Part shown: piece after piece, positions 1 through 64,000 of the stretch
Numbering within the stretch: position 1 is the first letter of the stretch
Layout: each line of letters begins with the position of its first letter
NCBI RefSeq assembly: GCF_900198835.1
Contig: NZ_LT900021.1
Location: forward strand, 124,001-188,000
Reading direction: 5' to 3'
DNA from: Thermococcus henrietii
GTDB taxonomy: Archaea; Methanobacteriota_B; Thermococci; Thermococcales; Thermococcaceae
Length of the DNA stretch: 64,000 nucleotides
Translations under genes and position numbers: made by a program
The notes under the pieces: generated by a model
Told to the model about the DNA's origin: nothing
The model's database searches: none
The model's input: the letters and a program-made list of their open reading frames with translations, nothing else

Positions 1-458
1 AAGACGCCGGAGTACATCTTGACCCCCGTCGGAATCCCGAGGATTGGAACCTTCCTACCGACCGCGCTAACAACGTCCCTCGCGGTCCCATCACCGCCAG
101 CGAAGATTATGAGCTTAACTCTCCCGAGCATCTCGCGGGCAAGCTTTTTTGTGTGCTCCGAACTGGTGTCGGGGATTCTAACGCCGTTGACCTCGCGGTA
201 GTGGAACTCAAGGGGGATAACCTCAAAACGAAGGCCGAATTCCCGAAGGTAGTCCTCGCCGAGCGGGCCAAGGCCCGTGAGGAAGGTTATCGAGCGGGCC
301 TCGGGGTAGTGGGAAAGCTCGCGCAGGAAGAGCCGGACGAGGTCCGGAGAAACCGGCCTGGCCCCCCGCCTGATGGCCTCCTCAACCACTCCGTCGGTGC
401 CCTTGAGGGCCACCTTACCGCCCATTCCCGCTATCGGGTTCACTATCAGCCCTATCAC
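1..458 (-). CDS. ATP-NAD/AcoX kinase family protein (3' end cut by window edge)
   Basis: N-terminal ~152 residues of a protein of the ATP-NAD kinase/AcoX superfamily. The start of the protein reads MIGLIVNPIAGMGGK (start codon GTG), and the conserved FAGGDGTARDV motif, which binds the nucleotide phosphates in this family, lies near residue 120, followed by GIPTGVKMYSGVF. The start is GTG at 456-458 behind a GAGGTGA site at 463-469. That Shine-Dalgarno contains the stop codon of the upstream channel gene, so the two are tightly coupled. AcoX-type members are usually ~330-370 aa, so over half is outside the window. The substrate is not fixed; the long Pro/Leu-rich linker between the N-terminus and the GGDGT motif resembles AcoX-like proteins more than canonical PpnK NAD kinase. 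Confidence 0.8.
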   Translation of the reverse strand, partial: MIGLIVNPIAGMGGKVALKGTDGVVEEAIRRGARPVSPDLVRLFLRELSHYPEARSITFLTGLGPLGEDYLREFGLRFEVIPLEFHYREVNGVRIPDTSSEHTKKLAREMLGRVKLIIFAGGDGTARDVVSAVGRKVPILGIPTGVKMYSGV

Positions 459-462
459 GCTC

Positions 463-1899
463 TCACCTCATGTACTTCCTCGCGAACACCGTCAGGAAGA
501 CCGCCCACATGAACATTCCGAAGAGCGCCTCGACCGACGCTATGACCCTGCCGACTCCTATCGGGTGGTAGTCGCCGTAGCCGAGGGTAGTTGCCGTTAC
601 AATGCTGAAGTACTCGTAGTCGAGGAAGCTCAGACTGTTGGAAAGCCCCTGAACGCTCCCCGTGACGAAGAACAGGACGGGAAACAGGACGTTGACGGCG
701 AAGAGCCATATCATTATCGGCCTCTTCCAGTCGGTTCCGTACTTGCAGGTCAAGTCTGCGAAGAGCCACTCGAAGGCAACCTCAAAGCGGTCCACGAGCT
801 TTTTAATGCCCTTCCGCCTCGCCCTCAGGCGCGCCTTCCTCCTGGCGACCATCTCAAGGTAGTAGTACTGGTCTGCCCTCTCGAAGTCCCCGCTACGCTC
901 CCAGCTCGTCCTCGCGAGACGGTAGAAGACCTCCTCCGCGTAGGGGTTGTTGAAGCGGCAGTCCTCGATTATCATGAAACCCTCAACGGTGAGTTCAAGG
1001 GGCAGGCTCGGGAGGACCGTCATAATCCACGTTGAATCCACGTTGACCTGGCTCTTCCGGATTATCAGGTTGCTGTGGACGAAGACGTGAACGAACTCGG
1101 GGCTCTTCAGGTGGCTCCACTTGACCTCAACGTGGCCGAAGACGTCAAGGTTCTCTAGAACGAGGTTTCCGGAGAACCCCGCGATTGAAAGCCTGACCTG
1201 TCGTTTGAACCTCGGCGCGGTGTCGAAGGAAACGTCGCGGATGACGAGCGAGCGGACCTTCACCATCCTCCTGCCGGCCTCAGAAACGTTGACCCCATGC
1301 TCCTCGAGGATTTTCCTCAGAAGGGGATAGCGGGAGTTTATCCCGATTCTCCTCACGTCACGGAGGTTTGAAAGCTCGATTAAGCCCTTGGCACTCTTCC
1401 CCCCGTAGGTTTCCTCCTCTCTCTCGCCTACGTACTGGGTCGAGTTCACCATGAGGTACTTGACGCTTGAATCCCTGATTGAGATGTTGCTGGAGAAGTC
1501 CACGCGGAGCACGTTGAGACCAAAAACCGTCGAACCCTTGACGAGGATGACCTCAACCTTTGACTGGAAGAGAATAACCCTGTCCACGGTCGAGTTCAGC
1601 AGAACGAGACCCTTGAAGTTCGAATCCTCTATGACAAGGCTCTTGATTTGGGAGTTCTTAAAGACGAGAATCCTCTCGCTCCGGTAGTCTTTGATTGAGA
1701 CGTCGTAGAGGTAGACGCCCTCGAAGTAGCTCTGACCGACCTTGAGCCTCCGCTTGAACGTCTCGGCCTTCAGCTCCTTTATGCCCTCGCCCAGTAAGGA
1801 CTCGCCCTCGTCGTAGGGAATGTGGAGGGGACAGTACCTCGACCCCTCAACGGGCTTCAGGCGACATTTTTTGCCGTTTTCGTAGACGTACTCGCACAT
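463..1899 (-). CDS. Potassium channel with pentapeptide-repeat-like N-terminal domain
   Basis: 478-aa membrane protein. Residues 2-26 carry a small Cys/His knuckle (C2, C12, C23, H26). Residues ~50-330 are a long run of short beta-strand repeats (patterns such as SLVIEDSNFKGLVLLNST) that suggest a right-handed beta-helix of pentapeptide type. A charged linker follows, with ERADQYYYLEMVARRK. The C-terminus holds two membrane helices around a pore loop TTLGYGDYHP, the K+ selectivity filter. This architecture is known for archaeal KCSA/Kv-pore proteins. No RCK/TrkA domain is present, so gating probably involves the beta-helical part. It is translationally coupled to the NAD-kinase-like gene: its TGA stop lies in that gene's Shine-Dalgarno. 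Start ATG at 1897-1899. Confidence 0.85.
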   Translation of the reverse strand: MCEYVYENGKKCRLKPVEGSRYCPLHIPYDEGESLLGEGIKELKAETFKRRLKVGQSYFEGVYLYDVSIKDYRSERILVFKNSQIKSLVIEDSNFKGLVLLNSTVDRVILFQSKVEVILVKGSTVFGLNVLRVDFSSNISIRDSSVKYLMVNSTQYVGEREEETYGGKSAKGLIELSNLRDVRRIGINSRYPLLRKILEEHGVNVSEAGRRMVKVRSLVIRDVSFDTAPRFKRQVRLSIAGFSGNLVLENLDVFGHVEVKWSHLKSPEFVHVFVHSNLIIRKSQVNVDSTWIMTVLPSLPLELTVEGFMIIEDCRFNNPYAEEVFYRLARTSWERSGDFERADQYYYLEMVARRKARLRARRKGIKKLVDRFEVAFEWLFADLTCKYGTDWKRPIMIWLFAVNVLFPVLFFVTGSVQGLSNSLSFLDYEYFSIVTATTLGYGDYHPIGVGRVIASVEALFGMFMWAVFLTVFARKYMR

Positions 1900-1923
1900 C
1901 GTTTCGAGTTCAGGGGAGGACTA

Positions 1924-2868
1924 TTAAGGTTTTCTGCTCTTCAAAGCCCGCATGTAGAATGTCTCGCCCCGGTAGTTCAGCCGTATCAATTTTCCCTCCT
2001 CCAAAAGTCCCTCAACCACGCCCCAGCCGGCGTTGTTCTTCTCCAAGAGCTCCCTCAGCGCTTCCTCGCGCATTGGGTGAACGGCGGTAATTGATAGAAT
2101 GTCCTCGACGACGTTTCCCGTGCTCGCGAAGGCGTTGCCCTCGTAGCCGATGAGGTATTCAACTTTTCCGCCGAGGCGCTCGCTGAAGAGCTGGTAGGCG
2201 AGGTTTATCGTTTCCTCATTGGCGGGCTCGACCCACTTCTCCGCCGGTGGCCTCGTGGGAACGGCTATGTAGGCCTTATCCGGTTTAAGTTCCGCGAGGA
2301 AGTCGGCTATCCTTTCGAGTTCGTCGCCGTAGTCGACGTTAATGAGCATCGTCTCGGTCACGAGCGTTCCATCGAAGTCGTCTCTAAAGGTTAACATGCC
2401 GTCGAGGATCCTCTCGAGCGAGAGGCTCTTGTGGGGCCTGTCTATCTTCCTCCAGAGGGGCTCGCTCACGGCATCGAGCTTGAGCGAGACGAAGTCGAAG
2501 GCCGAGAGGTCCGTCCTCACATCCTCGCGCCAGATGAGGGACGAGTTGGTCAGTATCGCGAGCGGGACCTCAAGTTCCCTCAGAAGCTCGACCTCAAGGC
2601 CGAGGTTTACGTCGAGCGTTGGCTCGCCGTCCGGGACGAAGGTGATGTAGTCAATCCTCTCGCCCCTTCCTCTTGCCTCCTCAACCTTCTTCGAAACTTC
2701 CTCGAAGAGGAACTCCGGTTCGTAGAAAGGCTTCCGCTCGATTTCCATCCTAAGCGTTCTCCCTATCTGGCAGTAGACGCAGGCGTAGGAGCAGACCTTG
2801 TCGGGTATGTTGTTGACTCCAAGGCTCCTGCCGAGCCTCCTCGATGGAACGGGACCGAAGGCGAGCAT
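1924..2868 (-). CDS. Radical SAM protein (COG0731-like)
   Basis: 314-aa radical SAM enzyme. The cluster motif CSYACVYC (CxxxCxxC) lies at ~27-34 and would bind the [4Fe-4S]-SAM cofactor. The N-terminus FGPVPSRRLGRSLGVNNIP is characteristic of the COG0731/Fe-S oxidoreductase family, whose substrate is not established. The later part contains VPTRPPAEKW and a C-terminal winged-helix-like tail (MREEALRELLEKNNAGW...GKLIRLNYRGETFYMR) that is typical of these archaeal members. It ends 24 nt before the channel gene start on the same strand and may be co-transcribed. A divergent promoter region separates it from the aminotransferase gene. Confidence 0.85.
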   Translation of the reverse strand: MLAFGPVPSRRLGRSLGVNNIPDKVCSYACVYCQIGRTLRMEIERKPFYEPEFLFEEVSKKVEEARGRGERIDYITFVPDGEPTLDVNLGLEVELLRELEVPLAILTNSSLIWREDVRTDLSAFDFVSLKLDAVSEPLWRKIDRPHKSLSLERILDGMLTFRDDFDGTLVTETMLINVDYGDELERIADFLAELKPDKAYIAVPTRPPAEKWVEPANEETINLAYQLFSERLGGKVEYLIGYEGNAFASTGNVVEDILSITAVHPMREEALRELLEKNNAGWGVVEGLLEEGKLIRLNYRGETFYMRALKSRKP

Positions 2869-2962
2869 GACACCACCGAATTAGGTTGGCCTAAGGGCGT
2901 ATAAGGTTTTGCCCAACCCTTTTATATTCCCGGGAGGAATTAAAACAGACGAGGTGTCAAGA

Positions 2963-4606
2963 ATGAACCCCGTGAAGGAAAAAGACGACCTCGAATCGGT
3001 TCTGAAGAACCTGAAGAAGCTTGAGGAGCTCAGCCCCTTCGAGTTCAAGGAGCTCCTGATAAGGCTCGCCAAGAGGAAATCCGAGAGAATGATGCTCAAC
3101 GCTGGCAGGGGGAACCCGAACTTCCTCGCCCTGGTTCCGCGCTACGCCTATTTACAGCTCGGAAAGTTCGCGCTGAGCGAGGCGGAAAGGCACTTCGGCT
3201 ACATGGGCGACCTGATAGGAGGCCACAGCGACAGGGAGGGAATCGAAGCGCGCTTTGAGATATTCGTCAGAAACCATTGGAACGAGAGGGGAACCGCCTT
3301 CCTGAACTCGGCCGTCAGCTACGTTAGGGATTATCTCGGCTTTTCCGCCGGGGACTTCCTGCACGAGATGGTCCAGGGCTACCTTGGCTGTGACTACCCA
3401 TCACCACCGAGGATGCTCCCGCTGGCGGAGAAGATAGTCGCGAGGTACCTCATGAAGGAGATGGGGGCAGGCTACGACCTCGGCTACTCCCTCGTTGACG
3501 AGACTCAACTTTTCGCGGTCGAGGGTGGAACCGGGGCGATGGCGTACCTCTTCGAGTCCCTCAAGGCCAACCACCTCCTCAACCCGGGCGACAAGATAGC
3601 GATAGCGGTTCCGATATTCAGCCCCTACCTCGAGATTCCGAAGCTCGACACCTACAGGCTGGAGATAATCGAGGTCAGGGCAAAGGAGGAGCTTGGCTAC
3701 CAGATACCGGACGAGGAGCTCGAGAAGCTCCGCGACCCGGAGATAAAGGCCTTCTTCCTCGTGAACCCCGGCAATCCAACCTCGGTGAAGCTCGAGGATG
3801 GGGTTCTCGAAAAGCTCAGGGAGATAGTTGAGGGGGACAGAAACGACCTCATAATCATCACAGACGACGTCTACGCGACCTTCGCGGACGACTTCAAATC
3901 TGTCTACACCGTTCTGCCCCACAACACGATACTCGTCTACTCGTTCTCCAAGTACTTCGGCGCGACCGGCTGGCGCCTCGGCGTCATAGCGCTCCACGAG
4001 GACAACGTCGTTGATAGGCTTATACGGGAACTGCCCGAGGAAATTCAGGAGGAGCTTGAGAGACGCTACGCCCCGATAACGCCGAACGCACGGGAGCTGA
4101 AGTTCATAGACAGGCTAGTTGCAGACAGCAGGAACGTCGCTTTAAGGCACACCGCTGGCCTTTCAACGCCCCAGCAGGTCCAGATGGTTCTATTCGCGCT
4201 TTACGCCCTCATGGACGAGCAGGAGAAGTATAAGAACGCGGTGAAGCACGTACTTAGAAGGCGCTACCGGGCGCTGTACAGGGGTCTCGGCCTCGAACCC
4301 GAGGAGAACCCGAACCTCACCTACTACTACACCCTCCTCGACACTGAGAAGCTCGCGGAGAGGCTCTACGGCAAAGAGTTCGCCGAGTGGTTCATCAAGG
4401 CCCTGCCGATAGAGGAGTTCATAGTTCGCCTCGCCCTCGATGCCGGCGTGGTTTTACTGCCGGGCAAGGGCTTCGAGGTGCTCCACCCGTCGGTGAGGGT
4501 CTCGCTGGCGAACCTCAGGGAGATAGACTACATCAAGATAGGCCAGACGATAAGAAGGCTAATAGACGAGTACTACAAGAAGTTCAAAGAATCGAAAGGG
4601 GAGTGA
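2963..4606 (+). CDS. Aspartate aminotransferase / aspartate 4-decarboxylase family PLP enzyme
   Basis: 547-aa fold-type I PLP enzyme of the bifunctional aspartate aminotransferase/aspartate 4-decarboxylase family (bacterial Asd members are ~530-545 aa, longer than ordinary ~400-aa aminotransferases). The PLP-lysine motif SFSKYFGATGWRLG lies near residue 330, and the substrate/PLP motif VNPGNPTSVKL near 270. The N-terminal extension (SPFEFKELLIRLAKRKSERMMLNAGRGNPNF) is typical of this subfamily. An upstream in-frame start exists at 2909, but ATG 2963 is preceded by GAGGTG at 2951-2956 and is preferred. Whether the archaeal enzyme decarboxylates aspartate to alanine or only transaminates cannot be told from sequence. 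Confidence 0.85.
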   Translation: MNPVKEKDDLESVLKNLKKLEELSPFEFKELLIRLAKRKSERMMLNAGRGNPNFLALVPRYAYLQLGKFALSEAERHFGYMGDLIGGHSDREGIEARFEIFVRNHWNERGTAFLNSAVSYVRDYLGFSAGDFLHEMVQGYLGCDYPSPPRMLPLAEKIVARYLMKEMGAGYDLGYSLVDETQLFAVEGGTGAMAYLFESLKANHLLNPGDKIAIAVPIFSPYLEIPKLDTYRLEIIEVRAKEELGYQIPDEELEKLRDPEIKAFFLVNPGNPTSVKLEDGVLEKLREIVEGDRNDLIIITDDVYATFADDFKSVYTVLPHNTILVYSFSKYFGATGWRLGVIALHEDNVVDRLIRELPEEIQEELERRYAPITPNARELKFIDRLVADSRNVALRHTAGLSTPQQVQMVLFALYALMDEQEKYKNAVKHVLRRRYRALYRGLGLEPEENPNLTYYYTLLDTEKLAERLYGKEFAEWFIKALPIEEFIVRLALDAGVVLLPGKGFEVLHPSVRVSLANLREIDYIKIGQTIRRLIDEYYKKFKESKGE

Positions 4607-4620
4607 CCCTTTCCTTTTCT

Positions 4621-4863
4621 TCACGACCTCAGCCTTCTGAAGTAGCTCTTGAGGGCGCTCCAGTTGAGGGCTATGTGAACTATCGAGAGGCCGAAGAATG
4701 CGAAGCCGAAGTAGATGTGCAGTGTGTCAGCGGTCGAAACCGGCAGTGGGTGGCCGAGTTTCGCCGTCAGCGGGCCGATGAGGAGTATCGTGCCCGTTAT
4801 TCCCGTGATTAGCCAGAGGGCGAAGAGCAACAGCGAGACGCACATTCTAAGGTTGCACTTCAT
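4621..4863 (-). CDS. Small three-helix membrane protein, DUF4405-like
   Basis: 80-aa membrane protein with three predicted helices (about residues 8-28, 43-63 and 66-76). Histidines sit within or near the helices (HIYFGFAFFGLSIVHIALNW), a pattern of DUF4405/cytochrome b561-like proteins that may bind haem. It starts 3 nt after the stop of the secreted protein gene (4867) on the same strand, so the two form a two-gene operon. Function is unknown; haem binding is inference from His spacing only. Confidence 0.65.
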   Translation of the reverse strand: MKCNLRMCVSLLLFALWLITGITGTILLIGPLTAKLGHPLPVSTADTLHIYFGFAFFGLSIVHIALNWSALKSYFRRLRS

Positions 4864-4866
4864 GGC

Positions 4867-5712
4867 TCACCCCTTCCTGTAGGTTTTTCCGTCTATGACT
4901 ATGACGTCTGCCTTGAGCGACCCGTCCTCCTCGCTGGCGAGTATCGTCACCCTCTCACCGGGTTTCAGTAGGGCGAGCATGTCACGCCAGGTGAGGCTCT
5001 CGTTGTCCGGCCCGGTCCAGCGTCCGCGTATCTCTATCGTGTAGTTCTCCACGACGACGGCCCTGAGGGCGGTGTCAACGGCCTTTATCACGCCGGTGAC
5101 GTTCACGGAAGTCGTGTTCAGAACCTCCTCCGGCGAGGGGGCGCTCTGGTTGAGCTCGGTGCCGTTGGGGGTTCCTATGTAGAACTTCACCGTGACCCTC
5201 TCCTCGGTTCCGTAGGGACAGCCGGTGCCGTAGTGGAAGACCACATCGATACTCCCGTTGCCGAGGACCTTCACCGTGTACTGCTTGAAGGCCGTGTAGG
5301 CGTCCTTCAGCTCGGTCTTGGTCTCGTTCACGACCTCGACGTTAACCGGGTTCTCGGTCGTTATCTTCCAATCGGAGTACTGGCAGGGCTGGGCGTGCTT
5401 GAACTTGACGGTGACGTTGAGCGTTACGAGCGTTCCGGGTTTCTCGACGTATGCCTTCGCGGGGACGACGTAGAGGATGTCGTCTCCTTGATGCGACGTG
5501 GCAAACCCAACGTAGTACACCCCGTTGACGGGTCCTGACGGTGGACTCGGAAGAGGTGTAGAACCCGTGCCGATTCTCTCGTTGGCGTAGTTCACCGCGA
5601 ACGGGAGTGCCGTGAAAAGGATGCAGAGGATTATGGAAAGGGCTATCTTCCGTTCTATAACATGAAATACATATGCAAAAAATTTAAACTTTTCGGGGAT
5701 GGGGAATACCAA
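4867..5712 (-). CDS. Membrane-anchored extracellular protein of unknown function
   Basis: Up to 281 aa with one N-terminal hydrophobic segment (ALSIILCILFTALPFAV) followed by an extracellular region rich in N-glycosylation sequons (NVTV, NETK, NGSI, NGTE, NQSA, NTTS, NVTG, NYTI, NESL). The C-terminal ~90 residues (VNVTGVIKAVDTALRAVVVENYTIEIRGRW...LLKPGERVTILASEEDGSLKADVIVIDG) look like an OB-fold/DUF5666-type small beta-domain. The pair C(QPCQ) and C(GTGC) may form a disulfide. The only in-frame start is TTG 5712, but a good TATA-like box (AAGTTTAAATTT, 5681-5692) lies inside the first codons, so the true start is uncertain. Forms an operon with the small DUF4405-like gene. Confidence 0.6.
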   Translation of the reverse strand: MVFPIPEKFKFFAYVFHVIERKIALSIILCILFTALPFAVNYANERIGTGSTPLPSPPSGPVNGVYYVGFATSHQGDDILYVVPAKAYVEKPGTLVTLNVTVKFKHAQPCQYSDWKITTENPVNVEVVNETKTELKDAYTAFKQYTVKVLGNGSIDVVFHYGTGCPYGTEERVTVKFYIGTPNGTELNQSAPSPEEVLNTTSVNVTGVIKAVDTALRAVVVENYTIEIRGRWTGPDNESLTWRDMLALLKPGERVTILASEEDGSLKADVIVIDGKTYRKG

Positions 5713-5752
5713 AACTTTTTAAAACCCTGCCCCACCCAGTATAAACGGGAGT

Positions 5753-5830
5753 GGGCCGGTAGCTCAGCCTGGTACGAGCGCCGCCCTCGCAAGGCGGAGG
5801 CCGCGGGTTCAAATCCCGCCCGGTCCACCA
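5753..5830 (+). tRNA. tRNA-Ala (anticodon CGC)
   Basis: Full cloverleaf: acceptor GGGCCGG/CCGGTCC with discriminator A, D-stem GCTC/GAGC, anticodon stem CCGCC/GGCGG with loop CTCGCAA (anticodon CGC), T-arm GCGGG TTCAAAT CCCGC, and an encoded CCA at 5828-5830. A TATA-like stretch (AAAACTTTTTAAAAC, ~5711-5725) lies about 30 nt upstream, and a T5 run at 5837-5841 can end transcription. Confidence 0.97.
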
Positions 5831-5876
5831 TCAAAACGTTTTTACGCCCCTTTTCCAACACATCCCAGGTGGTTGG

Positions 5877-6422
5877 ATGGCTCCCCTTGGGGGCTTCTTT
5901 GAGGAGTGGGACGAGGGTGCGTTCCTTGAGGCCGTTTCAAAGCTTCCACCCAAGGACGTTCTCAGCTATTTAATTGAGGTATCAAAACGCGTTCTGGCAG
6001 TTTATGCACGAATGAGGGACTCCCTCCCTAAAGGATACGGATGGATGAGGTTCTCAGAGTTCGTGGAAACCAAAGGGAAACAGGTAGAAAAGCTGTGCAA
6101 AATCGCCCTGAGACTGTTTCCCGAGGCATTATCCTCAGAGGTCAACGTAGAAAAGTTGGAGTTCTCCGTAAAAACTGTCGGGGACTATGTAGAGGTTCTG
6201 AGGGAGACGATAAGGCTTGAAGAACTTCAGCTCAGGGCTTGCAGATACCTCGAAGGGCACGTTGAAAATCAGGATATGAAAGCCATCCTCTCGGACTTGG
6301 CAGAGGAAATAGAGTTAAACATTCGAAAACTTGAGGAGGAACTTGAAAGGGTCGAAAAGTTCGAGAGAAAGACCAAGTTCTCCGAGTTCGTGAAGGAGTT
6401 GGTCGGTGATAGGGATGGATGA
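5877..6422 (+). CDS. Hypothetical all-alpha protein
   Basis: 181-aa acidic, helix-rich protein that I do not recognise. It has long amphipathic helices with heptad-like Leu/Glu/Lys spacing in the last 70 residues (EEIELNIRKLEEELERVEKFERKTK), suggesting a helical bundle or coiled coil. The mid-part FRETIRLEELQLRACRYLEGHVENQDMKAILSDLAEE-like arrangement (EELQ...EDxxxILxDLAEE) is reminiscent of ferritin-like/rubrerythrin proteins, but the metal-ligand EXXH pattern is not clear. A GGTGG site stands before ATG 5877. It overlaps the M20 peptidase gene by 8 nt, so the two are probably co-transcribed. Confidence 0.6.
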   Translation: MAPLGGFFEEWDEGAFLEAVSKLPPKDVLSYLIEVSKRVLAVYARMRDSLPKGYGWMRFSEFVETKGKQVEKLCKIALRLFPEALSSEVNVEKLEFSVKTVGDYVEVLRETIRLEELQLRACRYLEGHVENQDMKAILSDLAEEIELNIRKLEEELERVEKFERKTKFSEFVKELVGDRDG

Positions 6423-7521
6423 GGTCGAGCTCCTGAAAAAGCTTGTCTCGATAGAATCTCCCTTCGGGAAGGAGGAAGAGATTTCCAAGTTTATAACCTC
6501 GCTCCTTGAGGAAAACGGTTTCAGCGTGGAAAGGATTCCCGTGGAAGGATTCGGCGACGACGTTCTCGCCAGGCTTCCTGGAAAGGGACCAACGGTTGTC
6601 CTAAACGGTCACATGGACACTGTTCACCTCTCCCCAGGCTGGAGCAGGAACCCGTGGGGCGAAGTTGACGGAGACCGCCTCTACGGCCTTGGAAGCGCCG
6701 ACATGAAGGCCGGCCTCGCGGTCCTTCTGAGCCTCTTCATCGAGATGGGAGAGCTCCCAAAACGCGAGAGGCCCAGTCTGATATTCACGGCCGTCAGCGA
6801 TGAAGAGGGGTTCTCCAGGGGAACATGGAAGCTGATAGAGAGCGGCAAGCTCAGGGACGCCGACATAGTGCTCATCGCGGAACCTACAAACGAGAGACTC
6901 ATGCTGGGGGCAAGGGGACGTTTCGTCATAAAAATCAGCGCAAAAGGGAGGAAGGCCCACGCAGCGAGACCACAGAATGGTGTCAATGCAATTGAAGAGC
7001 TGGCAAAGGTCGTCTCGAACCTCGGCAGAATACGGCTTAGAAAACACCTAAAACTCGGGAAGGGCTCCTACTGTACGCTGTCGTTCAGGGGAGAGGCCGA
7101 CGGTCTGAGCGTTCCCGACCGCGCGGAGGCTATCGTGGATAGACACACGGTTGTTGACGAGAACTGGACCAAGGTGCGGGAGGAGATTGAAAGGCTCGCC
7201 AAGAAGCTTGGGGTAACCGCGGAGATTAGAGTAGAGAGGTACCCCCGCCCAACGCCGGAGATGCTGCCGTACGCGGTCAGGGAGAACCTGCGGGAGGTCA
7301 AACTCTTCAAACGAGCCATGAAGGAGATGGGCGTGGAGCCCAGGGTCACGTACGGGAAGAGCGTCGGCGACTTCAACTACTTCGCCAACTACCTGAGGAG
7401 AACAACGCTCGTCTTCGGACCGACGGGGGGCAATTGGCACGGAAGCAACGAATGGGTCAGCCTCAGCTCGGTGAGAAGGGTGAAGGAGGTGTACAGGGAG
7501 TTTCTAAAGACCCTGGTTTAG
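6415..7521 (+). CDS. M20-family metallopeptidase / amidohydrolase
   Basis: 368-aa M20 family hydrolase (succinyl-diaminopimelate desuccinylase/carboxypeptidase/LysK-like group). Metal and catalytic motifs are visible: GHMDTVHL (zinc His and catalytic Asp), GLGSADMKAG (bridging Asp), TAVSDEEGFSRG (general-base Glu and zinc Glu) and AEPTN (metal Asp/Glu position). The central dimerisation domain contains the usual GRKAHAARPQNGVNAI, and the C-terminal zinc histidine is probably in NWHGSNEWV. ATG 6415 is chosen because GGTGAT lies at 6404-6409. The substrate cannot be fixed; absence of lysine-biosynthesis neighbours argues against LysK, leaving a peptidase or deacetylase role. Confidence 0.85.
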   Translation: MDEVELLKKLVSIESPFGKEEEISKFITSLLEENGFSVERIPVEGFGDDVLARLPGKGPTVVLNGHMDTVHLSPGWSRNPWGEVDGDRLYGLGSADMKAGLAVLLSLFIEMGELPKRERPSLIFTAVSDEEGFSRGTWKLIESGKLRDADIVLIAEPTNERLMLGARGRFVIKISAKGRKAHAARPQNGVNAIEELAKVVSNLGRIRLRKHLKLGKGSYCTLSFRGEADGLSVPDRAEAIVDRHTVVDENWTKVREEIERLAKKLGVTAEIRVERYPRPTPEMLPYAVRENLREVKLFKRAMKEMGVEPRVTYGKSVGDFNYFANYLRRTTLVFGPTGGNWHGSNEWVSLSSVRRVKEVYREFLKTLV

Positions 7522-7577
7522 CTCAGTGGTGACCGCTCTCATCACCCTTCAGGAGGGCTTGGGCGTCATCATCGCTG
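7520..7577 (-). ncRNA. C/D box guide sRNA
   Basis: On the minus strand: C box ATGATGA (7572-7566), 13-nt spacer, D' box CTGA (7552-7549), 3-nt linker, C' box GTGATGA (7545-7539), 12-nt spacer GAGCGGTCACCA, D box CTGA (7526-7523). All four boxes match consensus and spacers fit the 12-13 nt rule of Pyrococcus/Thermococcus double-guide sRNAs that direct 2'-O-methylation. A TATA-like GGTTAAAAG (~7598-7606, minus) sits ~25 nt upstream of the expected 5' end. The methylated target base should pair with the fifth nucleotide upstream of each D box; targets were not searched. Confidence 0.85.
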
Positions 7578-7618
7578 GGCTTAAAAACTCGCGGGCCCTT
7601 TTAACCCTGGTGGTCGCT

Positions 7619-8368
7619 ATGCGCTTCATCCCGCTCATCGTCGCAAGGCCAGAGGTTCAGATGGCAATAGACGAGGCGATAATGATTGCTAGAATCGAAG
7701 GGAAGGTTCCCGACACGGTGAGGCTGTACACCTTCTCACCGAGTTCGGTGACGATAGGCCGCTTCCAGAGCGTCGTCCACGACGTCAACCTTGAAGAGGC
7801 CAGAAAGCTCGGCATTCCCGTCGTGCGCAGGATAACCGGCGGAGGGAGCGTCTTCCACGACGAGTTCGGCGAGATAACCTATTCAGTCGTCGTCGGCGAG
7901 GACCTTCACCCGGCTTTGAGGAACGTCGAGACGAGCTACCGCTATCTGGCGGGCCCGCTTGTGGACGCTTTAGAGAGCCTTGGGCTTAAAGCGGGATTCT
8001 CTGGCCTAAACGACATCGTCGCCAACGGGAAGAAGATAAGCGGTTCGGCGCAGACGAGGAGGAAGGGGGTAATCCTTCAGCACGGCACGTTCATGTACTC
8101 CACCCGCGTTGAAGTCCTCGGAAAGGTTCTGAAGGTCTCCAAGGCGAAGCTCGCTGACAAGGGCGTTTCGAGCATCTGGGAGCGCGTTACAACCCTGGAG
8201 CGCGAGGGAGTAAAGCTGAACCGCTGGGAGGCCTACGAGCTGTTGAGGGAGAGCTTTTTCAACGCCTTCGAGCTTGAAGAGGGCGAGCTGACGGATTACG
8301 AGCTTGAGCTGGCGGAGGAGCTCATTGAGAAGCGCTACGGAAATCCAGAGTGGAACGAGATGAGGTGA
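7619..8368 (+). CDS. lplA: Lipoate-protein ligase A family protein
   Basis: 249-aa lipoate/biotin ligase-fold protein that would attach lipoate to the glycine cleavage H protein or 2-oxoacid dehydrogenase E2 domains. The signature RRITGGGSVFHDEFGEITYSVV (lipoyl-AMP binding loop, RRxxGGG) lies near residues 72-92, the catalytic lysine motif GKKISGSAQTRRKGVILQHGTF near 137-155. Length matches the N-terminal LplA domain alone, as in archaea where the accessory domain (LplB) is separate; no LplB is seen here. A longer reading from 7526 would overlap the C/D sRNA; ATG 7619 has GGTGG just upstream and a TATA-like GCTTAAAAAC at ~7579-7588, so it is preferred. GcvT, a lipoate-linked enzyme, is encoded 3 kb away. 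Confidence 0.85.
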   Translation: MRFIPLIVARPEVQMAIDEAIMIARIEGKVPDTVRLYTFSPSSVTIGRFQSVVHDVNLEEARKLGIPVVRRITGGGSVFHDEFGEITYSVVVGEDLHPALRNVETSYRYLAGPLVDALESLGLKAGFSGLNDIVANGKKISGSAQTRRKGVILQHGTFMYSTRVEVLGKVLKVSKAKLADKGVSSIWERVTTLEREGVKLNRWEAYELLRESFFNAFELEEGELTDYELELAEELIEKRYGNPEWNEMR

Positions 8369-8379
8369 ATACCCCATCA

Positions 8380-8402
8380 CTAGTGACGGGTCGTCACTTT
8401 TA
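8380..8402 (+). terminator. Hairpin plus T-run after lplA
   Basis: Inverted repeat GTGAC...GTCAC followed by TTTT just downstream of the lplA stop. It is a small stem with a short T tract and could end lplA transcription; archaeal termination mainly needs the T run. Confidence 0.35.
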
Positions 8403-8483
8403 AAGGTTTCCAGTGCCAAAGAGCCCCTCAAGCTCCCGTTTGTGGGCCCTCAGAATTTCCTCAATCTCCTTCAATGTCCTCAT
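8400..8483 (-). pseudogene. Remnant of a MNT-type nucleotidyltransferase gene (N-terminal 27 codons)
   Basis: A 27-codon reading frame, MRTLKEIEEILRAHKREL..., resembles the first helix of minimal nucleotidyltransferases (MNT, antitoxin partner of HEPN toxins), where the next residues normally run RxFGVKxIxIFGSYARGE. Here the sequence goes ...EGLFGTGNL and stops, before the GSxxxGxxxxxSDxD catalytic motif. No HEPN gene is adjacent and no clear ribosome binding site is seen. The identity rests on a short stretch and is inference. Confidence 0.4.
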
Positions 8484-8523
8484 GGTTGAGAGTTTGAGTA
8501 AGGAGGGATAAAGTTTACGCAGT

Positions 8524-9147
8524 TCAGAACCCCACACCAAACTCCTCCGCCAGCTCGTAGAACAACTCGTCCTCGCCAAGCTCCTCTCTGAGCTTCTCGA
8601 AGTTCTTCATCAGCCTCGGAAGCCTGCCCTTCGAGCGTCTCAACATCGAGTTGCCGATTTCGAGGGCGAAGCGCAGGTACTCGTCGCTGGCCATTATCTT
8701 CCCGTCCCTGCCAAGTGGAGCGGTCAGATACTCGGTGGCGTTTATCTCGACGAGGTAGCGGCTGGAGATTACCTTGAAGGTCGTGTACTTGAAACCACTG
8801 GCGAGGCCGAGCTCGTGGAGCCTCTTCGCTTTCTCAAGGTCCTCGGCTACGACGTGGAAAATCGGGGGCTGGCTTTTGAGGAATATCAATCCCTCCTTGG
8901 CCTTTTCAAGGGCCTTCTTTGCCTCGGGGAACGTCATCTCGCGGTGAACCTTAATCAGCCACCTGCTCAGGGGCTTGGCGCCCAAAGCTGGCTCCTCGAT
9001 GATTCCTATCCTGCCGGAGCAAGAGCTCGTCGTGTAGATTCCCTTGATGGAGTTGATGAGCAGGAGGAGGTCTATTATATCTTCGTCAACCTTACCCTCT
9101 CTCATCGCCGTGAAGAGGCTGACCAGCGCTTCCCTCTTCGCCTTCAT
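8524..9147 (-). CDS. taw3: tRNA(Phe) wyosine-derivative N4-methyltransferase Taw3
   Basis: 207-aa TYW3/Taw3 family protein, which methylates the N4 of 7-aminocarboxypropyl-demethylwyosine at position 37 of tRNA-Phe using SAM. The conserved YTTSSCSGRIGI motif lies at ~38-49 and ...VHREMTFPEA... follows, with the family motif EINATEYLTAPLGRDGKIMASDEYL near 145-165. Length is normal for the archaeal enzyme (~200 aa). The Shine-Dalgarno is weak (CCGGGGA just before ATG 9147). The flanking gene upstream is tRNA-His on the other strand, divergently transcribed. Confidence 0.92.
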   Translation of the reverse strand: MKAKREALVSLFTAMREGKVDEDIIDLLLLINSIKGIYTTSSCSGRIGIIEEPALGAKPLSRWLIKVHREMTFPEAKKALEKAKEGLIFLKSQPPIFHVVAEDLEKAKRLHELGLASGFKYTTFKVISSRYLVEINATEYLTAPLGRDGKIMASDEYLRFALEIGNSMLRRSKGRLPRLMKNFEKLREELGEDELFYELAEEFGVGF

Positions 9148-9288
9148 TCCCCGGCCCCCGGCGAGGTTTTCAATCGGCGTTAGACTGCACGCGCGCCTTA
9201 ATCTCGGGTGAAGGCGGGATTTGCCACCTCTGCTCCCGCCATCTGACGAAAACTTTATAAAGCTAACCCAAAAGCTTAAGCTGGACGT

Positions 9289-9366
9289 GGCCGGGGTGGT
9301 GTAGCCTGGTCAGCACAGGGGACTGTGGATCCCCTAGCCCGGGTTCAAATCCCGGCCCCGGCCCCA
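9289..9366 (+). tRNA. tRNA-His (anticodon GTG)
   Basis: Cloverleaf with the extra G-1 at 9289 pairing to discriminator C at 9363, acceptor GCCGGGG/CCCCGGC, anticodon loop ACTGTGGAT (GTG), T-arm CCGGG TTCAAAT CCCGG, and encoded CCA at 9364-9366. A TATA-like AACTTTATAAAG lies at 9251-9262, roughly 35 nt upstream. Confidence 0.97.
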
Positions 9367-9374
9367 TAACAGCC

Positions 9375-10232
9375 CTTGCTTTGCAAGCGCTGGCGGAGAA
9401 ACTTTTCTGGTGAAAAGTTTCATCAAAGTGAAGCATGCGTTTTAGAGGGTCCATTCTCGGAGGGTTTGCTCCTAAATTTGCTGTTCTCGAGCGTGTTTCC
9501 TTCATTAGCGCCCTTCGGGCGCGTTTCGAGTTTAAACACCTTCCCAAAAGCCCTTATTAAAGCAAACTCAAAAACCAACGGGTTACTTGGAGAGGCATGC
9601 ACTCTATCTTTACCCCCTGTGAGGGTTTGACCCTTTTGGTCAAGCTTTTCCCAAAAGCTTGCTTGGTGAGTGTTTCACTCCTCAAACGGCGTCCTTCGGA
9701 CGCCAAAACTAAGTTGAAACTAATACTCAAGGCATCTTTGAAGTTAAACTCGTTTTAAAACCGCGTCTTAATTAATGCACGACTGATTTTTTGCTCTTTG
9801 GGGAGAAGGGCATCCTTTTGGTCAAGCTTTGTTAAAGCTTGTTTGCCTGCGCGACGTCGAGCTCTGCTCGACGCAAGGGACGAGAGTCCCGCAGAGTTTG
9901 ACCAAGGTTCGTGATTGAAGCTTTTGGGAAAAGCTTCACCAAAAGTTAGTAGCTCCTCGTCAAAGGCCCAAAGGAAGAAGATTTTACTGAGAAAATCGAG
10001 CTTTACAAGAGAGAACTACCAAACAGCCCTCTCAAAGGGGTTTACTCTTCTCTGACGCCCTTCGGGCGTCGATTTTAACGTTAAACCCACAATGAAGGAG
10101 TAACTTGATAATGTTCTCCCACTCAAAACGGCCAACTGAAGAGAAAATCACCCGAAACTTAGCTTTTTAGAAGGAGCTACTAACTTTGATGAAACTTTGC
10201 GAAGGCAAAGTTTCCTTGGTGAAGCTTTTTCC
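9375..10232. repeat. Array of perfect short-loop hairpins in a gene-free block
   Basis: The ~950 bases between tRNA-His and the EamA gene hold no convincing gene. They contain at least twelve perfect inverted repeats with 3-6 nt loops: 9375-9387, 9398-9421, 9508-9522, 9641-9661, 9668-9680, 9688-9704, 9823-9841, 9855-9873, 9877-9890, 9917-9937, 10054-10070 and 10191-10214. They fall into recurring types: GAAACTTT stems, AAGCTTT stems, and GC stems with TTC loops (GCGCCC, GGCGTCC, GACGCCC). The direct repeat CTTTTGGTCAAGCTTT occurs at about 9632 and 9815. Segments near 9927-9957 recur inverted at 10172-10232. Reading frames through the block follow the palindromes and look non-coding. Confidence 0.75.
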
Positions 10233-10313
10233 AAAGGCCATTAAAAGCCTCAGACCGTTCTCACTCGTTCAAACGTCCCGACTGATAGCGAAAGATAAAG
10301 CCAGTTAAAGCGC

Positions 10314-11138
10314 CTACTCATCCCTTCCAAGGAGGATTCCCACCACTATCAAAATCAAGCCCAGAACGGTTGTCGGTTCTATCCTCTCACCAAGGATGAG
10401 GGAGATGAAGAGCAGACTAAGAAACGGCACTAAGTAAGCCAGGTTCGAGGCAAAGGCAACGTCGCTCTCAACCGCGCAGTACCAGAGGAGGTAAGTAACG
10501 CCCATCTCGAACAGGCCAACGTAAACCGCGCCGGCAATGCCCTTCAGGGGAGGGGGTGAAAAGCCCGCGAAGGGCATCAGCAGGGAGGCGTAGAAGAGGG
10601 CAAAGGCGAAGTTCCAGAACATCTTCTCCTCAAGCCTCCTGCCGTCCCGAACGTTCAGGAGCCAGTAGGCGGCCCAGATTAGGGCGCTTCCGAGACCGAG
10701 GGCATCCCCGATTGGATTCGAGAAGCCGAGGGATAGGACGTTGCCCCTGGTTGCAACAATGAGGGCACCGAGAAAGCCAAGAAAGAGGCCAAATAATGTC
10801 TTCAGGGCAAGTTTTCTCTTAAGCAGGGGGACGGAAAGCAGAACGAGCGCCAGGGGCCAAGTGTAGTTGAGCGCCTGCGCCTCCTGGGCGGGAAGAAGGT
10901 CATAGGCCGAGAAGAGGACGGTGTAGTAGAGGAGGAGTACGAGGCCAAGGTAAGCGGAGCGCAGGTTTTCTCTGGAGGGCCTGAAGCTCCGGAAGTAGAG
11001 GGCACCGTAGAGAACGAGCGACGTCAGAAAGGCCCAGAAGAGGAGCTGGAGAGGGCTCATGTAGCGGAGTGAGAGCTTGAAAGCACTTGCAACCGTTGAC
11101 CAGAGGAGAACGGCACCGACGGCGTGTTTTTTGGACAT
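10314..11138 (-). CDS. EamA/DMT-superfamily transporter
   Basis: 274-aa integral membrane protein with ten hydrophobic segments in two repeats of five (the EamA duplication), of the drug/metabolite transporter superfamily. Typical motifs are the first-helix WSTVASAFKLSL and the repeat signature NYTWPLALVLLSVPLLKRKL / ...LILGERIEPTTVLGLILIVVGILL. It probably exports a metabolite or amino acid; substrate unknown. Start ATG 11136-11138 follows the ATPase fragment by 30 nt on the same strand, with a TATA-like element between them. Confidence 0.85.
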   Translation of the reverse strand: MSKKHAVGAVLLWSTVASAFKLSLRYMSPLQLLFWAFLTSLVLYGALYFRSFRPSRENLRSAYLGLVLLLYYTVLFSAYDLLPAQEAQALNYTWPLALVLLSVPLLKRKLALKTLFGLFLGFLGALIVATRGNVLSLGFSNPIGDALGLGSALIWAAYWLLNVRDGRRLEEKMFWNFAFALFYASLLMPFAGFSPPPLKGIAGAVYVGLFEMGVTYLLWYCAVESDVAFASNLAYLVPFLSLLFISLILGERIEPTTVLGLILIVVGILLGRDE

Positions 11139-11168
11139 AAAACCAAAAAGTAAGGGAAGGATAAAAGA

Positions 11169-11507
11169 TTATCGCTCAGCTAAAACGCGCTCGATTACCG
11201 GGTCGATTAGCCTGTACCTTTTCCTGCCGGAGCTGAAGTCCGCCTCAATCCAGCTCATCTTTTCGAGATTCCTGATGAGTTCGGCCAAGCGGGACTTCGG
11301 GACGTTGTGACCCCTAAAGGCGAGGTAGTCCCGGATTAGCTCCCATCTGTTCTGTCCCCTGGCTATGGCTTCAAGAATCAAAACGTAGCGGGGACTCCTC
11401 CGCTCAAGCTCCCTGAGCTCTCCTTTAAGGAACCCTCTCGCCTGGCGGAACACGTACTCCAGCGAGCCCTCATAGGTAATGCCCCCAGGACCAGGTAACG
11501 GTACCAT
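11169..11507 (-). pseudogene. C-terminal fragment of an archaeal AAA (DEXX-box/DUF234-type) ATPase
   Basis: 112 aa matching only the C-terminal winged-helix part of archaeal STAND-like ATPases: SLEYVFRQARGFLKGELRELERRSPRYVLILEAIARG, then KSRLAELIRNLEKMSWIEAD...KRYRLIDPVIERVL. Full-length members are ~350-450 aa with a P-loop at the N-terminus; no Walker A or B is present here. Immediately upstream there is only 33 nt before GcvT. It is either a 5'-deleted gene or a small stand-alone HTH protein that kept the ATG 11505-11507, which lies inside a 20-nt palindrome. I favour a deletion product that may still be expressed. Confidence 0.6.
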
Positions 11508-11512
11508 TACCT
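11493..11512. promoter_or_regulatory. 20-nt palindrome overlapping the start of the ATPase fragment
   Basis: AGGTAACGGT ACCATTACCT is a near-perfect palindrome (one mismatched pair) covering the ATG at 11505-11507 of the truncated ATPase. It resembles in composition (GGTAA / TTACC arms) the operators upstream of the AAA/DUF4143 gene at 49.6 kb. An operator for the winged-helix protein encoded behind it is a possibility. Confidence 0.4.
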
Positions 11513-11540
11513 AATAAGGGTTTGGAGAAAAGGGAAAGAA

Positions 11541-12737
11541 TCACTCCTCCCTGAAGAGGCCGTACTTCTTGGGGTCGTAGAACGGCGGTGCAACTGTTAC
11601 GGCCTTCTTGGGCTTGCCCCTGATTTCCACCTCGATTTCGAGGCCCGGCTTGGCATACTCCTCCTTCACGAAGGCTATTCCGATTCCTATCCCGAGGAGC
11701 GGGGAGAGCGTTCCGCTCGTGACCTCGCCGATGACCTCGCCGTTGGCCAGAACTTTGTAGCCCTCCCTCGGGATTCCCTTGTCAACCATCTTGAAGTGGA
11801 CGAGCTTCCTTCCCAAACCGCGCTCCTTCTGCTTGAGGAGGGCGTCTTTACCTATGAACTCCTTGTCCCAGAATATCGCGAAGTCGAGGTTGGCCTGGAG
11901 CGGGGTGACTTCGTCGATGTCCGTGCTGAGGAGCTGTAACTCTTTCGTCTCGTTGCCGTAGAGCGTGTAGCCGGCCTCAAGCCTGAGCGTGTCCCTTGCT
12001 CCGAGTCCGGCCGGCCTTATGCCGTACTTCTCGCCCTCCTCGAGGATTCTCTCCCAGACGTGGAGGGCCTTCTCCGGTTTACCCCTCTTCTCCGGGTCGG
12101 GGTGGTAGGGGTTCGCATCTTCGATGTAGACCTCGAAGCCGTTCTCGCCGGTGTAGCCGCTCCTCGAGAGGAGCATCTTTATTCCATCGAGTTCGACCCA
12201 CCTGGCCTGGAACCACCACATCTCGTTGATGTCTACCCCAAAGAGGTCCTTGGCTAGGTCTCTTGCCTTCGGCCCCTGGACGGCGAACATGGCTATGTCA
12301 TACGTTTTGAGCTCAATCTCAAGGTCGAGCTCGGTGTACTGCTCCACCATGGCCTTGAGGGAGGTGAACCATGCGTAGAGCTTCTCGAAGGCGTCGCTGT
12401 CGCATATCATCAGGTACTCGTCGTTGCCCATGTTGAATATCAGCGTCTCGTCTTTGATGGCCCCCCTCTCGTTGAGGACGAGCGTGTAGGTTCCGCTTAT
12501 CGCGGGGGGCTTGCTAACGTCGTTGGTCGTCGCGAACTGGAGGAACTTGAGGGCATCCTTTCCGCGGAAGAGTATTTCACCCATATGAGAGGTATCGAAA
12601 ACGCCGACCGCGTTCCTAACGGCGAGGTGCTCCTCCTTTATGCTCGAGTACCAGATTGGCATCTCCCAGCCCGCGAACTCCTCAACCTTCTTGGCGTGCT
12701 CCTTATGCCAGTCAAATATGTGCACCCTTTTGACCAT
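11541..12737 (-). CDS. gcvT: Aminomethyltransferase, glycine cleavage T protein
   Basis: 398-aa GcvT, which transfers the methylene group from the H-protein aminomethyl-lipoate to tetrahydrofolate/pterin and releases ammonia. Family motifs are [33 protein letters not shown] near the N-terminus, the conserved catalytic-Asp region, [15 protein letters not shown] near 200, and [11 protein letters not shown] near 265. Length equals Pyrococcus GcvT (~398 aa). ATG 12737 is preceded by GGTGATT (12741-12747); three in-frame upstream codons are ignored. Other gcv genes are not in this window, but the lipoate ligase gene at 7.6 kb serves the same system. Confidence 0.93.
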
Positions 12738-12781
12738 GGCAATCACCGTTCAAACTTGGACCTGAACGTTATAACCCTTTC

Positions 12782-14005
12782 TCACTCGACGTGCCTTATT
12801 GCCTCGGCTGGATTGAGGTCGGCGGCTTTCTTGGCGGGGTAAACGCTCGCAAGGATTCCTATCAAGAACGTTATCCCAAAGGCTATCGCAACGACTTTCA
12901 AATCAACAACGGGACCGGGCAAACCGGGGGTTTTTGCCCTCAAAACCTGAACAACGACGTTGGCGAGAACGACACCGGAGGCGAACCCTATAACGCCCCC
13001 TATTATCGTGAGCATGATGCCCTCGAGGAGTATCATCTCCAGGATGAACCTCTTCTTGGCGCCGAGGGCCCTGTACGTACCTATCTCCCGCGTGCGCTCC
13101 GTCACGGAGGTCAGGAGGGTATTTACAACGCCGAGGGCCCCAACTATAAGGGCTATGCTCCCTATCCCTAGGAGCAGGTTGTTGAGCATGTCCTCAATCT
13201 GAACGACGACCTCTATTCCCTGCCTCTCCGTTATAACGGTAGCGCTGGGCAGAATGCGCTGGATTCTGGCCTTGACGTAGTCCACGAAGTTGACGTCGTC
13301 AACCCAGACCTCAATGAAGCTTATCCTGCCCGGTTCGTTGTACATCTCCTGTAGGGTACCGAGGGGGACGAAAACGCTCGTATCTATGAAACCTCCGATG
13401 AAGCTCTGACCGCTCTCCTGAAAGTTGCCGGAAACCTTGAACTCCCACGCCCTTCCACTGGAGTCGTAGAGCTTAATCGTCTGCCCCGGCAGTATCTCCC
13501 AGCTCAGCGTCCCGCCGCCCTGCTTCTGAATTCGCCCGTTGGCTATCGAGTAGCCAAGCAGAGCTTTGAAGCGCGAGCCCTGGGGAATGAACTGACCCCT
13601 CTGGAGCTGGGGGCCGGTTAGGGCGTAGAACCTCTGCGCGTCCCGCGGAACGATTCCCATGGCGGTGACGGGAACCTCCCAGCCGCGGTACTCCATGACG
13701 GTGAACTTAACGAGAACGGGGTTTATTGCCTCAACATGGTTTATCTTGGCTATCTCATCGGCAACGCTCTGGTTTAAGGTGCTGGTCCCTATGGTCCAGA
13801 TGGAGGCACCCATACCTGGGAGGACTATTATCACGTTGCTCGTGCTCTGAAGGGTTCTGCTTATCGAGAGCTGGAAGCCCTCGGCGATTGATATCAGGGC
13901 AGTAATGGAAGCTATCGCTATGATTATGCCGAGCATCGTGAAAAAGGTTCTGAGCTTTCTTCTGTGAAGGTTCCGGAAGGCTATCTTCAGAACTTCCCTA
14001 TCCAC
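12782..14005 (-). CDS. MacB/FtsX-type ABC transporter permease
   Basis: 407-aa permease with the MacB layout: TM1 near residues 20-42 (FFTMLGIIIAIASITALISIAEGF), a large extracytoplasmic MacB-PCD domain (~45-270), then three TM helices in the C-terminal FtsX domain (LLLGIGSIALIVGALGVVNTLLTSVTERTREIGTYRALGAKKRFIL is the diagnostic coupling region; ...SVYPAKKAADLNPAEAIRHVE is the typical ending). Start GTG 14003-14005 follows GGAGGCGGGGCC and overlaps the upstream gene by 8 nt. Last gene of the three-gene transporter operon; MacB systems move lipoproteins, peptides or act as mechanotransmission devices, and the cargo here is unknown. Confidence 0.88.
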   Translation of the reverse strand: MDREVLKIAFRNLHRRKLRTFFTMLGIIIAIASITALISIAEGFQLSISRTLQSTSNVIIVLPGMGASIWTIGTSTLNQSVADEIAKINHVEAINPVLVKFTVMEYRGWEVPVTAMGIVPRDAQRFYALTGPQLQRGQFIPQGSRFKALLGYSIANGRIQKQGGGTLSWEILPGQTIKLYDSSGRAWEFKVSGNFQESGQSFIGGFIDTSVFVPLGTLQEMYNEPGRISFIEVWVDDVNFVDYVKARIQRILPSATVITERQGIEVVVQIEDMLNNLLLGIGSIALIVGALGVVNTLLTSVTERTREIGTYRALGAKKRFILEMILLEGIMLTIIGGVIGFASGVVLANVVVQVLRAKTPGLPGPVVDLKVVAIAFGITFLIGILASVYPAKKAADLNPAEAIRHVE

Positions 14006-15851
14006 GGCCCCGCCTCCAGAGCAGGATTATCAGGAGCATGGCAAAGGCCGCCCCGAGGTAGTAGTAGCGCCTGTCCTTCGACGGCTCGATACCTGCGGGA
14101 ATCTGAACCTCAAGCGTCTCGTTGAAGCTCACGAACCTGCCGTTGGGCGTCATGTAAGTAACCCTAACGACAACGGGGTACCGGCCAGCTTTAAGGGTCG
14201 AGTTGAGGATGACGAAGTTAACGCTGTCGTAGTCCATGGGCTCAACGCTTCCCACGTAGCGCTCACCGAGTGGGAACAGCCTCAGGGTCGGGGAGCTTAT
14301 CGAGACAGTAACTCCCCTCGCCGGAGCCTTCCCGTCGTTCGCGATATCAACCTCGAAGTTGTACCTCCCGTCGCTCATCCAGACGTTGCCCACGTAGGCC
14401 TTCAGCTTGGGGAAACCTTCCACGTGGACTCCAAAAGTTGCCTGGGACTTGTATTCCACCCCGTTTTCATCGTAGTACGTTATAACCACGTAGAGAGGGT
14501 ATATACCGTTGGACACGTCCTTGACCGCAAAGCTGAGGTTTCCCTTGACGGTGCCGTTCGCGGGAATCTCTTTGAAGTACAGAACGCTCTGCCTGCCTAT
14601 CGGGTAGATGCTGGGCTCCTCAGGGGGCGTCTGTCCCGTGGGAAACAGGGAGTAGCTCTGGCTCTCCTCCTGGGGTTTGCTCGGGAGAACGGCGACCTTA
14701 ACGTTGTAAGCGGGGGCGTTGCCAACGTTGGAAACAGCGAGACTGAGCGTGAAGTTCGAGGAGGGTGAAACCGGACTTGGCTTCGACTTGAAGAGGACCA
14801 CCTCAACCTTCGGCCGCGAAACGTCGCTGAGGGGTATGCCGACCTCCACCTCCTCCTCTTTCGCTATACCGTTTTCATCGGTGTACTGCAGCTTTATGTA
14901 GAGCGGATAGACGTCGGGCCGCACGGTCTTCGAGGCTATGAGGAGGAAGTGAAGCGTCCTCGTCTGACCCGGGGCGAGTACGTCGGTGTACTTAACGGGA
15001 CCTTCCCTGTAGGCGGCGAACGGTATCTCCTGGGTGAACGTGGGAACCGTGAGCGTGGGAAGGAGGGTTTTCTGGGGCTTTTCACTGCTCTGAACCACGG
15101 GCTGGGTGTAGAGGGAGACCTTAACGAAGCGGGCGAGCTGGTCGCCGACGTTTTTAATCGTGATGTTAACGCCGAAGATTCCACCCACCTCAACGGGGGG
15201 AAAGCTCACGTTGGTCACAACGACCGCGGCACCGTTCAGGGGGATGTATGCGATGTACTTAGGGGCAAGGATTTTGAGGGAGACGCTCTCGTTGGTCACG
15301 TTGTAAACGGTGACCTCAACCTCGTGCCAGTAGTGCGGCCCGGGGCCGAAGTAAGCGTAGTCCACGAAACCGTCCCGGTAGTAGCGCATGAAGACCTTGC
15401 CATCCCTCTGGCCGAGGACGGACAGTGAAACCGGGCCGTAGGAGAACGTCGAGTTGTAGCCCGTAGTGCCGGAGAACACCGTCGTTGGACGCGAGTAAAT
15501 CGCCACGTACGCAACCCGGGTTTTGGCGGGCTGTTTCAGGTAGACCAGCGTTATCTTGATGTCACCGTAGGTAAAGGACTGCCCCTCCTGAAGGGAAAAC
15601 GTGACGACGCTGAAGTTCGAGTTGTCCCTCAGTTTAAACAGAACTATCGGATTCGAGGACGAGACTCCGTAGAGAAAATCAACGAGGGTGAGCGTGTAGT
15701 TCCCGAAGCTAATCGACCGGCCCATCCCAAGGTAGCCGGAGAAGACCTCCAGGTAGCCGGGCTCCCCCGAAGAACTGGAAGAACAGGAGACACCGGGGAG
15801 TAGGGGAAGCAGAAGAATGAGCACGATTGCAAAAACGACAACGCGCCTCAT
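13998..15851 (-). CDS. Secreted CARDB/COG1361-type S-layer-like protein with C-terminal anchor
   Basis: 617-aa protein with a signal peptide (residues ~1-23, [22 protein letters not shown]), a ~570-residue extracellular part and a single C-terminal TM helix (YYYLGAAFAMLLIILLW) followed by RRGRG. Repeated Ig-like NEW3/CARDB modules are seen (patterns such as VSLSVSNVGNAPAYNVKV, GKLSFAVKDVSNGIYPLYVVITYYDENGVEY, VDIANDGKAPARGVTV), as in COG1361. Many N-glycosylation sequons are present. It sits between an ABC ATPase and a MacB-like permease with 4-nt and 8-nt overlaps, so it is probably a receptor or periplasmic-adaptor-like component of that transporter. Confidence 0.8.
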   Translation of the reverse strand: MRRVVVFAIVLILLLPLLPGVSCSSSSSGEPGYLEVFSGYLGMGRSISFGNYTLTLVDFLYGVSSSNPIVLFKLRDNSNFSVVTFSLQEGQSFTYGDIKITLVYLKQPAKTRVAYVAIYSRPTTVFSGTTGYNSTFSYGPVSLSVLGQRDGKVFMRYYRDGFVDYAYFGPGPHYWHEVEVTVYNVTNESVSLKILAPKYIAYIPLNGAAVVVTNVSFPPVEVGGIFGVNITIKNVGDQLARFVKVSLYTQPVVQSSEKPQKTLLPTLTVPTFTQEIPFAAYREGPVKYTDVLAPGQTRTLHFLLIASKTVRPDVYPLYIKLQYTDENGIAKEEEVEVGIPLSDVSRPKVEVVLFKSKPSPVSPSSNFTLSLAVSNVGNAPAYNVKVAVLPSKPQEESQSYSLFPTGQTPPEEPSIYPIGRQSVLYFKEIPANGTVKGNLSFAVKDVSNGIYPLYVVITYYDENGVEYKSQATFGVHVEGFPKLKAYVGNVWMSDGRYNFEVDIANDGKAPARGVTVSISSPTLRLFPLGERYVGSVEPMDYDSVNFVILNSTLKAGRYPVVVRVTYMTPNGRFVSFNETLEVQIPAGIEPSKDRRYYYLGAAFAMLLIILLWRRGRG

Positions 15852-16540
15852 AGGTTCTCCACCTCGTAGAGCTTTCCGTCCCTAATCCTCAAAACCCTAT
15901 CGGCTTTTCTGGCGACGTCAAGGTCGTGAGTGACGACGACGAAGGTAGTCCCCTTCTCGCGGTTGAGTGTTTTCATGAGAGAAACTATCTCCTCCGAGGA
16001 CCTCGTGTCGAGGTTTCCAGTCGGCTCGTCCGCGAGGATTATGCTCGGCTCGTTGGCGAGGGCCCTCGCTATGGCAACACGCTGCTGCTGACCGCCGCTC
16101 ATCTCCGTTGGCTTGTGCTCCGCCATGTGGGGGATTCCAACGAGCTCAAGGAGACGTTTTGCGCGCTCGACCCGCCTCTTAGGGGGAACCCCCGCCAGAA
16201 TCATCGGGACCTCGACGTTCTCAAGGGCTGTTAGGATTGGTATCAGGTTGTAGTGCTGGAAAACGAAGCCGATTTTCCAGAGCCTCATCTCGGAGAGCTC
16301 GTCATCGTCGAGCCCGATAACGGACCTGCCGTCAATGTAGAGCTCGCCGGAATCAGGAGTGTCCAGAAGGCCGAGAATGTTGAGGAGCGTGGTCTTACCG
16401 CTGCCGCTCGGCCCGATGATTGCCACGAACTCACCGGCCCGAATCTCAAGGCTCGCCCCCCTGAGGGCCGGAACTGTTACCCTGCCGAGCTGATAGCTCT
16501 TGTAGAGCTCGACAGCTTTTAAAACGATTTTTTCACCCAT
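15848..16540 (-). CDS. ABC transporter ATP-binding protein (MacB/LolD type)
   Basis: 230-aa ABC ATPase. Walker [13 protein letters not shown] near 40-51, Q-loop region [18 protein letters not shown] near 90, signature SGGQQQR near 145, Walker [13 protein letters not shown] near 165 and the switch histidine THDLD near 200. The sequence around [32 protein letters not shown] is typical of the LolD/MacB subfamily. First gene of a three-gene operon; its stop overlaps the next start as ATGA. A TATA-like GATAAAGTTAAT (minus, 16563-16574) lies about 25-30 nt upstream of ATG 16540, so the leader is very short. Confidence 0.93.
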
Positions 16541-16632
16541 GATTGAAACTCAGAGAGGAGGCTATTAACTTTATCCCCGGAACCTCGGAAGTTCTAAATA
16601 CGATGACGCCCTATAGAATACGAGGTGATGTC

Positions 16633-17469
16633 ATGTTTGAAAGAATCCTCTACCCAACCGACTTCTCAGACGTATCGCTCCACGCCCTCAGGCACTGCAT
16701 CCCCAAACTCTTCGAACTCGGTGCCAAGGAGCTCTACCTCCTCCACGTCATCGACATAACCGTTGCGGAACTCGAGGCGTTCGAGCTTGAAGAAATCTAC
16801 CGCGAGAAGCTTGAAAAGCTCGCCGAGGAGCTGAGAAAGAAGGGAATCAACGCAAAGGCCGACGTGAGAGTGGGAATCCCGTCGCTTGAAATAGCGGAGG
16901 CGAGCGAGGAAGCCGGGGTTGACCTCGTCGTGACGCCGAGCGTCGGCGAGAACATATGGAGGCAGATGTTCATGGGGAGCACCGCCTCGAACCTCGCGAG
17001 GGCAACTAAAAAGCCGGTTCTCCTGCTCAAGTACGTCAAGAAGGACGACTCCTACGAGCTGGCCGTTGACTGCTCCGAGCTCTTCAGGAGGCCTTTGGTA
17101 GCGGTGGACTTCTCAAAGTGCTCAATCAAGATAGTCAAGACCGTTCGGAAGTTCGAGGAGCTCATGGAGAGGGGAATCCTCCTGCACTCGGTTGACTACG
17201 GCAAGGTTGACGAGCTGGAGCACAACATTGAGGTGGCGAAGGTGAACCTCGAGAAGACGGCGAAGGGGGTCAAGGCCGACTTCGAGCTTGAGGTCATGGT
17301 CGGAACCGCCAGCCAGGCGATAATAGGGACGGCACTGGCGAAAAATGCAACGCTCATAGTCATCGGCAAGAAGGGCAGGAGCGTTCTCAAGGACCTGATA
17401 CTTGGTAGCACGGCGGAGAGGGTCATGCGGGACTCGAAACTCCCAGTCCTCCTCGTCCCGTGCGAATAG
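16633..17469 (+). CDS. Universal stress protein, two tandem USP domains
   Basis: 278-aa protein with two UspA folds. The first begins MFERILYPTDFSDVSLHALRH (nucleotide-binding loop) and runs to ~135 with GSTASNLARATKKPVLLLK. The second starts near 165 (RPLVAVDFSKCS) and ends with GKKGRSVLKDLILGSTAERVMRDSKLPVLLVPC, which has the ATP-binding G-2x-G-9x-G(S/T) pattern. Tandem USPs occur widely in Thermococcales and are linked to stress and to transporters. ATG 16633 is preceded by GAGGTGATGTC; a 30-codon in-frame extension from 16543 has no ribosome binding site and is rejected. Divergent from the ABC operon with a shared 90-nt promoter region. Confidence 0.88.
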   Translation: MFERILYPTDFSDVSLHALRHCIPKLFELGAKELYLLHVIDITVAELEAFELEEIYREKLEKLAEELRKKGINAKADVRVGIPSLEIAEASEEAGVDLVVTPSVGENIWRQMFMGSTASNLARATKKPVLLLKYVKKDDSYELAVDCSELFRRPLVAVDFSKCSIKIVKTVRKFEELMERGILLHSVDYGKVDELEHNIEVAKVNLEKTAKGVKADFELEVMVGTASQAIIGTALAKNATLIVIGKKGRSVLKDLILGSTAERVMRDSKLPVLLVPCE

Positions 17470-17471
17470 CC

Positions 17472-17530
17472 TCAGACTGGAACGGCTTCCTCATCAACTC
17501 GGTAGCTACCCTGTTGCCATCATCGGCTGT
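17472..17530 (-). ncRNA. Probable C/D box sRNA
   Basis: Minus strand: C box ATGATGG (17523-17517), 14-nt spacer, D' CCGA (17502-17499), C' TTGATGA (17497-17491), 15-nt spacer, D CTGA (17475-17472). The last C-box base and D' deviate from consensus but not at the sheared G.A pair positions of the C/D kink. A TATA box (AGCTTTATAA, 17560-17551) lies ~25 nt before the predicted 5' end near 17530. Spacers are 2-3 nt longer than the usual 12. The RNA lies between convergent USP and DUF99 genes. Confidence 0.5.
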
Positions 17531-17558
17531 CCTTCCCTATTTTTCCGGCCTTATAAAG

Positions 17559-18146
17559 CTACTCCTTCGTGCTTTCTCCTGTCATGAAGGCGCTCGCCAT
17601 TATGTGGGCGAGCCTCAGCGGTTCCGGAATCAGGCCGGTCTTCGTGGTTACTCTAACGACCTCAAAGGCGACCTCCGGAGAAACGCCAAGGGCCTGGACG
17701 TAGAGCTTTCCGGGAATCATCTCGAAGAGCGGGGGAGCCTTCCTCAGGAGTTCAACCCGTTCCTCCCAGTCAGGGAAGTGCTTCCTAAGCGCGAGCTCCA
17801 TGGCGTTTAAATCGGGCCTCTTCCTCACGACGACGATTACCGGAAGGCCGGTTTCGCGGTGGAGCCTCTCAAGGTCAACGACGTTGAAGCCCCCGTAGGT
17901 TATCCCCTTGAGGAGGATTACTCTCAAATCCCTGAAGCGGGACCGGTTTACGGCATCAATCAGCTTCTCGGTGGCGTCGGTTCCGTCGACGGTTATCCAC
18001 CTCGAAACGGCCCCGACGACCTCCTTCGAGCCCTTCATGACGACTCCGAAGAGAACCGTCTTTCTTCTTTCGAGCTTGGAAGAAAAGGAGAACGTCCCGT
18101 CATCGAAGCCAACGACCCTTATCTCGGGCTTCACCTTGCGAATCAT
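17559..18146 (-). CDS. DUF99 / UPF0215 family protein
   Basis: 195-aa member of DUF99, an archaeal family related in fold to endonuclease V. The N-terminus [13 protein letters not shown] carries the family's Asp motif and the later [47 protein letters not shown] is the diagnostic block. Nuclease activity has not been shown for this family to my knowledge. ATG 18144-18146 overlaps the CutA stop codon as ATGA and has GAGGGTG upstream, so it is preferred to the ORF start eight codons earlier. Confidence 0.85.
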
Positions 18147-18457
18147 CCGAACAGCACCCTCGCCATCCACTCCGAGTACTCCCTGTTGAGCTTGTCGAGG
18201 TCAATCCTGGCTATCAGCGGGACGTCGTAGGGGTGAAGCTCCCTCAGCGCGTCCCTCAAAGCTTTCCACTTGCTCACCTCGGTCTTCAGGAGAACGCCGA
18301 TTTCCTTGCCCTCCTCTATTTTTCCTTCCCACCAGTACATTGCCTCGTGCTCCCGCATGTTGGCGCAGACTATGAGCTTCCTCTCAAGGAGCTCTCTGAC
18401 GACTTTCCTGGCACTCTCCCAATCGGGGAAGGTCGTGTAGACGAACACAGCCTCCAT
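18143..18457 (-). CDS. cutA: Divalent-cation tolerance protein CutA1
   Basis: 104-aa CutA1, a small trimeric, highly thermostable protein linked with copper tolerance. Family motifs are [29 protein letters not shown] and [21 protein letters not shown], followed by the trimer-interface [11 protein letters not shown]. Length matches Pyrococcus CutA1 (~102 aa). ATG 18457 has AGGGGTG upstream; the long in-frame extension to 18718 overlaps acyP antisense and is not used. Translationally coupled to DUF99 by an ATGA overlap. Confidence 0.95.
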
Positions 18458-18526
18458 CGGACACCCCTGAGTTAGTGGGCGGGTAAAGCTTAAATCCCTT
18501 GTGGAGAACTTGAAACGGGATGGTGT

Positions 18527-18802
18527 ATGGCGAGGGTCAGAGCGCACCTCAGGATATACGGGCGCGTTCAGGGAGTCGGCTTCCGCTGGAGCATGCAGAG
18601 GGAAGCCAGAAAACTCGGTCTTGCCGGCTGGGTCAGAAACCTGCCAGACGGGAGCGTTGAAGCCGTTGTGGAAGGCGACGAAGAGAGGGTCGAGGCGCTG
18701 ATTGGATGGGCCCACCAAGGACCGCCGCTGGCGAGGGTAACGCGCGTCGAGGTAAAGTGGGAAGAACCGGAGGGGCTGGAGGGCTTTAAGGTCACCGGTT
18801 GA
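18527..18802 (+). CDS. acyP: Acylphosphatase
   Basis: 91-aa acylphosphatase, which hydrolyses carboxyl-phosphate bonds. The catalytic motif [41 protein letters not shown] (quoted in part: phosphate loop GRVQGVGFR with catalytic Arg, Asn in VRNLPDG) is complete. The length equals the family norm. It ends by an 11-nt tail-to-tail overlap with the ACT-domain regulator gene. Confidence 0.95.
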
Positions 18803-19379
18803 GGGCCTCTATGAGAACCCTCTTCGGGCAGTACTTGACCTCACAGTAGTTGCAGACGAGCTTTTCCTTCTCCTTCTCCGGCGTGTGGAGTATGAGCCTC
18901 TGGAAGCCGTGGATGTCCTTTATCTTCGCGAAGGTCTCAACCGGGAGCGTTCCGTCTATGACGATGAATATCTTGCTCGTCTCCTCCCGCAGGTTTCTGC
19001 CGAAGACCTCCATCACCGGAACGCCGTTCTCCGCGAGAATCCGCATAACCTCGGCAAAGGCCCCCTGGTAGTCCTCCTTCTCCACGTCAATCTCGAGCAC
19101 TTCCCAGCCCATGAGCGGAGCGACGTCTATCAGGCTCGGCAGGGGGTTGAGGCGCTCGAAGATGAGCTTTAGCGGATAGGTTTTCTCTATGTACTCGATT
19201 GTGTGGTAGATTATCTTCCTGTTGACGCCTATGGCTCTAGCGAGCTCGCTTATCGGGACCTCAACGTTTTTGAGGTAAATTTTACCGTTCCGCACGCTCA
19301 GGCCGTTCTCGAAGAGGAACTCGGCGACCTTCCTCCTGGCGGGATAGTTCTTGAAGTAGGCCTCAAGTATGAGCATCAT
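18792..19379 (-). CDS. HTH plus ACT-domain regulator (COG2061-like)
   Basis: 195-aa protein. Residues ~40-65 form a helix-turn-helix ([28 protein letters not shown]). Residues ~90-170 form an ACT-like domain ([34 protein letters not shown]), as in COG2061, which was predicted as an allosteric regulator related to homoserine dehydrogenase ACT domains. The C-terminus has Cys residues C-NY-C-EVKY-C ([13 protein letters not shown]), a possible metal or Fe-S ligand set. GAGGTGAACAAAG precedes the start; ATG 19379 or 19376 are both possible. Divergent from the PfkB kinase. Confidence 0.75.
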
Positions 19380-19486
19380 CTTTGTTCACCTCTTACTCAT
19401 ACCTGGGTAGAAATGGATATTTAAATCTTTCCCCGGACAAAGGTTATAACATCCAACACCGTATTGGGGATTCCGGAGGTGGTGGA

Positions 19487-20359
19487 ATGCTCGACGTGAT
19501 AGGCATGGGAAACCTCAACTACGACATAATCTTCCTGCTCGACCGCTTTCCCGAGTTCCACGAGAAGGTCGTCTCCAGGGAGGCCCACTTCGGCCTCGGC
19601 GGTGCGGCCGGGAACACGATAAGCTGGCTCGCAACCTTCGGTTTAAAAACGGGCTTCATCGGGGCGGTTGGAAGGGACGAGATAGGAGAGGCTCACCTGA
19701 AGTACTTTGAGAGGCTCGGCGTCGACACCTCTGGAATAGACGTCGTTGCCGTTCCATCGGGAGTGGCCGTTGCGATGGTCCACGGGGACGACAAGAGGAT
19801 AGTCAAGCACCTCGGAGCCAACTCCCTCAGGAAGTTCAAGCCCGAGTACGCAAAGAAAGCCAGGTTCCTACATCTCTCGTCCAATCCACCTGAGCTCATC
19901 GAGGAGGCGGTCCGCTTCGCCAACGCCAGCGGGATTCCGATTTCGGTAGACATCGGGGAGGCAACTCTCCCCAGAGAAGTGGAGGGTATGGTTGACTACC
20001 TCCTCATGAACGAGGACGAGTACAGGCGGAAGTACGGCTCGCTCGACACTTCCCTCAGCAACGCCAAGAACCTGATAATAACGCTCAACGGGGGCGGGGC
20101 GATAGTCCGCGAGGGGGATGAAACCTTCGAGGTTCGCGGGCTGAGCGCGAAGGTCGTTGACAGCACCGGTGCCGGCGATTCCTTCGACGCCGGCGTAATC
20201 TACGGAATCCTCAGGGGATGGTCGCTCAGGGATTCGGCAAAGCTCGGCATGCTCCTGGCGTATCTCACCGTCCAGAAGGTTGGGGCGAGGAGCGCGATAG
20301 TCCCGCTCGAGAGGGTAATCACACTGTCAAAGGAGCTGAACCTCGATTTGCCGTGGTGA
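19487..20359 (+). CDS. PfkB-family sugar kinase
   Basis: 290-aa ribokinase-family kinase. It starts [24 protein letters not shown]; the substrate-side [12 protein letters not shown] motif is near 45-57 and the PfkB signature 2 [16 protein letters not shown] near 225-240 (catalytic Asp). The N-terminal NLNYDII pattern resembles Thermococcus kodakarensis-type ADP-dependent ribose-1-phosphate kinase of the NMP-degradation pathway, but this assignment is memory-based and uncertain. ATG 19487 has GGAGGTGGTGGA directly upstream. A TATA box (GATATTTAAATC, 19413-19424) lies ~65 nt upstream, so the leader is ~40 nt. Confidence 0.8.
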
Positions 20360-20438
20360 CATCTGTAACCCCTCGGAAAACCTTAAAAATTCGGGTTTCA
20401 AAAAAGGTTAGGGAGCCGGAAGAGCGGAGGTGAGTCCT

Positions 20439-20726
20439 TTGGAAATAGTGATTGACAACTTCAAGCCAAAGATAACAAGGCCCTTCAAGAGGAAGAACGA
20501 GTACTGGGTCAAGCTCATCCTTCCCGAGGGAGAGGAGTACATAATGAAGTTCAAGAGCCCCCTCGAGGCGGAAGACGCCATCTACGGCATGCTTGACGAC
20601 CTTCAGGTTTACGGAGGTAAGGTCAAGCTTAAGCTCCGCGAGGGAAACGTTATCGAGGAGATTAAGGTCCTCGAACTCTACAAGCCGTCCGCGAAGGAAC
20701 TCCTCAACGAGTACTTCAACGACTAA
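20439..20726 (+). CDS. Hypothetical small protein
   Basis: 95-aa alpha/beta protein that I do not recognise. The sequence contains alternating strand patterns (EYWVKLILPEGEEYIMKFKSPLEAEDAIYGMLDDLQVYGGKVKLKLREGNVIEEIKVLELY) and an acidic C-terminal helix. GGAGGTGA at 20426-20433 is 5 nt from TTG 20439, so TTG is taken rather than the GTG at 20430 that lies inside the Shine-Dalgarno. It sits between a PfkB kinase and tfe, and has its own TATA-like CCTTAAAAATT near 20381-20391. Confidence 0.6.
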   Translation: MEIVIDNFKPKITRPFKRKNEYWVKLILPEGEEYIMKFKSPLEAEDAIYGMLDDLQVYGGKVKLKLREGNVIEEIKVLELYKPSAKELLNEYFND

Positions 20727-20766
20727 CGTCCTTTTCTGTTCATTATAGTTGTCGTTTTGACAGGAA

Positions 20767-20803
20767 ACTTATATATATCCCCGCACCCAATAGTTCTATT
20801 GGG
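20767..20803 (+). promoter_or_regulatory. tfe promoter with palindrome across the start site
   Basis: A strong TATA box (AACTTATATATATCC, 20767-20781) is followed by the perfect inverted repeat CCCAATAG-TT-CTATTGGG at 20786-20803, whose centre is ~22 nt from the TATA centre, so it covers the expected transcription start. A second, weaker hairpin (TTTAACCAAACG / CGTCTGGTTTAA) follows in the ~60-nt leader. Confidence 0.55.
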
Positions 20804-20861
20804 GTCTACCCGTTTAACCAAACGTTGGACGTCTGGTTTAATGCTTTTGGAGGTCGTCCCA

Positions 20862-21401
20862 GTGGCAAGGCGAAAGAACAAGGAGCTCATTGAAATAGCG
20901 CGGGACATAGGCGGAGACGAGGCCGTTGAGGTAGTCAAAGCCCTCGAAAAAATGAAAGAAGCCACCGACGAAGAACTCGCTGAGAAAACTGGAATCAGGG
21001 TGAACACCGTCAGGAGGATTCTCTACCAACTCAACGACCAGGGACTGGCAGATTTCAAGAGAATCCGCGACCCCGAGACGGGATGGTATTACTACTACTG
21101 GCGCCTTGAAACCAAGAGACTGCCCGAGATAATAAAGGCCAGAAAGATGGCCGAGCTGAAGAGGCTCAAGGAGATGCTTGAAGAGGAGACCAGCGAGATT
21201 TACTACTGGTGCGGCGAGGAGGGCCATCCGAGGCTCACCTTCGACGAGGCGATGGAGTACGAGTTCCAGTGCCCGATATGCGGCAAGATGCTCATGCAGT
21301 ACGACAACAGTCGAATTGTCGAGGAGCTCAAGAAGCGCATAGAGGAACTTGAAATCGAGCTCGGCATCAGGAAGAAGCCGAAGAAGAAAAAGAAGGGTTG
21401 A
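20862..21401 (+). CDS. tfe: Transcription factor E (TFE-alpha)
   Basis: 179-aa archaeal TFE, the homologue of the TFIIE-alpha N-terminal half, which stabilises the melted promoter in the RNA polymerase pre-initiation complex. Winged helix at ~10-80 ([35 protein letters not shown]), coiled linker, zinc ribbon at ~120-150 (YYWCGEEGH...FQCPICG; three Cys plus a His are visible) and a Lys-rich tail (KKPKKKKKG). Start GTG 20862 follows GGAGGTC; the in-frame extension from 20757 would begin inside the promoter. Followed by DUF2110, a common partner in Thermococcales. Confidence 0.92.
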
Positions 21402-21432
21402 AATAAGGGAATGGTCCCAATGAACTTCGGGG

Positions 21433-22173
21433 ATGGTGAAGATGGAAGACGTGGTTATTCTGGAGAAGGTTTACGGTGACAGGAGTGGTTTTGACAAGCT
21501 CCACAGGAAGCTCCGCTCCCTTCTGGGAGATTTGGAGGTTGAGTGGAAGTTATCGGCAACGACCAAGAACTGGGTTAAGGTCAGCCTCAGCGGTGAGGAC
21601 GAGGAAATCAGCGCGAACCTCGTCAGGGACGAGTTCGGGGAGGTTCCCCACAGCCTCAAGAACGTTGAGATGGGGAAGACCTATAGGGGACGCTTCATAG
21701 ACCTCGGCAAAGTCGGCTACGGCGCTTACGTTGACATTGGAATCTTCAAGCCGAAGCCCAAGGACGCGCTGATTCCTCTCTACTATCTTAAGAGAACCTT
21801 CGGAGATAAGCCCGTAAGGCAGATGATTCGGGAGTTCGGCTGGGTGGACAACCTGCCCATCGAGGTTGAAGTGACGGACGTCGAGTTCGGTGCCAGGGAA
21901 GTGGAGTTGGCCTTCAGCGACGCCCAGCTGAAGAGGATTAAGGAGTGGCTGAGCGACGGTTACGACAAGCTATTCATAACGGGGACGATAAGCGAGAAGG
22001 TTGAAGAGGCGCTCATCAAGACGGGCCACGGCAGGGACGTCAAGAGAATGGAGGAGCTCGGTTTAATGGAGACGCTCCTCGTCCTCAAGAGGGGAACCCA
22101 GGCCCCGGGAATCATCAAGGCAATCGGCCCGCACCTGAAAGGGGCCGTCTTCGGTGCAATCAAGTTTGAATGA
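21433..22173 (+). CDS. DUF2110 family protein
   Basis: 246-aa archaeal protein of DUF2110. The middle contains an S1-like segment (GKTYRGRFIDLGKVGYGAYVDIGIFKPKPKDALIPL), which hints at RNA binding. C-terminal part LKRGTQAPGIIKAIGPHLKGAVFGAIKF is conserved in the family. It lies 31 nt after tfe on the same strand and may be co-transcribed. Start is uncertain: ATG 21433, GTG 21436 or ATG 21442 (GGTGA at 21435-21439 sits close to the last). Confidence 0.75.
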   Translation: MVKMEDVVILEKVYGDRSGFDKLHRKLRSLLGDLEVEWKLSATTKNWVKVSLSGEDEEISANLVRDEFGEVPHSLKNVEMGKTYRGRFIDLGKVGYGAYVDIGIFKPKPKDALIPLYYLKRTFGDKPVRQMIREFGWVDNLPIEVEVTDVEFGAREVELAFSDAQLKRIKEWLSDGYDKLFITGTISEKVEEALIKTGHGRDVKRMEELGLMETLLVLKRGTQAPGIIKAIGPHLKGAVFGAIKFE

Positions 22174-23518
22174 CCGAATGAACGAGCCTGACGGCAAGTA
22201 TCGAAACGAGGGTTAGGGCGTAGGGAAAGAACCCGCCCACGAAGGGAGCAATTGCCAGAAAGGCCAACGTTGCAAGGGTTATGAAGGCCGTCGGACCCCT
22301 CCACCTTATTCTTCTCAGTCCTGTTAATAGGGCGTAGAAAATCACGATGAGGCCAAGAAGGGCCTGCTCAATAAGAGTTTTTAGGAAGGATGCGTGAAGA
22401 GAGAAGTGAACCCATCTCGAAAGCCAATCAAAACCGTAAAGCCTGCAGACAAACCAGAAGCCTAACCAGACCAGGAGGAGATAAGAGAGGTTCCGCAGCT
22501 TCCTACCGGGGTACGTGAGGGCAAAGAACAGAGGAAAGAGAAGGACGTAGGGATTGAAAAAGGATGCCAAAAGCGTCACCATCGAAAGCAGGAGTATCTC
22601 AACGGTTCTGCGCAGACCGGGCAGGAAAGAGGCGTTCGTCATTATAACAATAGAGAGGAGCATGAGAACGATTCCGGGAAGAGACGTTCCAACGGTTGCA
22701 ACGTGGGAGCGGAAAGCCGGTGAAGAGAAGACCAGGCCAAAGGCAAGAAAACCCAGCTCCCTCTCGCGCCTTGGAGCAACGTAGAAGAAGAGACCCGTGA
22801 GGACCATAAGAAAAAGCCAGTGGGCCAGCCAGAGGTTCTCATCAATCGGCGGAACGATGGATAGAACACCGCCGATTATTGCACCGAGGGGGGAACTCGG
22901 GGTTGAGCCGGCCGCGACGGAGAGAGCCTTGAAGAAGACGCCCAAAAAGGCTCCCGACACCTCAGGCCTCTCAGAGAGCGTAAACCACACGAAGATTAAC
23001 GAGAGCCCAAGGAGGAAGAACCTCGCGGAGTAACTCCTGTCCCTCCTGAGGCTGAGGCCAAAGACGAGCAGGAGCAGAAAGGAGAAAATTGAGAAAACCA
23101 GAAGCGAGACCACAGGGGGGTTCCATATCTCAGAGAAAGCCTCGTGCGTGAGGTAGATGTCGTCCTTGCTCCCCGTGATGAAAACCGTGCCGTTGAGTAC
23201 GATTACCATGGGAGAAAGCGAGGCACTCTGAGGAAGGCCCGTCAGGTTCCAAAGCCTCTTCATCTCGGGGTTCTCGTAGACGTTTCCGACGAGAACGAGC
23301 GTGCCGTTCCCGTGCTCCAGGACTTCACCGAGCTTGGCATCAACGTAGCGGGCCCAGCCCTTTGCCCAGTAATCCCTGCCCGGAACGACGCGATAAGTGG
23401 TGCTGGAGTGCAAAAAGTGCTCGAAGCTTTCTTTATCCGGATAATAGCTAACCCCACCGGCCGAAACGAGCGGTGAAACGAGCAGGAGGAGCAAAATCAA
23501 AGCCAAAGCCCTTCTCAT
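22160..23518 (-). CDS. Multi-pass membrane protein with extracytoplasmic N-terminal domain
   Basis: 452 aa. A signal peptide (residues 1-20, ALALILLLLLVSPLVSA) leads into an extracytoplasmic domain to ~130 (glycosylation sequons NGT, NLT, NGT), then about ten TM helices to the C-terminus. The layout suggests a transporter-like or polymer-processing membrane protein, but I recognise no family. The 3' end overlaps DUF2110 by 14 nt tail-to-tail. A GC-rich hairpin RNA candidate lies in the 129-nt gap to mrp. Confidence 0.7.
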   Translation of the reverse strand: MRRALALILLLLLVSPLVSAGGVSYYPDKESFEHFLHSSTTYRVVPGRDYWAKGWARYVDAKLGEVLEHGNGTLVLVGNVYENPEMKRLWNLTGLPQSASLSPMVIVLNGTVFITGSKDDIYLTHEAFSEIWNPPVVSLLVFSIFSFLLLLVFGLSLRRDRSYSARFFLLGLSLIFVWFTLSERPEVSGAFLGVFFKALSVAAGSTPSSPLGAIIGGVLSIVPPIDENLWLAHWLFLMVLTGLFFYVAPRRERELGFLAFGLVFSSPAFRSHVATVGTSLPGIVLMLLSIVIMTNASFLPGLRRTVEILLLSMVTLLASFFNPYVLLFPLFFALTYPGRKLRNLSYLLLVWLGFWFVCRLYGFDWLSRWVHFSLHASFLKTLIEQALLGLIVIFYALLTGLRRIRWRGPTAFITLATLAFLAIAPFVGGFFPYALTLVSILAVRLVHSVIQT

Positions 23519-23565
23519 CCTCTCCCCGGGATAGGTAGGGGAAGGGGTTAAAAAGCTTAACGTAG

Positions 23566-23621
23566 CCTGGTCCAGCGCGGCCCCATCGCAGCGGCTTCCG
23601 CCGGCCTGAGCCGCGCCCAGG
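23566..23621 (-). ncRNA. Candidate small structured RNA (GC-rich hairpin)
   Basis: Nested stems CCTGG/CCAGG (23617-23621 with 23566-23570) and GCGCGGC/GCCGCGC (23610-23616 with 23575-23581), an internal loop, and an apical GCGG-AAG-CCGC stem. GC content is far above the flanking DNA. On the minus strand a TATA-like TTTTTAACT (~23647-23639) lies ~25 nt before the 5' stem and a T5 run follows the 3' stem (23555-23551). It has an H/ACA-like single hairpin with pocket-like internal loop but no ACA box at the usual place. Confidence 0.4.
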
Positions 23622-23647
23622 GAAGGATGAGTAAAGGGAGTTAAAAA

Positions 23648-24547
23648 TCACTCGGTTTTCTCCTGCTCCTCTCCCCCACCCTTGAGCTCCTCGAGCTTCT
23701 TCACGAGCTTATCGGCGAGCTCCATGAAGGCCCTAGCGGCGGGGGTGTCATCGTAGAGGACTATTGGAATGCCGGCGTCGCTTGCCTCCCTCGCCTTGAG
23801 GTCTATCGGAACCTCACCGAGGAAGTCAACGCCCTCCTTCTCGGCCAGCTTCTTGCCCCCGCCCTTGCCGAAGAGGTCAATCTCGTTTCCGCAGTGCGGG
23901 CAGATGAGGTAGCTCATGTTCTCAACGACGGCTATGTAGGGAACCTCCATCTTCTTCATCATGTTGACGGCCTTGCCGGTGTCGAGAAGGGCAACCTCCT
24001 GGGGGGTCGTGACGATGACCGCGGCGTCGAGCTGGACGTTCTGAACAACCGTCAGGATTTCGTCGCCCGTTCCGGGCGGGAAGTCGATTATCATGAAGTC
24101 GAGCTCGCCCCACTTGACGTCGCCGAGGAGCTGTTTGATGGCCTTGGTGACGAGGGCACCGCGCCAGATTATCGGCTGGTCCTCGGGGACGAGGAAGCCC
24201 ATGCTCATGACCTTGATGGGCGTTATCTGGCCCATGAAGTCGGCCATCGGCGGAAGCATCTCGAAGCGACCGTCTTCCAGCCTCTCCGCCAGAACATCGG
24301 CCTTGTCCACGCCGAGCATCTTTGCCACGTTCGGCCCGTGTATGTCCGCGTCGAGCAGGCCGACGTAGTAGCCCTTCTTCGCGAGCGCGGCCGCGAGGTT
24401 CACCGCGACGGTGCTCTTTCCAACGCCACCCTTACCGCTGAGAACCGCTATCTTGTACTTCCACTTCTTCTGCTTCTCCTTTATCCTCTCGGTGAGCGGG
24501 TCCGCTCCGAGACCTCCAATGTTCAGCGTGGGAGCCTTAATCGTCAT
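23648..24547 (-). CDS. Mrp/NBP35-family Fe-S carrier ATPase
   Basis: 299-aa P-loop ATPase with deviant Walker A KGGVGKSTVAVNLA near 45-58, Walker B-like region VGLLDADIHGPN near 75, and the CPHCG (CxxC) pair near residue 220 that holds a bridging [4Fe-4S] cluster between two subunits. It serves Fe-S cluster transfer to apo-proteins. ATG 24547 with GGTGGTGC upstream is preferred to the ORF start. It is on the minus strand just 83 nt past the CooC gene, next to an Fe-S-rich CODH locus that would need this function. Confidence 0.9.
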   Translation of the reverse strand: MTIKAPTLNIGGLGADPLTERIKEKQKKWKYKIAVLSGKGGVGKSTVAVNLAAALAKKGYYVGLLDADIHGPNVAKMLGVDKADVLAERLEDGRFEMLPPMADFMGQITPIKVMSMGFLVPEDQPIIWRGALVTKAIKQLLGDVKWGELDFMIIDFPPGTGDEILTVVQNVQLDAAVIVTTPQEVALLDTGKAVNMMKKMEVPYIAVVENMSYLICPHCGNEIDLFGKGGGKKLAEKEGVDFLGEVPIDLKAREASDAGIPIVLYDDTPAARAFMELADKLVKKLEELKGGGEEQEKTE

Positions 24548-24630
24548 CTTGCACCACCGACGGGAATAGTTCGGTGAACTTAAAAACCTTTGTCCCAAAA
24601 AGGGTAAGATTGGTCAGAATTGTGCAATAT

Positions 24631-25536
24631 TCACTCGGCGTACTTCAACAGTATCTCCTTCAGCTCGAGGGCTTTTATGTAAGTTGGAGACTCCGGATTC
24701 CCGAGTATGGCCTCAATTTCCGGGTCGTACTCTTCCACGAGCTCATCGTACGGGATTATCGTTTTTGTCGTGAAATCGTTGAATCCAAGCTCGTCGAGTA
24801 TCCTCTCGACCTTCTCAATCTGACTTTCCTTCTTTACTTTGTTTATCACGAGGTGGACATACTTAATGCCGAGCTGTCTCGCGAGCTTTGCGGCATCAAC
24901 CGCCACCTGAACGGAGTTGTAAGTTGGCTCTGTGAGAACAACGGCCTGCTTGAAGCCCTTGGCCAAAGCCCTTCCAAAGTGTTCAAGACCCGCCTGAGTA
25001 TCCATGAGAATTATCTCACCTTTCCTCAGGTTGATGTACTTAACAACCGCATCAAGGAGAGCGTTTTCAGGACAGAGACAGCCGGCGGCGGCCTGAACAA
25101 CGCTTCCCATGACGAGGAGCATGACTCCATCGGGCCCAACAACACCGAACCTATCAACCACGTCCCGTACATCTGGGGTCAACGAGAAGTACAGCCCCCA
25201 GTTAGTTCCGGGTCGCGCCCCAGTTTTTTCCTCGATGTAGTCAAGGTTCTTGTTGAGAGGAACTATTTCATCCCTGATTTCCTTGGGAACACCGAGTGCG
25301 TGTGCAAGGTTCATCTGAGGGTCCTCATCAACTGCTAAAACGCGATAGCCGTCGCGTGCGAGTAGTCTTGCGAGAAGGGCGGTCATAGTTGTTTTACCCA
25401 CACCCCCCTTGCCGGTGATTACAACTCTGAACCCCTCTTCCGGGGCCTGCTTTTTGGTTCGTTCTCGCAACTCTTCAGCTATCTGAAATAGCTTTTTTCG
25501 TCTTTCGTCTTCAACCGATTTGAGGGGCTTTCCCAT
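24631..25536 (-). CDS. cooC: CODH nickel-insertion accessory ATPase CooC
   Basis: 301-aa MinD/ParA-type ATPase. Deviant Walker A TGKGGVGKTTMTALLA near 40-55, switch motif LAVDEDPQMNLAHALG near 68, the CxC metal-binding motif AAGCLCPENALL near 150 that CooC uses for nickel and dimerisation, and ILMDTQAGLEHFGR near 175. CooC inserts Ni into the C-cluster of CODH. ATG 25536 has GGTGTTGC upstream; the TATA box GCATTTATACG (minus, ~25577-25567) gives a leader of ~10 nt. Divergent from cooF-cooS. A long upstream in-frame extension (to 25635) lies in the promoter region and is rejected. Confidence 0.92.
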   Translation of the reverse strand: MGKPLKSVEDERRKKLFQIAEELRERTKKQAPEEGFRVVITGKGGVGKTTMTALLARLLARDGYRVLAVDEDPQMNLAHALGVPKEIRDEIVPLNKNLDYIEEKTGARPGTNWGLYFSLTPDVRDVVDRFGVVGPDGVMLLVMGSVVQAAAGCLCPENALLDAVVKYINLRKGEIILMDTQAGLEHFGRALAKGFKQAVVLTEPTYNSVQVAVDAAKLARQLGIKYVHLVINKVKKESQIEKVERILDELGFNDFTTKTIIPYDELVEEYDPEIEAILGNPESPTYIKALELKEILLKYAE

Positions 25537-25635
25537 AAGCAACACCAAAAAATTTGAAAAACCCAACGTATAAATGCTTTTAGGTTCGAATTTAAAACTA
25601 TTAGAATGGGCAGAATTGTGGACTGTGGGGAACAT

Positions 25636-25872
25636 AATTGGATAATATTGTATCTAATTGTTCATACGAACATTTCTGTTCAAAGGCGCATAACTAAAAG
25701 TTTCAAACCTTAGGATAACTTATCCGTATGACTATTCAGTCATAAGAACCAAATCTCATTACACAAAGATATGGAACTAAAGTGTAACAATTTGAATTAC
25801 AAATTCACGGTTTTAAGTTGAAATGGAAACCCATTTATATACAAATTTGTTACATAAGCTTCGGTGATTCCT
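25636..25872 (+). promoter_or_regulatory. cooC/cooF intergenic control region with stacked palindromes
   Basis: AT-rich region between divergent cooC and cooF. Inverted repeats in order: TGTTC-N4-GAACA (25669-25672 centre area, ~25660-25675), GGATAA-C-TTATCC (25713-25725), TATGACT-ATTC-AGTCATA (25727-25744), AATTTG-AATTA-CAAATT (25789-25806) and ACAAATTTGT (25841-25850). The cooF TATA (TTTATATA, 25834-25841) directly abuts the last one, whose downstream half lies before the expected start near 25863. Their density suggests several operator sites; no regulator of the CorQ/CorR type is encoded in this window. Confidence 0.55.
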
Positions 25873-26478
25873 ATGCCACCTGATTCAAAGCCTACAATTT
25901 TCATAAACCCAGCAAAGTGCATAGGCTGCCGGCACTGTGAAATAGCATGTGCAGTGGAGCACTCACAGAGCAAGGACCTGTTCTCAGCGATATTCGAGAA
26001 TCCGCTACCGAAGCCGAGGATACACGTTCTCCCCATGGGAGCATACAACGTTCCCATGAACTGCCGGCACTGTGAAAACGCACCCTGTATGGAGGTCTGC
26101 CCGACCGGGGCGATTTTCAAGGACGAAGATGGCGCCGTTCTCGTCGATGTGGACAAGTGCATCGGTTGCAAGATGTGCGCAATAGTCTGTCCCTTTGGTA
26201 TCCCAGAGTTCGACGCCCTCACCGGCGTGATGTTCAAGTGCGACATGTGCCCGGACAGAAGGGCAGAGGGACGGCTTCCGGCCTGCGTTGAGGCCTGTAA
26301 GACCGGCGCACTTATGTTTGGAACCATAGACGAGGTGGTCTCGCAGGTCAGAAAGGAGACCGCCAAGAAGATAATCAAGCTGAAGGAAGGCGAATACAAG
26401 GAGGAATACAACGGTTGGGACCTGTTTAGGTCTTTTCAGGCCGAGGTTATTCGGATTAATGAGGGGGAGTCAAAATGA
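25873..26478 (+). CDS. cooF: CooF-like polyferredoxin (4 x [4Fe-4S])
   Basis: 201-aa iron-sulfur protein of the DMSO-reductase/hydrogenase electron-transfer subunit family. Four cluster motifs are visible: CIGCRHCEIAC (~residue 14), CRHCENAPCMEVCP (~60), CIGCKMCAIVCP (~93) and CDMCPDRRAEGRLPACVEACK (~125). It would accept electrons from CooS. ATG 25873 follows GGTGATTCC (25863-25871) and the TATA lies ~35 nt upstream. The stop overlaps the cooS start as ATGA, so stoichiometric translation is likely. Confidence 0.92.
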   Translation: MPPDSKPTIFINPAKCIGCRHCEIACAVEHSQSKDLFSAIFENPLPKPRIHVLPMGAYNVPMNCRHCENAPCMEVCPTGAIFKDEDGAVLVDVDKCIGCKMCAIVCPFGIPEFDALTGVMFKCDMCPDRRAEGRLPACVEACKTGALMFGTIDEVVSQVRKETAKKIIKLKEGEYKEEYNGWDLFRSFQAEVIRINEGESK

Positions 26479-28445
26479 AGAAGTATAAGGAAGTATCGAT
26501 AGACCCCACCACCCAGAAGATGTACGAACGCGCCCAAGAACTGGGCATTGAAACCGTCTGGGAGAGGCTCGAGAAACAGCAACCCCAGTGCGGTTACGGT
26601 CTGCTTGGAATCTGCTGTAGGAACTGTATGATGGGACCGTGTAGGATTAATCCCTTCGGCGGAGAGCCCAAGAGAGGCGTCTGCGGTGCCGACGCCGATA
26701 CAATCGTTGCCAGAAACCTCCTTAGAATGATAGCGGCCGGTGCAGCTGCACACAGCGACCACGGGAGGCATGTTGCTTTAACGCTCCTCGTCGCGGCCGA
26801 GATGGCCGAGAAGTTCAAGAAGGAAGGAAAGCCCGTCCTTGAGCTCGACAACATGGCCTCGAACACCCTGCCCTACCAGGTCAGAGACCCCGAGAAGCTC
26901 AAGGCGGTTGCGAAGAGGCTCGGAATCGAAACCGAGGGCAAGAGCATAAGGGAGCTCGCCAAGGAGGTAGCAGAGGTAGCTCTCAGGGACTTCGGAAAGC
27001 AGGACGAGGAACCGTTGGAATTTCTCAAGGCATACCTCAACCCGAAGACCTACGAGATGCTTGAAAAAGCCGCCGAAAAGGCCGGGATGCCGTGGTTTGA
27101 GAAGGGCGTCCTCCCGAGGAGCATAGACAGGGAGATAGTTGAGAGCCTCCACAGGACACACATCGGAACCGACCACGACCCGGTGAGCATACTCCTCCAC
27201 GGACTCAAGACGGCCCTCGGCGACGCCTGGGGTGGCTCGCTCATAGCAACTGAACTCCAGGACGTCCTCTTCGGCACACCGAAGGTCATAAAGGCCGAGG
27301 CCAACCTCGGCGTCCTGAAGGAGGACTACGTCAACATAGTCGTCCACGGCCACGAGCCGGTTCTTTCGGAGAAGATAGTCGAGGCGGCCCAGGACCCCGA
27401 GCTGATAGAGCTCGCCCAGAAGCTTGGAGCCAAGGGCATAAACGTCGTCGGAATGTGCTGTACCGGCCTTGAGGTCCTCATGAGGCACGGAATTCCGATA
27501 GCGGGCAACTTCCTCCAGCAGGAGATGGCCATCGTTACAGGTGCCGTCGAGGCAATGGTCGTTGACGTGCAGTGTATAATGCCCGCAACGGTCGACGTCG
27601 CAAGGTGCTTCCACACCAAGATAATAGACACGAGCCCGATAGCGACTTTCCCAGGGGCAATTCACATCAAGTTCGACGAGAGGAGGGCCGACGAGATAGC
27701 GAAGGAAATCGTTAGAACGGCAGTTGAGAACTTCCCGAACAGGTCGAAGCAGAGGGTTGAGATACCGAAGGAAAAGATGTCGGGCTACGTCGGCTTCAGC
27801 GTCGAGGCCATACTCGAGCACTTTGGAGGCTCCCTCAAGCCCATCGAGGAAGCCATCGTTGAGGGCAAGATAAAGGGCGTCGCCGGCCTCGTCGGCTGTA
27901 ACAACCCGAAGGTGAAGCAGGACCACAACCACATAAAGATAGCCAACGAGCTCATGAAGAGGGACGTCCTCCTCATTGGAACAGGTTGCTGGGCCACCGC
28001 GGCGATGAAGTACGGCATCTTCCTGCCAGAGTACGCAGACACAGAGAACGTCGGGCCCGGCCTGAGGGAGTTCGCCAAGGAGTGGGGCATTCCCCCGGCG
28101 CTCAACATGGGCTCGTGCGTTGACTGTACGAGAATGCTCGTCCTGGCCGACCTCATAGCGAGGGACCTCAATGTGCCCATCTCGGCACTGCCGGTCGTTG
28201 GTTCGGCACCTGAGGCAATGACCGAGAAGGCGGTCTCAATAGGAACCTACTTCGTCGCCAGCGGAATAACAACTCACCTTGGCGTCGTTCCGCCGGTTCT
28301 CGGCGGGCCCAAGGTCGTGAAGATTCTTACGCAGGACCTCTACGACATCGTTGGAGCGGCCTTCATAGTGGAGCCAGACCCGTACAAGGCGGCAAAGCTG
28401 ATGTACGAGCACATCATGAAGAAGAGGAAAGAGCTTGGAATTTGA
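26475..28445 (+). CDS. cooS: Ni-containing carbon monoxide dehydrogenase catalytic subunit
   Basis: 656-aa monofunctional Ni-Fe CODH, CO + H2O to CO2 + 2H+ + 2e-. D- and B-cluster cysteines fall at C39, C47, C48, C51, C56 and C70, the same positions as in Carboxydothermus CODH-II. The C-cluster set is complete by motif: VHGHEP (His), GMCCTGLE (Cys), VDVQCIMP (Cys), VGCNNP (Cys), GTGCWA (Cys), MGSCVDCTR (Cys). Catalytic Lys in TEKAVSIG and the proton-path His near HSDHGRH are present, so the enzyme should be active. The length is typical. It is the second gene of the coo operon. Confidence 0.97.
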   Translation: MKKYKEVSIDPTTQKMYERAQELGIETVWERLEKQQPQCGYGLLGICCRNCMMGPCRINPFGGEPKRGVCGADADTIVARNLLRMIAAGAAAHSDHGRHVALTLLVAAEMAEKFKKEGKPVLELDNMASNTLPYQVRDPEKLKAVAKRLGIETEGKSIRELAKEVAEVALRDFGKQDEEPLEFLKAYLNPKTYEMLEKAAEKAGMPWFEKGVLPRSIDREIVESLHRTHIGTDHDPVSILLHGLKTALGDAWGGSLIATELQDVLFGTPKVIKAEANLGVLKEDYVNIVVHGHEPVLSEKIVEAAQDPELIELAQKLGAKGINVVGMCCTGLEVLMRHGIPIAGNFLQQEMAIVTGAVEAMVVDVQCIMPATVDVARCFHTKIIDTSPIATFPGAIHIKFDERRADEIAKEIVRTAVENFPNRSKQRVEIPKEKMSGYVGFSVEAILEHFGGSLKPIEEAIVEGKIKGVAGLVGCNNPKVKQDHNHIKIANELMKRDVLLIGTGCWATAAMKYGIFLPEYADTENVGPGLREFAKEWGIPPALNMGSCVDCTRMLVLADLIARDLNVPISALPVVGSAPEAMTEKAVSIGTYFVASGITTHLGVVPPVLGGPKVVKILTQDLYDIVGAAFIVEPDPYKAAKLMYEHIMKKRKELGI

Positions 28446-28479
28446 TTTCTCATTTCTTCACTCTTTTTGAGGTGATACC

Positions 28480-28887
28480 ATGGGGGAGGAATTCGAGGGG
28501 GTTAAAGCCGACGCCTGCATCGGCTGTGGACTCTGCGCTCAGGTGTGTCCACACAACGCGATATTCGTTATGGATAACGATAAACGGGTCGTTTCCTTCC
28601 ACCCAGAACTCTGTGGGGAGTGCAACTACGAGTGCAACAGTATCTGTCCCACTCAGGCAATCAAAGGGAAGCCCACGAGAATTGACCTTGAATTTGAATA
28701 CGCCCACTGTCAGGTCTGCGGTAAAAAGCTCGACTACACGGTCAAGACCGCGGAGTTTCTTTACCGCAAACTCGGAAAGTTCTACGATTACCCAGAGATT
28801 GTGTTCATGTGCGACAGGTGCAAGCACGAGCGCGTTAAGGAGTTCCCGAGCGAGTACCTGAAGTTCTTCGGGGGGATGCTCAAATGA
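28480..28887 (+). CDS. Small 4Fe-4S ferredoxin-like protein of the CODH operon
   Basis: 135-aa protein with one canonical [4Fe-4S] motif CIGCGLCAQVCPHNAIF at 14-30 and a second Cys set (LCGECNYECNSICPTQAI, 46-64), then two zinc-ribbon-like pairs CQVCG and CDRCK in the C-terminal half. It resembles the N-terminal Fe-S domain that precedes the flavin domain in GltD/NfnB-type proteins, but is encoded separately and overlaps the flavoprotein gene as ATGA. GAGGTGATACC precedes ATG 28480. It probably shuttles electrons between CooF/CooS and the flavoprotein. Confidence 0.8.
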   Translation: MGEEFEGVKADACIGCGLCAQVCPHNAIFVMDNDKRVVSFHPELCGECNYECNSICPTQAIKGKPTRIDLEFEYAHCQVCGKKLDYTVKTAEFLYRKLGKFYDYPEIVFMCDRCKHERVKEFPSEYLKFFGGMLK

Positions 28888-29936
28888 GGGGCATGAAGTT
28901 TTCGTTTCTCTGCAGGAGCAAACCGGAGAAAACCGGCAAACGGGTGGCGATAATCGGGGCCGGCCCCGCGGGATTGACTGCCGCCGGTTACCTCGTCTGT
29001 AAGGGTCATGACGTTGATATCTACGATAAAATGCCGGAACCCGGCGGGCTCATGCTCTTCGTTATCCCGGAGTTCAGGATTCCGGTTGAGAGGGTTCGCC
29101 TCGGAGCTAAAGAGCTTGAGGAAGAGTTTGAGGTAACATACTATCCAAAAACGAAGGTCATGGAAGGTGAGAGACAGGACGAGGGCGACGAGTTCTACGA
29201 GAGGGTTGTCAAGCTGAGCGAGCTGAAGGAAAAGTACGACGCGGTGCTCATAGCGACGGGGATATGGAACGTCAGGAGGATAGGAATTCCCGGAGACGAC
29301 CTTGAGGGCATACTCTCGCCTCTCGAGCTCCTCTTCTGGATAAAGGGGCACGAGCTCGGCTACGTTCCAAAGGAGAAGGTTCCCGATTTAAAGGACAAGA
29401 AGGTCGGCATCATAGGAGCCGGTTTGACGGCGGTCGATGTTGCCTTCGAGTGCAACCGCCTCGGAGCCGAGGTTGAGATATTTTACCGCAGGACGATAAG
29501 GGAAGCTCCGGCGGGAGCCTACGAGATAAACATTTTGAGAAACAGGGGAGTTAAATGGTTCGAGCTCGTAACACCGAAGCGCGTTATAGGTGAGAACGGC
29601 AGGGTTAAAGCCATCGAGCTCCTGAGGACGAGGCTCGGTGAACCGGACGAAACCGGAAGGAGGAGACCCATTCCCATTCCCGGCTCCGAGTTTCAGGTCG
29701 AGCTCGACTACCTCGTCTTCGCCATAGGAATGGTTTCAACTCCACCGGTGAACGGGGGTTACATCGCCACTGACAGGAGGGGAAGGATAGTCGTTGACTC
29801 AAGGCACATGACGAGCGCCGAGGGAATCTTCGCGGCCGGCGACGTCGTCAACGGCCCGACGAAAGTCGGCAGGGCCATAAAGGACGGCCTGTACACGGCG
29901 GTTTCAATAGACAAATGGCTCAGGGGGGAGCTCTGA
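28884..29936 (+). CDS. GltD-like FAD/NAD(P)-dependent oxidoreductase of the CODH operon
   Basis: 350-aa flavoprotein like the glutamate-synthase small subunit, NfnB/SudA and related enzymes. FAD Rossmann GAGPAGLTAAGYL near 25-37, NAD(P) Rossmann GAGLTAVDVAFE near 173-184, and C-terminal FAD motif GIFAAGDVVNGPTKVGRAIKDG near 310-331. The usual N-terminal domain with two Fe-S clusters is missing; the preceding 135-aa gene may supply it in trans. It could couple electrons from CO to NAD(P)+, which is inference from operon position. Translationally coupled at both ends (ATGA at start; TGATG with the next gene). Confidence 0.82.
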   Translation: MRGMKFSFLCRSKPEKTGKRVAIIGAGPAGLTAAGYLVCKGHDVDIYDKMPEPGGLMLFVIPEFRIPVERVRLGAKELEEEFEVTYYPKTKVMEGERQDEGDEFYERVVKLSELKEKYDAVLIATGIWNVRRIGIPGDDLEGILSPLELLFWIKGHELGYVPKEKVPDLKDKKVGIIGAGLTAVDVAFECNRLGAEVEIFYRRTIREAPAGAYEINILRNRGVKWFELVTPKRVIGENGRVKAIELLRTRLGEPDETGRRRPIPIPGSEFQVELDYLVFAIGMVSTPPVNGGYIATDRRGRIVVDSRHMTSAEGIFAAGDVVNGPTKVGRAIKDGLYTAVSIDKWLRGEL

Positions 29937-30460
29937 TGGAGCGGAAGTACCTCTACCTCGACTACCTCACCTGCATCGGCTGTGAGACCTGTGAAACCGT
30001 CTGTGCATTCATTCACGATGGCAATCCCAACATCAGGATTTACGTGACCGAGAACAAGCAGTACGTCCCGATAAACTGCAAGCACTGCGACGATGCTCCC
30101 TGTCTCAGGGTCTGCCCCACCCACGCGATATACCGCGACGAGGACGGTGCAGTTAGAATCCACGAGGAGAAGTGCATCGGTTGTCTAGCCTGCCTGCAGG
30201 TCTGCCCCTACGGCGTTCCATTCTACAGCCTCAAGGTGAAGGCGATAACCAAGTGCGATATGTGCGCCGACAGACGCGAGGAGGGACTCGAGCCGGCCTG
30301 CGCCCTTATGTGCCCGGCAGAGGCGATTCAGTACGGCCCGCTTGAGATTGTCCTCGAACTCGTTAAGGAGAGGCGCGCCAAGAACATTCCGGAGCACCAG
30401 CGCGAGCTAAGCGATAAGGAGCTGAAGAGGAGCGTTACTTCCGGCTACTCCGTTCTCTGA
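29936..30460 (+). CDS. Second polyferredoxin of the CODH operon (HycB/CooF-like)
   Basis: 174-aa protein with four cluster motifs: CIGCETCETVC, CKHCDDAPCLRVCP, CIGCLACLQVCP and CDMCADRREEGLEPACALMCP. It is similar to the first gene of the operon, so the operon carries two such carriers. ATG 29936 overlaps the flavoprotein stop (TGATG); GGGGGGAG lies 4-11 nt upstream. A second electron outlet of CODH, perhaps to a hydrogenase or another membrane complex elsewhere in the genome, is plausible. Confidence 0.88.
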   Translation: MERKYLYLDYLTCIGCETCETVCAFIHDGNPNIRIYVTENKQYVPINCKHCDDAPCLRVCPTHAIYRDEDGAVRIHEEKCIGCLACLQVCPYGVPFYSLKVKAITKCDMCADRREEGLEPACALMCPAEAIQYGPLEIVLELVKERRAKNIPEHQRELSDKELKRSVTSGYSVL

Positions 30461-30486
30461 CACCTTTTTGTTTCGGTGGTGTGAAA

Positions 30487-30957
30487 ATGGAAAGGATAGG
30501 GCTGAGTGACGTTATCGGGAACGCAAGGAGAGTAGTCCTGTGGGGAATAGGAAACGAAAAGCGGGGCGACTACGGCTTCGGGGCCTATCTTGCTGAGGCC
30601 CTTATGATAGCCATTAGAAACCCGAACTTCCTCGTCCTCAACTGCAGGGAGGTTCCGGAGAGCCAGGCCGGGGTCACGGTTAGATTTGCCCCTGAGCTTC
30701 TTATCATCGCAGTCCCCCTCGAGCTCGGTGAGGAACCAGGAAAGCTCGTCGTTGCCGAGCCCTGGGAGGCCATTGAAGACATTCCCGAGGAGTTCAGACC
30801 GCAACTTGAGGTCACCCTGAGGCACGTGAGCGAGCTCTTACCTGACACTAAAATATTGCTTCTCGGCTGCCAGCCAGGAAGTGAAAAAACAATAACACCC
30901 AATATTAAAGAGTGCGTTGAAAATCTGGCGCTTGGAATATCAGCTTTGTACCTTTAG
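30487..30957 (+). CDS. HycI-like hydrogenase maturation endopeptidase
   Basis: 156-aa protein of the HycI/HybD family that removes the C-terminal tail of [NiFe]-hydrogenase large subunits. The N-terminal motif VVLWGIGNEKRGDYGFGAYLAE matches the family (GIGNExRGDDGFG, with the usual second Asp changed to Tyr). The nickel-ligand Glu in GNE is present, CREVPE and LGEEPG blocks follow. The His ligand near HV(SE) (LRHVSELLP) is a candidate third ligand. No hydrogenase is encoded in the operon, so its target must be elsewhere or CODH-related. Shares its 3' end with the TBP-like gene (3-nt tail-to-tail overlap). Confidence 0.75.
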   Translation: MERIGLSDVIGNARRVVLWGIGNEKRGDYGFGAYLAEALMIAIRNPNFLVLNCREVPESQAGVTVRFAPELLIIAVPLELGEEPGKLVVAEPWEAIEDIPEEFRPQLEVTLRHVSELLPDTKILLLGCQPGSEKTITPNIKECVENLALGISALYL

Positions 30958-31499
30958 CTGGAGATTAAGCCGTATCGCTCCAAGTCATTTTTTAAGCGGT
31001 CAACTGCTTTTTTGATATCTTCCTCCGTCTTTGCCCCAGAAACGACAATTTTTCCACTGTTGAATATAAGGATAGTCATTGAAGAATCTCTCACCCTGTA
31101 AACAACACCGGGGAATATCTCAGGCTCGTACTCAACGTTTGGAAGGGTTAGTGCGATTTCCTCAAGCTCGACGTTTCCAAGACCTATATCACCCGCGGCC
31201 ACAATGTTCTCAATTTTAATAGATGGACTTCCTTCAAACTTCATTCCCAGAGATTCAAGCATATGCCTGAGATACAGGACTGCGGTTTCTATCGTTTTAA
31301 CGTCTCTGGCTCCGGTGCATACCAAGCGTCCGGAGTAGAATATCAAAAAAGTAACCTCCGGTGATTGCATTCTGTAAGCGGCTCCCGGAAAAGTTCTGGG
31401 GTTATACTTAATTGGAGCGAGATTTTTTACCACGAGGTTCATATCTATGGGGCCATGCAGGTCAATCGATGCCACGATATTCTCAATTTCGAGTGTCAT
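30954..31499 (-). CDS. Divergent TATA-binding protein paralogue
   Basis: 181-aa protein with two direct TBP repeats. Repeat 1 (~3-88) contains IENIVASIDL, the FPG-type Phe (TFPGAAYR) and LIFYSGRLVCTGAR; repeat 2 (~95-178) contains IENIVAAGDIG, FPGVVYR and LIFNSGKIVVSGAK. The four intercalating phenylalanines and both DNA-contacting Asn are kept, so it should bend TATA boxes. It differs strongly from the canonical Thermococcus TBP (for example HGPIDMNLVVKNLAPIKYNP in place of the usual DLCPNSKYNP block) and lacks the acidic C-terminal tail. GGTGG precedes ATG 31499 and it has its own TATA (AAGTTTAAGGT, minus, 31541-31531). It lies between the CODH operon and the por operon. Confidence 0.9.
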   Translation of the reverse strand: MTLEIENIVASIDLHGPIDMNLVVKNLAPIKYNPRTFPGAAYRMQSPEVTFLIFYSGRLVCTGARDVKTIETAVLYLRHMLESLGMKFEGSPSIKIENIVAAGDIGLGNVELEEIALTLPNVEYEPEIFPGVVYRVRDSSMTILIFNSGKIVVSGAKTEEDIKKAVDRLKNDLERYGLISS

Positions 31500-31578
31500 T
31501 TAATCCACCAAGAGTTGACTAAAGAATGAAACCTTAAACTTAACGTTCCGAAATGGAAAAAACAGAAGAAAAGAAGGC

Positions 31579-32574
31579 TCACTCCTCCGGCTTCGGGAGG
31601 GTGACCTCGACGCCGAGGACCTTCCACATGGCCTTTATCTGCTCACGCATAACGTCGATGGCCTCCGGCTGCTTGAAGAGGTGCTTGAACCTGCCCTGAA
31701 GCTTGAGGTACTCCTCGATGGGCTTCTTGAACTCTATGGCAACTACTCTGCCTCCCTCGCGCTTGACCTTCGCGCCTCCTCCGGGGCTCTGTATCTTGAT
31801 GTTGTGGAAGTCGCCGTTCTCAATCTCGAAGAGTGGCCATATTCCTGTCTCGATGGCGAGCCTCGCTATCTCAACTCCCTTCTCGAGCGGGCTCTTCCAG
31901 CCGGTAGGGCAGGTACAGTGCATCTGAATGAAGGCCGGACCATCAACCTTTGCCGCCTTTTTCACCTTTCTAACCAGGTCAAAGGGGTTGCCTATGCTCG
32001 CGGTTGCCACGTAGGGTATCTGGTGGGCTGCAGCTATAAGGGCGACCCATTTCTTGGGCTTGTCCTCACCGATGGAGTACTTGCCGGGCGGTGAGGTGGT
32101 CGTCCAGGCTCCGTAGGGGGTTGAGGAGCTCCTCTGGATTCCGGTGTTCATGTAAGCCTCGTTGTCGTACATGACGTAAACGACGTTGTGACGCCTCTCA
32201 AGCATACCACTGAGGGCCTGCATACCGATGTCCGCGGTTCCTCCATCTCCACCAAATGCAAGAATCTTGCCCTTGAGTCCCTTCTTCTTCCAAGCGGCCT
32301 CAACACCGCTCGCCACTGCCGCGGCGTTCTCAAAAGCCACGTGAACCCACGGGGCCTTCCAGGCGGTGTACGGGAAGACGGCGCTAACAACCTCCATACA
32401 GCCCGTTGCGTGGGCGATGGCGAAGGCATCGGGGTCGCCGTACTTCTCCTCCATGGCCTCGCTAAAGGCCTTGGTAACGAGCTTCATTCCGGTTGCACAG
32501 CCACAGCCAGCACAGGCGGCGTGGCCCGGTGCCCAGTACTCGCGAGTTGTAATCGGGGGCTTCCTAACGGCCAT
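31579..32574 (-). CDS. porB: Pyruvate:ferredoxin oxidoreductase beta subunit
   Basis: 331-aa POR beta (same length as P. furiosus PorB). TPP-binding subunit with [4Fe-4S] cysteines in the N-terminal [14 protein letters not shown] block, the [16 protein letters not shown] Mg-TPP motif near 105-120, and a further Cys at [12 protein letters not shown]. Produces acetyl-CoA, CO2 and reduced ferredoxin from pyruvate together with alpha, gamma and delta chains. ATG 32574 with GAGGTGATGAAG upstream is preferred to an earlier in-frame ATG. Last gene of the POR/VOR run; the following T-rich stretch (CTGTTTTTTCC, minus, ~31558) can terminate. Confidence 0.95.
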
Positions 32575-32584
32575 CTTCATCACC

Positions 32585-33769
32585 TCACAGAATCTCCTTC
32601 CTAAGGCCTATCCAGTTGACCTCGTCAAACTCCTCTCCGTTGAGGGCCTTCTGCGCAATCGCGAGGGCCTCGTCAAGGTCCTTGAAGGTGACGTCCCTGC
32701 CACCGAGTCCGAGGATGAAGTCCACTATGACCGGCTTCTCCTTCTCGTTCACGAGGGTCCTGCTGAAGTCCTGGAAGAGGGCTCCGCCGACGCTGAAGGT
32801 GACGTTCTTCTCAAGGAGAGCGAGAACCTTAGCCTTCTTGGCCAGCTCGCGAACCTCTTCAATCGGGAACGGCCTGTAAACGGTCATCTTCGCGGCTCCG
32901 GCCTTTATGCCCTTCTCGCGGAGGTGGTCGACGTATTCCTTGACGGTTCCGGCGAGTGAACCCATGGTGACGAAGATTATCTCGGCGTCATCTGTGCGGT
33001 ACTCCTCAATCTTCTGGTACTTCCTGCCGAACTTCTTCTCGAACTCCTCGAAGACCTCGTCGATGACCTTCCTCGCGTTCTCGTTGGCCTCCCAGACCTT
33101 GTATCTGGCCTCCATGTAGTGGGCGGGGAAGGCAAGGGTACCCTGGGTTATCGGCCTCTTCGGGTCAAGGTAAGCGTGCTTCGGCTCGTACTCGCCGAGG
33201 AACTCGTCAACGAGCTCCTGGTCAGGTATCTCAACGGGCTCGACGGTGTGGGTGAGGATGAACGCGTCGAAGCCGACCATCGCCGGGAGAAGGACCCTCT
33301 CGTCCTCGGCGACCTTGAAGGCTATCAGGATTAAATCGAGGGCCTCCTGGTTGTTCTCGGCGTAGAACTGGAGCCAGCCGGTGTCGCGCTCGCTTATGCT
33401 GTCCTGCCAGTCGTTCCAGATGTTAATCGGTGCGCTCAGAGAGCGGTTTCCAATGGCCATAACTATCGGAAGGCGCATTCCAGCGGCGATGAAGAGTATC
33501 TCGTGCATCAAAGCGAGACCCTGAGAAGCGGTCGCGGTGAAGGTCCTAACGCCCGCCGCTGAGGCACCGACACAGGCTGAAATGGCCGAGTGCTCGCTCT
33601 CGACCTTGATGAACTCCGCATCGAGCTCGCCGTTGGCGACGAACTCGCTGATTTTCTCCGGAATGAGGGTCGACGGCGTAATCGGGAAGGCCGCTATGAC
33701 CTTCGGCTTGGCAAGCTTCGCGGCCCAGGCGGCCGCCTCGTTGGCTTTCATAACCGTCCTAATCGGCAT
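32585..33769 (-). CDS. porA: Pyruvate:ferredoxin oxidoreductase alpha subunit
   Basis: 394-aa POR alpha, the subunit that forms the active site with beta. Start [43 protein letters not shown] (quoted in part: the FPITPST motif is the family hallmark). Later [44 protein letters not shown] region shows the conserved QGLALMHE. Length equals the P. furiosus protein. Ends 10 nt before porB. Confidence 0.95.
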
Positions 33770-33780
33770 CTTTCACCACC

Positions 33781-34098
33781 TCACTTGGTCTCCCTAACCA
33801 TTATTATCGCGTCGGTCGGGCACTCGTTCGCGCAGATTCCACAACCCTTACAGTAGTCGTAGTCGAAGACCGGGTAGTTCTCCTCGTCGAGGTAGATGGC
33901 CGGCTCCGGGCAGTAGATGTAGCAGAGGTAGCACCTAACGCACTTGTCCCTGTGGAACTCGGGCATGAAGACACGCCAGGAACCGGTCTTGTTGATTACG
34001 CTACTCCCCGGGATGTAGGCAATCGCTCCCGGCGTCATCTTTTCGCTATACTCCTTCTGAACCCTCTCTATGTCGGCCTTAAACGGGCTCTCAGCCAT
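33781..34098 (-). CDS. porD: Pyruvate:ferredoxin oxidoreductase delta subunit
   Basis: 105-aa 2x[4Fe-4S] ferredoxin-like subunit that passes electrons to ferredoxin. Clusters CVRCYLCYIYCPEP and CKGCGICANECPTDAI. Length matches P. furiosus PorD. A TATA box AAGTTTAAGT (minus, 34140-34131) and GGGGTGA before ATG 34098 indicate that porDAB has its own promoter, separate from vor. Confidence 0.95.
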   Translation of the reverse strand: MAESPFKADIERVQKEYSEKMTPGAIAYIPGSSVINKTGSWRVFMPEFHRDKCVRCYLCYIYCPEPAIYLDEENYPVFDYDYCKGCGICANECPTDAIIMVRETK

Positions 34099-34162
34099 TT
34101 ATATCACCCCTGGTGAGTTATCAGAGGGAAACTTAAACTTTGCGTGGACAAATATGAAAGGT

Positions 34163-35098
34163 TCAGCCGAAGACCTCGGCGAGCTTCTTAAGCTTCTCCC
34201 ACTCGCGAAGCACCCAGCTCTGGAGGTTCTCGATGTCCTCCCTGGTCATGTACTTGAACCTGCCCTGGAGCTTGAGGAACTCCTCAATTGGCTTCGGCTC
34301 CTTCTTGGGCGAGGGCATGTTTATCTTGTACTTTCCGTTCTCGTACTCGAAGAGCGGGAAGTATGCGGTCTGAACTGCGAGCCTTGCTATCTCGATGCTC
34401 TTGTCGGTGGGTGAGCGCCAGCCGGTCGGACAGGGAGCAAAGAGCTGGATGAAGCTCGGCCCCTCTATCTTCCTGGCCTTCTTGAGCTTCCTTATGAAGT
34501 CCTCCGGGAAGGCGACGCTTGCCGTGGCCGCGTAGGGAACCTCGTGGGCGATGACGATGTCGATGACTTTCTTCTTGTGTCTCTTCTCAAGGAAGTGCCT
34601 CTTTCCTCCGGGAGTGTTGGTGGTCCAGGCTCCGTAGGGGGTTGAGCTCGAACGCTGAATTCCGGTGTTCATGTAAGCCTCGTTGTCGTACATTATGTAA
34701 ACGGCATCGTGGCCCCTCTCAAGGAAGCCACTCAAAGCCTGAAGGCCTATGTCCGCTGTACCACCGTCGCCGGCCCAGCCGACGACCATAACCCCGTCGT
34801 CGCCCTTGACCTTTATTCCCCTCGCCTTCAAAGCGGCCTCGATACCGCTTATGACAGCGCCGGTGGTCTCGAAGGCGGTGTGGAAGAGGTTAGCGTCAAG
34901 CGCGGTGTAGGGCCAGGGGCCGGCTATGATGGTCGAACAGCACGCGGGGATGACGAAGATGGTCTTCCTGCCGTAGGCCTTGAGGACGTACCTTATTCCG
35001 AGCGAGGCGCCACAGCCCTGGCAGGCCGTGTGGCCGGCAAAGAAGTGCTCCTCAGCTGGGATGCTCAGCCTTTTTCTAACGTTCTCGGGAATCTCCAT
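34163..35098 (-). CDS. vorB: 2-Ketoisovalerate:ferredoxin oxidoreductase beta subunit
   Basis: 311-aa VOR beta (same length as P. furiosus VorB), acting on branched-chain 2-ketoacids from Val, Leu, Ile. Cluster cysteines in HTACQGCGASLG and FIQLFAPCPTGW, TPP motif [18 protein letters not shown]. About 45-50% similar by eye to PorB, the result of an ancient duplication. ATG 35098 follows AGGTGAGAACG and overlaps nothing; vorA ends 6 nt before. The longer ORF start is ignored. Confidence 0.93.
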   Translation of the reverse strand: MEIPENVRKRLSIPAEEHFFAGHTACQGCGASLGIRYVLKAYGRKTIFVIPACCSTIIAGPWPYTALDANLFHTAFETTGAVISGIEAALKARGIKVKGDDGVMVVGWAGDGGTADIGLQALSGFLERGHDAVYIMYDNEAYMNTGIQRSSSTPYGAWTTNTPGGKRHFLEKRHKKKVIDIVIAHEVPYAATASVAFPEDFIRKLKKARKIEGPSFIQLFAPCPTGWRSPTDKSIEIARLAVQTAYFPLFEYENGKYKINMPSPKKEPKPIEEFLKLQGRFKYMTREDIENLQSWVLREWEKLKKLAEVFG

Positions 35099-35103
35099 CG
35101 TTC

Positions 35104-36291
35104 TCACCTCTTGAGGTGGTACCACTCAACCTCTCTATCGAGCTTTCCTGCCTCGATAACCTTCTTCATGTTCTCCGCTATGGCCCTGACGTCCGGAACG
35201 GTGAAGTCCCTGCCGCCGAGTCCGACGATGTAGTTCTTGATTATCGGCCTGGCATCGGTGTTGTAGAGAACGCCCTTGGACTCGTTGAAGAGTATGCCCT
35301 CCTGGCCGAAGGAGTAGTTCCTGTCGAGGACGGCTATGCCCTTGACGCTCTCGGCTATCTCCCTCAGTTCTTCCTTCGGGAACGGCCTGAACCATCTAAC
35401 TTTCGCGTAGCCGACCTTGTAGCCCTCCTTCCTGAGCAGGTCCACCGCTTCCTTGACGGTTCCCATGAGCGAGCCCATACCCATGAAGACGAAGTCCGCA
35501 TCGTCAACGTAGCCCTTCTCAATCATCTCGCTGTAGTCCCTGCCGAAGCGCTCGCCGAACTCCTTACCGACGTCCTTGATGACCTTGACTGCGTCCTCCA
35601 TGGCCCTGGCAATCTTGTACCTGAACTCATAGTAGTCGTTCGGCCCACCGAGGGCTCCGACCGAGAACGGCTGGCTGAAGTCCGCTAAGTCGTAGAGGGG
35701 CTTCCTCGGCGGAAGGAACTCATCAACGAGCTCCTGCGGAATCATCTCGACGACGTCGTAGGTGTGGCTCAGTATGAAGGCGCTCTCCACTATCATCGCG
35801 GGAAGGTTGACCCTCTCGGCCACCTTGAAGGCCATGAGAACGCCGTCGTAGACTTCCTGGTTGTTCTCGGCGTAGAACTGCATCCAGCCGGTGTCCCTCT
35901 GCGCCAGGCTGTCGGTTTGGTCGTCCCAGACGCTCCACGGGGGAGCCATGGCCCTGTTAACGTCGACCATCACAACCGGGAGCCTCGCACCGCTCGCCCA
36001 GTGGAGCATCTCGTGCATTAAAGCGAGACCCTGGGCAGAGGTTGCGGTGAAAGCTCTCGCTCCAGCGGCGGAAGCACCTATACAGGCCGCCATCGCGGAG
36101 TGCTCGCTCTCGACGGGGACGTACTGGATGTCTGCCTCTCCGTTGGCTATGAACTCGGCTATCTTCTCGATGATGCTCGTCTGCGGGGTGATTGGGTAAG
36201 CGGCGACGACCTGAACGCGGGCATGTTTGGCCGCGTAAGCGGCCGCGTAGTTACCGCTCACAACCTTCCTAATCGGCTTGTACTCCGCCAT
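35104..36291 (-). CDS. vorA: 2-Ketoisovalerate:ferredoxin oxidoreductase alpha subunit
   Basis: 395-aa VOR alpha, paralogue of PorA. N-terminal PITPQTSIIEKIAEF and [23 protein letters not shown] motifs as in the family. ATG 36291 has GGAGGAGAAGTGAT upstream, and vorD ends 1 nt before it. Operon continues to vorB. Confidence 0.93.
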   Translation of the reverse strand: MAEYKPIRKVVSGNYAAAYAAKHARVQVVAAYPITPQTSIIEKIAEFIANGEADIQYVPVESEHSAMAACIGASAAGARAFTATSAQGLALMHEMLHWASGARLPVVMVDVNRAMAPPWSVWDDQTDSLAQRDTGWMQFYAENNQEVYDGVLMAFKVAERVNLPAMIVESAFILSHTYDVVEMIPQELVDEFLPPRKPLYDLADFSQPFSVGALGGPNDYYEFRYKIARAMEDAVKVIKDVGKEFGERFGRDYSEMIEKGYVDDADFVFMGMGSLMGTVKEAVDLLRKEGYKVGYAKVRWFRPFPKEELREIAESVKGIAVLDRNYSFGQEGILFNESKGVLYNTDARPIIKNYIVGLGGRDFTVPDVRAIAENMKKVIEAGKLDREVEWYHLKR

Positions 36292-36292
36292 A

Positions 36293-36610
36293 TCACTTCT
36301 CCTCCTTCTCCATCGTTATGGCGTCGGTCGGGCACTCGTTCGCGCAGATTCCACAACCCTTACAGTAGTCGTAGTCTATTCCAACGTAGCCATCCTCGCG
36401 GATGTAGATTGCAGGCTCCGGGCAGAACTTCCAGCAGATGTAGCACTTGACGCACTTGTCGTCGTTCACGACGGGTATGAAGGTCCTCCAGTCACCTGTG
36501 AAGTTGCTGAGGGTCGTTCCAAGGGTTATCGGCGCCTCGGGGTACTGCTCTACTGAGGTGAAGGTGAGCTTCTCAGCCTGGGCTTTCTTTTCTCCAAACA
36601 AGGTGTTCAA
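36293..36610 (-). CDS. vorD: 2-Ketoisovalerate:ferredoxin oxidoreductase delta subunit
   Basis: 105-aa 2x[4Fe-4S] subunit with CVKCYICWKFCPEP and CKGCGICANECPTDAI. The preferred start is TTG 36610, behind GGTGGT, which gives exactly the length of P. furiosus VorD; the open frame reaches GTG 36622 without a better site. It is the paralogue of PorD. Confidence 0.9.
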   Translation of the reverse strand: MNTLFGEKKAQAEKLTFTSVEQYPEAPITLGTTLSNFTGDWRTFIPVVNDDKCVKCYICWKFCPEPAIYIREDGYVGIDYDYCKGCGICANECPTDAITMEKEEK

Positions 36611-36651
36611 CTTTACCACCACCCGCCTCGGTTAAGGAAGGGAAGAGAAGA

Positions 36652-37209
36652 TTAGAGCTCGTAAACGGTGGTCTTGTTGAAGGCCTCTTCGGCGGCTTTG
36701 GCGTTCTTCTCGCCGAGGGTTCCTGAGAAGGTCTCCTTGATGGCCTCCTGGACGTACTTGAGCTCGACAACGCCGGTGGCTTTAGCGACGGCACCGAGGA
36801 TGGCCGTGTTGGTAATCGGAAGGCCGAGTATGTCGAGGGCGATGGTGGTGGCGTCGACGAGTGCCAGCTTGGCCGGCTTCTTCTTGAGCTTCTCAAGGAC
36901 CTCCTCCTTGCTCTTCTCGGTGTTGACGATAACGATTCCGCCCTCCTTAAGGCCGGCAGTGACGTCGACGGTGTCGAGAAGGCTCGGGTCGAGGACGACG
37001 ACGATGTCCGGCTCGTAAATCTGGGTCTTAATCCTTATCGGCTTGTCGTCAATTCTGGTGAAGGCAGTAACCGGCGCTCCACGCCTCTCAACACCGAAGA
37101 AGGGGAACGCTTGGACGTACTTTCCCTGCTTGAAGGCAGCAGAGGCTAAGATGTTGGCGGCCGTAACGGCACCCTGTCCACCCCTACCGTGAAAACGTAT
37201 CTCAATCAT
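36652..37209 (-). CDS. porG: Shared POR/VOR gamma subunit
   Basis: 185-aa gamma subunit used by both pyruvate and 2-ketoisovalerate ferredoxin oxidoreductases in Thermococcales. N-terminal [21 protein letters not shown] motif near 5-25 (CoA/gamma-domain hallmark). ATG 37209 has GGAGGCAGGGAAG upstream; an in-frame GTG at 37236 is ignored. A TATA-like CCTAAATAAACC (minus, ~37268-37257) precedes it, so porG-vorDAB form one transcript. Confidence 0.93.
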
Positions 37210-37374
37210 CTTCCCTGCCTCCTGTGGGTTTTTCACCTTCAGTTAGTCCGAAAGGTTTATTTAGGTTTCGGTATCGTGTTAAGGAACCCTAAACGGGATT
37301 TTCTGGGTAAGGGTGAACTTTGAATTCCTCCGATGGTTTTTTCCGCTCATCGATTCTCGAAAACTTTTTGAGTA

Positions 37375-37391
37375 CTATATAGACTATATAG
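37375..37391. promoter_or_regulatory. Tandem CTATATAG palindromes before the phosphate permease
   Basis: CTATATAG-A-CTATATAG: two copies of an 8-nt palindrome separated by one base, 14 nt upstream of ATG 37405. Upstream lies an AT-rich CTCGAAAACTTTTTGAG near-palindrome (37356-37372) that can act as TATA. The pair could be a double TATA box or an operator between TATA and start. Confidence 0.4.
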
Positions 37392-37404
37392 CCAGTGATG
37401 AGGG

Positions 37405-38367
37405 ATGGAGGGACTTGCAATAGCCATACTGGCAGTGGCATTCTACATAGCGTGGAACATAGGCTCCAACGATTCAGCGAACGCCATGGGAACCGCGGTC
37501 GGCTCCGGGATACTGAGCTTTCGCCAGGCGACGCTCACGATAGCGATATTCGTGGTCCTCGGGGCTTACCTGAAGGGCTACAAGGTCATGAAGACCGTCG
37601 GAGAGGGTATAGTCCCGGAGGGCTTTCTCACGATGGAGATGGCATTGATAGCGCTTCTCGCCGCCGGAATCTGGGTCACGATAGCAACCGTGAGGGGCCT
37701 TCCAGTCTCCACGACCCAGTCGATAGTCGGTGGCGTTATAGGCGTCGGTCTCGCCATGAAGGCCCCGGTGAACTGGTTCACCCTCGGAAAGATAGCGGCC
37801 GCGTGGGTTATCTCGCCGATACTCTCGGGAATCCTCGCCGCGATACTCTACAAGTTCTACTCCAAGGTGATTTCGAAGATCAAGAGCGTCTCGACGATTG
37901 AAGCCCTCTACAAGGCCCTCGCGATTCTCGGTGGCTCGTACATGGCCTTCAACTTCGGAACCAACGAGGTCGCGAACGCCTCGGGCCCGATAGTCGGGGC
38001 GGGCTTCATGGAGCCCAAGACGGCGGGCGTTCTCGTCGCGATAAGCCTGGCCATCGGTTCCCTTACCTTCAGCTACGCGGTGATGCACACAGTTGGAAAG
38101 AAGATAACCGCCCTCGGCCCGATTTCAGCCTTCGCGGCCCAGTTCGGCTCGGCGATATCGGTCAGCCTCGCCAACTTCCTCGGACTGCCGGTCAGCTCAA
38201 GCCAGTCAATCGTCGGAGGCGTCGTCGGGGTCGGCCTCGTCGTCGGCCAGGGCGTTGACAGAAGGGTAATCAGGGACATACTCTTCGGCTGGGTCGCGAC
38301 GCCTTTAACGGCCATCGTGATTTCCTTCGTTCTCGTCAAGCTCTTCAGCATCGCCGGGATGCTTTAG
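37405..38367 (+). CDS. Inorganic phosphate transporter, PiT family
   Basis: 320-aa PiT permease (Na+ or H+/phosphate symporter) with about ten TM helices in two repeats. The conserved GANDxANxxG signatures are seen as IGSNDSANAMGTAVGSG near 17-33 and FGTNEVANASGPIVG near 190-205; VSTTQSIVGGVIGVGLA and VSSSQSIVGGVVGVGLV are the paired P-T/SQ motifs. ATG 37405 has GTGATGAGGG upstream. Its last 63 nt overlap the hflX gene tail-to-tail. A PhoU-like DUF47 gene, the usual partner, is 10 kb away. Confidence 0.9.
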   Translation: MEGLAIAILAVAFYIAWNIGSNDSANAMGTAVGSGILSFRQATLTIAIFVVLGAYLKGYKVMKTVGEGIVPEGFLTMEMALIALLAAGIWVTIATVRGLPVSTTQSIVGGVIGVGLAMKAPVNWFTLGKIAAAWVISPILSGILAAILYKFYSKVISKIKSVSTIEALYKALAILGGSYMAFNFGTNEVANASGPIVGAGFMEPKTAGVLVAISLAIGSLTFSYAVMHTVGKKITALGPISAFAAQFGSAISVSLANFLGLPVSSSQSIVGGVVGVGLVVGQGVDRRVIRDILFGWVATPLTAIVISFVLVKLFSIAGML

Positions 38368-39633
38368 CCTCTCTATCTTTACCCCCATTCTCGTGAGCTC
38401 CTTCAGCATGCCTGTCTGGACGTAGGCCCTAATCCTCGTTACGTCGCCGTACTCAACCGACAGAACCTCACCAACCGAGCTCAGGAAGGCCATCACCGCC
38501 GGAACCCTAGAGGGGTCTTCAACGACTATCTCAAAGGCCCCGTACTTGGGGAGCTTGAGGAGGACCCGTTCGAGGAGAGAGTAGAGCTCATCAAGTTGCC
38601 TCTCCTTGGCCGAAACTTTCGCCACCCCCTCAATCGAGACCCCGAGGTTCTCGCTCAGCTCAGTCAAAAGCCTCGCCTTCTCCTCGGCATCTCCTCTCTC
38701 AATCAGGTCAACCTTGTTGAGGACAACGACCAATGGTTTGTCGAGGGCCTTGAGCTCGCGGAGAACGTTTACCGACGCCCGGAACTTCCTCGCTATCTCG
38801 CGCCAGGGCTCGCTCGAATCGAGGACGAGGAGGACTATGTCGGCCTTGACAATCTCCTCCAGCGTCGAGTGGAAGGCCTCAACTATGAAGGGAGGAAGGC
38901 CATCTATGAAACCGACAGTGTCTGTGACGAGAACCCTCTTGCTCCCGAGCTTGAAGCGCCTTGTGGTGGTGTCGAGGGTCGTGAACATCTGGTTCCTTGC
39001 CTCGACGCTCTCTCCAGCTAAGGCGTTAAGGAGCGTTGACTTTCCAGCGTTCGTGTATCCGGCAAGGGAGACGAGGATAAAGCCGACCTCCTCGCGCTTC
39101 TTCCTCCTGATTTCCCTCTCGGCCTTGACCCGCTCGAGTTCCTTCCTTATCTTGCCCATTCTGTACCTGATGTGCTTGAGGTACTGCTGGGTCTGGTACT
39201 CGCCCATTCCCTTGAAGCCCGCTCTATCGCCGAGCTTGATTCGCCTTATCGCTTCCTTCACGAGCGGAACCTCGTACTGGAGACTCGCGAGTTCCACCTG
39301 AAGTTTGGCCTCCTTTGAGTGGGCCCGCTTTTCGAAAATCTCAAGGACAAGCTGCCAGCGGTCGATAACCTCAACTCGAAGCTCTTTCCAGAGGCTGTAG
39401 GCCTGAGAAGGCGTTAAGCGGTTCGCAAAAACCACCTTGTCCGGTTTGAGCTCCCTGACGAGCTCCTTAAGCTCCTCCAGCTTCCCCTTTCCGATGTTGT
39501 AGCGCGGATGCTCCTCCCTGTTCTGCTCAAGAACAGCCAGAACCTCGTAACCGGCGCTCCTCAAGAGCTCCTCGAACTCCTCCCTGCTGAGCCTCTCCCT
39601 CCGCGAGTACCTTATGACGCCTACTGCCCTCAT
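38305..39633 (-). CDS. hflX: Ribosome-binding GTPase HflX
   Basis: 442-aa HflX. N-terminal glycine-rich nucleotide-like domain (YSRRERLSREEFEELLRSAGYEVLAVLEQNREEHPRYNIGKGKLEEL, with the GxGK motif), coiled-coil linker (~180-225) and the G domain: G1 GYTNAGKSTLLN, G2/G3 DTTTRRFKLGSKRVLVTDTVGFIDGLP, G4 NKVD, G5 SAKE. HflX binds the 50S subunit and splits or rescues ribosomes. Start ATG 39633. The 3' 63 nt are shared with the opposite-strand permease gene. Confidence 0.93.
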   Translation of the reverse strand: MRAVGVIRYSRRERLSREEFEELLRSAGYEVLAVLEQNREEHPRYNIGKGKLEELKELVRELKPDKVVFANRLTPSQAYSLWKELRVEVIDRWQLVLEIFEKRAHSKEAKLQVELASLQYEVPLVKEAIRRIKLGDRAGFKGMGEYQTQQYLKHIRYRMGKIRKELERVKAEREIRRKKREEVGFILVSLAGYTNAGKSTLLNALAGESVEARNQMFTTLDTTTRRFKLGSKRVLVTDTVGFIDGLPPFIVEAFHSTLEEIVKADIVLLVLDSSEPWREIARKFRASVNVLRELKALDKPLVVVLNKVDLIERGDAEEKARLLTELSENLGVSIEGVAKVSAKERQLDELYSLLERVLLKLPKYGAFEIVVEDPSRVPAVMAFLSSVGEVLSVEYGDVTRIRAYVQTGMLKELTRMGVKIERLKHPGDAEELDENEGNHDGR

Positions 39634-39714
39634 CGTCCACCCATCGGAGGGGCCCTTAATAACCTTTGGGCTAAGCTTAAATCCTAACGCACCGTAATAT
39701 AGTGGGGGGAGACT

Positions 39715-41253
39715 ATGCTGGGTTTAGCGCTTCTTGCCGTGCTAAAAGGTGGCGATATCATAGTTGACAAGGAAGGCCTTAGAAAAGATTTGCTCGCATG
39801 GCACCTCAAGGAGGTTCGGGCGCTGGTCGAGGAGTACGACAAGGTCTTCAAGGTTCTGCTCGAACTGTTGAACGACGAGAACCCCCACGTGCGTGCCAAC
39901 GTGGTACAGGTGCTCATAGACATGCTCTCCGAGGGAAAGCTTGATGGTGAGAGGAAGAAGCTCGCGCTGGACGCGGTTCTTGGGCTCGTGAAGGACGACG
40001 ATGAGCGGGTGGCGCTGAAGGCGCTGGAGTTCATAAACGCACTCCTCGAAACCGGCGAGCTCACCGACGAGGAGTACGAGAGGGTCACCGAGGCCCTGAA
40101 GGACGTGGTGAAGTCCGGAATGCCTGTCCTCGGTGAGTACGCGGCAGAGGGGCTTGGAAAGCTCGGCGCAAAGGTCGCGAAGATAGCGTACAAAATTATC
40201 CGCTGGCTGTTCTCTCTCATAGGGTCGAGCAAGAAGAGGGAGGTTCAGAGCGCGGCGATAACGGCCCTTACTGAAATGGCGATGAAGACCGACGATAGAA
40301 AGGTCCTGAACGAAGTTTTCGACGGGATAGCCGATTTACTTGCCCACCCCGACCCATACGTCGTTGAGAGGGCGCTGTACTCCATCGAGAGGATGCTCTC
40401 CCGCGAAAACGAGATAAGCACGAGGAACAAGCTGAAGGCAATAACTCGGATAAAGGAGCTTAAAGGAGATGTCAAGCTCGGCGTCAAGGCGTCCCAGGTC
40501 CTTGAGAAGCTCGAAAAAAGCGCGGTAACGAGTGAGGAAGCAATGGACGAGACCGAAGCCAAGAAGAGGCTCGAAATAAGCCAGTACAGCATAGACGACA
40601 TCGAGAGGCTCTTAGACGCCGGAAAAACCGAGATAGTGGCGGAGATGGCAAAGCTCGACCCAGAGGTCATGGACAGGGTTCTCGGCATGCTGGAGAGCGA
40701 CGACTACAGCAGGAGAATGGACGCGCTCTGGATTGTGGCAAGGCTGACGAGCCATCTGACACCGAGCGACGCCTACAGGATTCTTCCGGTTCTCGGGGAC
40801 TTCCTGAAGAGCAAGAACCCCTGGGCAAGGGAAACGGCGGCAAAAGTCCTAGCGGACATCTACGCCCTCTACCCTGGAACGTCCAAGTTCTTCAGCAGTT
40901 TACTAGACACACTCCTCAAGTCTGGTAATGAGAGGGACATCGAGGGAGCCCTCGAGCTCATGGCAAGGCTAACGGACAGGCTTCCTTCAAGGGAGATGCT
41001 CTCGGGTATGCTCAAGCTCGTTCTAAAACTGCTTGAGGATGAGAGAACGAGGGGAATAACCCTCCGCGTGATTGCGAGGGAAGCTCAAAAGCTCCTCGAC
41101 CTCGACACGGAGGACCTCTTCGCGCTGGAGGACAAGCTGAAGGAGCTCTACGGAAAGGACGGGGGCAAGTACGACCAGATAATAGCCGGGCTGATAGACG
41201 TTATAGACGACATCCTAAAGATGCGCAGGCAGGGAATCGTGGTAAACGAGTAG
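39715..41253 (+). CDS. HEAT-repeat scaffold protein
   Basis: 512 aa of HEAT/ARM-like helical repeats, e.g. LLNDENPHVRANVVQVLIDML, LVKDDDERVALKALEFINALL, LAHPDPYVVERALYSIERML, LKSKNPWARETAAKVLADIYALYP. Acts as a protein scaffold; partner unknown. A short hydrophobic N-terminus (LGLALLAVLKGG) is not a classical signal peptide. GGGGGGAG precedes ATG 39715. Divergent from hflX. Confidence 0.75.
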   Translation: MLGLALLAVLKGGDIIVDKEGLRKDLLAWHLKEVRALVEEYDKVFKVLLELLNDENPHVRANVVQVLIDMLSEGKLDGERKKLALDAVLGLVKDDDERVALKALEFINALLETGELTDEEYERVTEALKDVVKSGMPVLGEYAAEGLGKLGAKVAKIAYKIIRWLFSLIGSSKKREVQSAAITALTEMAMKTDDRKVLNEVFDGIADLLAHPDPYVVERALYSIERMLSRENEISTRNKLKAITRIKELKGDVKLGVKASQVLEKLEKSAVTSEEAMDETEAKKRLEISQYSIDDIERLLDAGKTEIVAEMAKLDPEVMDRVLGMLESDDYSRRMDALWIVARLTSHLTPSDAYRILPVLGDFLKSKNPWARETAAKVLADIYALYPGTSKFFSSLLDTLLKSGNERDIEGALELMARLTDRLPSREMLSGMLKLVLKLLEDERTRGITLRVIAREAQKLLDLDTEDLFALEDKLKELYGKDGGKYDQIIAGLIDVIDDILKMRRQGIVVNE

Positions 41254-41317
41254 TTGGGAACGTTTCGTTCAAGAAAGCCTTTAAGATTTTTCCTCCCAAC
41301 AAATAACGGTGATTCCC

Positions 41318-41665
41318 ATGGAGAACACAGAGGTTGAGGTCAAGCTTAAGGAGATTGAGGAGCTCCTCGACAGGCTCGGGAAGGAGCACCCAAAGGAGAT
41401 TGCCGCGTTCTCAAGGTTCCTCCGCGAGACCCTTGACAACAAGGCCCTTACAACCAGGGAAAAAGAGCTCATAGCTCTCGCCCTCGGTATTGCCCAGGGC
41501 TGTGAGTGGTGCATCTACCTCCACACCCAGAAGGCTTTGGAGGCGGGAGCGAAGCCGGAGGAGCTCATCGAGGCCGGCCTCGTCGCGGTGCTGATGGCCG
41601 GAGGACCGGCGTTAATGCACCTCATACCGCTCATGAAGGCAATAGAGAAGTTCAAGAAGGAGTGA
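41318..41665 (+). CDS. Carboxymuconolactone decarboxylase/AhpD-like protein
   Basis: 115-aa AhpD-fold protein with the redox CxxC motif GCEWCIYLHTQKALEAGAKPEELIEA, a member of the CMD family often acting as small peroxidase/alkylhydroperoxidase helpers. ATG 41318 follows GGTGATTCCC; the GTG at 41309 is inside the Shine-Dalgarno. The structured RNA candidate lies 57 nt after its stop. Confidence 0.85.
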   Translation: MENTEVEVKLKEIEELLDRLGKEHPKEIAAFSRFLRETLDNKALTTREKELIALALGIAQGCEWCIYLHTQKALEAGAKPEELIEAGLVAVLMAGGPALMHLIPLMKAIEKFKKE

Positions 41666-41695
41666 TTACCCAACCAGCCTTCAAGCCATCGAAAC

Positions 41696-41707
41696 CTTTA
41701 AATATTC
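41696..41707 (+). promoter_or_regulatory. Promoter of the structured RNA
   Basis: CTTTAAATATTC is a good archaeal TATA box; the expected start ~25 nt downstream falls at ~41722-41727, exactly where the structured RNA sequence begins. Confidence 0.55.
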
Positions 41708-41721
41708 TTTCGTTTAGTAAG

Positions 41722-41995
41722 AGCCTCGGAGGAACTACCGTAAAACAACCCCGAGGAGACGAGGGGTTTCATGTTACCTTTCACCATCGGAGGATTGACG
41801 CCGTAAGGCGTCCTTTCAATGACTGCCCGTTGTGGCAGTCAAAAACTCTAAGTGGTGGCCTCAGAAACCATAACCCCAATCCGCTTTGCGGTGAGGGGTA
41901 ATGGGCCGAAGACCCGGCCCGCGGGCTGAACCGAAAGGGGCAACCTAAGTAGGCGATGGGCCCGCAAACCGAACCGCCAACCGGCGGAGAGGAGG
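41722..41995 (+). ncRNA. Unidentified structured non-coding RNA (~270 nt)
   Basis: A gene-free 330-nt gap between the AhpD-like and NAC genes. The segment after the TATA box contains seven strong stems: AACCCC/GGGGTT (41747-41752 with 41763-41768), CACCA/TGGTG (41782-41786 with 41853-41857) enclosing GACGCC-GTAA-GGCGTC (41797-41812) and GACTGCC/GGCAGTC (41821-41840), then CCATAACCCC/GGGGTAATGG (41868-41904, inner CCGC-TTT-GCGG), GGGCCG/CGGCCC (41903-41920), GCGGGC/GCCCGC (41921-41965) with a CCGAAAGG tetraloop region, and CCGCC-AACC-GGCGG (41974-41987). The last part CCTAAG...GATGG resembles a tetraloop receptor. Universal RNase P P4 motifs and the SRP asymmetric-loop motif are not found. Confidence 0.6.
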
Positions 41996-42331
41996 TCAGT
42001 CCCCGCTCAGCTTGAGGATTGCCTCCGCTATGTCCCCTTTCGTTTCTTTCAGCGCTTTAAGCGCGGTTTCCCTGTCAACGCCGGCCTGCTCCATGACGAG
42101 CTCGATGTCCTCCTCTGGAATCTCTATGACCTCCCTTACTTCCTCGCTCCCGGGGACAATCTGGTAGGTCTTCTCGCCCTGGACGACCATGACGGTAACG
42201 ACGGGGTCCTTAAGGACGATTTCTTTGCCCTCAAGCTTAAGAACGACCTCCTTAACGCCCTCCATCTCCTCCATCTTTATTCCGAACTGGCGCATGAGCT
42301 TCTTCATCTGCCTGGGGTTCATTCCCATCAT
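41996..42331 (-). CDS. nac: Nascent polypeptide-associated complex protein
   Basis: 111-aa archaeal NAC, homologous to alpha-NAC, which binds nascent chains at the ribosome exit. NAC domain (IKMEEMEGVKEVVLKLEGKEIVLKDPVVTVMVVQGEKTYQIV) and a C-terminal UBA-like helix set (DIELVMEQAGVDRETALKALKETKGDIAEAILKLSG). ATG 42331 follows GGTGGTTGAG. The stop abuts the 3' end of the structured RNA. Confidence 0.95.
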   Translation of the reverse strand: MMGMNPRQMKKLMRQFGIKMEEMEGVKEVVLKLEGKEIVLKDPVVTVMVVQGEKTYQIVPGSEEVREVIEIPEEDIELVMEQAGVDRETALKALKETKGDIAEAILKLSGD

Positions 42332-42426
42332 CTCAACCACCGGCTAAGGTTCGTTGCGACTCTTAAAAAGGTTGGCAGGGCAACGTTTAATTAGAAGTTC
42401 CACCAAGGAAACGCCGGCGAGTTAAG

Positions 42427-42630
42427 GTGGCCCCCGCTCCACTTCCCGATGGCTCCTCACCACCGTCCGGCCTGAGCTGGACAAAGGTCGTTCTGATGTT
42501 CGTGGTCGCGGTGATTTCCGGGGTTCTGATATACTTCGCGGGCGACCTGATGGAGCGCTACGCCCAGCGGAAAGAGGAGGAAATTAAGGAGGAACTGAAG
42601 GAGCTCGAAGACTCTGGAGACGTTTACTGA
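42427..42630 (+). CDS. Small single-pass membrane protein
   Basis: 67 aa: a Pro/Ser-rich N-terminus, one TM helix (~20-40, VVLMFVVAVISGVLIYFAGD) and a highly charged acidic C-terminal helix (RKEEEIKEELKELEDSGDVY). Unrecognised. Start GTG 42427; a TATA-like CGTTTAATTAG lies at ~42382-42392. Its 3' end overlaps the antiporter gene by 7 nt tail-to-tail. Confidence 0.55.
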   Translation: MAPAPLPDGSSPPSGLSWTKVVLMFVVAVISGVLIYFAGDLMERYAQRKEEEIKEELKELEDSGDVY

Positions 42631-43754
42631 CCCCTGAAGGCCAGCTTGAGGAGTGGTGGGGTAACCAGAGTGCTCAGGAATATCATTAGGACTATCACGA
42701 GGTAGGCATCGCTCCCGACTATGCCGGCCTTCATCGCTATCGCCAGCATCGCGAGCTCGACACCCATTCTCGGAATCATTCCAACGCCGACGCGCAGGGC
42801 TTCCCTCGGGCTCATACCACCGATTAGCGCCCCGATTCCACAGCCGATTACCTTGCTCACTATCGCCACAAGGCTGAAGAGAATGGCAAAGAGCCCAGCA
42901 CTCTTGAGGTCTTTAACCGGTATGTTCATGCCGACGTCGACGAAGAACAGCGGGACGAAGACGGAGTGGGCTATTATCCTGGAGTGCTCGAAAATCGGCT
43001 TCCTGAACTCGGTTTCGCTCAGCGCGAGGCCGAGTAGATATGCACCCAGGATAGAGGCGAGGTTCATGTGCTCCGCAAGGTAGGCGAAGGCGAAGAGGGC
43101 GGCCATTGAGAGGGTAACCGTCGAATCGGCGAATCCTATCCTCACGACCTTCCTGAGGGCGTAGTCGAGAACCCTCGGCATCGCGAAGACCATCAGGGCT
43201 ATGAAGATGCCAACCTTGGCGAGGATTTCAACGAGACTGACGACGCTGACGCCCCCGGAGACGAGGGACGATATGACGACCGTCAGAACGATTATGCCGA
43301 GTATGTCGTCAACTATCGCCGCGGTGAGGATTGTAGTCCCCTCACGGCTCTTCAGCCGATCCATCTCCATCAGAACCCTGACGGTTAAGCTGACGCTCGT
43401 TGGAGTCGTCAGCGCGCCGTAGAGGAGGGCCTGGTCAAAGCCCTTGAAGGGGTAAGCGATACCAAAGCCCATTGCGAAGGCCACAACGACACCGACGAAA
43501 GCGACGGAAAAACCACTCTTACCGGCGCTCTTGAGCTCTTCAACGCTACTCTCAAGGCCCGCCAGGAAGAGAAGCATCAGGACGCCTATCATGGATATGT
43601 CCTTCACTTCCTCCGTCGGCGGGAACGCCAACCCGAGGAGGATTCCTCCGACTATCTGACCGAGAACCACGGGCTGTCCAATCCTCGAGAACAGCCAGCC
43701 GAATGTTTCCGCCGTTAAGAGCATGAGCGCGAGGTAGAGGATTAGCTCAATCAA
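42624..43754 (-). CDS. Cation:proton antiporter (CPA2/NapA family)
   Basis: 376-aa membrane protein with ~12 TM helices in the CPA2 family (Na+/H+ or K+/H+ exchange). Hallmarks are GQPVVLGQIVGGILLGLAF in helix 2, and ...LTAAIVDDILGIIVLTVV, where the DD pair is the ion-binding site. No C-terminal TrkA-N domain. Start TTG 43754 follows GGTGAGGGAAG. It ends a two-gene unit: the CBS gene is 6 nt upstream. Confidence 0.9.
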   Translation of the reverse strand: MIELILYLALMLLTAETFGWLFSRIGQPVVLGQIVGGILLGLAFPPTEEVKDISMIGVLMLLFLAGLESSVEELKSAGKSGFSVAFVGVVVAFAMGFGIAYPFKGFDQALLYGALTTPTSVSLTVRVLMEMDRLKSREGTTILTAAIVDDILGIIVLTVVISSLVSGGVSVVSLVEILAKVGIFIALMVFAMPRVLDYALRKVVRIGFADSTVTLSMAALFAFAYLAEHMNLASILGAYLLGLALSETEFRKPIFEHSRIIAHSVFVPLFFVDVGMNIPVKDLKSAGLFAILFSLVAIVSKVIGCGIGALIGGMSPREALRVGVGMIPRMGVELAMLAIAMKAGIVGSDAYLVIVLMIFLSTLVTPPLLKLAFRGQ

Positions 43755-43760
43755 CTTCCC

Positions 43761-44222
43761 TCACCGCGCGAAGACCCTGAGCAAGCGTATGACGCTCTGA
43801 GCCGAGAAGGTTCCAACGACCTTCTTCCTCTCAACCACCGGGAACTGCCTCACGCCGGTTTCGAGCATCATACTTAGGGCGTAGCCAAGCGTATCGCCCG
43901 GGGAGAGCGTTATCGGCCGGGTGTTCATTATCTCCTTTACCGGCCTGTCCCAGTCGAAGTGGGCCTCCCTGAGGGCGTCGAGGCCAACGAGAACGTAATC
44001 GGACGGCGGAAGGAGTAGGTTTATTATCTCGTCAACGGAGATGAAGCCAAGCAGTTTCCCAGATTCGTCGGTTACGACGGCGCAGGTTCTGTGCTCGAGC
44101 CCCTTGATTAGGTCCTCGACCCTGTCGTCCGGGCTCAGGCGGAGGAACTTCTCCTCCATCGCGAGCCTTATCGGCATCTTGGAGAGCTTCGCTATGTTCA
44201 GCTTCGGCTTTTCCTCGTCCAA
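43761..44222 (-). CDS. CBS-domain-pair protein
   Basis: 153-aa protein with two CBS motifs (~18-75 and ~95-153, EIMNTRPITLSPGDTLGYALSMMLETGVRQFPVVERKKVVGTFSAQSVIRLL). Such modules bind adenine nucleotides and control partner enzymes or channels. Start TTG 44222 follows GGGGATTGCC; TATA-like CTTTTAAGC lies ~35 nt upstream. Probably regulates the antiporter encoded 6 nt downstream. Confidence 0.85.
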   Translation of the reverse strand: MDEEKPKLNIAKLSKMPIRLAMEEKFLRLSPDDRVEDLIKGLEHRTCAVVTDESGKLLGFISVDEIINLLLPPSDYVLVGLDALREAHFDWDRPVKEIMNTRPITLSPGDTLGYALSMMLETGVRQFPVVERKKVVGTFSAQSVIRLLRVFAR

Positions 44223-44264
44223 GGCAATCCCCGAAGAAAAGGTAGGGAGGGAGAGCTTAAAAGG

Positions 44265-45284
44265 TTAATTCTCAGGGAAGTGCGAGGTCTCCTCGTTGGC
44301 CTTAAGGATTCTCTGCCTGTACTCCCCGTACTTTTTCCTCGCTTCTTCTGCCTTCTCTGTCTCACCGAGGTACTCGTAGGCCTCTGCAACGTGCTTCCAC
44401 CACATCGGGTCCTCCTCCGCCTCCTTGAGGCAGTACTCGAGGAACTTCTGGTAAGCCTCGCGGGCCAGCTCCTCTCTGCCGAGCTTCCTCGCTATGTTGC
44501 CGACGTCCTCCCAGAATACGCCCTCCTCCTGAGCCTCCTTGGTGTAGTACTCAAGGGCCTTCTCCCAGGCTTCCCTAGCCTTCTCCTCGTTTCCGAGCTC
44601 CTCGTAGAGCTTCGCCACGTCCTCCCAGAACCAGGGCTCCTCCTCAGCGTACTTTTCAAGCGCCTTGGCGGCCCTCTCCATGTTTCCAGCCTTCTTCCAG
44701 TACTCGTGAGCCTCCTTCAGGTAGTAGGTGTCCTTCTCTTTCTCGTAGAGCTTTTCATAGAGCTCAGCTGCCTTCTCGTACTTCCCGGCCTTCTCGTAGG
44801 CCCACGCCGCGCTCTCAAGCCAGCCGAGCTTCAGGTACATCTCAGCCGCTTTCTCGTAGTTTCCGGTCTTCTCGTACTTCCTCGCGGCCTGCTTGTAGCG
44901 TCCCATCCTCTCAAGCTTTTCAGCCGAGCGGAAGCGGTCTGCTATGCTCAAATCGGGCTCGCTTATGTACCAGATTCCAAAGGCGAAGAGCAGGATGAAG
45001 AAAGCTATTATAGCACCGACGATTTTGAGGTTCTGCCATGTGAGCACGAGATAGGAGCCGTAGCCCGCTATCGCCGTCAGGACTGCCAGAACTGCACCAT
45101 ACTTCCAGCTCTCGGCATAGAGGGTCAGCGCCGTGAAGAAGAGCAGCGCGAGCGTGAAACCGACGAAGCCTATCGCGAGGACCACTTGCACCAGCTTCCA
45201 GAAGCCCCATTCGTAGACTATGAAGCCGGCTACCGCCAAAACAGCAATGAGGAAGCCGGTTATGTAGGCTTTCAGCTTGTCCAT
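44265..45284 (-). CDS. Membrane-anchored TPR protein
   Basis: 339 aa with four N-terminal TM helices (~7-26, 32-52, 62-80, 88-106) and at least six TPR-like repeats afterwards (AARKYEKTGNYEKAAEMYLKLGWLESAAWAYEKAGKYEKAAELYEKL...; EEAREAWEKALEYYTKEAQEEGVFWEDVG). Acts as a cytoplasmic protein-interaction platform on the membrane; partner unknown. Start overlaps the ogt stop by 13 nt. Confidence 0.78.
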   Translation of the reverse strand: MDKLKAYITGFLIAVLAVAGFIVYEWGFWKLVQVVLAIGFVGFTLALLFFTALTLYAESWKYGAVLAVLTAIAGYGSYLVLTWQNLKIVGAIIAFFILLFAFGIWYISEPDLSIADRFRSAEKLERMGRYKQAARKYEKTGNYEKAAEMYLKLGWLESAAWAYEKAGKYEKAAELYEKLYEKEKDTYYLKEAHEYWKKAGNMERAAKALEKYAEEEPWFWEDVAKLYEELGNEEKAREAWEKALEYYTKEAQEEGVFWEDVGNIARKLGREELAREAYQKFLEYCLKEAEEDPMWWKHVAEAYEYLGETEKAEEARKKYGEYRQRILKANEETSHFPEN

Positions 45285-45796
45285 TCTTTCACCCCCTCAA
45301 GTTCGAGCAGGAACTTCTTTTCTTCAATCCCAGAGCTGTAGTAGCCTATGCCGTCGCTCGCTACAACTCGGTGGCAGGGAACGATTATAGGGTAAGGGTT
45401 CCTTTTCATCGCCCCGCCGACGGCTCTCGGCGACGTTCCCAGGGCTTTTGCAAGGCTACCGTAGGTTATGACGGCTCCTCTTTTAACGTTTTTCGTGAGC
45501 CACTCGTAAACGCGTCTCTCAAAGGGCGTTACACCCCCGAAGGAGAGCTCGAGCAGGGCTTTCTCGTTATCGAGCTCCCCAATCATAACGCGATAAACGA
45601 GCTCGGTGTAATTGCTCGGCTGGACATCGAGTGAAACGCCAACGTTTCTCCTCCGCAGGAACTCGGCGAGATTTCTGATTCTCTCCAAAAGCTCACCCCT
45701 CGTGAAGGCGAAGCTGATTCCCTGAATCCTCCCGTGAAAGATTACCCCAATCCAGACGTCCCGGCCGTTGACCCTAAACCTCTCCACCGCGAGCAT
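45272..45796 (-). CDS. ogt: Methylated-DNA-protein cysteine methyltransferase
   Basis: 174-aa O6-alkylguanine-DNA alkyltransferase; suicide repair enzyme with the acceptor PCHRVVASDGIGYYSSG (active Cys near 139) and the RAVGGAMKRNPYPIIV helix-turn-helix/Asn hinge region. Length equals the Pyrococcus/Thermococcus MGMT (~174 aa). The start ATG 45796 directly follows the stop of trmJ (TGAATG). Confidence 0.95.
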   Translation of the reverse strand: MLAVERFRVNGRDVWIGVIFHGRIQGISFAFTRGELLERIRNLAEFLRRRNVGVSLDVQPSNYTELVYRVMIGELDNEKALLELSFGGVTPFERRVYEWLTKNVKRGAVITYGSLAKALGTSPRAVGGAMKRNPYPIIVPCHRVVASDGIGYYSSGIEEKKFLLELEGVKEWTS

Positions 45797-46498
45797 TCAG
45801 CATTCCTCCAGCCTCTTAACGGCCCTTCTCAGCGGGCCTATGAGGGTGTGCACCTCCCTCCCGTAGAGGAAAGCCTTACCGATTGCCTTCCTGAACACCT
45901 TAACGAAGACAGCTCGCCTCTCCTCGTCCTTGGGGTAGTTGAGGACGTTTAAAAGCTCGGCCCACACTCTGACGAGCGCCTCCTTTTCATCTCTCGTCGC
46001 AGGTTTTAGGGCTTCGACAGATGGTTCGGGAGTGGTCTTTGAAAGCTCGTAGAGTATAACCGCTACCGCCTGAGCTAAGTTCATAACGGGATAATCCTCG
46101 CTCGTCGGAATCGTGACGATTATGTCGAGCCTCTCAAGCTCCTCGTTCTTAAGCCCTATGCTCTCCCGGCCGAAGAACAGGCCGACCTCACCGGGGTAGT
46201 CCTTCAGGGTTTCCCTCAGCTCCCAGGGATAAAGCGGTGCACGGTAGGGTATGAACCTCTTTCCCGGCTTCCCAGTTGTCCCGACGGCCAAATCGAATAG
46301 CTCTAAGGCTTCCTCAAAGGTATCCACTATGACCGCGTTTTCAAGGACGTCCCCCGCGTGGACGGCATAAGCGTAGCTCTCCTCGGTCAGGTTCGGGTTC
46401 ACGAGGACTAACCGTGAGAAGCCGAAGTTCTTCATCGTCCTGGCAATCATACCTATGTTCGCCGGCCCCTCAGGTTCGACGAGAACTAGGCTTATCAT
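45797..46498 (-). CDS. trmJ: TrmJ-like SPOUT tRNA 2'-O-methyltransferase
   Basis: 233-aa SpoU/TrmJ family member that methylates ribose of residue 32 of tRNA. Motif 1 EPEGPANIGMIARTMKNFGF (N-terminus), motif 2 VGLFFGRESIGLKNEE near 110-125, motif 3 IPTSEDYPVMNLAQAVAVILYEL near 140-162. The C-terminal helical extension is typical of archaeal TrmJ. It is the first gene of trmJ-ogt-TPR, with starts and stops touching or overlapping. Confidence 0.88.
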   Translation of the reverse strand: MISLVLVEPEGPANIGMIARTMKNFGFSRLVLVNPNLTEESYAYAVHAGDVLENAVIVDTFEEALELFDLAVGTTGKPGKRFIPYRAPLYPWELRETLKDYPGEVGLFFGRESIGLKNEELERLDIIVTIPTSEDYPVMNLAQAVAVILYELSKTTPEPSVEALKPATRDEKEALVRVWAELLNVLNYPKDEERRAVFVKVFRKAIGKAFLYGREVHTLIGPLRRAVKRLEEC

Positions 46499-46543
46499 CG
46501 GTATGCATTTAAGGGGGACTCTTTAAACGCTTGCGGTGGGAGC

Positions 46544-47005
46544 ATGGAGTGGATTCCTTACCTGTACCTTTCGCTCATCGTTCCGGCGGTGAAGAAAAAG
46601 GCCAGACCCTTCTCAGCCGGCGCAGTTCTCGCCTTCGCGCTGACCTACCCGCTCGGAGCGGAAAGGTACGCGCTAATGGCTCTTTCGGTCCTCATTCTTG
46701 CCCTCGGTTACCCCTACGAGAATCAGCCGGTGAAGTTCTGGGAGCGCTTCGTCAACGCGGTAATCGGGGGGACGGGTCTTGCCATAGCCCTCGGCCTCTA
46801 CAACCTCGGGAGCATAGAGGCAGTTCTCGGGGTTGCCGTCCCGTTCCTTCTCCTGAGGAACAGGGTTATCTCTTCCTTCGGGCTCCTCCCGGCGTCGGCG
46901 CTCTACCTAATCGGGGCTTACCAGGTTTCCGAGAAAGTTAAGCTGGCCCTCTTCGCGCTGGTTTACGTTTACTCGCTCAACCACCTGAGAAAGCTCCTGA
47001 GGTGA
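46544..47005 (+). CDS. Hypothetical membrane protein
   Basis: 153 aa with four or five hydrophobic segments (e.g. [76 protein letters not shown]). Family not recognised. GGTGGGAGC precedes ATG 46544; panE follows after 4 nt, so the two are co-transcribed. Confidence 0.6.
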
Positions 47006-47009
47006 GAGG

Positions 47010-47924
47010 ATGAGGATTTACGTGCTCGGAGCTGGAAGCATAGGCTCCCTTCTCGGCGCGCTCCTGGCGAAGGCCGGAAACGACGTCCTTCTCATAGGAC
47101 GAGAGGAGCAGGTTAAAGCCGTAAACGAGAACGGACTGAAGGTTACCGGAATAGAGGAGTTCGAGGTGAAGGTCAGGGCTTCCCTCCACGCGCCGGACGA
47201 GCCTCCGGACCTGCTCCTCCTGACAACGAAGTCCTACTCAACGAAGACCGCCTTAGAGTGCGCGAGGAACTGCATAGGGCCGGAGACGTGGGTTCTGAGC
47301 GTCCAGAACGGCCTCGGAAACGAGGAGCTGGCGCTGAAGGTTACACCCAACGTCATCGGGGGGACAACGACCAACGGCGCAATGCTCGTGGACTGGGGCG
47401 TCGTCAGGTGGACTGGGAAGGGAATAACCGTCATCGGGAAGTACCCAACGGGAAAGGCTGAGTTCGTCGAGGAAGTCGCGAGGGTCTTCAACGAGGCAGG
47501 AATAGAGACGAGCGTAACCGAGAACGCAATCGGCTGGAAGTGGGCGAAGGCGATAGTTAACTCCGTCATAAACGGGCTTGGAACGGTTCTGGAGGTTAAG
47601 AACGGGGCCTTGCGCGACATCCCAGAACTTGAGGGAATCTCGATAGAGATAGCGCGGGAGGGCTGTATAGTTGCACAGCAACTCGGCATCGAGTTCGAAA
47701 TTCACCCCCTCGAACTGCTCTGGGACACGATAGAGAGAACGCGGGAGAACTACAACTCGACGCTCCAAGACATAATGCGGGGCAGGAGAACCGAGGTGGA
47801 CTATATTCACGGCAAAATCGTTGAATATGCTCACTCCGTCGGCCTTGAGGCTCCGAGGAACGAACTCCTATGGGCACTCATCAAGGGGAAGGAAAACCTA
47901 AATAGGGGTAGCGGCAAAGTTTGA
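47010..47924 (+). CDS. panE: 2-Dehydropantoate 2-reductase
   Basis: 304-aa ketopantoate reductase, the second-step NAD(P)H enzyme of pantoate/CoA synthesis. N-terminal Rossmann [25 protein letters not shown] near 7-31, catalytic Lys in [17 protein letters not shown] near 178-195, and Glu in the C-terminal helix ([20 protein letters not shown]). Length fits archaeal KPR. Overlaps nothing and is followed by DUF47 after 15 nt. Confidence 0.92.
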
Positions 47925-47939
47925 AACGGGGGTGTAAAG

Positions 47940-48587
47940 ATGGCCATCTTCGGCGGTAAGGAGAGCAACGTTTTTGACGCCATAAACAGGCATCTCAACG
48001 TCGTTTACGAAACCGTCAAGGCCTTTGAGAGGCTCATCGAGGCTTACCTAGACGGTGATTTAGACGGTGCAAAGGACCTTGAGGAGAGGGTAACCCTGCT
48101 CGAGAGCGAGGCCGACAAGCTCAGGAGGAACATCGAGCTCATGCTCTACGAGGGGGCCTTTCTGCCCGCTAGCAGGGGAGACTACGTAAGGCTGAGTGAG
48201 CTGGTAGACCAGGTGGCGGACGCGGCAGAGAGCGCTGCTCACACTCTGATTCTCGCCAAGCCGAGGGTTCCCGAGGAGCTCAAAGAGGAGATAATGGCCC
48301 TCGTGAAGGAGGCAGTGAAAACCTACGAGAGGCTCATGGAGGCGGTAAAGGCCCTCAACGAGGACGTTGACAGGGCTTTGGAGCTCTCAAAAGAAACTGA
48401 GGACCTAGAGGAGAACGCTGACAAGGTCGAGTACAAGCTCAAGGCGATGGTTTTTGACAGTGAGACGATAACAACCTACGCAAAACTAATATGGAACCAG
48501 GTCCTCACGAAGGTTGGCGACATAGCCGACCGAGCGGAGGATGCCTCCGACCAAGTAATGCTGATGGCTATAAAAAGGAGGGGGTGA
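47940..48587 (+). CDS. DUF47 (PhoU-like) protein
   Basis: 215-aa helical protein of the DUF47/PhoU-like family, typically a partner of PiT phosphate permeases. AIFGGKESNVFDAINRHLNVVYETV opens it; repeated helix pairs with ESEADKLRRNIELML and EENADKVEYKLKAMV (conserved E..D metal-cluster motifs of PhoU). The nearest PiT gene is 10 kb away. GGGGTG precedes ATG 47940. Confidence 0.88.
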   Translation: MAIFGGKESNVFDAINRHLNVVYETVKAFERLIEAYLDGDLDGAKDLEERVTLLESEADKLRRNIELMLYEGAFLPASRGDYVRLSELVDQVADAAESAAHTLILAKPRVPEELKEEIMALVKEAVKTYERLMEAVKALNEDVDRALELSKETEDLEENADKVEYKLKAMVFDSETITTYAKLIWNQVLTKVGDIADRAEDASDQVMLMAIKRRG

Positions 48588-48591
48588 AAGT

Positions 48592-49506
48592 ATGAAGGTT
48601 CTCGTTGCGGCACCACTGCACGAGAAAGCTTTGGAGGTTTTGAAGAACGCCGGTTTTGAAGTTCTTTACGAGGAGTACCCGGACGAGGAGAAGTTGATAG
48701 AGCTCGTCCACGATGTTGACGCTATTATCGTTAGGAGCAAGCCGAAGGTGACGAGAAAGGTCATCGAAAACGCTCCCAAGCTCAAGGTCATCGGAAGGGC
48801 CGGCGTCGGCCTGGACAACATAGACCTCGAGGCCGCGAAGGAAAGGGGGGTTAAGGTCGTCAACAGCCCCGGAGCGAGCTCAAGGAGCGTTGCGGAGCTC
48901 GTCTTTGGTCTGCTCTTTGCAGTTGCCAGAAAGGTGGCCTTCGCCGACAGGAAGATGAGAAAAGGCATCTGGGCCAAGAAGCAGTGCCTCGGAATCGAAC
49001 TCGAGGGCAAGACCATGGGAATCGTCGGCTTCGGAAGGATAGGCTACGAGGTCGCGAAAATCGCGAACGCCTTTGGAATGAACGTCCTCCTCTACGACCC
49101 CAAGCCGAACGAGGAGCGCGCAAAGGAGGTCGGCGGAAAGTTCGTCGAGCTTGAGGAGCTCCTCAGGGAGAGCGACGTCGTGACCTTACACGTCCCGCTC
49201 ATCGATGCCACCTACCACCTCATAAACGAGGAGAGGCTCAAGCTCATGAAGAAGACCGCTATACTCATAAACGCCGCCCGCGGCCCCGTTGTTGACACCA
49301 ACGCCCTCGTCAAGGCCCTCCAGGAGGGCTGGATTTACGGAGCGGGCCTCGACGTCTACGAAGAGGAGCCACTCCCGAAGGACCATCCGCTGACGAAGCT
49401 CGACAACGTGGTCCTAACGCCCCACATCGGAGCCTCCACCGAGGAGGCCCAGATGCGCGCTGGAGTCCAGGTCGCGGAGCAGATAGTCGAGATTCTCAAG
49501 GGCTGA
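48592..49506 (+). CDS. serA: D-3-phosphoglycerate dehydrogenase
   Basis: 304-aa 2-hydroxyacid dehydrogenase of the SerA family without the C-terminal ACT domain. NAD Rossmann VGFGRIGYEVAKIANAFG near 143-160, catalytic Arg in INAARGPVVDTNAL near 228, Glu in LDVYEEEPLP near 257 and His in VVLTPHIGASTEEAQ near 276. Catalyses the first step of serine synthesis. It follows DUF47 by 4 nt. Confidence 0.9.
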   Translation: MKVLVAAPLHEKALEVLKNAGFEVLYEEYPDEEKLIELVHDVDAIIVRSKPKVTRKVIENAPKLKVIGRAGVGLDNIDLEAAKERGVKVVNSPGASSRSVAELVFGLLFAVARKVAFADRKMRKGIWAKKQCLGIELEGKTMGIVGFGRIGYEVAKIANAFGMNVLLYDPKPNEERAKEVGGKFVELEELLRESDVVTLHVPLIDATYHLINEERLKLMKKTAILINAARGPVVDTNALVKALQEGWIYGAGLDVYEEEPLPKDHPLTKLDNVVLTPHIGASTEEAQMRAGVQVAEQIVEILKG

Positions 49507-49570
49507 GGCCCTTTCCATTCTTACTCTTACTTCTGACGCCCGCTGAAGCAGGTTCGGCGCTCTGAAGCGG

Positions 49571-49664
49571 AAACTACCTGTATGGTGTGATAGTTCTGGC
49601 GGAATGTTTACCAGTATAGTGGTAGAGTTTTGGGGAAAAGTTTACCGGTATGGTGGTAAACTTT
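49571..49664. repeat. Three operator-like palindromes with 34-nt period
   Basis: Three copies of a palindrome with arms GTTTACC / GGTAAAC: copy 1 (AAACTACC...GATAGTT, 49571-49595), copy 2 (49606-49629) and copy 3, the best (arms AAAGTTTACC at 49637-49646 and GGTAAACTTT at 49655-49664). GTTTACC-equivalent positions start at 49572, 49606 and 49640, an exact 34-nt spacing. Copy 3 overlaps the TATA (AAACTTTATAGG, 49658-49669). Confidence 0.75.
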
Positions 49665-49690
49665 ATAGGAAGTTCGCACCAGTTTAGACC

Positions 49691-50983
49691 ATGAAGGCAG
49701 AGGAACTCAAGAGGGTTTTGGCGGACCAGTGGGAGACCCTCCGCGAGAAGCTCGAAAGGGAGAACATCGTCGAGAGGGAGCTAAAAGAGAAGATAGTGAA
49801 GAACTTCAGCCCAACGGCCCACATAATAACGGGGCCGAGGCGCTCCGGAAAGTCCGTTCTTTCGGCAACCCTGCCGGGCAAGCCACTCTACGTAAACTTC
49901 GAGGACCCTGCGATGGCGGGGTTCGGCGTGGAGGACTACAAGGAACTACTCAGAGCCGGCTACGAGCTCCTCGGCGAGTTCGACTACATAGTCCTCGACG
50001 AGGTTCAGGAAGTTGAAGGCTGGGAGCGAATGGTCTCGGTTCTGAGGGAGAGCCATCCCACCGTCGTTACGGGGAGCAACGCTCGCCTTCTCTCGCGGGA
50101 GTTCTCAACCTACCTGACCGGCCGGTACCTGAGCTACACCCTCCTCCCGTTTTCGTTTAGGGAGTTCTTGGCTTACAGGGGGATTAAACCGGAGGTTAGA
50201 ACCACGAGGGACGAGGCAAGGGTAAAGAGAGCCCTAACGGAGTACATCGAGCGCGGGGGCTTTCCAGAGGCGCTACGCTTCGGCAGGGAGTACCTCGTGA
50301 ACCTCTACAACGACATAATCACGAGGGACGTTATAGTCCGCTACGGCGTTAGAAACGTCCGCGAGCTGAAGGAGGTCGCGTTCTATCTCTTCTCGAACTT
50401 CGCGGGCAGGTTTACCTACAGCAAGACGAAGAACGTCCTTGGAATCGGCAACGTCGAGACGGTCAAGAACTACGTTGAGTACCTCCAATCGGCCTACCTG
50501 ATATTCGAGCTTCCTAAGTTCTCCTTCAAGCCGAAAGAAGTCGTGAGAAGCGATAAGAAAGTCTACGCAATCGACACGGGGATGCTCAACGCCGTCCTGC
50601 CGAAGGTTTCCGAGAACATCGGCAGACTCATGGAGAACGTCGTCTTCCTCGAACTCCTGAGGCTCAAACATTACTGGAGGCCGGGACTTGAGCTCTACTA
50701 CTACAGGGACGCGAAGGGCGAAGTGGACTTCGTCGCCAAGGAGAACGGGAGTGTTGAGCTGATTCAGGTCACCTACGCCTCAGAGGAAGGAGAGATAGCA
50801 GGGAGGGAGCTGGAAAACCTTTTCAGGGTTATGGAACTCTCCGGCGTGAAAAGGGGAACGCTCGTGACGTGGGATTACTCCGGCGAGATAACGAGGAACG
50901 GACTGAGGGTTAACGCCGTTCCCCTCTGGAGGTGGCTTTTAAATTCCCGCGTCAATCTTTTTAACTCTCACACCCAGCCTTAG
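49691..50983 (+). CDS. AAA ATPase with C-terminal DUF4143 (PD-(D/E)XK-like) domain
   Basis: 430-aa archaeal STAND-like ATPase. Walker A TGPRRSGKSVL near 47-57, Walker B FDYIVLDEVQEVEGWERMV near 95-113, sensor TGSNARLLSREF near 125, then the DUF4143 C-terminal domain ending with a GEVDFVAKENGSVELIQVTYA motif (nuclease-like E-D-Q signature). Function in the cell is unsettled; often found next to toxin-type systems. ATG 49691 lacks a Shine-Dalgarno and lies ~25 nt from the TATA, suggesting a leaderless mRNA. Three palindromes upstream may be its operators. Confidence 0.85.
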   Translation: MKAEELKRVLADQWETLREKLERENIVERELKEKIVKNFSPTAHIITGPRRSGKSVLSATLPGKPLYVNFEDPAMAGFGVEDYKELLRAGYELLGEFDYIVLDEVQEVEGWERMVSVLRESHPTVVTGSNARLLSREFSTYLTGRYLSYTLLPFSFREFLAYRGIKPEVRTTRDEARVKRALTEYIERGGFPEALRFGREYLVNLYNDIITRDVIVRYGVRNVRELKEVAFYLFSNFAGRFTYSKTKNVLGIGNVETVKNYVEYLQSAYLIFELPKFSFKPKEVVRSDKKVYAIDTGMLNAVLPKVSENIGRLMENVVFLELLRLKHYWRPGLELYYYRDAKGEVDFVAKENGSVELIQVTYASEEGEIAGRELENLFRVMELSGVKRGTLVTWDYSGEITRNGLRVNAVPLWRWLLNSRVNLFNSHTQP

Positions 50984-50998
50984 ACAGGTGAATGCCTA

Positions 50999-51850
50999 TT
51001 GATAGGGGCAATCGTCGAGGCTATAAGGCTCGCAGTGACGAGGATTCCGGACGACGTCGTTTCCGCTCTAAGAGACGCTTACGAGCGCGAGGAAAACGGG
51101 GTGGCGCGTTTCAACCTTGAGAACATATTAAGGGCGATAGAGATTGGCAGAACCGAGTCCATACCCGTCTGTCAGGACACGGGGACGCTCACCTTCTTCG
51201 TGAAAGCCGGCCTGGACAGCCCGTTTCTGGGGGAAATCGAGGGGGCGATAGTGAAAGCCACGAGGCTTGCCACGAAGGAGGTCCCGCTCAGGCCCAACGC
51301 GGTGGACGTTCTCACGGGAAAGAACTCGGGCGACAACACGGGCAGGGGCGTTCCGGTAATCCACTGGGAACTCGTTGAAGGCGATGAAATCGAGATGGCG
51401 GTTCTGCCGAAGGGTGGCGGAAGCGAGAACTGCTCGGCTTTGGCAATGCTCACGCCGGGCGAGGGATGGGAAGGAGTTAAGCGCTTCGTGGTCGAGAGGG
51501 TCAAGGCCTGCGGTGGAAAGCCCTGTCCTCCGGTTGTTCTGGGCATAGGCGTCGGCGGTGGTGCCGATTACTCCCTCCTGCTGGCAAAGAAGGCCCTCCT
51601 GAGGAGGGTCGGCGAGAGGAACCCCGATGAAAGGATTGCGGAAATCGAGGAGGAGCTCTTGGAGGAAGTGAACGCCCTCGGGATCGGCCCGATGGGGATG
51701 GGTGGGAAAACGACCGCCCTGGACGTGAAGGTAGAGGTCGCCCACAGGCATCCTGCAAGCTTTCCAGTCGGTTTAGTCGTCCAGTGCTGGGCCAACAGGC
51801 GGGCGTTTCTGAGGGTAAAGCCCGACGGGAGGGTAGAGGTGTGGCAGTGA
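50999..51850 (+). CDS. Fumarate hydratase, class I, alpha subunit
   Basis: 283-aa Fe-S hydratase alpha (N-terminal half of class I fumarase), which takes part in malate/fumarate interconversion. The cluster cysteines sit in [25 protein letters not shown] and [13 protein letters not shown]. Start TTG 50999 with GGTGAATGCCTA upstream; an out-of-frame ATG inside that region is not the start. Overlaps the beta gene as GTGA. Confidence 0.92.
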
Positions 51851-52356
51851 GGCTGAAAACCCCGCTGAGCATGGAGGACGTCCTTAGACTGAAGGCGGGG
51901 GACGTCGTTTACCTGTCGGGAGAAATCGTCACCGCGAGGGACTCGGCCCACAGGCGGATTCTGAGCACACCGAGGGAAGAGCTCCCGTTTAACCCGGAGG
52001 GGGCCGTAATCTACCACTGCGGGCCGGTCGTGAGGGAGACGGAGAGGGGCTACGAGATAGTGTCTGCCGGGCCGACGACGAGCGCGAGGATGAACCGCTA
52101 CCTCGACGGGGTTCTTGGCCTGGGCGTCAGGGGAATAATCGGGAAGGGAGGAATGGGCGCTGAGCCGTTCAGGGGCAGAGCGGTTTACTTCGCCTTCACG
52201 GGCGGGGCCGGCTCGCTCGCCGCCAAAAGCATAAAGCGGGTCAAAGCCGTCCACTGGCTCGACCTTGGGATACCGGAGGCCCTCTGGGTCCTCGAGGTGG
52301 AGGACTTCCCACTGATTGTTGCCATAGATGCGCACGGAAACTCGCTCTACCGGTAG
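51847..52356 (+). CDS. Fumarate hydratase, class I, beta subunit
   Basis: 169-aa beta subunit (C-terminal half of class I fumarase), containing [21 protein letters not shown] and the [21 protein letters not shown] motifs. GTG 51847 is chosen because GAGGTG (51836-51841) is 5 nt upstream and the start overlaps the alpha stop. Ends 10 nt into the malic enzyme gene, tail-to-tail. Confidence 0.9.
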
Positions 52357-53633
52357 GCCCTCCGCCCCTCGTTCATGGGGACTATGAAGCGCGAGTAGAA
52401 CTCCCTCCACTTCCTTAGCCTCTCCGCGACCTCCTCTGGATTAACGCGAACCCTCGCAACGCCTTCCTTCATGGCTTCCTCCGCCACCGCCCTCGCCACC
52501 GCCGGGTGAACGTCGGGGTGGAACGGTGATGGAATTATCTCCTCCTCGCTCGGCTCTATGACCGAGGCCATAGCCTTTGAGGCCTCTATTATCATACCGT
52601 CCGTTATCGTCCTGGCCCTGACGTCGAGCGCTCCCCTGAAAATCGCCGGAAAGCCGAGGAGGTTGTTTATCTGGTTCGGATAGTCGCTCCTTCCGGTGGC
52701 GACAATCCTCACACCGGCCTTTTTGGCATCCTCTGGAAGAATCTCCGGAACGGGATTGGCGAGGGGAAAAACTATCGCGTCGTCGGCCATGTTCCCTATC
52801 CACTCGGGCTTTATGACGCCCGGCCCCGGCCTCGTGAATGAGATTAGAACGTCCGCTCCTTCAAGCGCCTCTGCCGGGCCTCCCTCAATCCCCTCGCCGT
52901 TGGTCTTCGCGAGGAGTTCGCCCCTGTAGGGGAACAGCTCCTCAAGAGGCAAATCCGGCGTTAGAATCCTCGGCTTCCCCTTCACGAGCTCGACGACCCG
53001 GACGTTTTCAGGCTTAACGCCTGCCCTGACGATTAATCTGAGCGTCGCGAAACCGGCCGCCCCGGCTCCGAAGAGCGCGACACTTATCTCGTCAAGCTTC
53101 TTGCCGACTACCTTGAGGGCATTGATTAAACCCGCCAGAACGACGCTCGCCGTGCCCTGCTGGTCGTCGTGGAAGACCGGAACATCGAGCTCTTCCCTCA
53201 GCCTGTCGAGGATGTAGAAGCACTTGGGCGAGGCTATATCTTCAAGGTTTATCCCACCGAAGGAAGGTGAGACGGCTTTAACGACATCTATGAACCTTTC
53301 GGGGTTCTTCTCTGCTAAAACGAGCGGGAACGCGTCAACGCCGCCGAATGCCTTGAAGAGCAGGGCCTTGCCCTCCATAACCGGGAGAGCACCGAGGGGC
53401 CCAATGTCTCCGAGACCTAAAACCCTTGTCCCGTCGCTGATTACCGCTATTGTGTTTCCCCTGTTGGTATATTCAAAGGCTTTCTCGGGCTCCTCCGCTA
53501 TCTCGCGCGAGACCTCGGCGACACCTGGAGTGTACGCCAGGGGAAGGGTTTCCCTCGTGAGCGGGACCTTTGGAATGACCTCGATTTTGCCACTACCGAT
53601 GAAGTTACCCCTGTGAAAATCCCTCGCGTCCAT
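52347..53633 (-). CDS. NAD(P)-dependent malic enzyme
   Basis: 428-aa malic enzyme (oxidative decarboxylation of malate to pyruvate). N-terminal [16 protein letters not shown] with the catalytic Tyr motif, Mg/Lys region [32 protein letters not shown], the [12 protein letters not shown] metal motif, and the Rossmann [12 protein letters not shown] near 195. Length matches Thermococcus kodakarensis malic enzyme (~430 aa). GGTGGTTGA precedes ATG 53633; TATA GCATTTTAACTTC (minus, ~53674-53662). Adjacent to fumarase, so C4-acid metabolism is clustered. Confidence 0.93.
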
Positions 53634-53704
53634 TCAACCACCAAAGGGATTTGGCATAGAGAAGTTAAAATGCCTTTCGATAGAAAGAAAAAATTAACGA
53701 AAAA

Positions 53705-53758
53705 GCGTCAGGGGCCGATTAGTTCATCACGGCTCAGCCACCTACCCTCACATCATCC
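53705..53758 (-). ncRNA. C/D box guide sRNA
   Basis: Minus strand: C box ATGATGT (53756-53750), 12-nt guide GAGGGTAGGTGG, D' CTGA (53737-53734), 3-nt linker, C' GTGATGA (53730-53724), 12-nt guide ACTAATCGGCCC, D CTGA (53711-53708), then a T5 run (53702-53698 region). Both spacers are exactly 12 nt, the spacing rule of Pyrococcus sRNAs. It overlaps the last codon and stop of the signal peptidase gene (53753-53755). Target bases would be the fifth from each D box. Confidence 0.88.
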
Positions 53759-54253
53759 GCCGAGGCCGAGGGCGTCGCGAATCCAGAGCGGTATTAGGCC
53801 AATCTTGGGTATGACGAACTCGGCCTTGGCCTCAACGGCGTAGGCGGGAGCACAACCAGCTATGTAGCCGTTCGGCAACTGAACCTCGAGCATTCCCTCC
53901 GGAGTCGGATACGGGGGGTCCGGAACGGGGTTGTTGTCGCCCCAGGTTACGAAGCACTTCTCAGGCTTCCCGTTGATTTTAACCGTGTAAATGTAGCGGA
54001 CGCGGTGGATTATCGGGTACTCGTAGCCGGGACGCTTGTAGACTATCACGTCGCCGACCTTTATCTGGTCGGGGTTCGTTACACCCTTGAGGAGAACCAC
54101 GTCTCCCCTGTAAAAGACGGGTTCCATCGAGCCGCTGACGACAATGACGAGGGGAGAGCTTGTGTGAAGGGCCACTTTAAGGCCCGCCTGGATTCCAAAG
54201 ACGACCAAGATTGCCACCAAAAACCAAGCTACTTCCTTCTTCCACTCCTCCAT
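53753..54253 (-). CDS. Type I signal peptidase
   Basis: 166-aa SipW-like archaeal signal peptidase that removes signal peptides outside the membrane. One N-terminal TM helix (residues ~8-27), catalytic Ser in VSGSMEPVFYRGDVVLL near 40, His in PIIHRVRYIY near 83 (replacing the bacterial Lys), and Asp in WGDNNPVPDPPYP near 105. A weak C-terminal hydrophobic patch (IGLIPLWIRDALGL) is present. ATG 54253 with GGAGGCCTTGAA upstream overlaps DUF531 by 25 nt. The stop lies inside the C/D sRNA C box. Confidence 0.92.
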   Translation of the reverse strand: MEEWKKEVAWFLVAILVVFGIQAGLKVALHTSSPLVIVVSGSMEPVFYRGDVVLLKGVTNPDQIKVGDVIVYKRPGYEYPIIHRVRYIYTVKINGKPEKCFVTWGDNNPVPDPPYPTPEGMLEVQLPNGYIAGCAPAYAVEAKAEFVIPKIGLIPLWIRDALGLGG

Positions 54254-54783
54254 TTCAAGGCCTCCATGTACGTGGCGATTCTAACGGCGATGGCCCCTAT
54301 AGCGGTGCAGGTTTCGAGGCTGACCCTCTTCCCCGTGATGTCCATATGATGACGTGCCAACTTAAAGGTTTCCTTCGGCAGGCCGTGCCGTCCGAGCCCT
54401 ATGAGGAGAAGAAAACGCTCACCGCTGAGGGCTCTCTCCGCCAGTTCAAGGGGTGTGATTTCTTTTTCTTCAGAGGGCTTTCTCGTAGTTGCCACTGGAG
54501 TTCCAAACTGGGGCGGAAATCCCCTCTTTGGAAAATCAAGAAGATGAAATCTGTTTCCTTGCGCGAGTTCGATGAGGTACCTGCCGCCCTCACCTATCGT
54601 CGTTGACTCTGCTACGGTCTCGGCGACGTCGAGTGGTTTTCCCTCCAGTGGAAATCCCACGAGGGCCAGGTGAAAGCCGTAGGCATAAGCTATAGGCGCG
54701 GAGCGGGCTATCGCACGCAGGTGTGCCTCATGAAGCTTCCGAGCATCGTATGTGTTGTAGAGAGCCAGAGTTAGCATAGGCAT
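54229..54783 (-). CDS. DUF531 family protein
   Basis: 184-aa DUF531 archaeal protein; the block FLLLIGLGRHGLPKETFKLARHHMDITGKRVSLETCTAIGAIAVRI looks like a SPOUT methyltransferase knot (GLGRHGLP loop and conserved ...SLETCTAIGA helix), so RNA methylation is an inference. Start ATG 54783 (or 54777) is ~25 nt from the shared CTTATAAA box, suggesting a leaderless message. 3' end overlaps signal peptidase. Confidence 0.7.
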   Translation of the reverse strand: MPMLTLALYNTYDARKLHEAHLRAIARSAPIAYAYGFHLALVGFPLEGKPLDVAETVAESTTIGEGGRYLIELAQGNRFHLLDFPKRGFPPQFGTPVATTRKPSEEKEITPLELAERALSGERFLLLIGLGRHGLPKETFKLARHHMDITGKRVSLETCTAIGAIAVRIATYMEALKWRSGRRK

Positions 54784-54804
54784 GTTGGACGAACTCCGGG
54801 AACG

Positions 54805-54812
54805 TTTATAAG
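54805..54812. promoter_or_regulatory. Bidirectional TATA box (TTTATAAG) between leaderless genes
   Basis: TTTATAAG reads as CTTATAAA on the other strand. Its centre is 25 nt from ATG 54783 (minus) and 31 nt from ATG 54839 (plus). Neither gene has a Shine-Dalgarno near its start. Confidence 0.5.
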
Positions 54813-54838
54813 GATTTGGAAATAAATTAAAAGTTGTC

Positions 54839-55915
54839 ATGACCGACGTCGAAGAGATTAAAGCCTTGGCAGAGAGGGGACAGTTCGAGGACGCGCTTGA
54901 GAGAGTGTGGGACTTAGAGGATGAGCTGGACCAGATTGAGGCCCTCATCAACGTAGCCATCACCATACGACGAAAAGGCGGTCCCGAGGACTGGATTCCG
55001 GGAATCCTCGAGGACGCAGAGTACATAGCCGAGCACTCGAAGGACCCATACGTTAGGGCCATAGGGTACGGCATAATCGCCTTCGCCTTCCACGCCCTCG
55101 GCTATTACAAGGAGGCAGCCGAGACCTTCAACACCGCCATAGAGGAGGCCGGCAAGATTAAGGATTCCCTGTTAAAAGGGGAAGCCATAGCGACGATAGC
55201 GTACTACGTTGCCACGACCGGCGATGCTGAAATGGCCATGGGGCTCTTCGACGTGGCCTTCGACGTTATAGCCAGGGCGGAGGTAGAATACAGGGCTAAA
55301 GTTGACGGCCTTCTCAAGATAGCCGAACTCATGGAGAACGCCGGCGATGCGCTGTTCTCTAAGAACGCAATAGGCTTTTACAGGACCGCATTTGACATCT
55401 TCGACAAGCTCCACGTGAACCAGAGGGCCGGCGTCACAGAAAAGAAGCTCCAGCTCGCCGAGATAATGAGCGAGACTGGGTTGCCGGAGATAAGGCGCGC
55501 CCTGCTCGAGGGACGCTACCACTACGCGCTGGCTTTGATACGGAGGAAGTTCAAGGGTGCGTCGAAGCTCATTGGGGAACTCGAGGCGGCCCTTTGGATG
55601 AAGCGCGTAAATGAGCCGACTTACGTAGAGGTTATTGAAGAGGCACTCCGCGAGGCCGGCAACGTTGAGCTCTCACCGGCGAGCGCCCAGAGGGTGGCGA
55701 TGCTCTTGACCCAGCTCGGAAGCCTCAGGGACGCGCTGACCTTCGCGGAGATGATAGAAGACCCGGGAAGGAAGAGCAGTGCCCTCAGGGGAATAGCGAT
55801 TGCCCTCGCCGAGAGGGAGGAGTACGACGAGGCCAAAAAGGTGGCCGAGTCAATACCCCTGCCAGAGGTCAGGGCGGAAACCTTAAGGGACGTCGAGATG
55901 ATGTCCCTTGGGTGA
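54839..55915 (+). CDS. TPR-like helical repeat protein
   Basis: 358 aa of TPR-like repeats (e.g. ALGYYKEAAETFNTAIEEAGKIKDSLLKGEAIATIAYYVATTGDAEMAMGLFDVAFD, and ALFSKNAIGFYRTAFDIFDKL; ILLTQLGSLRDALTFAEMIEDPGRKSSALRGIAIALAEREEYDEAKKVAESI). Thermococcal protein with unknown partner. The start ATG 54839 has no Shine-Dalgarno. The dipeptidase ATG lies 5 nt after its stop and its stop region contains that gene's ribosome binding site. Confidence 0.72.
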   Translation: MTDVEEIKALAERGQFEDALERVWDLEDELDQIEALINVAITIRRKGGPEDWIPGILEDAEYIAEHSKDPYVRAIGYGIIAFAFHALGYYKEAAETFNTAIEEAGKIKDSLLKGEAIATIAYYVATTGDAEMAMGLFDVAFDVIARAEVEYRAKVDGLLKIAELMENAGDALFSKNAIGFYRTAFDIFDKLHVNQRAGVTEKKLQLAEIMSETGLPEIRRALLEGRYHYALALIRRKFKGASKLIGELEAALWMKRVNEPTYVEVIEEALREAGNVELSPASAQRVAMLLTQLGSLRDALTFAEMIEDPGRKSSALRGIAIALAEREEYDEAKKVAESIPLPEVRAETLRDVEMMSLG

Positions 55916-55919
55916 GCCC

Positions 55920-56849
55920 ATGATTTTCGACGCACACTCGGATTTGCCCACCTTCATCTACGACGAGAGAAAGGCAGGAAAAACGCGCGTCCTCGAAGGG
56001 AACTGGCACTTCTTCAACGGCTGGGTTAGTTCTAGGGTTATGGCGATATGGACGAGGCCGGACAGGCGAAAGGACGCAACCGTTTACGGCTTCGAGGTTT
56101 TGAACGCATTTCTTAAGGACGTCGAGGAGAGCGAGCGCTTCGAGCTCGTAAGGAACGTTGAGGAAATGAAAAGCGCAATTAAGGACGGTAGGGTGGCACT
56201 CTGGCTCGGCCTCGAAGGAGGAGAGCCGATAGGCGAGAGTTTAGAGCTCCTCGAGGTCTTTTACCGCCTAGGGCTCCGCGTTCTGACGCTTACCTGGAGC
56301 TTGAGGAACGCAATAGGCGACGGTGTCTTCGAGAGGACCAAAGGAGGCCTCACCAACTTCGGCGCGGAGGTCGTTGGAAAGGCGGAGGAGCTGGGGATAG
56401 TGATAGACCTCAGCCACATAAACGAGGCCGGCTTCTGGGACGCCCTTGATGTCACCTCCTTCCCGGTCATAGCGTCGCACTCCAACGCGAGGAAGCTCTG
56501 CGACCACCCAAGGAACCTGACCGACGAGCAGTTGAAGGCGATAGCCGAGAGGGACGGCGTCGTTGGGGCGGTTGCCATACCGGGCTTCGTGGATAAGGAG
56601 GGGCCGACGCTGGAAAAGTACGTCGAGCACATAACTTACATGGCCGACCTCATCGGATACAAACACGTCGGCCTCGGCTTCGACTTCGTCTACTACCTGA
56701 GCGGGTGGAGCGGAAAGAGCGTCGAGGGCTTCGAGGACGAGTCGAGGATTCCCGCACTCATTGAAAAGCTGAAGGAGAACTTCAGCGAGAAAGAGGTGGA
56801 GGCGATAGCCTTCAAGAACTTCGAGAGGGTGTTTGAGAGGATAACCTAA
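55920..56849 (+). CDS. Membrane dipeptidase family (renal dipeptidase, M19)
   Basis: 309-aa binuclear-zinc dipeptidase of the M19 family. Metal-ligand motifs DAHSDLPTFIYD (HxD near 5), GLEGGEPIGES (Glu near 104), DLSHINEAGFWD (His near 170) and VIASHSNARKLCDHPRNL (His near 191); conserved GLGFDFVYY near 250. Hydrolyses dipeptides, often with D-amino acids. ATG 55920 follows GGGTGAGCCC. Overlaps the next gene tail-to-tail by 4 nt. Confidence 0.88.
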   Translation: MIFDAHSDLPTFIYDERKAGKTRVLEGNWHFFNGWVSSRVMAIWTRPDRRKDATVYGFEVLNAFLKDVEESERFELVRNVEEMKSAIKDGRVALWLGLEGGEPIGESLELLEVFYRLGLRVLTLTWSLRNAIGDGVFERTKGGLTNFGAEVVGKAEELGIVIDLSHINEAGFWDALDVTSFPVIASHSNARKLCDHPRNLTDEQLKAIAERDGVVGAVAIPGFVDKEGPTLEKYVEHITYMADLIGYKHVGLGFDFVYYLSGWSGKSVEGFEDESRIPALIEKLKENFSEKEVEAIAFKNFERVFERIT

Positions 56850-57286
56850 GGCCTCCTAAGGAAAGGAGGTATCCCTAGGTGGTCCCTGCTGTTGGAGAAG
56901 CGCACGAAGCCGAGGAAACGCACCTCCCCAGTGAACCTCGTGGAGAGCACGCTGAAAATCCCCGACCGCTCAGCGGCAGAGCGGGCGGACTCCCTGGCGA
57001 ATTCCACCTCAAGTACGGGGGGCCGGTAGACTCCAAGCATTATATCAAGCTCCCTGTCGGAGGCTCCCTCACTTCTTCCCTTTCTGAAGGCCTCAAGGGC
57101 GCTTGGAAGGACATTCTTGGCCTCAGCCTCCCCAAGGACCCGCTCCTTAAGCTCCCTCGACCAGCCGCTCCAAGCCAAGTGACCAGAGTAGCCCAGAAAA
57201 TAGCCGAGTAAATAGGCCTTTCTAACTGGATTTTCCTCCATCTGGATTTCTGCCACTGTCACAGGCTTTCTTCGGAACCTCCTCAT
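56846..57286 (-). CDS. Hypothetical protein of a KaiC-like operon
   Basis: 146-aa protein of Thermococcales type without a recognised domain. It is rich in Arg/Glu with hydrophobic stretches AYLLGYFLGYSGHLAW and LDIMLGVYRPPVLEVEF. Overlaps the ATPase gene by 4 nt and is thus translationally coupled, so it may be a partner of the ATPase. Confidence 0.55.
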   Translation of the reverse strand: MRRFRRKPVTVAEIQMEENPVRKAYLLGYFLGYSGHLAWSGWSRELKERVLGEAEAKNVLPSALEAFRKGRSEGASDRELDIMLGVYRPPVLEVEFARESARSAAERSGIFSVLSTRFTGEVRFLGFVRFSNSRDHLGIPPFLRRP

Positions 57287-57978
57287 ATGAGCGGCCCCCT
57301 GACGGAGAGTCCGCGAGAACCGAACTCAACGCGGTACATCCTGGTCTCGTGGTTCGTCCTGCGCATCTTGAGCACTTGGAGGGCCCTAACCATCTTGACC
57401 CCGTCGAGGTAGTAGTGGAGCATTATGACGCCATCGACGAGGTAGTGTTCCTCGGTGTAGCGGTCAAGCTCAGTCAGCTCGGCAACGAGGACGCTTGTTA
57501 TGTTTAGATCCTCAATCGTCCTAAGGAACGTTGCCAGCTCCGCCCTCTTCTCAGCTGGGTCGGTTGTCGGGAAGTCTATGGCGGTAAGCGGATCTATGAC
57601 GAGACGCGAAATCTTCGCCTCCCTAGCGAGGTCTTTGATGCGGAACATGACGCTACTCCATTGGGGTGGTTTGGCTGTAGAACCCCAGAGCTCCTTTCCG
57701 AGGTCGTAGAGGATTAGGTTTCCCCTGGCAACGTGGTCCCTCACCTCAGGGTCAAAGCGCTCGAAGTCCTTCAAAACCTCCTCTGGATTGTGGACGAGGG
57801 ACATATAAGCGACCCTCTCGCCGTTTCTCGCACCTTCCACGAGGAACTGCATGGCAAAGGTGGTCTTCCCACTTCCAGGAGGACCCGTGACAAGGTAAGC
57901 CTTCCCAGGGACGAAACCGCCCTCGATGAGCTCGTCAAAGCCGGGAATTCCCGTGCGAACTCTCTCGCCAACTTTCAT
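57283..57978 (-). CDS. KaiC/RAD55-like RecA-superfamily ATPase
   Basis: 231-aa single-domain KaiC-type ATPase. Walker A GPPGSGKTTFAMQFL near 32-46, Walker B VIDPLTAI (...ISRLVIDPLTAIDF) near 125, catalytic Glu position VAYMSLVHNPEEVL, and the RecA-like C-terminal LHYYLDGVKMVRALQVLKMRRTNHE region. These regulate motility or signalling in archaea; a partner gene is coupled downstream. GGGAGGATGG precedes ATG 57978. Confidence 0.85.
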   Translation of the reverse strand: MKVGERVRTGIPGFDELIEGGFVPGKAYLVTGPPGSGKTTFAMQFLVEGARNGERVAYMSLVHNPEEVLKDFERFDPEVRDHVARGNLILYDLGKELWGSTAKPPQWSSVMFRIKDLAREAKISRLVIDPLTAIDFPTTDPAEKRAELATFLRTIEDLNITSVLVAELTELDRYTEEHYLVDGVIMLHYYLDGVKMVRALQVLKMRRTNHETRMYRVEFGSRGLSVRGPLI

Positions 57979-58053
57979 CGTCCCATCCTCCCTCTTGTTA
58001 ATGAATGGGCAAAACTATATAAAAAGGTGTCCCACCCTGTGTGAGGGAATACT

Positions 58054-58899
58054 ATGGACAACTACTTCCTAACGGCCCGGGACGCGAGGAGGATGCTCCT
58101 TTCAAGGGAGAGTGTCAGGCTCAACCTCGACCTCAGGAGGACCAACAGGACGTGGGAGATAAAGCTGGAGGGCAACGAGTTCATCTTCCCCGACGGAACG
58201 CGAGTTTCGAGAGACGTCATCGAGAGGATAGCGAGGGACGAGGGAGGCGTTTACTTTGTGAGAGGAGGGGGTGTCTACAAGGCCGCCATCGCTGGAGAGC
58301 ACTTCTACAAGCTCGTTCCGACGATTCCGCCGACGATTGAGATAAACGGCATCAGGATGCACAGGACAAAGGGAGTAAACCCGCTCCAAGACACAAGGAA
58401 CAAGGTGAATGCTGTAAAACCAAAGGAAGGCGAGACGGTCTTAGATACCTGCATGGGGCTCGGCTACACCGCCATAGAGGCCTCAAAGAGGGGAGCCTAC
58501 GTCATAACAATCGAGAAAGACCCAAACGTCATCGAGCTTGCGAAGATAAACCCCTGGAGCAGGGAGCTCTTCACGGGCGGTAAAATACAGGTGATTCACG
58601 GCGACGCCTTCGAGGTCGTGAAGCGCTTTAACGACGAGAGCTTTGATGTAGTCATCCACGACCCGCCGCGCTTTTCCTTAGCCGGCCAGCTCTACTCGGA
58701 GGAGTTCTACCGCGAGCTTTTCAGGGTTTTGAAGCCCGGCGGAAGGCTCTTCCACTACGTTGGAAATCCGGGGAAGAGATACAGAAGAAAAGACCTCCAA
58801 AGGGGCGTCATGGAGCGGTTACGAAAAGCGGGCTTCGTCGGCGTTAAGCGCGTTGAAGAGGCACTTGGAGTCGTGGCGAGAAAACCGGGGAAGAAATGA
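58054..58899 (+). CDS. SAM-dependent methyltransferase (COG2521-like)
   Basis: 281-aa class I methyltransferase with an N-terminal domain (~1-110). SAM motif VLDTCMGLGYTAIEASKRGAYVITIEKD near 130-155 and the catalytic DPPRFSLAGQLYSEEFYREL motif near 205, reminiscent of NPPY/DPPY enzymes that methylate RNA or protein. The family COG2521 has no established substrate. ATG 58054 has GTGTGAGGG upstream; promoter CTATATAAAAAGG at ~58013-58025. Confidence 0.78.
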   Translation: MDNYFLTARDARRMLLSRESVRLNLDLRRTNRTWEIKLEGNEFIFPDGTRVSRDVIERIARDEGGVYFVRGGGVYKAAIAGEHFYKLVPTIPPTIEINGIRMHRTKGVNPLQDTRNKVNAVKPKEGETVLDTCMGLGYTAIEASKRGAYVITIEKDPNVIELAKINPWSRELFTGGKIQVIHGDAFEVVKRFNDESFDVVIHDPPRFSLAGQLYSEEFYRELFRVLKPGGRLFHYVGNPGKRYRRKDLQRGVMERLRKAGFVGVKRVEEALGVVARKPGKK

Positions 58900-58907
58900 A
58901 CAGAATT

Positions 58908-58933
58908 GGACACCCCCTAAAAGGGGGATGTCC
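58908..58933. terminator. Strong hairpin between convergent genes
   Basis: GGACA-CCCCC-TAAAA-GGGGG-A-TGTCC: a long stem with one bulged base, located between the methyltransferase and the S9 peptidase gene ends, plausible as a two-way terminator or mRNA stabiliser. Confidence 0.55.
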
Positions 58934-58944
58934 AGAGGTGTATA

Positions 58945-60813
58945 TTAAGGTTTCTCCTTCAGTATCTTCTCGACGTCGAAGCCCTCCTTGTAATTCCTGA
59001 GCTTCCTCTCGAAGAACTCGATGAAGAGCTTGTAGCGCTTTGAGCGGTGCTTCGGGCTTCCGCGAATGCTGTGGCCGTGCGGGCCCCTCTTGAAGACGGC
59101 TATGTAGGCTTCCTTGCCGAGGTCTTTCAGAACGTTGTAGAACATCAGGCTCTGGTCGAGCGGACAGCGGTAGTCCTCAAGCGAGTGTATGAGCAGTATC
59201 GGGGCCTTCACGTTCTCCGCGTAGAACAGCGGGCTGAGCTTCCTGTAGTTCTCGTTTTCGAGTGGATTCGGGCCGATGACCTCGACGTCGAACCAGAGGC
59301 CGATGTCCGAGAAAGCATAACTTGTCAGCCAGTAGCTTATGCCGTTCTCGCTGATTCCGGCCTTGAAGAGGTCGGACTGAGTCAAAGCCCAGTTGGTCAT
59401 GAAGCCGCCGTAGCTTATGCCCGTTATTCCAACGCGCTCCCTGTCAGCCTGAGGCTCGAGCTTGAAGAACTCTTCTATACCGGCCATTATGTCCTCAAAG
59501 TCCTCCAGGCCAGTCCTCTCGAGGACGCGGAGCGCGAAGTCTTCGCTATAGCCGTCGCTACCGCGCGGGTTGACGTAGACCACGTAGTAGCCTTTGTTCG
59601 CCATCAACTGCATCTCGTAGACGAAGCGGTGCCCGTACATTCCCTTCGGCCCGCCGTGGACGAAGACTATCACCGGGGCCTTCTCATCCTCCTTGAGCTC
59701 AGGTTTGAGGTACCAGCCGTCTATCTCCAAATCCTTGCTCTTGAAGCGGAAGTGCCTCGGCTCGAAGGTTTTCAGCTTCTCAAAGATTGGCCCGTTGTAG
59801 TCGGTGACCTGCTTGAGCTCGCCGTCGTAGAGGTAGAGCTCGCCTATCCTCGTTGCCGTCATTATGAGGAGCAACGCCTTTCCGTTGCTGGCATCCAAGC
59901 CGTAAATCCAGTGGTCACCAACGACGACCCTCTCAGCTTTACCGTCCCAGAGCCAGAGGTGAACACTGCCCGCGTCTGGCGTCAGGAAGTAAACCTTGCC
60001 CTCGGTGAGCTTCGCGCCCCAGACGTCGAGCGGACCCTCGTAGACGGGCTTAAGCTCGCCGTCGTAGATGTAAAGCCAGTCGTGCTCGCTGATGAACTTC
60101 TTCTCCCTCTTGCCCCTCAGGAGAATCACCTTCCCGTCGGAGTCAACCGCCTCGAAGGAAACGCGCTCGAAGAGCTTCTCCTCGTTTCCGTCCTTCCAGA
60201 GGTAGATGTCGTGGAACTTGAAGAGGGCGGGTTTACCGTTTTCACGGTGCGGGACGTTGATGAGTATTCCATCTCCGTGCCAGAGACCCGAGCTAAAGCG
60301 GGGCTTCTCGAACTCCTCAATGATTTCCTCCGCCTCGGTGTCGAGGACCCAGAAGGTCGTTTTCTCACCGTCCAGGAATCCCATGCTGTCGAACCAGAAG
60401 GGAACGTCGTCGTCGAATACGAAGTCGTCATCGTCGTGCCTCTTGAAGCCTACCACCAGAAGCCTCCTCGAGTCGTCGTTCCACTGGAGGGAGCGAATGT
60501 TCTTGGCCGAGAGAACCTTCTTGGCGCTCATCGTCTCAAGCTCTGCAACCCAGACCTCTGTTTCCTTCTTCTCCTCGTTGGGCCTCGTGAAGGCAAGTTT
60601 ACTCCCGTCCGGCGAGAGCCTCGGCATGGAGGCGTTCTCTATGAAGCGCCTTGAGCCGGTCTCGAGGTCCTCAACGACTATCGTGCTCTCGTACTTGTTG
60701 TCCTTCATGTTGACCTTGGTCAGGGTGTAAGCTACTCTGCTCCCTTCAATCCTCGGGTCGTTCACGTAGGCGAACCGAGAAAAGGTCTTCTCGTTCCATT
60801 CGATACCGCTCAT
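58945..60813 (-). CDS. S9 family prolyl oligopeptidase (acylaminoacyl-peptidase-like)
   Basis: 622-aa serine peptidase: N-terminal beta-propeller-like part (~1-370) and C-terminal alpha/beta hydrolase. Catalytic Ser in GITGISYGGFMTNW near 470, Asp in LIHSLEDYRCPLDQSL near 555 and His in FKRGPHGHSIRGSPKHR near 588. The oxyanion HGGPKGMYGHRF is present. Length matches Pyrococcus acylaminoacyl-peptidase (~620 aa). It degrades peptides with blocked N-termini. A Shine-Dalgarno-like GGTGATA lies before ATG 60813. Confidence 0.92.
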   Translation of the reverse strand: MSGIEWNEKTFSRFAYVNDPRIEGSRVAYTLTKVNMKDNKYESTIVVEDLETGSRRFIENASMPRLSPDGSKLAFTRPNEEKKETEVWVAELETMSAKKVLSAKNIRSLQWNDDSRRLLVVGFKRHDDDDFVFDDDVPFWFDSMGFLDGEKTTFWVLDTEAEEIIEEFEKPRFSSGLWHGDGILINVPHRENGKPALFKFHDIYLWKDGNEEKLFERVSFEAVDSDGKVILLRGKREKKFISEHDWLYIYDGELKPVYEGPLDVWGAKLTEGKVYFLTPDAGSVHLWLWDGKAERVVVGDHWIYGLDASNGKALLLIMTATRIGELYLYDGELKQVTDYNGPIFEKLKTFEPRHFRFKSKDLEIDGWYLKPELKEDEKAPVIVFVHGGPKGMYGHRFVYEMQLMANKGYYVVYVNPRGSDGYSEDFALRVLERTGLEDFEDIMAGIEEFFKLEPQADRERVGITGISYGGFMTNWALTQSDLFKAGISENGISYWLTSYAFSDIGLWFDVEVIGPNPLENENYRKLSPLFYAENVKAPILLIHSLEDYRCPLDQSLMFYNVLKDLGKEAYIAVFKRGPHGHSIRGSPKHRSKRYKLFIEFFERKLRNYKEGFDVEKILKEKP

Positions 60814-60930
60814 AACGCTATCACCAGGGTATGATAGGCGCCGAGGTATAAAAGCTTAACTCCAATGGACATCAATGAACACGGGAACCTTTAAAAGGAG
60901 CCCGCCGATAGTGCCAGGACAGGTGAGAGC

Positions 60931-61257
60931 ATGAAGGAAACAAGCGCCATAGCGATAATCCTGGCCGTGGGGATAGGCGTTTCGTTGCTCCTGAAGAACT
61001 ACATCGGGATAGCAATAGCGGCCTTCGGAATACCGGCGTACCTAGCTTACACCGCCCGTGAACAGAACATACTCGCGAAGTCGAGGCTCTACGACAGGGA
61101 CCTGTTCCTCATGATTGGCATCTCGATAGTTGTAATCCTCGTCTTCAACTACTTCCTCGACCCGAGGATTGGACTCATAGCCCTCGCCATCGTCGTTCCG
61201 CTCCTTGCTCTCTACGCCGACAGGCTAAAGGCCGGAAAGAAGGCCCAGAAGGCGTGA
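60931..61257 (+). CDS. Small membrane protein
   Basis: 108 aa with three or four hydrophobic helices (AIAIILAVGIGVSLLL, IGIAIAAFGIPAYLAYT, DLFLMIGISIVVILVFNYFL, IGLIALAIVVPLLALY). No family recognised. GGTGAGAGC precedes ATG 60931; 33 nt of its 3' end are shared with the opposite-strand kinase gene. Confidence 0.6.
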   Translation: MKETSAIAIILAVGIGVSLLLKNYIGIAIAAFGIPAYLAYTAREQNILAKSRLYDRDLFLMIGISIVVILVFNYFLDPRIGLIALAIVVPLLALYADRLKAGKKAQKA

Positions 61258-61875
61258 AAGCTTTCCGGTTCTCTTGTACTCCCTCAGCGCTTCTTTTACC
61301 TCCTCCCTGAAACCCTCGTCGAGACCGAACTTCATGTATAACCTTTCTGAAATCGCGTTTCTGCCGACGAAGAGCATCGAAAAGGCCGAGGTTAGGTTGT
61401 TCGGCTTCCTCCAGCCGGCCTTCTCGAAGTCTATGATGTAAACGTCCTCGCCGACTATTATGTGTTTACCCCCCTGAATCTGGCCGTGGTCGAGGTAGAG
61501 CCTGTCGAGTAAGGCCGTTTTCTCGGATATTCCGAAGAGGTGACGCTTTTCAACGTCCCCGTAGAGAACGGGCTCACCATCGGCGAACTCCCTGACGAGG
61601 TAGGGCAGGCCCTCAAAGACCCCCGTGAAGAGGAGCGGGGGCGTGATTCCGAAGGGCTCTATCGCCCTCAGTATCCTCGCCTCCCTTTCAAAGTTGTTCC
61701 TCGGCGAATCCGGCCTCTGGAGCTTCACGACGACCTTTCTTCCCTTGAACTCGCCGAGGAAGACGAGGCTCGTAGTGCCTTTGGAGAACGGCCTGACCCC
61801 ACTTAACCCAAGACCCTCAAGGTGGTTCAGAAACCGCTCCAGTTTCTTACGACCGATGATGTTCTCGAACGTCAT
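61225..61875 (-). CDS. Small atypical Ser/Thr protein kinase (RIO-like, COG2112)
   Basis: 216-aa kinase fold: nucleotide loop FSKGTTSLVFLGEFKGRKVVVKLQR (ATP Lys in VVVKLQ), GPILRAIEPFGI-like helix region, catalytic loop LYLDHGQIQGGKHIIV (Asp in LDHGQ) and metal-binding IIDFEKAGWRKPNN (Asp). Family COG2112; substrate unknown. Tail-to-tail overlap of 33 nt with the membrane protein gene. Divergent from the SARD gene. Confidence 0.8.
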   Translation of the reverse strand: MTFENIIGRKKLERFLNHLEGLGLSGVRPFSKGTTSLVFLGEFKGRKVVVKLQRPDSPRNNFEREARILRAIEPFGITPPLLFTGVFEGLPYLVREFADGEPVLYGDVEKRHLFGISEKTALLDRLYLDHGQIQGGKHIIVGEDVYIIDFEKAGWRKPNNLTSAFSMLFVGRNAISERLYMKFGLDEGFREEVKEALREYKRTGKLSRLLGLLSGL

Positions 61876-61925
61876 ACTCGATAAGCTTAAATAGGTCGCG
61901 GGTTAAATATTTTTGGTGATAGCCC

Positions 61926-62153
61926 ATGGTGACGGCTTTTATTTTGATGGTTACGGCCGCTGGAAAGGAAAGGGAAGTTATGGAGAAGCTTCTCGCCATG
62001 CCAGAAGTTAAGGAGGCCTACGTCGTTTACGGCGAGTACGACCTCGTTGTCAAAGTTGAAACGGACACGCTCAAGGACCTCGACCAGTTCATAACCGAGA
62101 AGATAAGGCGCATGCCGGAAATCCAGATGACTTCGACGATGATAGCCATCTGA
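61926..62153 (+). CDS. Stand-alone Lrp/AsnC effector (RAM) domain protein
   Basis: 75-aa SARD protein, the amino-acid-binding domain of Lrp/AsnC regulators without the helix-turn-helix. VTAFILMVTAAGKEREVMEKLLAMPEVKEAYVVYGEYDLVVKVE is the domain's start. These bind amino acids and form octamers, possibly modulating Lrp regulators. GGTGATAGCC precedes ATG 61926. Followed by a convergent hairpin. Confidence 0.92.
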   Translation: MVTAFILMVTAAGKEREVMEKLLAMPEVKEAYVVYGEYDLVVKVETDTLKDLDQFITEKIRRMPEIQMTSTMIAI

Positions 62154-62181
62154 TTCTCTCGTTCTTCTCTCTACGATTCTT

Positions 62182-62201
62182 AATCTCCACAAGCGGAGAT
62201 T
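62182..62201. terminator. Hairpin AATCTCC/GGAGATT between convergent genes
   Basis: Perfect 7-bp stem with six-base loop downstream of the SARD gene and just past the permease stop; suits a two-way terminator. Confidence 0.45.
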
Positions 62202-62208
62202 GGGCTCA

Positions 62209-63731
62209 TCATCTCAGGTCGGCTTTCCTGAATTTGAGCCAGGCGATTGTGAGGTAAACCAGCGTAGGGAAAATTAGCATCGTCAAGCTCCCGGGATAGT
62301 CGAGAATCTCTGAAAGGGGCCTTGGCGGAAGGTCCCTCTTTGGAGAGACCGCCATCCCAAGCACGGTGTAGTGCAGAAAAGGACTCGGCACGGGAAGGGA
62401 GTTTTTGGCCAGAACATCAACTAACGGCTCCCCCGCCGAGTTTGAGGCCGCAATGATGGCGATTGGAATTGCAAAGCTCAGCAGGAAGGCCAGTACCAGC
62501 GAGACGAAAAGCGCCCTCCTGCCCCGCATAAAGACCGAAAGCAAATAGCCGAGCGCCAAGTACTGGACGAGCGAGAGGAAGAGAAGAAAACCGAAGACCA
62601 ATCCGACCCCAAGGGTTCTGCTCAAGGGAGCACCCAAGTGGAGGGCGTAGGCAACGAGGATGGCCAGGTAGAGGGTGGTCCCGATGAAGACGGCAGAGAT
62701 GTCGCTCAGGAGCGTTCCAAGGAAAAAGTCCCTCCTCCTCAACGGCTTGCTCAGCAGAACCCTCACAGTCCCATTCTCGATGGCCGAACTTATCGAGACC
62801 GCCCCGAGGGGGAGGACAACAAATGGTAGGAATACTCCAGCCAGAGCCGAGATTAGAGCGTTCAAAATGCCGGTAAGACCGTAAAGGGAGTTGTACTTGT
62901 CGAGAGTGGCCTTATTTAAAAACGCCATTAGGGCAGTAAAGGCGACAAAAGCCATGAAGCGCCTGCTCTGAATGCTCAGCCCGAGGAAAACACCGTGAAG
63001 CCCGCGTAGGGAGAAGGGAAACTCCGGAAGTGAGAGGGCCTCGGGGCTTCTAAGCTCCCTCCTCCGGAAGACTTCCATTCCAGCGAGCGAGAGTGCAACA
63101 TACAGAGCCAGGAGCTCCCCCACGGCGCGGTAAGAAACCGAGACGCTTTCCCCGATAGAGATTGCCCTCTCAATGTAAGCCGTCGGAATGAAGGAATAAT
63201 CGAACTTTCCGAGGAGCGGGAGCGCAATAAACGCTCCAAGCCCGAGGAAGACCCCAGAGTCACGAGAGGTCGCTAATGGAAGAAGGAGCAGGGCAATTCC
63301 GATTATACCAACCAGCGAGAGCGAAAGGGCGAGGGAGCCGATGAGATAGTCTTTAACTTCGAGACCATGAGCCAGCATCGCGAGTGTCCCGGAAACAGCT
63401 ACCCCATAGCAGAAATCAGGGCGAGTTTCAGGCCCTCAACGGCCCAGCCGAGGAAGTAGCGCCTCCTTGTGAGAGGCCTTGAGAGCATTAAGAGAACGTT
63501 GCCCCGCTCGAATTCCGAGCCAAAGTGCGAGAGGAGCAAAATTAAGAGCAGGGGAGCCAGAAGATACTTGATGAAGTTTGGATGCCACTTGGAGAGCAAA
63601 TCGGCCGTTATCCGGTAGCCGAGCCGTTCAGGAGACACGTTGGGGTAGTGGAAGGTAAACCTGTTAACGTCTATCTCGACCGCTATGGCCGGGAAGAGCG
63701 AGATAAGGAAAAGCAGAAGCTTAGTTCTCAT
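62209..63731 (-). pseudogene. ABC-2 type permease, frameshifted
   Basis: Two open frames give one protein. The 5' frame (63731-63399, ATG 63731 with GGTGGTGC upstream) codes MRTKLLLFLISLF...RGNVLLMLSRPLTRRRYFLGWAVEGLKLALISAMG and stops at TAG. The 3' frame (from 63378 to 62209) begins MLAHGLEVKDYLI and contains a permease-like ...VLLSKPLRRRDFFLGTLL repeat. Adding one G to the G4 run at 63402-63405 (minus strand) joins them into SAMGVAVSGTLAMLAHG. The second half encodes ~9 TM helices. It is either a pseudogene or a homopolymer error in the assembly. No ATPase gene is in view. Confidence 0.75.
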
Positions 63732-63894
63732 TTCGCACCACCTACAACTCACCCTGAGAAGTAAGGGATTCACCTGTAACGCCAGCACGGTGAAACGATG
63801 AGGCAATGCTTCCATAAAAGTTGGGAACTATTCTAAAGTCGCCCCCCAATCCCACCCGAAAAAAGTTAGGAAGGAGGTTTAAAAAAAGTAACCC

Positions 63895-64000
63895 TCACTT
63901 GTTCATCATCAGCCTTATCCTCTCTGCGGCATCCTTGGCCTTGTCCGAGATGTTGCTGAGAGTTCTGGCGACGTTGAGCAGGTATATCCCAGTTCCCCAG
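63895..64000 (-). CDS. C-terminus of an unidentified helical protein (5' part beyond window)
   Basis: The last 35 codons read WGTGIYLLNVARTLSNISDKAKDAAERIRLMMNK, ending with TGA at 63895-63897. The NISDKAKDAAERI pattern resembles the last helix of PhoU-like proteins, which is a weak hint. No more can be said without the upstream part. Confidence 0.45.
   Translation of the reverse strand, partial: WGTGIYLLNVARTLSNISDKAKDAAERIRLMMNK

Follow-up and report, generated by a model that had tools for sequence, protein, structure and literature searches.

The hairpin-rich stretch that follows the tRNA-His gene of Thermococcus henrietii is an array belonging to a family of structured, non-coding repeats, which are found at the 3′ ends of stable-RNA genes, mostly those of tRNAs, and probably serve there as portals for recombination. 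In the window, i.e., the whole stretch of 64,000 nucleotides that was analysed, this array starts directly 3′ of the CCA of tRNA-His, at 9367, and extends to about 10239; its ~870 non-coding bases include the modules A, B, and C (Table 1).

The Array Downstream of tRNA-His

A preliminary description had noticed a dense cluster of perfect hairpins at 9375–10232, a segment that the array slightly exceeds at both ends. There are 15 hairpins with a stem of at least 5 and a loop of 3–6 nt in this segment, against a mean of 4.3 (maximum 10) in 100 dinucleotide shuffles. With stems of at least 6, 10 are found (shuffles: mean 1.3, maximum 5), and with stems of at least 7, 8 (mean 0.4, maximum 2), while 9367–10290 bears four hairpins with stems of at least 9, the mean over 200 shuffles being 0.035. 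Thus, the density is indeed far above chance, the count of at least twelve is correct with a stem cut-off of 5, and the three stem families named are real, with further families existing besides them. The stretch was rightly regarded as unlike coding DNA: 9367–10239 holds only short overlapping reading frames of up to 94 aa and no gene. Nor are the hairpins conserved parts of an mRNA or an assembly artefact, the two explanations considered fatal at the time, since no gene lies there and the family occurs in independent genomes. An Rfam search of 9200–10400 with E values up to 1 recovered nothing but the tRNA and a single sub-threshold match that overlaps this gene, which speaks against a known RNA family.

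Unit C of the array carries inverted repeats, ACCAAAAGTTAGTAGCTCC and GGAGCTACTAACTTTGAT, and folds far better than its shuffled versions (z −8.4). The window also encodes, on the minus strand at 11169–11507, a protein of 112 aa that stands alone and resembles the winged-helix domain at the C-terminus of MCM (Pfam PF21100, E 4e-12).

Table 1. Features of the tRNA-His array and its neighbours in the window, and two H/ACA RNA loci with an array (coordinates of the respective locus)
Feature	Position	Strand	Remarks
TYW3 gene, upstream of tRNA-His	8524–9147	−	adjoins tRNA-His in 30/30 orthologous loci
tRNA-His(gtg), array attached to its 3′ end	9290–9366	+	ARAGORN, Rfam; CCA encoded at 9364–9366
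Array head of type T1 (ACAGCCCTTGC..GCAAGCGCTGGCGGA), including hairpin 9375–9387	9367–9397	+	like heads after many other tRNAs
Unit A	9398–9661	+	left hairpin 9398–9421, GC-rich central hairpin 9508–9522, right hairpin 9641–9661
Unit B (T1 unit without head)	9662–9841	+	central hairpin 9688–9704, right hairpin 9823–9841
Joint segment with hairpins 9855–9873 and 9877–9890, followed by the beginning of another unit (GAGTTTGACCAAGGTTCGTGAT)	9842–9915	+	joint recurs in other arrays
Unit C	9916–10214	+	left hairpin 9916–9938, central hairpin 10054–10070, right hairpin 10191–10214
Distal end of the array (CTTGGTGAAGCTTTTTCCAAAGGCC)	10215–10239	+	motif also 3′ of tRNA-Trp in the same genome
EamA transporter gene, adjoins the array	10314–11138	−	block 3′ of the tRNA-Trp array in T. 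nautili and of the tRNA-Gly(ccc) array in G020
Pab160 with array	L012 2568–3152; L123 2974–3900		L012, own genome; L123, T. nautili

Distribution of the Family and Its Placement at RNA 3′ Ends

A search of genomes, which the preliminary description had recommended for the stem families, gave 84 matches of the array in its own 2.16-Mb genome, some of which fall on other tRNA genes. Of the 61 genomes searched in the genus, the own one included, 59 have matches. Genome G022 gave no match and G060 a single weak one (E 8e-4); both are rated 99% complete and represent natural controls for genome stability. In a sample of 81 genomes of the taxonomic family, matches were obtained in 47 of 48 genomes of the genus Thermococcus, in 3/3, 6/7, and 6/13 genomes of the genera g4, g5, and g6, and in none of those of g2 (0/9) and g3 (0/1). 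The genus g2 is presumably Pyrococcus; 33 tRNA flanks of one of its genomes bear no array. Plasmid and phage collections searched with the array DNA yielded no match, and a plasmid or phage origin was therefore discarded.

The heads of the arrays start 0–4 nt 3′ of the encoded CCA at 21 of the 46 tRNAs of the T. henrietii genome, at 20 of the 40 fetched from T. nautili, and at 9 of 36 in G020; one of 47 ARAGORN calls in the own genome (with a 1196-nt intron) and one of 100 in the others (713-nt intron) had been dropped as spurious. Five further tRNAs of the own genome lie just upstream of an array-bearing tRNA in a tandem pair. The array side is the 3′ side of the tRNA, upstream coverage being found mainly where the array of a neighbouring tRNA extends. 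One and the same tRNA may carry different heads in different species, orthologous tRNAs of near relatives may be devoid of an array, and the heads of Leu(gag) and Leu(caa) within one genome are identical over 150/150 nt. An additional repeated module that begins with (CAA)CGAAAGACAAGGGGG(G)CTCCGCCCCC and was not counted as a head occurs 3′ of the CCA of tRNA-Gln(ttg) in T. nautili and G020, of tRNA-Lys(ttt) in G020, and of tRNA-Thr(ggt) in G021.

When arrays are read side by side, the family appears as dispersed non-coding units of ~250–300 nt each, joined into arrays on a common plan. Each unit opens with an end hairpin, which ~117 nt separate from a GC-rich central hairpin whose loop has 3 nt; after another ~117 nt comes the hairpin that forms the joint to the following unit. 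The hairpins of the tRNA-His array are such joints and centres, and the order and orientation of the modules A, B, and C vary among the matches. A hairpin of the sought form was found in 43 of the 65 arrays examined, with the first central hairpin starting 110–121 nt after the CCA in 18 of them and 142–163 nt after it in 13, while the distance is larger in the other 12.

Exchange of the DNA beyond the Arrays

Judging from gene order, arrays are breakpoints of synteny. The proposed comparison of the tRNA-His flank between genomes revealed a constant upstream side, with TYW3 at all 30 loci, and a downstream side that varies from genome to genome. The same holds more widely when the 21 array-bearing tRNAs are compared with T. 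nautili, tandem tRNAs being handled as units: the downstream DNA lies beside a different tRNA in 13 cases and beside the same one in 3, was not found in 3, and had no fetched orthologue in 2. All 13 lists of partners of the swapped flanks include an array-bearing tRNA. As for the 20 units lacking an array, none has its downstream DNA elsewhere (9 same, 8 not found, 3 without orthologue), so that the two classes differ with a Fisher p of 1e-4 for the found cases. The head pattern misses some types, such as CAACGAAAGACAAGGGGG after Gln(ttg), so the class without array holds some carriers. The upstream sides of array tRNAs served as a control and gave 12 same and 0 elsewhere. Counting against the arrays as the cause are the three array tRNAs with unchanged downstream DNA in the own genome and T. 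nautili, namely Ile, Val(tac), and Val(gac), as well as the loss of synteny at numerous tRNAs without an array (the 8 of 20 not found).

Pairwise synteny, with loci too short for the test marked as such, gives a similar picture: where at least one of the genomes compared has an array, synteny is kept downstream at 3 of 18 tRNAs and upstream at 16 of 18, and where none has one, at 10 of 12 on either side, the class without array in the comparison of the own genome with T. nautili including two tandem upstream tRNAs (Asn and Glu). The two classes differ less markedly when the comparison is made with G020, which is more distant from the own genome than T. nautili (p = 0.02 and 0.036), and 12 of 21 downstream flanks were not found; here, array-bearing partners are present in 4 of 7 lists for the own genome and in 7 of 9 for T. 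nautili. Flanks are thus swapped only where the element is present, as would be required of a recombination portal, though less clearly so against G020.

A Mosaic Array and a Proposed Mechanism

The array of the window is itself a mosaic. From the CCA to 9677, it matches the flank of tRNA-His in G050 (83%), while from 9647 on, across unit B and all further parts of the array as far as the EamA gene, which is included, it matches the flank of tRNA-Trp in T. nautili (87%), and the junction of the two parts falls at the hairpin 9641–9661. Over its whole length, the flank also matches that of tRNA-Gly(ccc) in G020 (83%). A comparison of 65 arrays gave 317 internal positions at which high identity ends. 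A hairpin is no more than 15 nt away from 138 of them, whereas 62.6 ± 7.2 would be expected of random positions, although these ends are not mutually independent.

The arrays may thus represent both dispersed homology and crossover sites that supply distant RNA genes with matching DNA. If the arrays of two RNA genes recombined, in many cases at a hairpin joint, each RNA gene would retain its own promoter side, and everything beyond the array would be swapped; for RNA genes facing opposite ways, the outcome would be an inversion. Homologous recombination and/or integrases of the pTN3 type are the candidate agents, and the crossovers probably fell inside the arrays in most cases. That they occurred there and not in the 3′ halves of the tRNAs is indicated by the window junction (9641–9677) and by the RNA Pab160 (see below), and we infer the same for the other loci; several swaps could nevertheless have crossed over in the tRNA 3′ half, and arrays could also be passengers of the breakpoints. 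Repeated exchange would explain why one tRNA carries different heads across species while heads within one genome may be identical. Taken together, flank swapping, the mosaic junction at a hairpin, and the overlap with the published inversion segments speak for the recombination site that was among the first guesses about this stretch.

Relation to Published Inversions

An inversion between two tRNA-Gly genes that arose in T. nautili in the laboratory has been described to proceed via an identical segment of 176 bp (Cossu et al. 2017, PMC5495485). The portion of that work available to us also reports inversion ends at tRNA genes in Thermococcus and inversions promoted by IntpTN3, takes the tRNA genes as the homologous partners, and, of the adjoining DNA, mentions only “strictly conserved sequences immediately following” (PMC5495485). 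In the T. nautili genome (G012), the loci of tRNA-Gly(ccc) and tRNA-Gly(tcc) share 41 + 135 = 176 bp, starting at tRNA nt 37 (with the first nt as 0) and running up to flank nt 135, with one mismatch, which is taken to be the sequencing error mentioned by the authors in the accessible text (PMC5495485). Since 135 of the 176 bp lie in the flank, most of the published inversion segment is array element. It has been shown by others that pTN3-type integrases recombine any identical pair of ~100 bp.

The downstream flanks of Leu(caa) and Thr(ggt) are reciprocally swapped between genomes G013 and G021, the upstream sides being kept. We take these genomes to be the T. onnurineus and T. sp. 4557 pair of the published Leu/Thr inversion. 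Array DNA or heads are present at 4/4 ends, although the heads at two of them, identified by eye, are short or decayed; tRNA-Thr of T. onnurineus is followed by a second tRNA, and the head comes after the latter. According to the part of the paper at hand, this inversion was not reproduced in vitro by the two tRNA genes and was left unexplained (PMC5495485). The arrays would account for what the tRNA genes alone could not reproduce.

Arrays Away from tRNA Genes

Three arrays have no tRNA in ARAGORN (L012, L013, and L026), whereas in other such cases a tRNA with an intron was later recognised upstream. The array of L012 is located 3′ of the H/ACA guide RNA Pab160, and T. nautili shows the same arrangement. 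An array lies 3′ of Pab160 at 3 of 30 loci (own genome, T. nautili, and G050), the other 27 being without, and the gene 3′ of the Pab160 array in T. nautili is the one found 3′ of the tRNA-Gly(ccc) array in the own genome. Homology of tRNAs is therefore not needed, because Pab160 is no relative of tRNA and yet carries an array and shares its downstream gene with tRNA-Gly(ccc); tRNA genes alone are insufficient as recombination partners. No tRNA piece beyond short words was seen in the arrays of L012, L013, and L026, nor does the distal end of the tRNA-His array show a fragment of a tRNA 3′ part. The G050 array downstream of Pab160 (L291) resembles a contracted version of the T. nautili array (L123) joined at a repeated hairpin, which suggests that arrays shrink by recombination between joints. 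In L013 (~4122–4230, minus strand), the array is immediately preceded by a stretch that is rich in GC and in hairpins and has a TATA-like box on its upstream side; this flank gave no Rfam match and is perhaps an undescribed stable RNA.

Pab160 is the only locus read with both flanks kept, and it bears on the possibility that the arrays are MITE-like non-autonomous elements, moved in trans by some transposase or integrase, that insert at the 3′ ends of stable RNAs, the rearrangements being a by-product of their copies. This reading is a serious one, if on balance not the expected one. Inverted repeats at the unit ends (present in unit C and in the T2 unit described below), units in both orientations and many orders, near-identical dispersed copies, and the placement 3′ of an unrelated RNA gene in only 3 of 30 genomes all agree with it. 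A clean insertion was not obtained at Pab160, however, as the empty locus has other sequence in place of the array, with no visible target duplication, and none was noticed in general. The units are also without a coding gene or a match in the plasmid and phage collections, and the downstream flank is kept in only 1 of 21 pairwise comparisons with an array in just one genome. For T. gammatolerans, the authors of the genome paper report no transposase genes in the available text. Of the earlier suggestion of small mobile palindromes, the dispersed modular family of near-palindromic units has been confirmed, whereas no enzyme encoded in the units, no target duplication, and no clean insertion was found. 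Perfectly paired conserved central hairpins are not known as a hallmark of MITEs, which also counts against this reading.

Conserved Folds

Units of both types retain their folds by compensatory changes. In the T1 alignment (18 sequences; 2 of the 20 T1 heads, the truncated Cys and Pro of the own genome, and nine heads running into unit A were omitted), 94.7% of the helix cells are paired, and both sides are changed in 31 cells against 13.3 in shuffles. In the T2 alignment (17 of 35 T2 flanks, picked among those with a recognised end hairpin), the values are 97.3% and 44 against 16.8. Sliding the helix partners abolishes the compensation signal in both. The long inverted repeat of T2 exists in two versions with three adjacent pairs fully compensated, and its helix, formed by 29–46 with 286–304, is paired in 98% of the cells. 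The fold therefore matters, be it as RNA or as DNA, and a decayed insertion, also proposed initially, fails as a general account, although some tRNAs do carry decayed copies. Compensatory changes would be equally expected of RNA and of DNA in single-stranded or cruciform form. Nor is the matter settled by the wobble counts: there are 8 G-U versus 4 A-C in central hairpins (p = 0.39), and the long T2 helix is richer in G-U.

These data invite the view that the units are functional RNAs, co-transcribed from the tRNA, whose folds act in 3′ processing, in termination, or as independent RNAs, with recombination as a side effect. The position of the heads directly after the CCA on the 3′ side, the compensated pairs of both unit types, and the more frequent TTTTT within 100 nt (33 of 65 array flanks versus 13 of 80 others) fit such a role. 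It is nevertheless unlikely, given that orthologous tRNAs of near relatives lack an array, that an array may hold several units and either strand may carry them, that the wobble bias of the central hairpins is not in its favour, and that there is no Rfam family; such an RNA is not mentioned in the accessible part of the T. kodakarensis transcriptome paper either. RNA function and MITE-like insertion are live rivals of the recombination portals and are not mutually exclusive.

The arrays might also be thought of as sites of chromosome architecture, where AT-rich, hairpin-prone DNA after highly transcribed genes would stall SMC or bind a nucleoid protein, and T. kodakarensis does have SMC-dependent domains, the arrays have a G+C of 45% against 54% upstream, and the central hairpins are regularly spaced from the CCA (110–121 or 142–163 nt in 31 of 43 arrays), but this is very improbable, as the arrays are absent from the genus inferred to be Pyrococcus (0/9), which carries the same chromatin proteins.

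Significance and Comparison with Known Systems

Rearrangement of Thermococcus chromosomes is so rapid that even those of close relatives are difficult to align, which has been called paradoxical in the literature as far as it was available, insertion sequences and repeats being scarce; the accessible text of the T. gammatolerans genome paper likewise stresses the scarcity of repeats and plasticity not due to mobile elements. A repeat family that 47 of 48 Thermococcus genomes carry, that all 9 genomes of the presumed Pyrococcus lack, and that is located at the breakpoints offers a direct and testable cause, and the arrays may explain this fast rearrangement.

The places concerned are those of Cossu et al. 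2017, whose inversion ends at tRNA genes coincide with the arrays and whose Leu/Thr inversion is recovered here, while the repeat family is not described in the part of that paper available, where the tRNA genes themselves are the partners (PMC5495485). Tracts of full-text literature, judged mostly by title and the start of the abstract and with subscription journals largely outside the scope, contained no description recognised as the array family. Thus, tRNA genes were already known as breakpoints, and the arrays as the substrate appear to be new.

REP/BIME palindromic repeats and MITEs are short, non-coding, palindromic, dispersed, and modular and occur in both orientations. The arrays share these features with them but differ in their units of ~250–300 nt, the conserved central hairpin, the strict anchoring at RNA 3′ ends, and the lack of a known mobilising enzyme. 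With integrative elements targeting tRNAs (SSV type, TKV, and pTN3), they have in common the chromosomal site, i.e., the tRNA 3′ region. In those elements, the integrase gene is split by the att sites and a copy of the tRNA 3′ part stands at the far end, whereas the arrays are without a gene: no integrase gene was found among the frames of the window array (up to 94 aa in 9367–10239), and related arrays were varied, with no shared gene.

In the attC arrays of integrons, units follow one another in series, with hairpins as the joints between them and frequent exchange at these joints, and the arrays described here are built alike, although they have neither an integrase nor cassette genes and their units are themselves palindromic. 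A bolder version of the portal reading, which we consider rather improbable, would see in them a genus-wide system of chromosome shuffling, where a recombinase guided by structure, or else an integrase of the pTN3 type, would exchange hairpin-bounded, protein-free DNA cassettes 3′ of stable-RNA genes at their hairpin joints, and RNA genes would be the docking points for traded blocks of the chromosome, much as integrons trade cassettes.

Follow-up and report, generated by a model that had tools for sequence, protein, structure and literature searches.

What a Thermococcus genome gains from a second, divergent TATA-binding protein (TBP), and whether that protein has anything to do with the CODH operon that its gene faces, are the questions raised by a locus of Thermococcus henrietii located within an analysed stretch of 64,000 nucleotides (the window, in whose numbering the positions of Table 1 are given). 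A sequence-only reading of this DNA had described a protein of 181 aa, here TBP2, with both TBP repeats, four intercalating Phe and two DNA-contacting Asn, and this description is borne out: the ORF is exact, the residues are present, and both repeats are matched, in two stretches, by the Pfam TBP family (PF00352; E 2.6e-51; 171.8 bits against a cut-off of 22.9). The AlphaFold model has a predicted saddle fold (pLDDT 94.3), the best fold matches of which are the Pyrococcus woesei TBP structures 1PCZ/1AIS (TM about 0.92-0.93); the identity of TBP2 as a TBP is near certain. Similarly to the P. woesei protein (1PCZ/1AIS/1D3U), to which it is about 50% identical, TBP2 combines this fold and its two repeats with the four Phe, the two Asn and the TFB stirrup Glu. 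It is not the only TBP of the genome, which consists of one contig of 2,155,760 bp (99.96% complete) and encodes exactly two full TBPs, namely TBP2 and, as had been supposed, a canonical TBP1 of 190 aa (C1:1844822-1845400, minus strand), the two being about 52% identical. The absence of an acidic tail, put forward as a further distinction, holds for the T. henrietii copy and some others, but in several orthologues the C-terminus is EEDDEW or EEEEW. An extra TFB gene, a possible partner for TBP2, was looked for in the T. henrietii genome and none was found, and positions 30900-31650 gave no match to a known RNA family.

Table 1. Features of the TBP2 locus, with positions counted from the first nucleotide of the window.
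Feature	Position	Strand	Basis or remark
TBP2 gene, 181-aa divergent TATA-binding protein, both repeats	30954..31499	-	ORF; Pfam TBP; AlphaFold; orthologues
Ribosome-binding motif GGTGG of TBP2	31505..31509	-	GGTG kept in orthologues (alignment)
TBP2-family promoter element CGTTAAGTTTAAGGT (family consensus CCGTTAAAGTTAAGGT)	31531..31545	-	31 nt before ATG
T-rich tract CCTTCTTTTCTTCTGTTTTTTCC between por and TBP2	31555..31577	-	Sequence
por/vor operon, upstream of TBP2, same strand	31579..37236	-	Context
CODH operon (CooF, CooS, ferredoxins, FAD oxidoreductase, maturation-protease-like), convergent with TBP2	25864..30957	+	Context
Canonical BRE/TATA box of the CODH operon, GAAACCCATTTATATA	25826..25841	+	Promoter comparison

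The distribution of TBP2 was surveyed in 94 Thermococcaceae genomes, 61 of them Thermococcus. The gene is present in 14 of these 61, including T. henrietii, and the 13 other orthologues are 63-68% identical to the T. henrietii protein; in the sister genera, genome G089 has one more distant copy, and G003, from another genus, has a fragment located where a contig ends. TBP1 is also present in 13 of the 14 TBP2 genomes, the exception being G061, which is only 73% complete. In the phylogenetic tree, the TBP2 sequences (15 rows) form one clade (100/98), sister to a clade (99/98) that holds all sampled Thermococcaceae TBP1s, so that TBP2 belongs neither to the canonical Thermococcales TBP1 clade nor, being encoded elsewhere, to its locus. 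Other archaea fall outside both clades; the tree included Methanosarcinales TBPs and left out those of haloarchaea. TBP2 is under purifying selection, since its omega lies between 0.03 and 0.17, and it has diverged more quickly than TBP1 (78% versus 92% mean identity in the same genomes). Moreover, its horizontal spread is directly visible when three genomes are compared: G000 and G062 carry near-identical TBP1 (dS 0.17) and TBP2 proteins that are only 65% identical, and between G062, a metagenome-assembled genome in which a binning error is possible, and G019 the dS is 0.26 for TBP2 but 0.90 for TBP1. The simplest reading of these data is that TBP2 originated by a duplication that took place before the sampled Thermococcaceae diversified, or by acquisition from a close relative outside the sample, and that losses and horizontal transfers came afterwards. 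A viral or plasmid origin was also considered and rejected, as no relative was found on viral contigs and the only matches were to plasmids of haloarchaea (identity no higher than about 44% in the matches listed) and to haloviruses (about 29%).

The surface of TBP2 combines strict conservation with changes confined to the family or nearly so. Its contact positions, given in yeast numbering, follow the contacts of the yeast TBP structure. The four intercalating Phe (99, 116, 190 and 207) and the two minor-groove Asn (69 and 159) are invariant in all 14 TBP2 proteins, as are E186 and E188, the acidic stirrup residues of the second repeat that contact TFB. The substitution V203T is likewise invariant in TBP2, Thr being found at this position in one of 33 other archaeal TBPs; P200S is typical of TBP2, with Pro in 33/33 of the others, and K110G occurs in 12/14, with Lys or Arg in 32/33. 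E/Q98 has become mostly Val or Ile, and Q189I and A112T are further changes shared by all or most of the family; the acidic stirrup residues 97/98 are both lost, and the first-repeat stirrup and other surfaces are altered. V203T presumably belongs to the triple substitution of the yeast TBP mutant with altered specificity. It has been reported that TBP recognises TGTAAA when three residues of its second repeat are replaced (PMC10005294); the literature search did not find a paper that names V203T individually. The DNA-side changes of TBP2 fit a shifted box preference, without proving such a shift.

The region upstream of the gene is also peculiar. The expectation that TBP2 would have its own promoter was correct in that a distinct element precedes the gene, but this is not a canonical Thermococcus promoter. 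The element, CCGTTAA(A/G)(G/T)TTAAGGT (CCGTTAAAGTTAAGGT), is almost invariant upstream of all 14 Thermococcus TBP2 genes, at 29-31 nt from the ATG, with the variants CGTTAAG/ATTTAAGGT in G000 and G064, and related versions accompany the TBP2 of G003 and G089. Thirteen of its columns do not vary at all, and information averages 1.84 bits per column within the element, as compared with 0.33 in the flank that precedes it and 0.67 in the flank that follows. The genes upstream of TBP2 differ between genomes (por, ABC-2 permease, CDF or a divergent gene), and therefore this conservation is not due to a shared context. The possibility that the element is coding sequence was discarded, given that its frames differ relative to TBP2 and that in many copies its TAA reads as a stop codon in frame. 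When scored with a canonical BRE/TATA matrix, which was built on the upstream regions of 179 genes and has a consensus similar to GAAANNTTTATAWA, 15/15 TBP2 promoters do not exceed the 25th percentile, and TBP1 promoters lie between the 40th and the 84th. TBP2 genes thus have no canonical BRE/TATA box and the element sits in its place, the unusual trait of these promoters being that their conserved core is not a TATA box. As a control, the boxes of TBP1 were found to be likewise well conserved among orthologues, and for that reason conservation of the element is not by itself a proof of self-binding by TBP2. Further upstream, the T-rich tract is, by its sequence, probably the terminator of the por operon.

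A search for the element together with its spacing and an ATG returned TBP2 as the sole match in the T. henrietii genome, no second gene with the full combination being found, and 15 genomes lacking TBP2 gave scattered matches only, the full element being absent. The idea of a general regulon motif was dismissed, as the near matches examined in TBP2-containing genomes lie overwhelmingly within coding sequence, and no second target was found to recur across genomes. Two intergenic look-alikes, each unique to its genome, were seen: in G050, a macrodomain-like gene (L224, G050:C22:1011-1057, minus strand) follows GTTAAAGTTAAGG with TBP2-like spacing and a GGTGGTGG motif, and in G041 the one-mismatch element TTCCGTAAAGTTTAAGGTT (L185:1501-1515) lies 60 nt before a KaiC-like ATPase gene. 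Either may be a second target in a single genome, or a chance occurrence.

Regarding the chromosomal surroundings, the MRP-por intergenic region (window positions 24600-31580, L154-L166) is a recurrent Thermococcus insertion site, occupied in many genomes by the CODH operon and in others by TBP2, by both or by other genes. In G054 the gene of the CODH catalytic subunit looks broken, being split into two overlapping pieces in different frames with an internal TGA (G054:C31:421-2389).

It was suggested by the sequence-only reading that TBP2 might allow a choice of promoters at the CODH and/or por operons. The arrangement behind this suggestion is real, since TBP2 is tail-to-tail with the CODH operon and the ORFs of TBP2 and the last CODH gene overlap by 4 bp; a tail-to-tail position beside a CODH cluster is found in 4/14 TBP2 genomes and involves two CODH types, TBP2 adjoining the T. 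henrietii-type CODH in three (G000, G019 and G062) and facing, in G032, the Mrp end of a second, different CODH-hydrogenase-Mrp cluster. The proposed targets are nevertheless most improbable. The CODH promoter is canonical, the por promoter matches the canonical matrix, and both look alike in genomes with and without TBP2. CODH is present in 8/14 TBP2 genomes versus 13/47 others, a weak association (Fisher p = 0.057, 61 genomes), and each gene is commonly found without the other, no CODH being detected in six TBP2 genomes and no TBP2 in 13 CODH genomes. The insertion site is also used separately: at least six relatives have the CODH operon at the same por-side (MRP-por) position with TBP2 absent, G064 has TBP2 between MRP and por without CODH, and G065, whose CooS is 100% identical to that of T. 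henrietii, carries two unrelated small genes at the position of TBP2. When window positions 24631-31545 are compared with L039/L040 (G019/G062), the CODH operon DNA is about 86% identical and the adjoining TBP2 about 70%, which indicates that the two differ in history despite their adjacency. In addition, T. onnurineus already has a dedicated CODH repressor, EnfR (PMC10570040). What is left of the original proposal is a genuine second TBP, coexisting with the canonical one, that is plausible as an alternative specificity factor, without the suggested role at CODH and por. More commonly, TBP2 adjoins a DrrAB-type ABC-2 exporter, which in seven genomes lies immediately upstream on the same strand, with CDF cation efflux, OsmC, NifX-like and flavin-oxidoreductase genes near TBP2 in such contexts. 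An ABC-2 permease orthologue occurs in 11/14 TBP2 genomes versus 12/47 others (Fisher p = 0.001 in a test that ignores phylogeny), in agreement with TBP2 being the expression switch of a co-travelling stress/metal-resistance neighbourhood (DrrAB-type ABC-2, CDF, OsmC, NifX-like); this is however improbable, as the exporter and metal-efflux genes have canonical BRE/TATA boxes and not the TBP2 element, and T. henrietii keeps TBP2 while a search of its genome found the permease orthologue absent.

The best explanation, held with about even confidence, is that TBP2 is an accessory TBP from an old Thermococcaceae paralogue lineage, patchy and horizontally spread, which has a shifted box preference and drives or autoregulates its own gene, and not CODH or por. 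According to this mechanism TBP2 would bind DNA and TFB1/TFB2 as TBP does, with a putative preference for a TATA-like box of the type TTAAAG-TTAAGG; on its own box it would recruit TFB1 or TFB2, one of these ordinary factors being the expected partner given that no extra TFB gene was found, and then RNA polymerase, so as to drive or autoregulate its own promoter, where transcription would be expected to start about 10-16 nt before the ATG. It may also drive a small, condition-dependent set of other, putative promoters, rather than CODH or por. TBP2 probably reads, to judge by residues and element, a slightly different promoter code. A more far-reaching version, which must be regarded as tentative, holds that TBP2 and the ordinary TFBs constitute a separate promoter system, in which TBP2 would recognise CCGTTAAAGTTAAGGT as a core element of its own, read poorly by TBP1, and would act as a self-sustaining switch at its own gene and a portable alternative specificity factor; if true, TBP2 would be an archaeal counterpart of the alternative sigma factor, made from a TBP. 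The unchanged core DNA-contact residues, the lack of other promoters found with the element and the canonical boxes of the usual exporter and metal-efflux neighbours would also be compatible with a largely redundant TBP working on ordinary TATA boxes, for instance under stress, the element then being an operator or activator site for another regulator. Such redundancy is rather unlikely in view of the family-wide changes at otherwise conserved DNA-side positions, of an element that replaces the core promoter with no canonical box (TTTATATA type) nearby, and of its having been found at TBP2 genes only, and not elsewhere in the 15 genomes lacking TBP2. It is very unlikely that TBP2 is a negative factor, competing with TBP1 for TFB or occupying promoters unproductively: in its favour, the TFB-contact Glu is retained alongside an altered first-repeat stirrup and other altered surfaces, but the intercalating and minor-groove residues are all under purifying selection, and a pure decoy would not need them.

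Several TBPs per genome are also known in methanogens, Methanosarcina species having more than one, and the Methanosarcinales TBPs sampled here are placed as an outgroup in the tree, not with TBP2. From the canonical Thermococcales TBP, TBP2 differs as a non-syntenic, patchy sister clade with altered stirrup and DNA-side residues and a gene devoid of a canonical TATA box. In haloarchaea, the presence of several TBPs per genome is known; these are often located on extrachromosomal replicons, and promoter selection has been proposed as their function (PMC2121645). Halobacterium TbpD, together with TfbA, resembles the present case in that a divergent second TBP stands beside a canonical one (PMC2121645); however, haloarchaeal TBPs are only about 40% identical to TBP2 in a protein search, TBP2 is closest to Thermococcales TBP1, and the TFB set is expanded there and not in T. 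henrietii. The TFB-RF1 regulon of Pyrococcus/Thermococcus likewise links an initiation regulator to an ABC-2 multidrug-type exporter and weak core promoter elements, but TFB-RF1 is another kind of regulator, with a palindromic site (TCTGAANTTCAGA) and a bona fide TATA box (PMC5937170), and the TBP2 element is not the TFB-RF1 site.

The open-access literature searched yielded no account of Thermococcales with a second TBP, although the gene itself must be annotated in public genomes. Promoter choice by TBP swapping in archaea is an old question, for which haloarchaea, with their many TBPs and TFBs, have been the main object of study. The Thermococcus case involves just one additional TBP without an additional TFB, one well-defined candidate box and close relatives without the gene, so that promoter choice by TBP can be tested directly, both with purified factors and in a genetically tractable Thermococcus; T. 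kodakarensis, for instance, has been described with a single TBP. A third TBP-like protein of about 175 aa, more divergent, was also noticed in G086 (L049:8782-9306, minus strand) and G030 (L050:8850-9380, minus strand); in its first repeat both intercalating Phe are replaced by Tyr and Thr124 by Pro, and the Phe of the second repeat are kept. Its gene is divergent from that of a 143-aa EVE-domain-like protein and, given the restriction and HerA/NurA/Mre11-type genes nearby, is possibly part of a defence island.

Follow-up and report, generated by a model that had tools for sequence, protein, structure and literature searches.

Between the genes for an AhpD-like protein and for NAC, the window (the whole 64,000-nucleotide stretch of Thermococcus henrietii DNA that was analysed) carries a 330-bp insertion at 41670–41999, as seen by comparing the junction with that of relatives. 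The two genes lie 336 bp apart in the window; the closest relatives have 6 bp at this place. The empty site in these relatives reads GATTAC|TCCCCGCTCAG (longer form GAGTGATTAC|TCCCCGCTCAG) and the 330 bp of the window sit exactly at the bar, directly after TTAC and with no target-site duplication relative to the empty site. Elements of the IS200/IS605 family insert 3′ of a short motif without target duplication, and TTAC is the target of IS608. The insertion 41670–41999 therefore has the placement of a non-autonomous IS200/IS605-family element. It is recent; it was absent at this junction from 29 of the 29 relatives examined and present in the T. henrietii window only. Orthologues of the AhpD-like gene are found in 43 of the 50 genomes of the genus. 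The right end of the element (41996–42001) supplies NAC with its stop codon, with a change from TAA to TGA and of the last residue from Glu to Asp as compared to the relatives. The features of the locus are as follows.

41318–41665, + strand: gene for the AhpD-like protein of 115 aa, ending with the stop codon TGA (41663–41665) directly at the insertion site.
41666–41669, + strand: target site TTAC, derived from the host and likewise seen at the uninterrupted junction of the closest relatives; it is the predicted target-adjacent motif (TAM) of TnpB.
41670–41999, + strand: whole inserted element, 330 bp, tnpB-less, of IS200/IS605 type, delimited by the gap against the closest relatives.
41670–41689, + strand: shortened left end (LE) without the LE hairpin (TTTTCTTTTGAAAGCCTCGCCCTTTAGGGCGGGGATGCA), from comparison with other copies.
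41690–41704, + strand: BRE/TATA promoter CGAAACC-TTTAAATA; predicted RNA start at about 41722–41728.
41717–41852, + strand: 5′ structured domain of five hairpins, specific to the tnpB-less (solo) elements and located at the place of tnpB (model R1, 117.6 bits).
41853–41970, + strand: scaffold core of omega-RNA (TnpB guide RNA) type, six helices (model R2, 126.6 bits, E 8.6e-36).
41971–41999, + strand: right end (RE), short form without the terminal hairpin, ending in GGAGGTCAG, from comparison with other copies.
42000–42019, + strand: TCCCCGCTCAGCTTGAGGAT, the predicted guide; this host DNA runs antisense to NAC at the 3′ end of the gene and is placed relative to the RE as in known omega RNAs.
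41996–42340, − strand: gene for NAC, for which the element provides the stop codon TGA (TCA at 41996–41998).

An initial annotation had proposed an unannotated structured RNA at 41722–41995, and a structured stretch does lie there, although the element is larger and its last bases form the stop of NAC. The 274-nt strand folds at −116 kcal/mol as compared to −95.3 ± 5.1 kcal/mol for its shuffles (z −4.08; 0 of 200 shuffles as good), and the region of strong fold is 41716–41999. Two hairpins are perfect, namely GACGCC-GTAA-GGCGTC (41797–41812) and GACTGCC..GGCAGTC (41821–41840); the stem CCCC..CCGC-TTT-GCGG..GGGG and the GC-rich 3′ stems are also present. The helices covary in dozens of relatives, in copies that are located at other loci. 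As to the GAAA-type loop of the initial annotation, the tetraloop that is conserved is of GNRA type (GCAA/GUAA/GCGA) and caps the innermost hairpin of the core. The receptor-like element CCTAAG did not hold up: of the aligned copies, only that of the window has it, with CGGGAG in the majority of relatives, and an 11-nt tetraloop receptor was discarded for this lack of conservation. The promoter-like TATA box, on the other hand, was rightly recognised and corresponds to the BRE/TATA sequence at 41690–41704; a strict pattern, GAAACC(N)TTTnAA, precedes the core in 68 of 111 copies.

A search of 41300–42400 against Rfam on both strands gave no family at threshold and chance-level hits only. This agrees with the earlier reading that the RNA is neither RNase P RNA nor SRP RNA, as the window copy has no threshold hit to either, SRP RNA has no match in the Rfam search and the single match to RF00373 (186 bits) lies elsewhere in the genome (G000:C1:431645–431966). 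Two tRNAs (5753–5827 and 9290–9363, both + strand) and the C/D box RNAs sR22 (17470–17527, − strand) and sR36 (53706–53760, − strand) of the window are ordinary.

Relatives of the element were sought in 94 Thermococcaceae genomes, and 30 copies were aligned to build the covariance models R1 (5′ domain, window 41717–41852) and R2 (3′ core, 41853–41970). Matches by blastn were obtained in 56 of the 94 genomes, often several per genome and in unrelated places. R1 gave 209 matches in 54 of the 94, with up to 20 in one genome, and no match outside the Thermococcaceae among the phylum genomes searched (54 of 115 positive, all in the family), while R2 has matches in 71 of the 94. Of 80 further copies, 79 have the core behind the 5′ domain; almost all of the 80 lie outside the set that built R1. 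One solo copy is located at G023:1474378–1474600. The restriction to Thermococcales suggested earlier stands in so far as the complete unit was found here only in Thermococcaceae; it is, however, neither a free-standing class nor a conserved locus. Homologues had been expected between the same two genes, but none of the 29 relatives has the RNA there and the homologues sit at other loci.

Genome G062 contains one R1 and one R2 match and no other scaffold copy, and some genomes with a solo element, this one for example, may be without a cognate TnpB. The pattern of the scaffold core recurs exactly on a contig labelled as an Archaeoglobales MAG (L255, JAAOZI010000003.1), through horizontal spread or mis-binning. 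In the region of G008:C1:977989 (L261), a decayed copy of the element has close behind it a repeat resembling sRk48/52 of P. abyssi; two different solo guide-RNA-like elements appear to adjoin here.

Subterminal hairpins at both the LE and the RE are present in most relatives (the LE hairpin in 85 of 111 copies) and both are absent from the window copy. In the window copy (L002) as well as in L007, L009, L162/L191, L168 and L180, the LE hairpin is missing, yet TTAC abuts the truncation and the internal positions differ. Such abutment of TTAC on varied left truncations points to a mechanism by which these deletions recur, or else to the use of alternative left ends. Over the family, a strict window test detects TTAC or a close variant (T[TGC]AC) before the left end of 58 of 85 copies, as compared to 5 of 84 control windows. 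A second solo copy of the T. henrietii genome (L162) is common to G024 (L191), apparently at the same site, and some solo insertions are therefore older. Retrotransposition, considered because some copies are 5′-truncated, was dismissed since the insertions include the promoter, which would not be transcribed.

In the further copies, two-sided changes are seen at 22 of 31 pairs of the 5′ domain (80 copies; 250 cells as compared to 91 expected by shuffling) and at 16 of 27 pairs of the 3′ core, in alignments (A5 and A6) whose fitting to the covariance models inflates the pairing. Sliding the pair partners abolishes the covariation signal of the 5′ domain. At the core pairs G·U is in clear excess over A·C (152 versus 28), which is to be expected if it is the + strand RNA that folds. 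The excess is weaker in the 5′ domain (125 versus 93), whose putative folding as + strand RNA is less firmly shown.

The 3′ half of the element is homologous to the 3′ ends of tnpB genes. The C-terminal domain of TnpB (PF07282) occurs at six loci of the T. henrietii genome, five of them above the cut-off. The tnpB elements L033, L034 and L035 of this genome have the same right end as the solo elements, and two of them (L033 and L034) share the left end as well; among tnpB elements of the relatives, L057 and L058 carry both solo ends and L060 and L061 the right end. Most full-length tnpB elements with the solo right end and 3′ scaffold also carry the solo left end. R2 matches the 3′ ends of eight tnpB loci (E 6e-15 to 1e-10), and when solo and tnpB scaffolds are taken jointly 15 of 27 pairs have two-sided changes (score 0.409 as compared to 0.127 shuffled). 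The two kinds of element have in common only about 68 nt of the left end and about 147 nt of the right end. Between these ends, in the place of tnpB, solo elements carry the promoter and the five-hairpin domain of ~130 nt. We do not regard this domain as a piece of tnpB, as blastn gives no match to it at the equivalent place of tnpB elements and R1 has weak hits to four tnpB right ends (16–23 bits), mostly generic hairpins; a more remote kinship, for example through a diverged duplication of the right end, is conceivable and not claimed.

The cognate TnpBs contain OrfB_IS605 and Cas12f1-like_TNB domains. Motif reading by eye finds the RuvC-I Asp (GIDLG) and the RuvC-III NAD motif, with a Gly at the position of the RuvC-II Glu (VGYPKG). 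Nuclease activity is therefore not assured for TnpBs that are without the canonical RuvC-II glutamate. The TnpBs of L033, L034, L035, L057, L058 and L061, with VGYPKG at RuvC-II, carry close to their zinc ribbon the motif V(N/D)EAFTSK, whose Glu is possibly a relocated catalytic residue, or the nuclease may be inactive. Derived or rearranged TnpB clades, which the cognate TnpBs resemble in RuvC-II, have been described (PMC10278001). A TnpA-like frame with a HUH-type motif (..DHVHVF..) lies upstream in L061, so the parent element was probably an IS605-type transposon. TnpA (Y1 transposase) was detected in 25 of the 94 related genomes and not in that of T. henrietii, an absence that bears on present mobility and not on descent.

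The right end marks an exact boundary. It was located in 106 copies. Of these, 104 finish with GAGGTCAG, the uniform family end being GGAGGAGGTCAG, and conservation over the 106 amounts to about 1.9 bits of information for the final right-end base and to about 0 for positions +1 to +20. In known omega RNAs, the scaffold stops at the right end and the flanking DNA follows as guide (PMC8612924, PMC10278001). The predicted guide of the window copy starts with TCCCCGCTCAGCTTGAGG, and its first 18 nt match perfectly only their own site in the genome. A second target was not accepted, as the best other site (one mismatch, at 1150264) and two sites with two mismatches are without TTAC. The predicted guide matches the restored empty site TTAC|TCCCCGCTCAG of the closest relatives, where TTAC would be the TAM.

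The archaeal RNA HgcC (RF00062), of Pyrococcus furiosus and T. kodakarensis, shares with the solo elements the 3′ half of the scaffold and the right end GUUGGAACCCUCGCCCUUCAGGGCGGGGAGGAGGUCAG. Its model reproduces the solo right end with hardly a letter changed (GUUGGAACCC.CGCCCUU.AGGGCG.GGAGGAGGUCAG); behind its end GGAGGAGGUCAG come 13 positions of weak conservation, at the place expected of a guide. Solo relatives score 28–38 bits against RF00062 (L007 38.2, L003 36.4, L162 35.8; E about 1e-5), below the cut-off, and the tnpB element L034 is the only one to reach the gathering score of 50 bits, with 50.0 bits. The sense-overlapping haloarchaeal TnpB RNA sot0042 (RF02656) matches as well (40.3 bits in L061). 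The window copy gives no match to HgcC even at E 10, and it probably escapes both of these Rfam models through the deleted right-end hairpin. The solo elements are thus related to HgcC without being filed as members of RF00062, from which they differ by a promoter that belongs to the element and by a 5′ domain of 130 nt that the model does not cover; the window copy differs further by the missing right-end hairpin. HgcC RNAs of T. kodakarensis are transcribed, inside and outside transposase genes, with two outside (PMC4247193).

Other known systems were compared. In the reRNA/omega RNA of ISDra2 (PMC8612924, PMC10278001) and in sot0042, as in the solo family, the scaffold overlaps the 3′ end of tnpB in full elements; in reRNA/omega RNA it likewise ends at the transposon right end with host DNA next as guide, and the target adjoins the TnpA site, TTGAT for ISDra2 and TTAC for the solo elements. 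The solo RNA differs in arising from a tnpB-less element with its own promoter and an extra 5′ domain, and its use of a guide is predicted. To our knowledge, no characterised omega RNA has such an extra 5′ domain. Ends-only IS605 derivatives, or PATEs (Haloquadratum, PMC3119063; Halanaerobium, PMC7290912), are similarly short and tnpB-less with the ends kept, the Halanaerobium element of about 271 nt retaining the RE together with the final 58 nt of tnpB (PMC7290912). In contrast to PATEs, the interior of solo elements is a conserved, promoter-bearing, covarying RNA, with up to 20 copies in one genome. The P. abyssi RNAs sRk48/sRk52 and sRkB/sRkC are also repetitive, promoter-bearing ncRNAs related to the 3′ ends of OrfB (TnpB); they have been seen on Northern blots, and sRk52, sRkB and sRkC bind L7Ae (PMC3124441). 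They are not identical with the solo RNA, since neither R1 nor R2 matches the loci of sRk52, sRk48, sRkB and sRkC (L158–L161) and the sequence families are separate. They give the impression of additional families of TnpB guide RNA elements that lack tnpB, with no relation to the present one.

We consider it likely, with a probability of about 0.75, that the RNA is an omega-RNA-type transcript (a TnpB guide RNA, HgcC-like) of a non-autonomous, tnpB-less IS200/IS605-family element located 3′ of TTAC. The promoter of the element would give rise to an RNA composed of the five-hairpin 5′ domain and a 3′ TnpB-binding scaffold, and transcription would cross the right end into host DNA, yielding a guide which matches the joined empty site beside TTAC. 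TnpB of a related full element, of which the T. henrietii genome has three, would load and use the solo RNA in trans; together they would cut chromosomes without the element, and repair from an element-bearing sister would restore it, so that the element re-homes. It would move as a non-autonomous passenger by means of the TnpA of another element. The window copy is probably immobile now because both end hairpins are lost and no TnpA is detectable in the genome; although probably stranded, it may still make RNA.

The proposal of the initial annotation, a class of structured RNA that would be new and free-standing in Thermococcales, has in its favour the strong fold and the lack of an Rfam hit at threshold for the window copy. 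The element is, however, mobile and dispersed, and its 3′ half shares homology with the 3′ ends of tnpB and, where relatives are intact, with HgcC and sot0042. This refutes the strong form of the proposal and leaves the remainder highly improbable. A passive non-autonomous element (PATE/MITE), the DNA ends of which serve TnpA in trans while the internal RNA is a functionless relic, would agree with the conserved ends, with the existence of ‘ends-only’ IS200/IS605 PATEs (PMC7290912), and with a window copy that has neither end hairpin in a genome where no TnpA was found. We hold this unlikely, as a relic interior should decay because TnpA needs only the ends, whereas the promoter is kept, G·U is favoured over A·C at the core pairs and the helices covary in held-out copies (at the 22 of 31 and 16 of 27 pairs).

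Two further readings grant the RNA a function other than guiding cleavage of empty sites. As a decoy or parasite, its scaffold and 5′ domain would titrate the TnpB of full elements without guided cleavage, which suits the large number of solo copies (209 matches) and a domain not found in tnpB elements; an exact scaffold/guide boundary in 104 of 106 copies would be needless for a decoy, even if transposition alone could also keep the RE, and we think this quite unlikely. Less probable still is an exapted RNA that regulates host genes in the manner of a TldR guide, either with a TnpB-like protein or alone as an antisense RNA of NAC. It does point into NAC in antisense, a cognate TnpB without the canonical RuvC-II Glu could bind without cutting, and the L162/L191 insertion is common to G000 and G024 and hence has been kept for some time. 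Against this, the AhpD–NAC insertion is found in the T. henrietii genome only, the guide sequence varies at random from copy to copy (information near 0) and there is no second TTAC-flanked guide target among the best genome matches.

We propose tentatively, as a possibility somewhat short of even, that the solo elements are guide-only mobile elements in which a promoter and a conserved ~130-nt domain replace tnpB, with the omega RNA loading in trans or outcompeting the RNAs of other elements. What is new is the solo interior, that is the promoter and the ~130-nt covarying domain, and the link of HgcC to TnpB guides, the scaffold itself being of the known HgcC kind. No function for the archaeal RNA family HgcC was stated in the literature that we searched; its model contains an IS605/TnpB right end, scaffold and likely guide positions, which gives it a testable role as a TnpB guide RNA. 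If the proposal is true, a solo element maintains itself by borrowing the RNA-guided nuclease of another element, and the 5′ domain is a new functional module of omega RNAs. The family itself shows guide RNAs that spread without a nuclease gene, in about 200 copies and with an added covarying domain, and it thereby becomes testable, in the genetically tractable Thermococcus, whether an omega RNA can act in trans with a TnpB encoded by another element.
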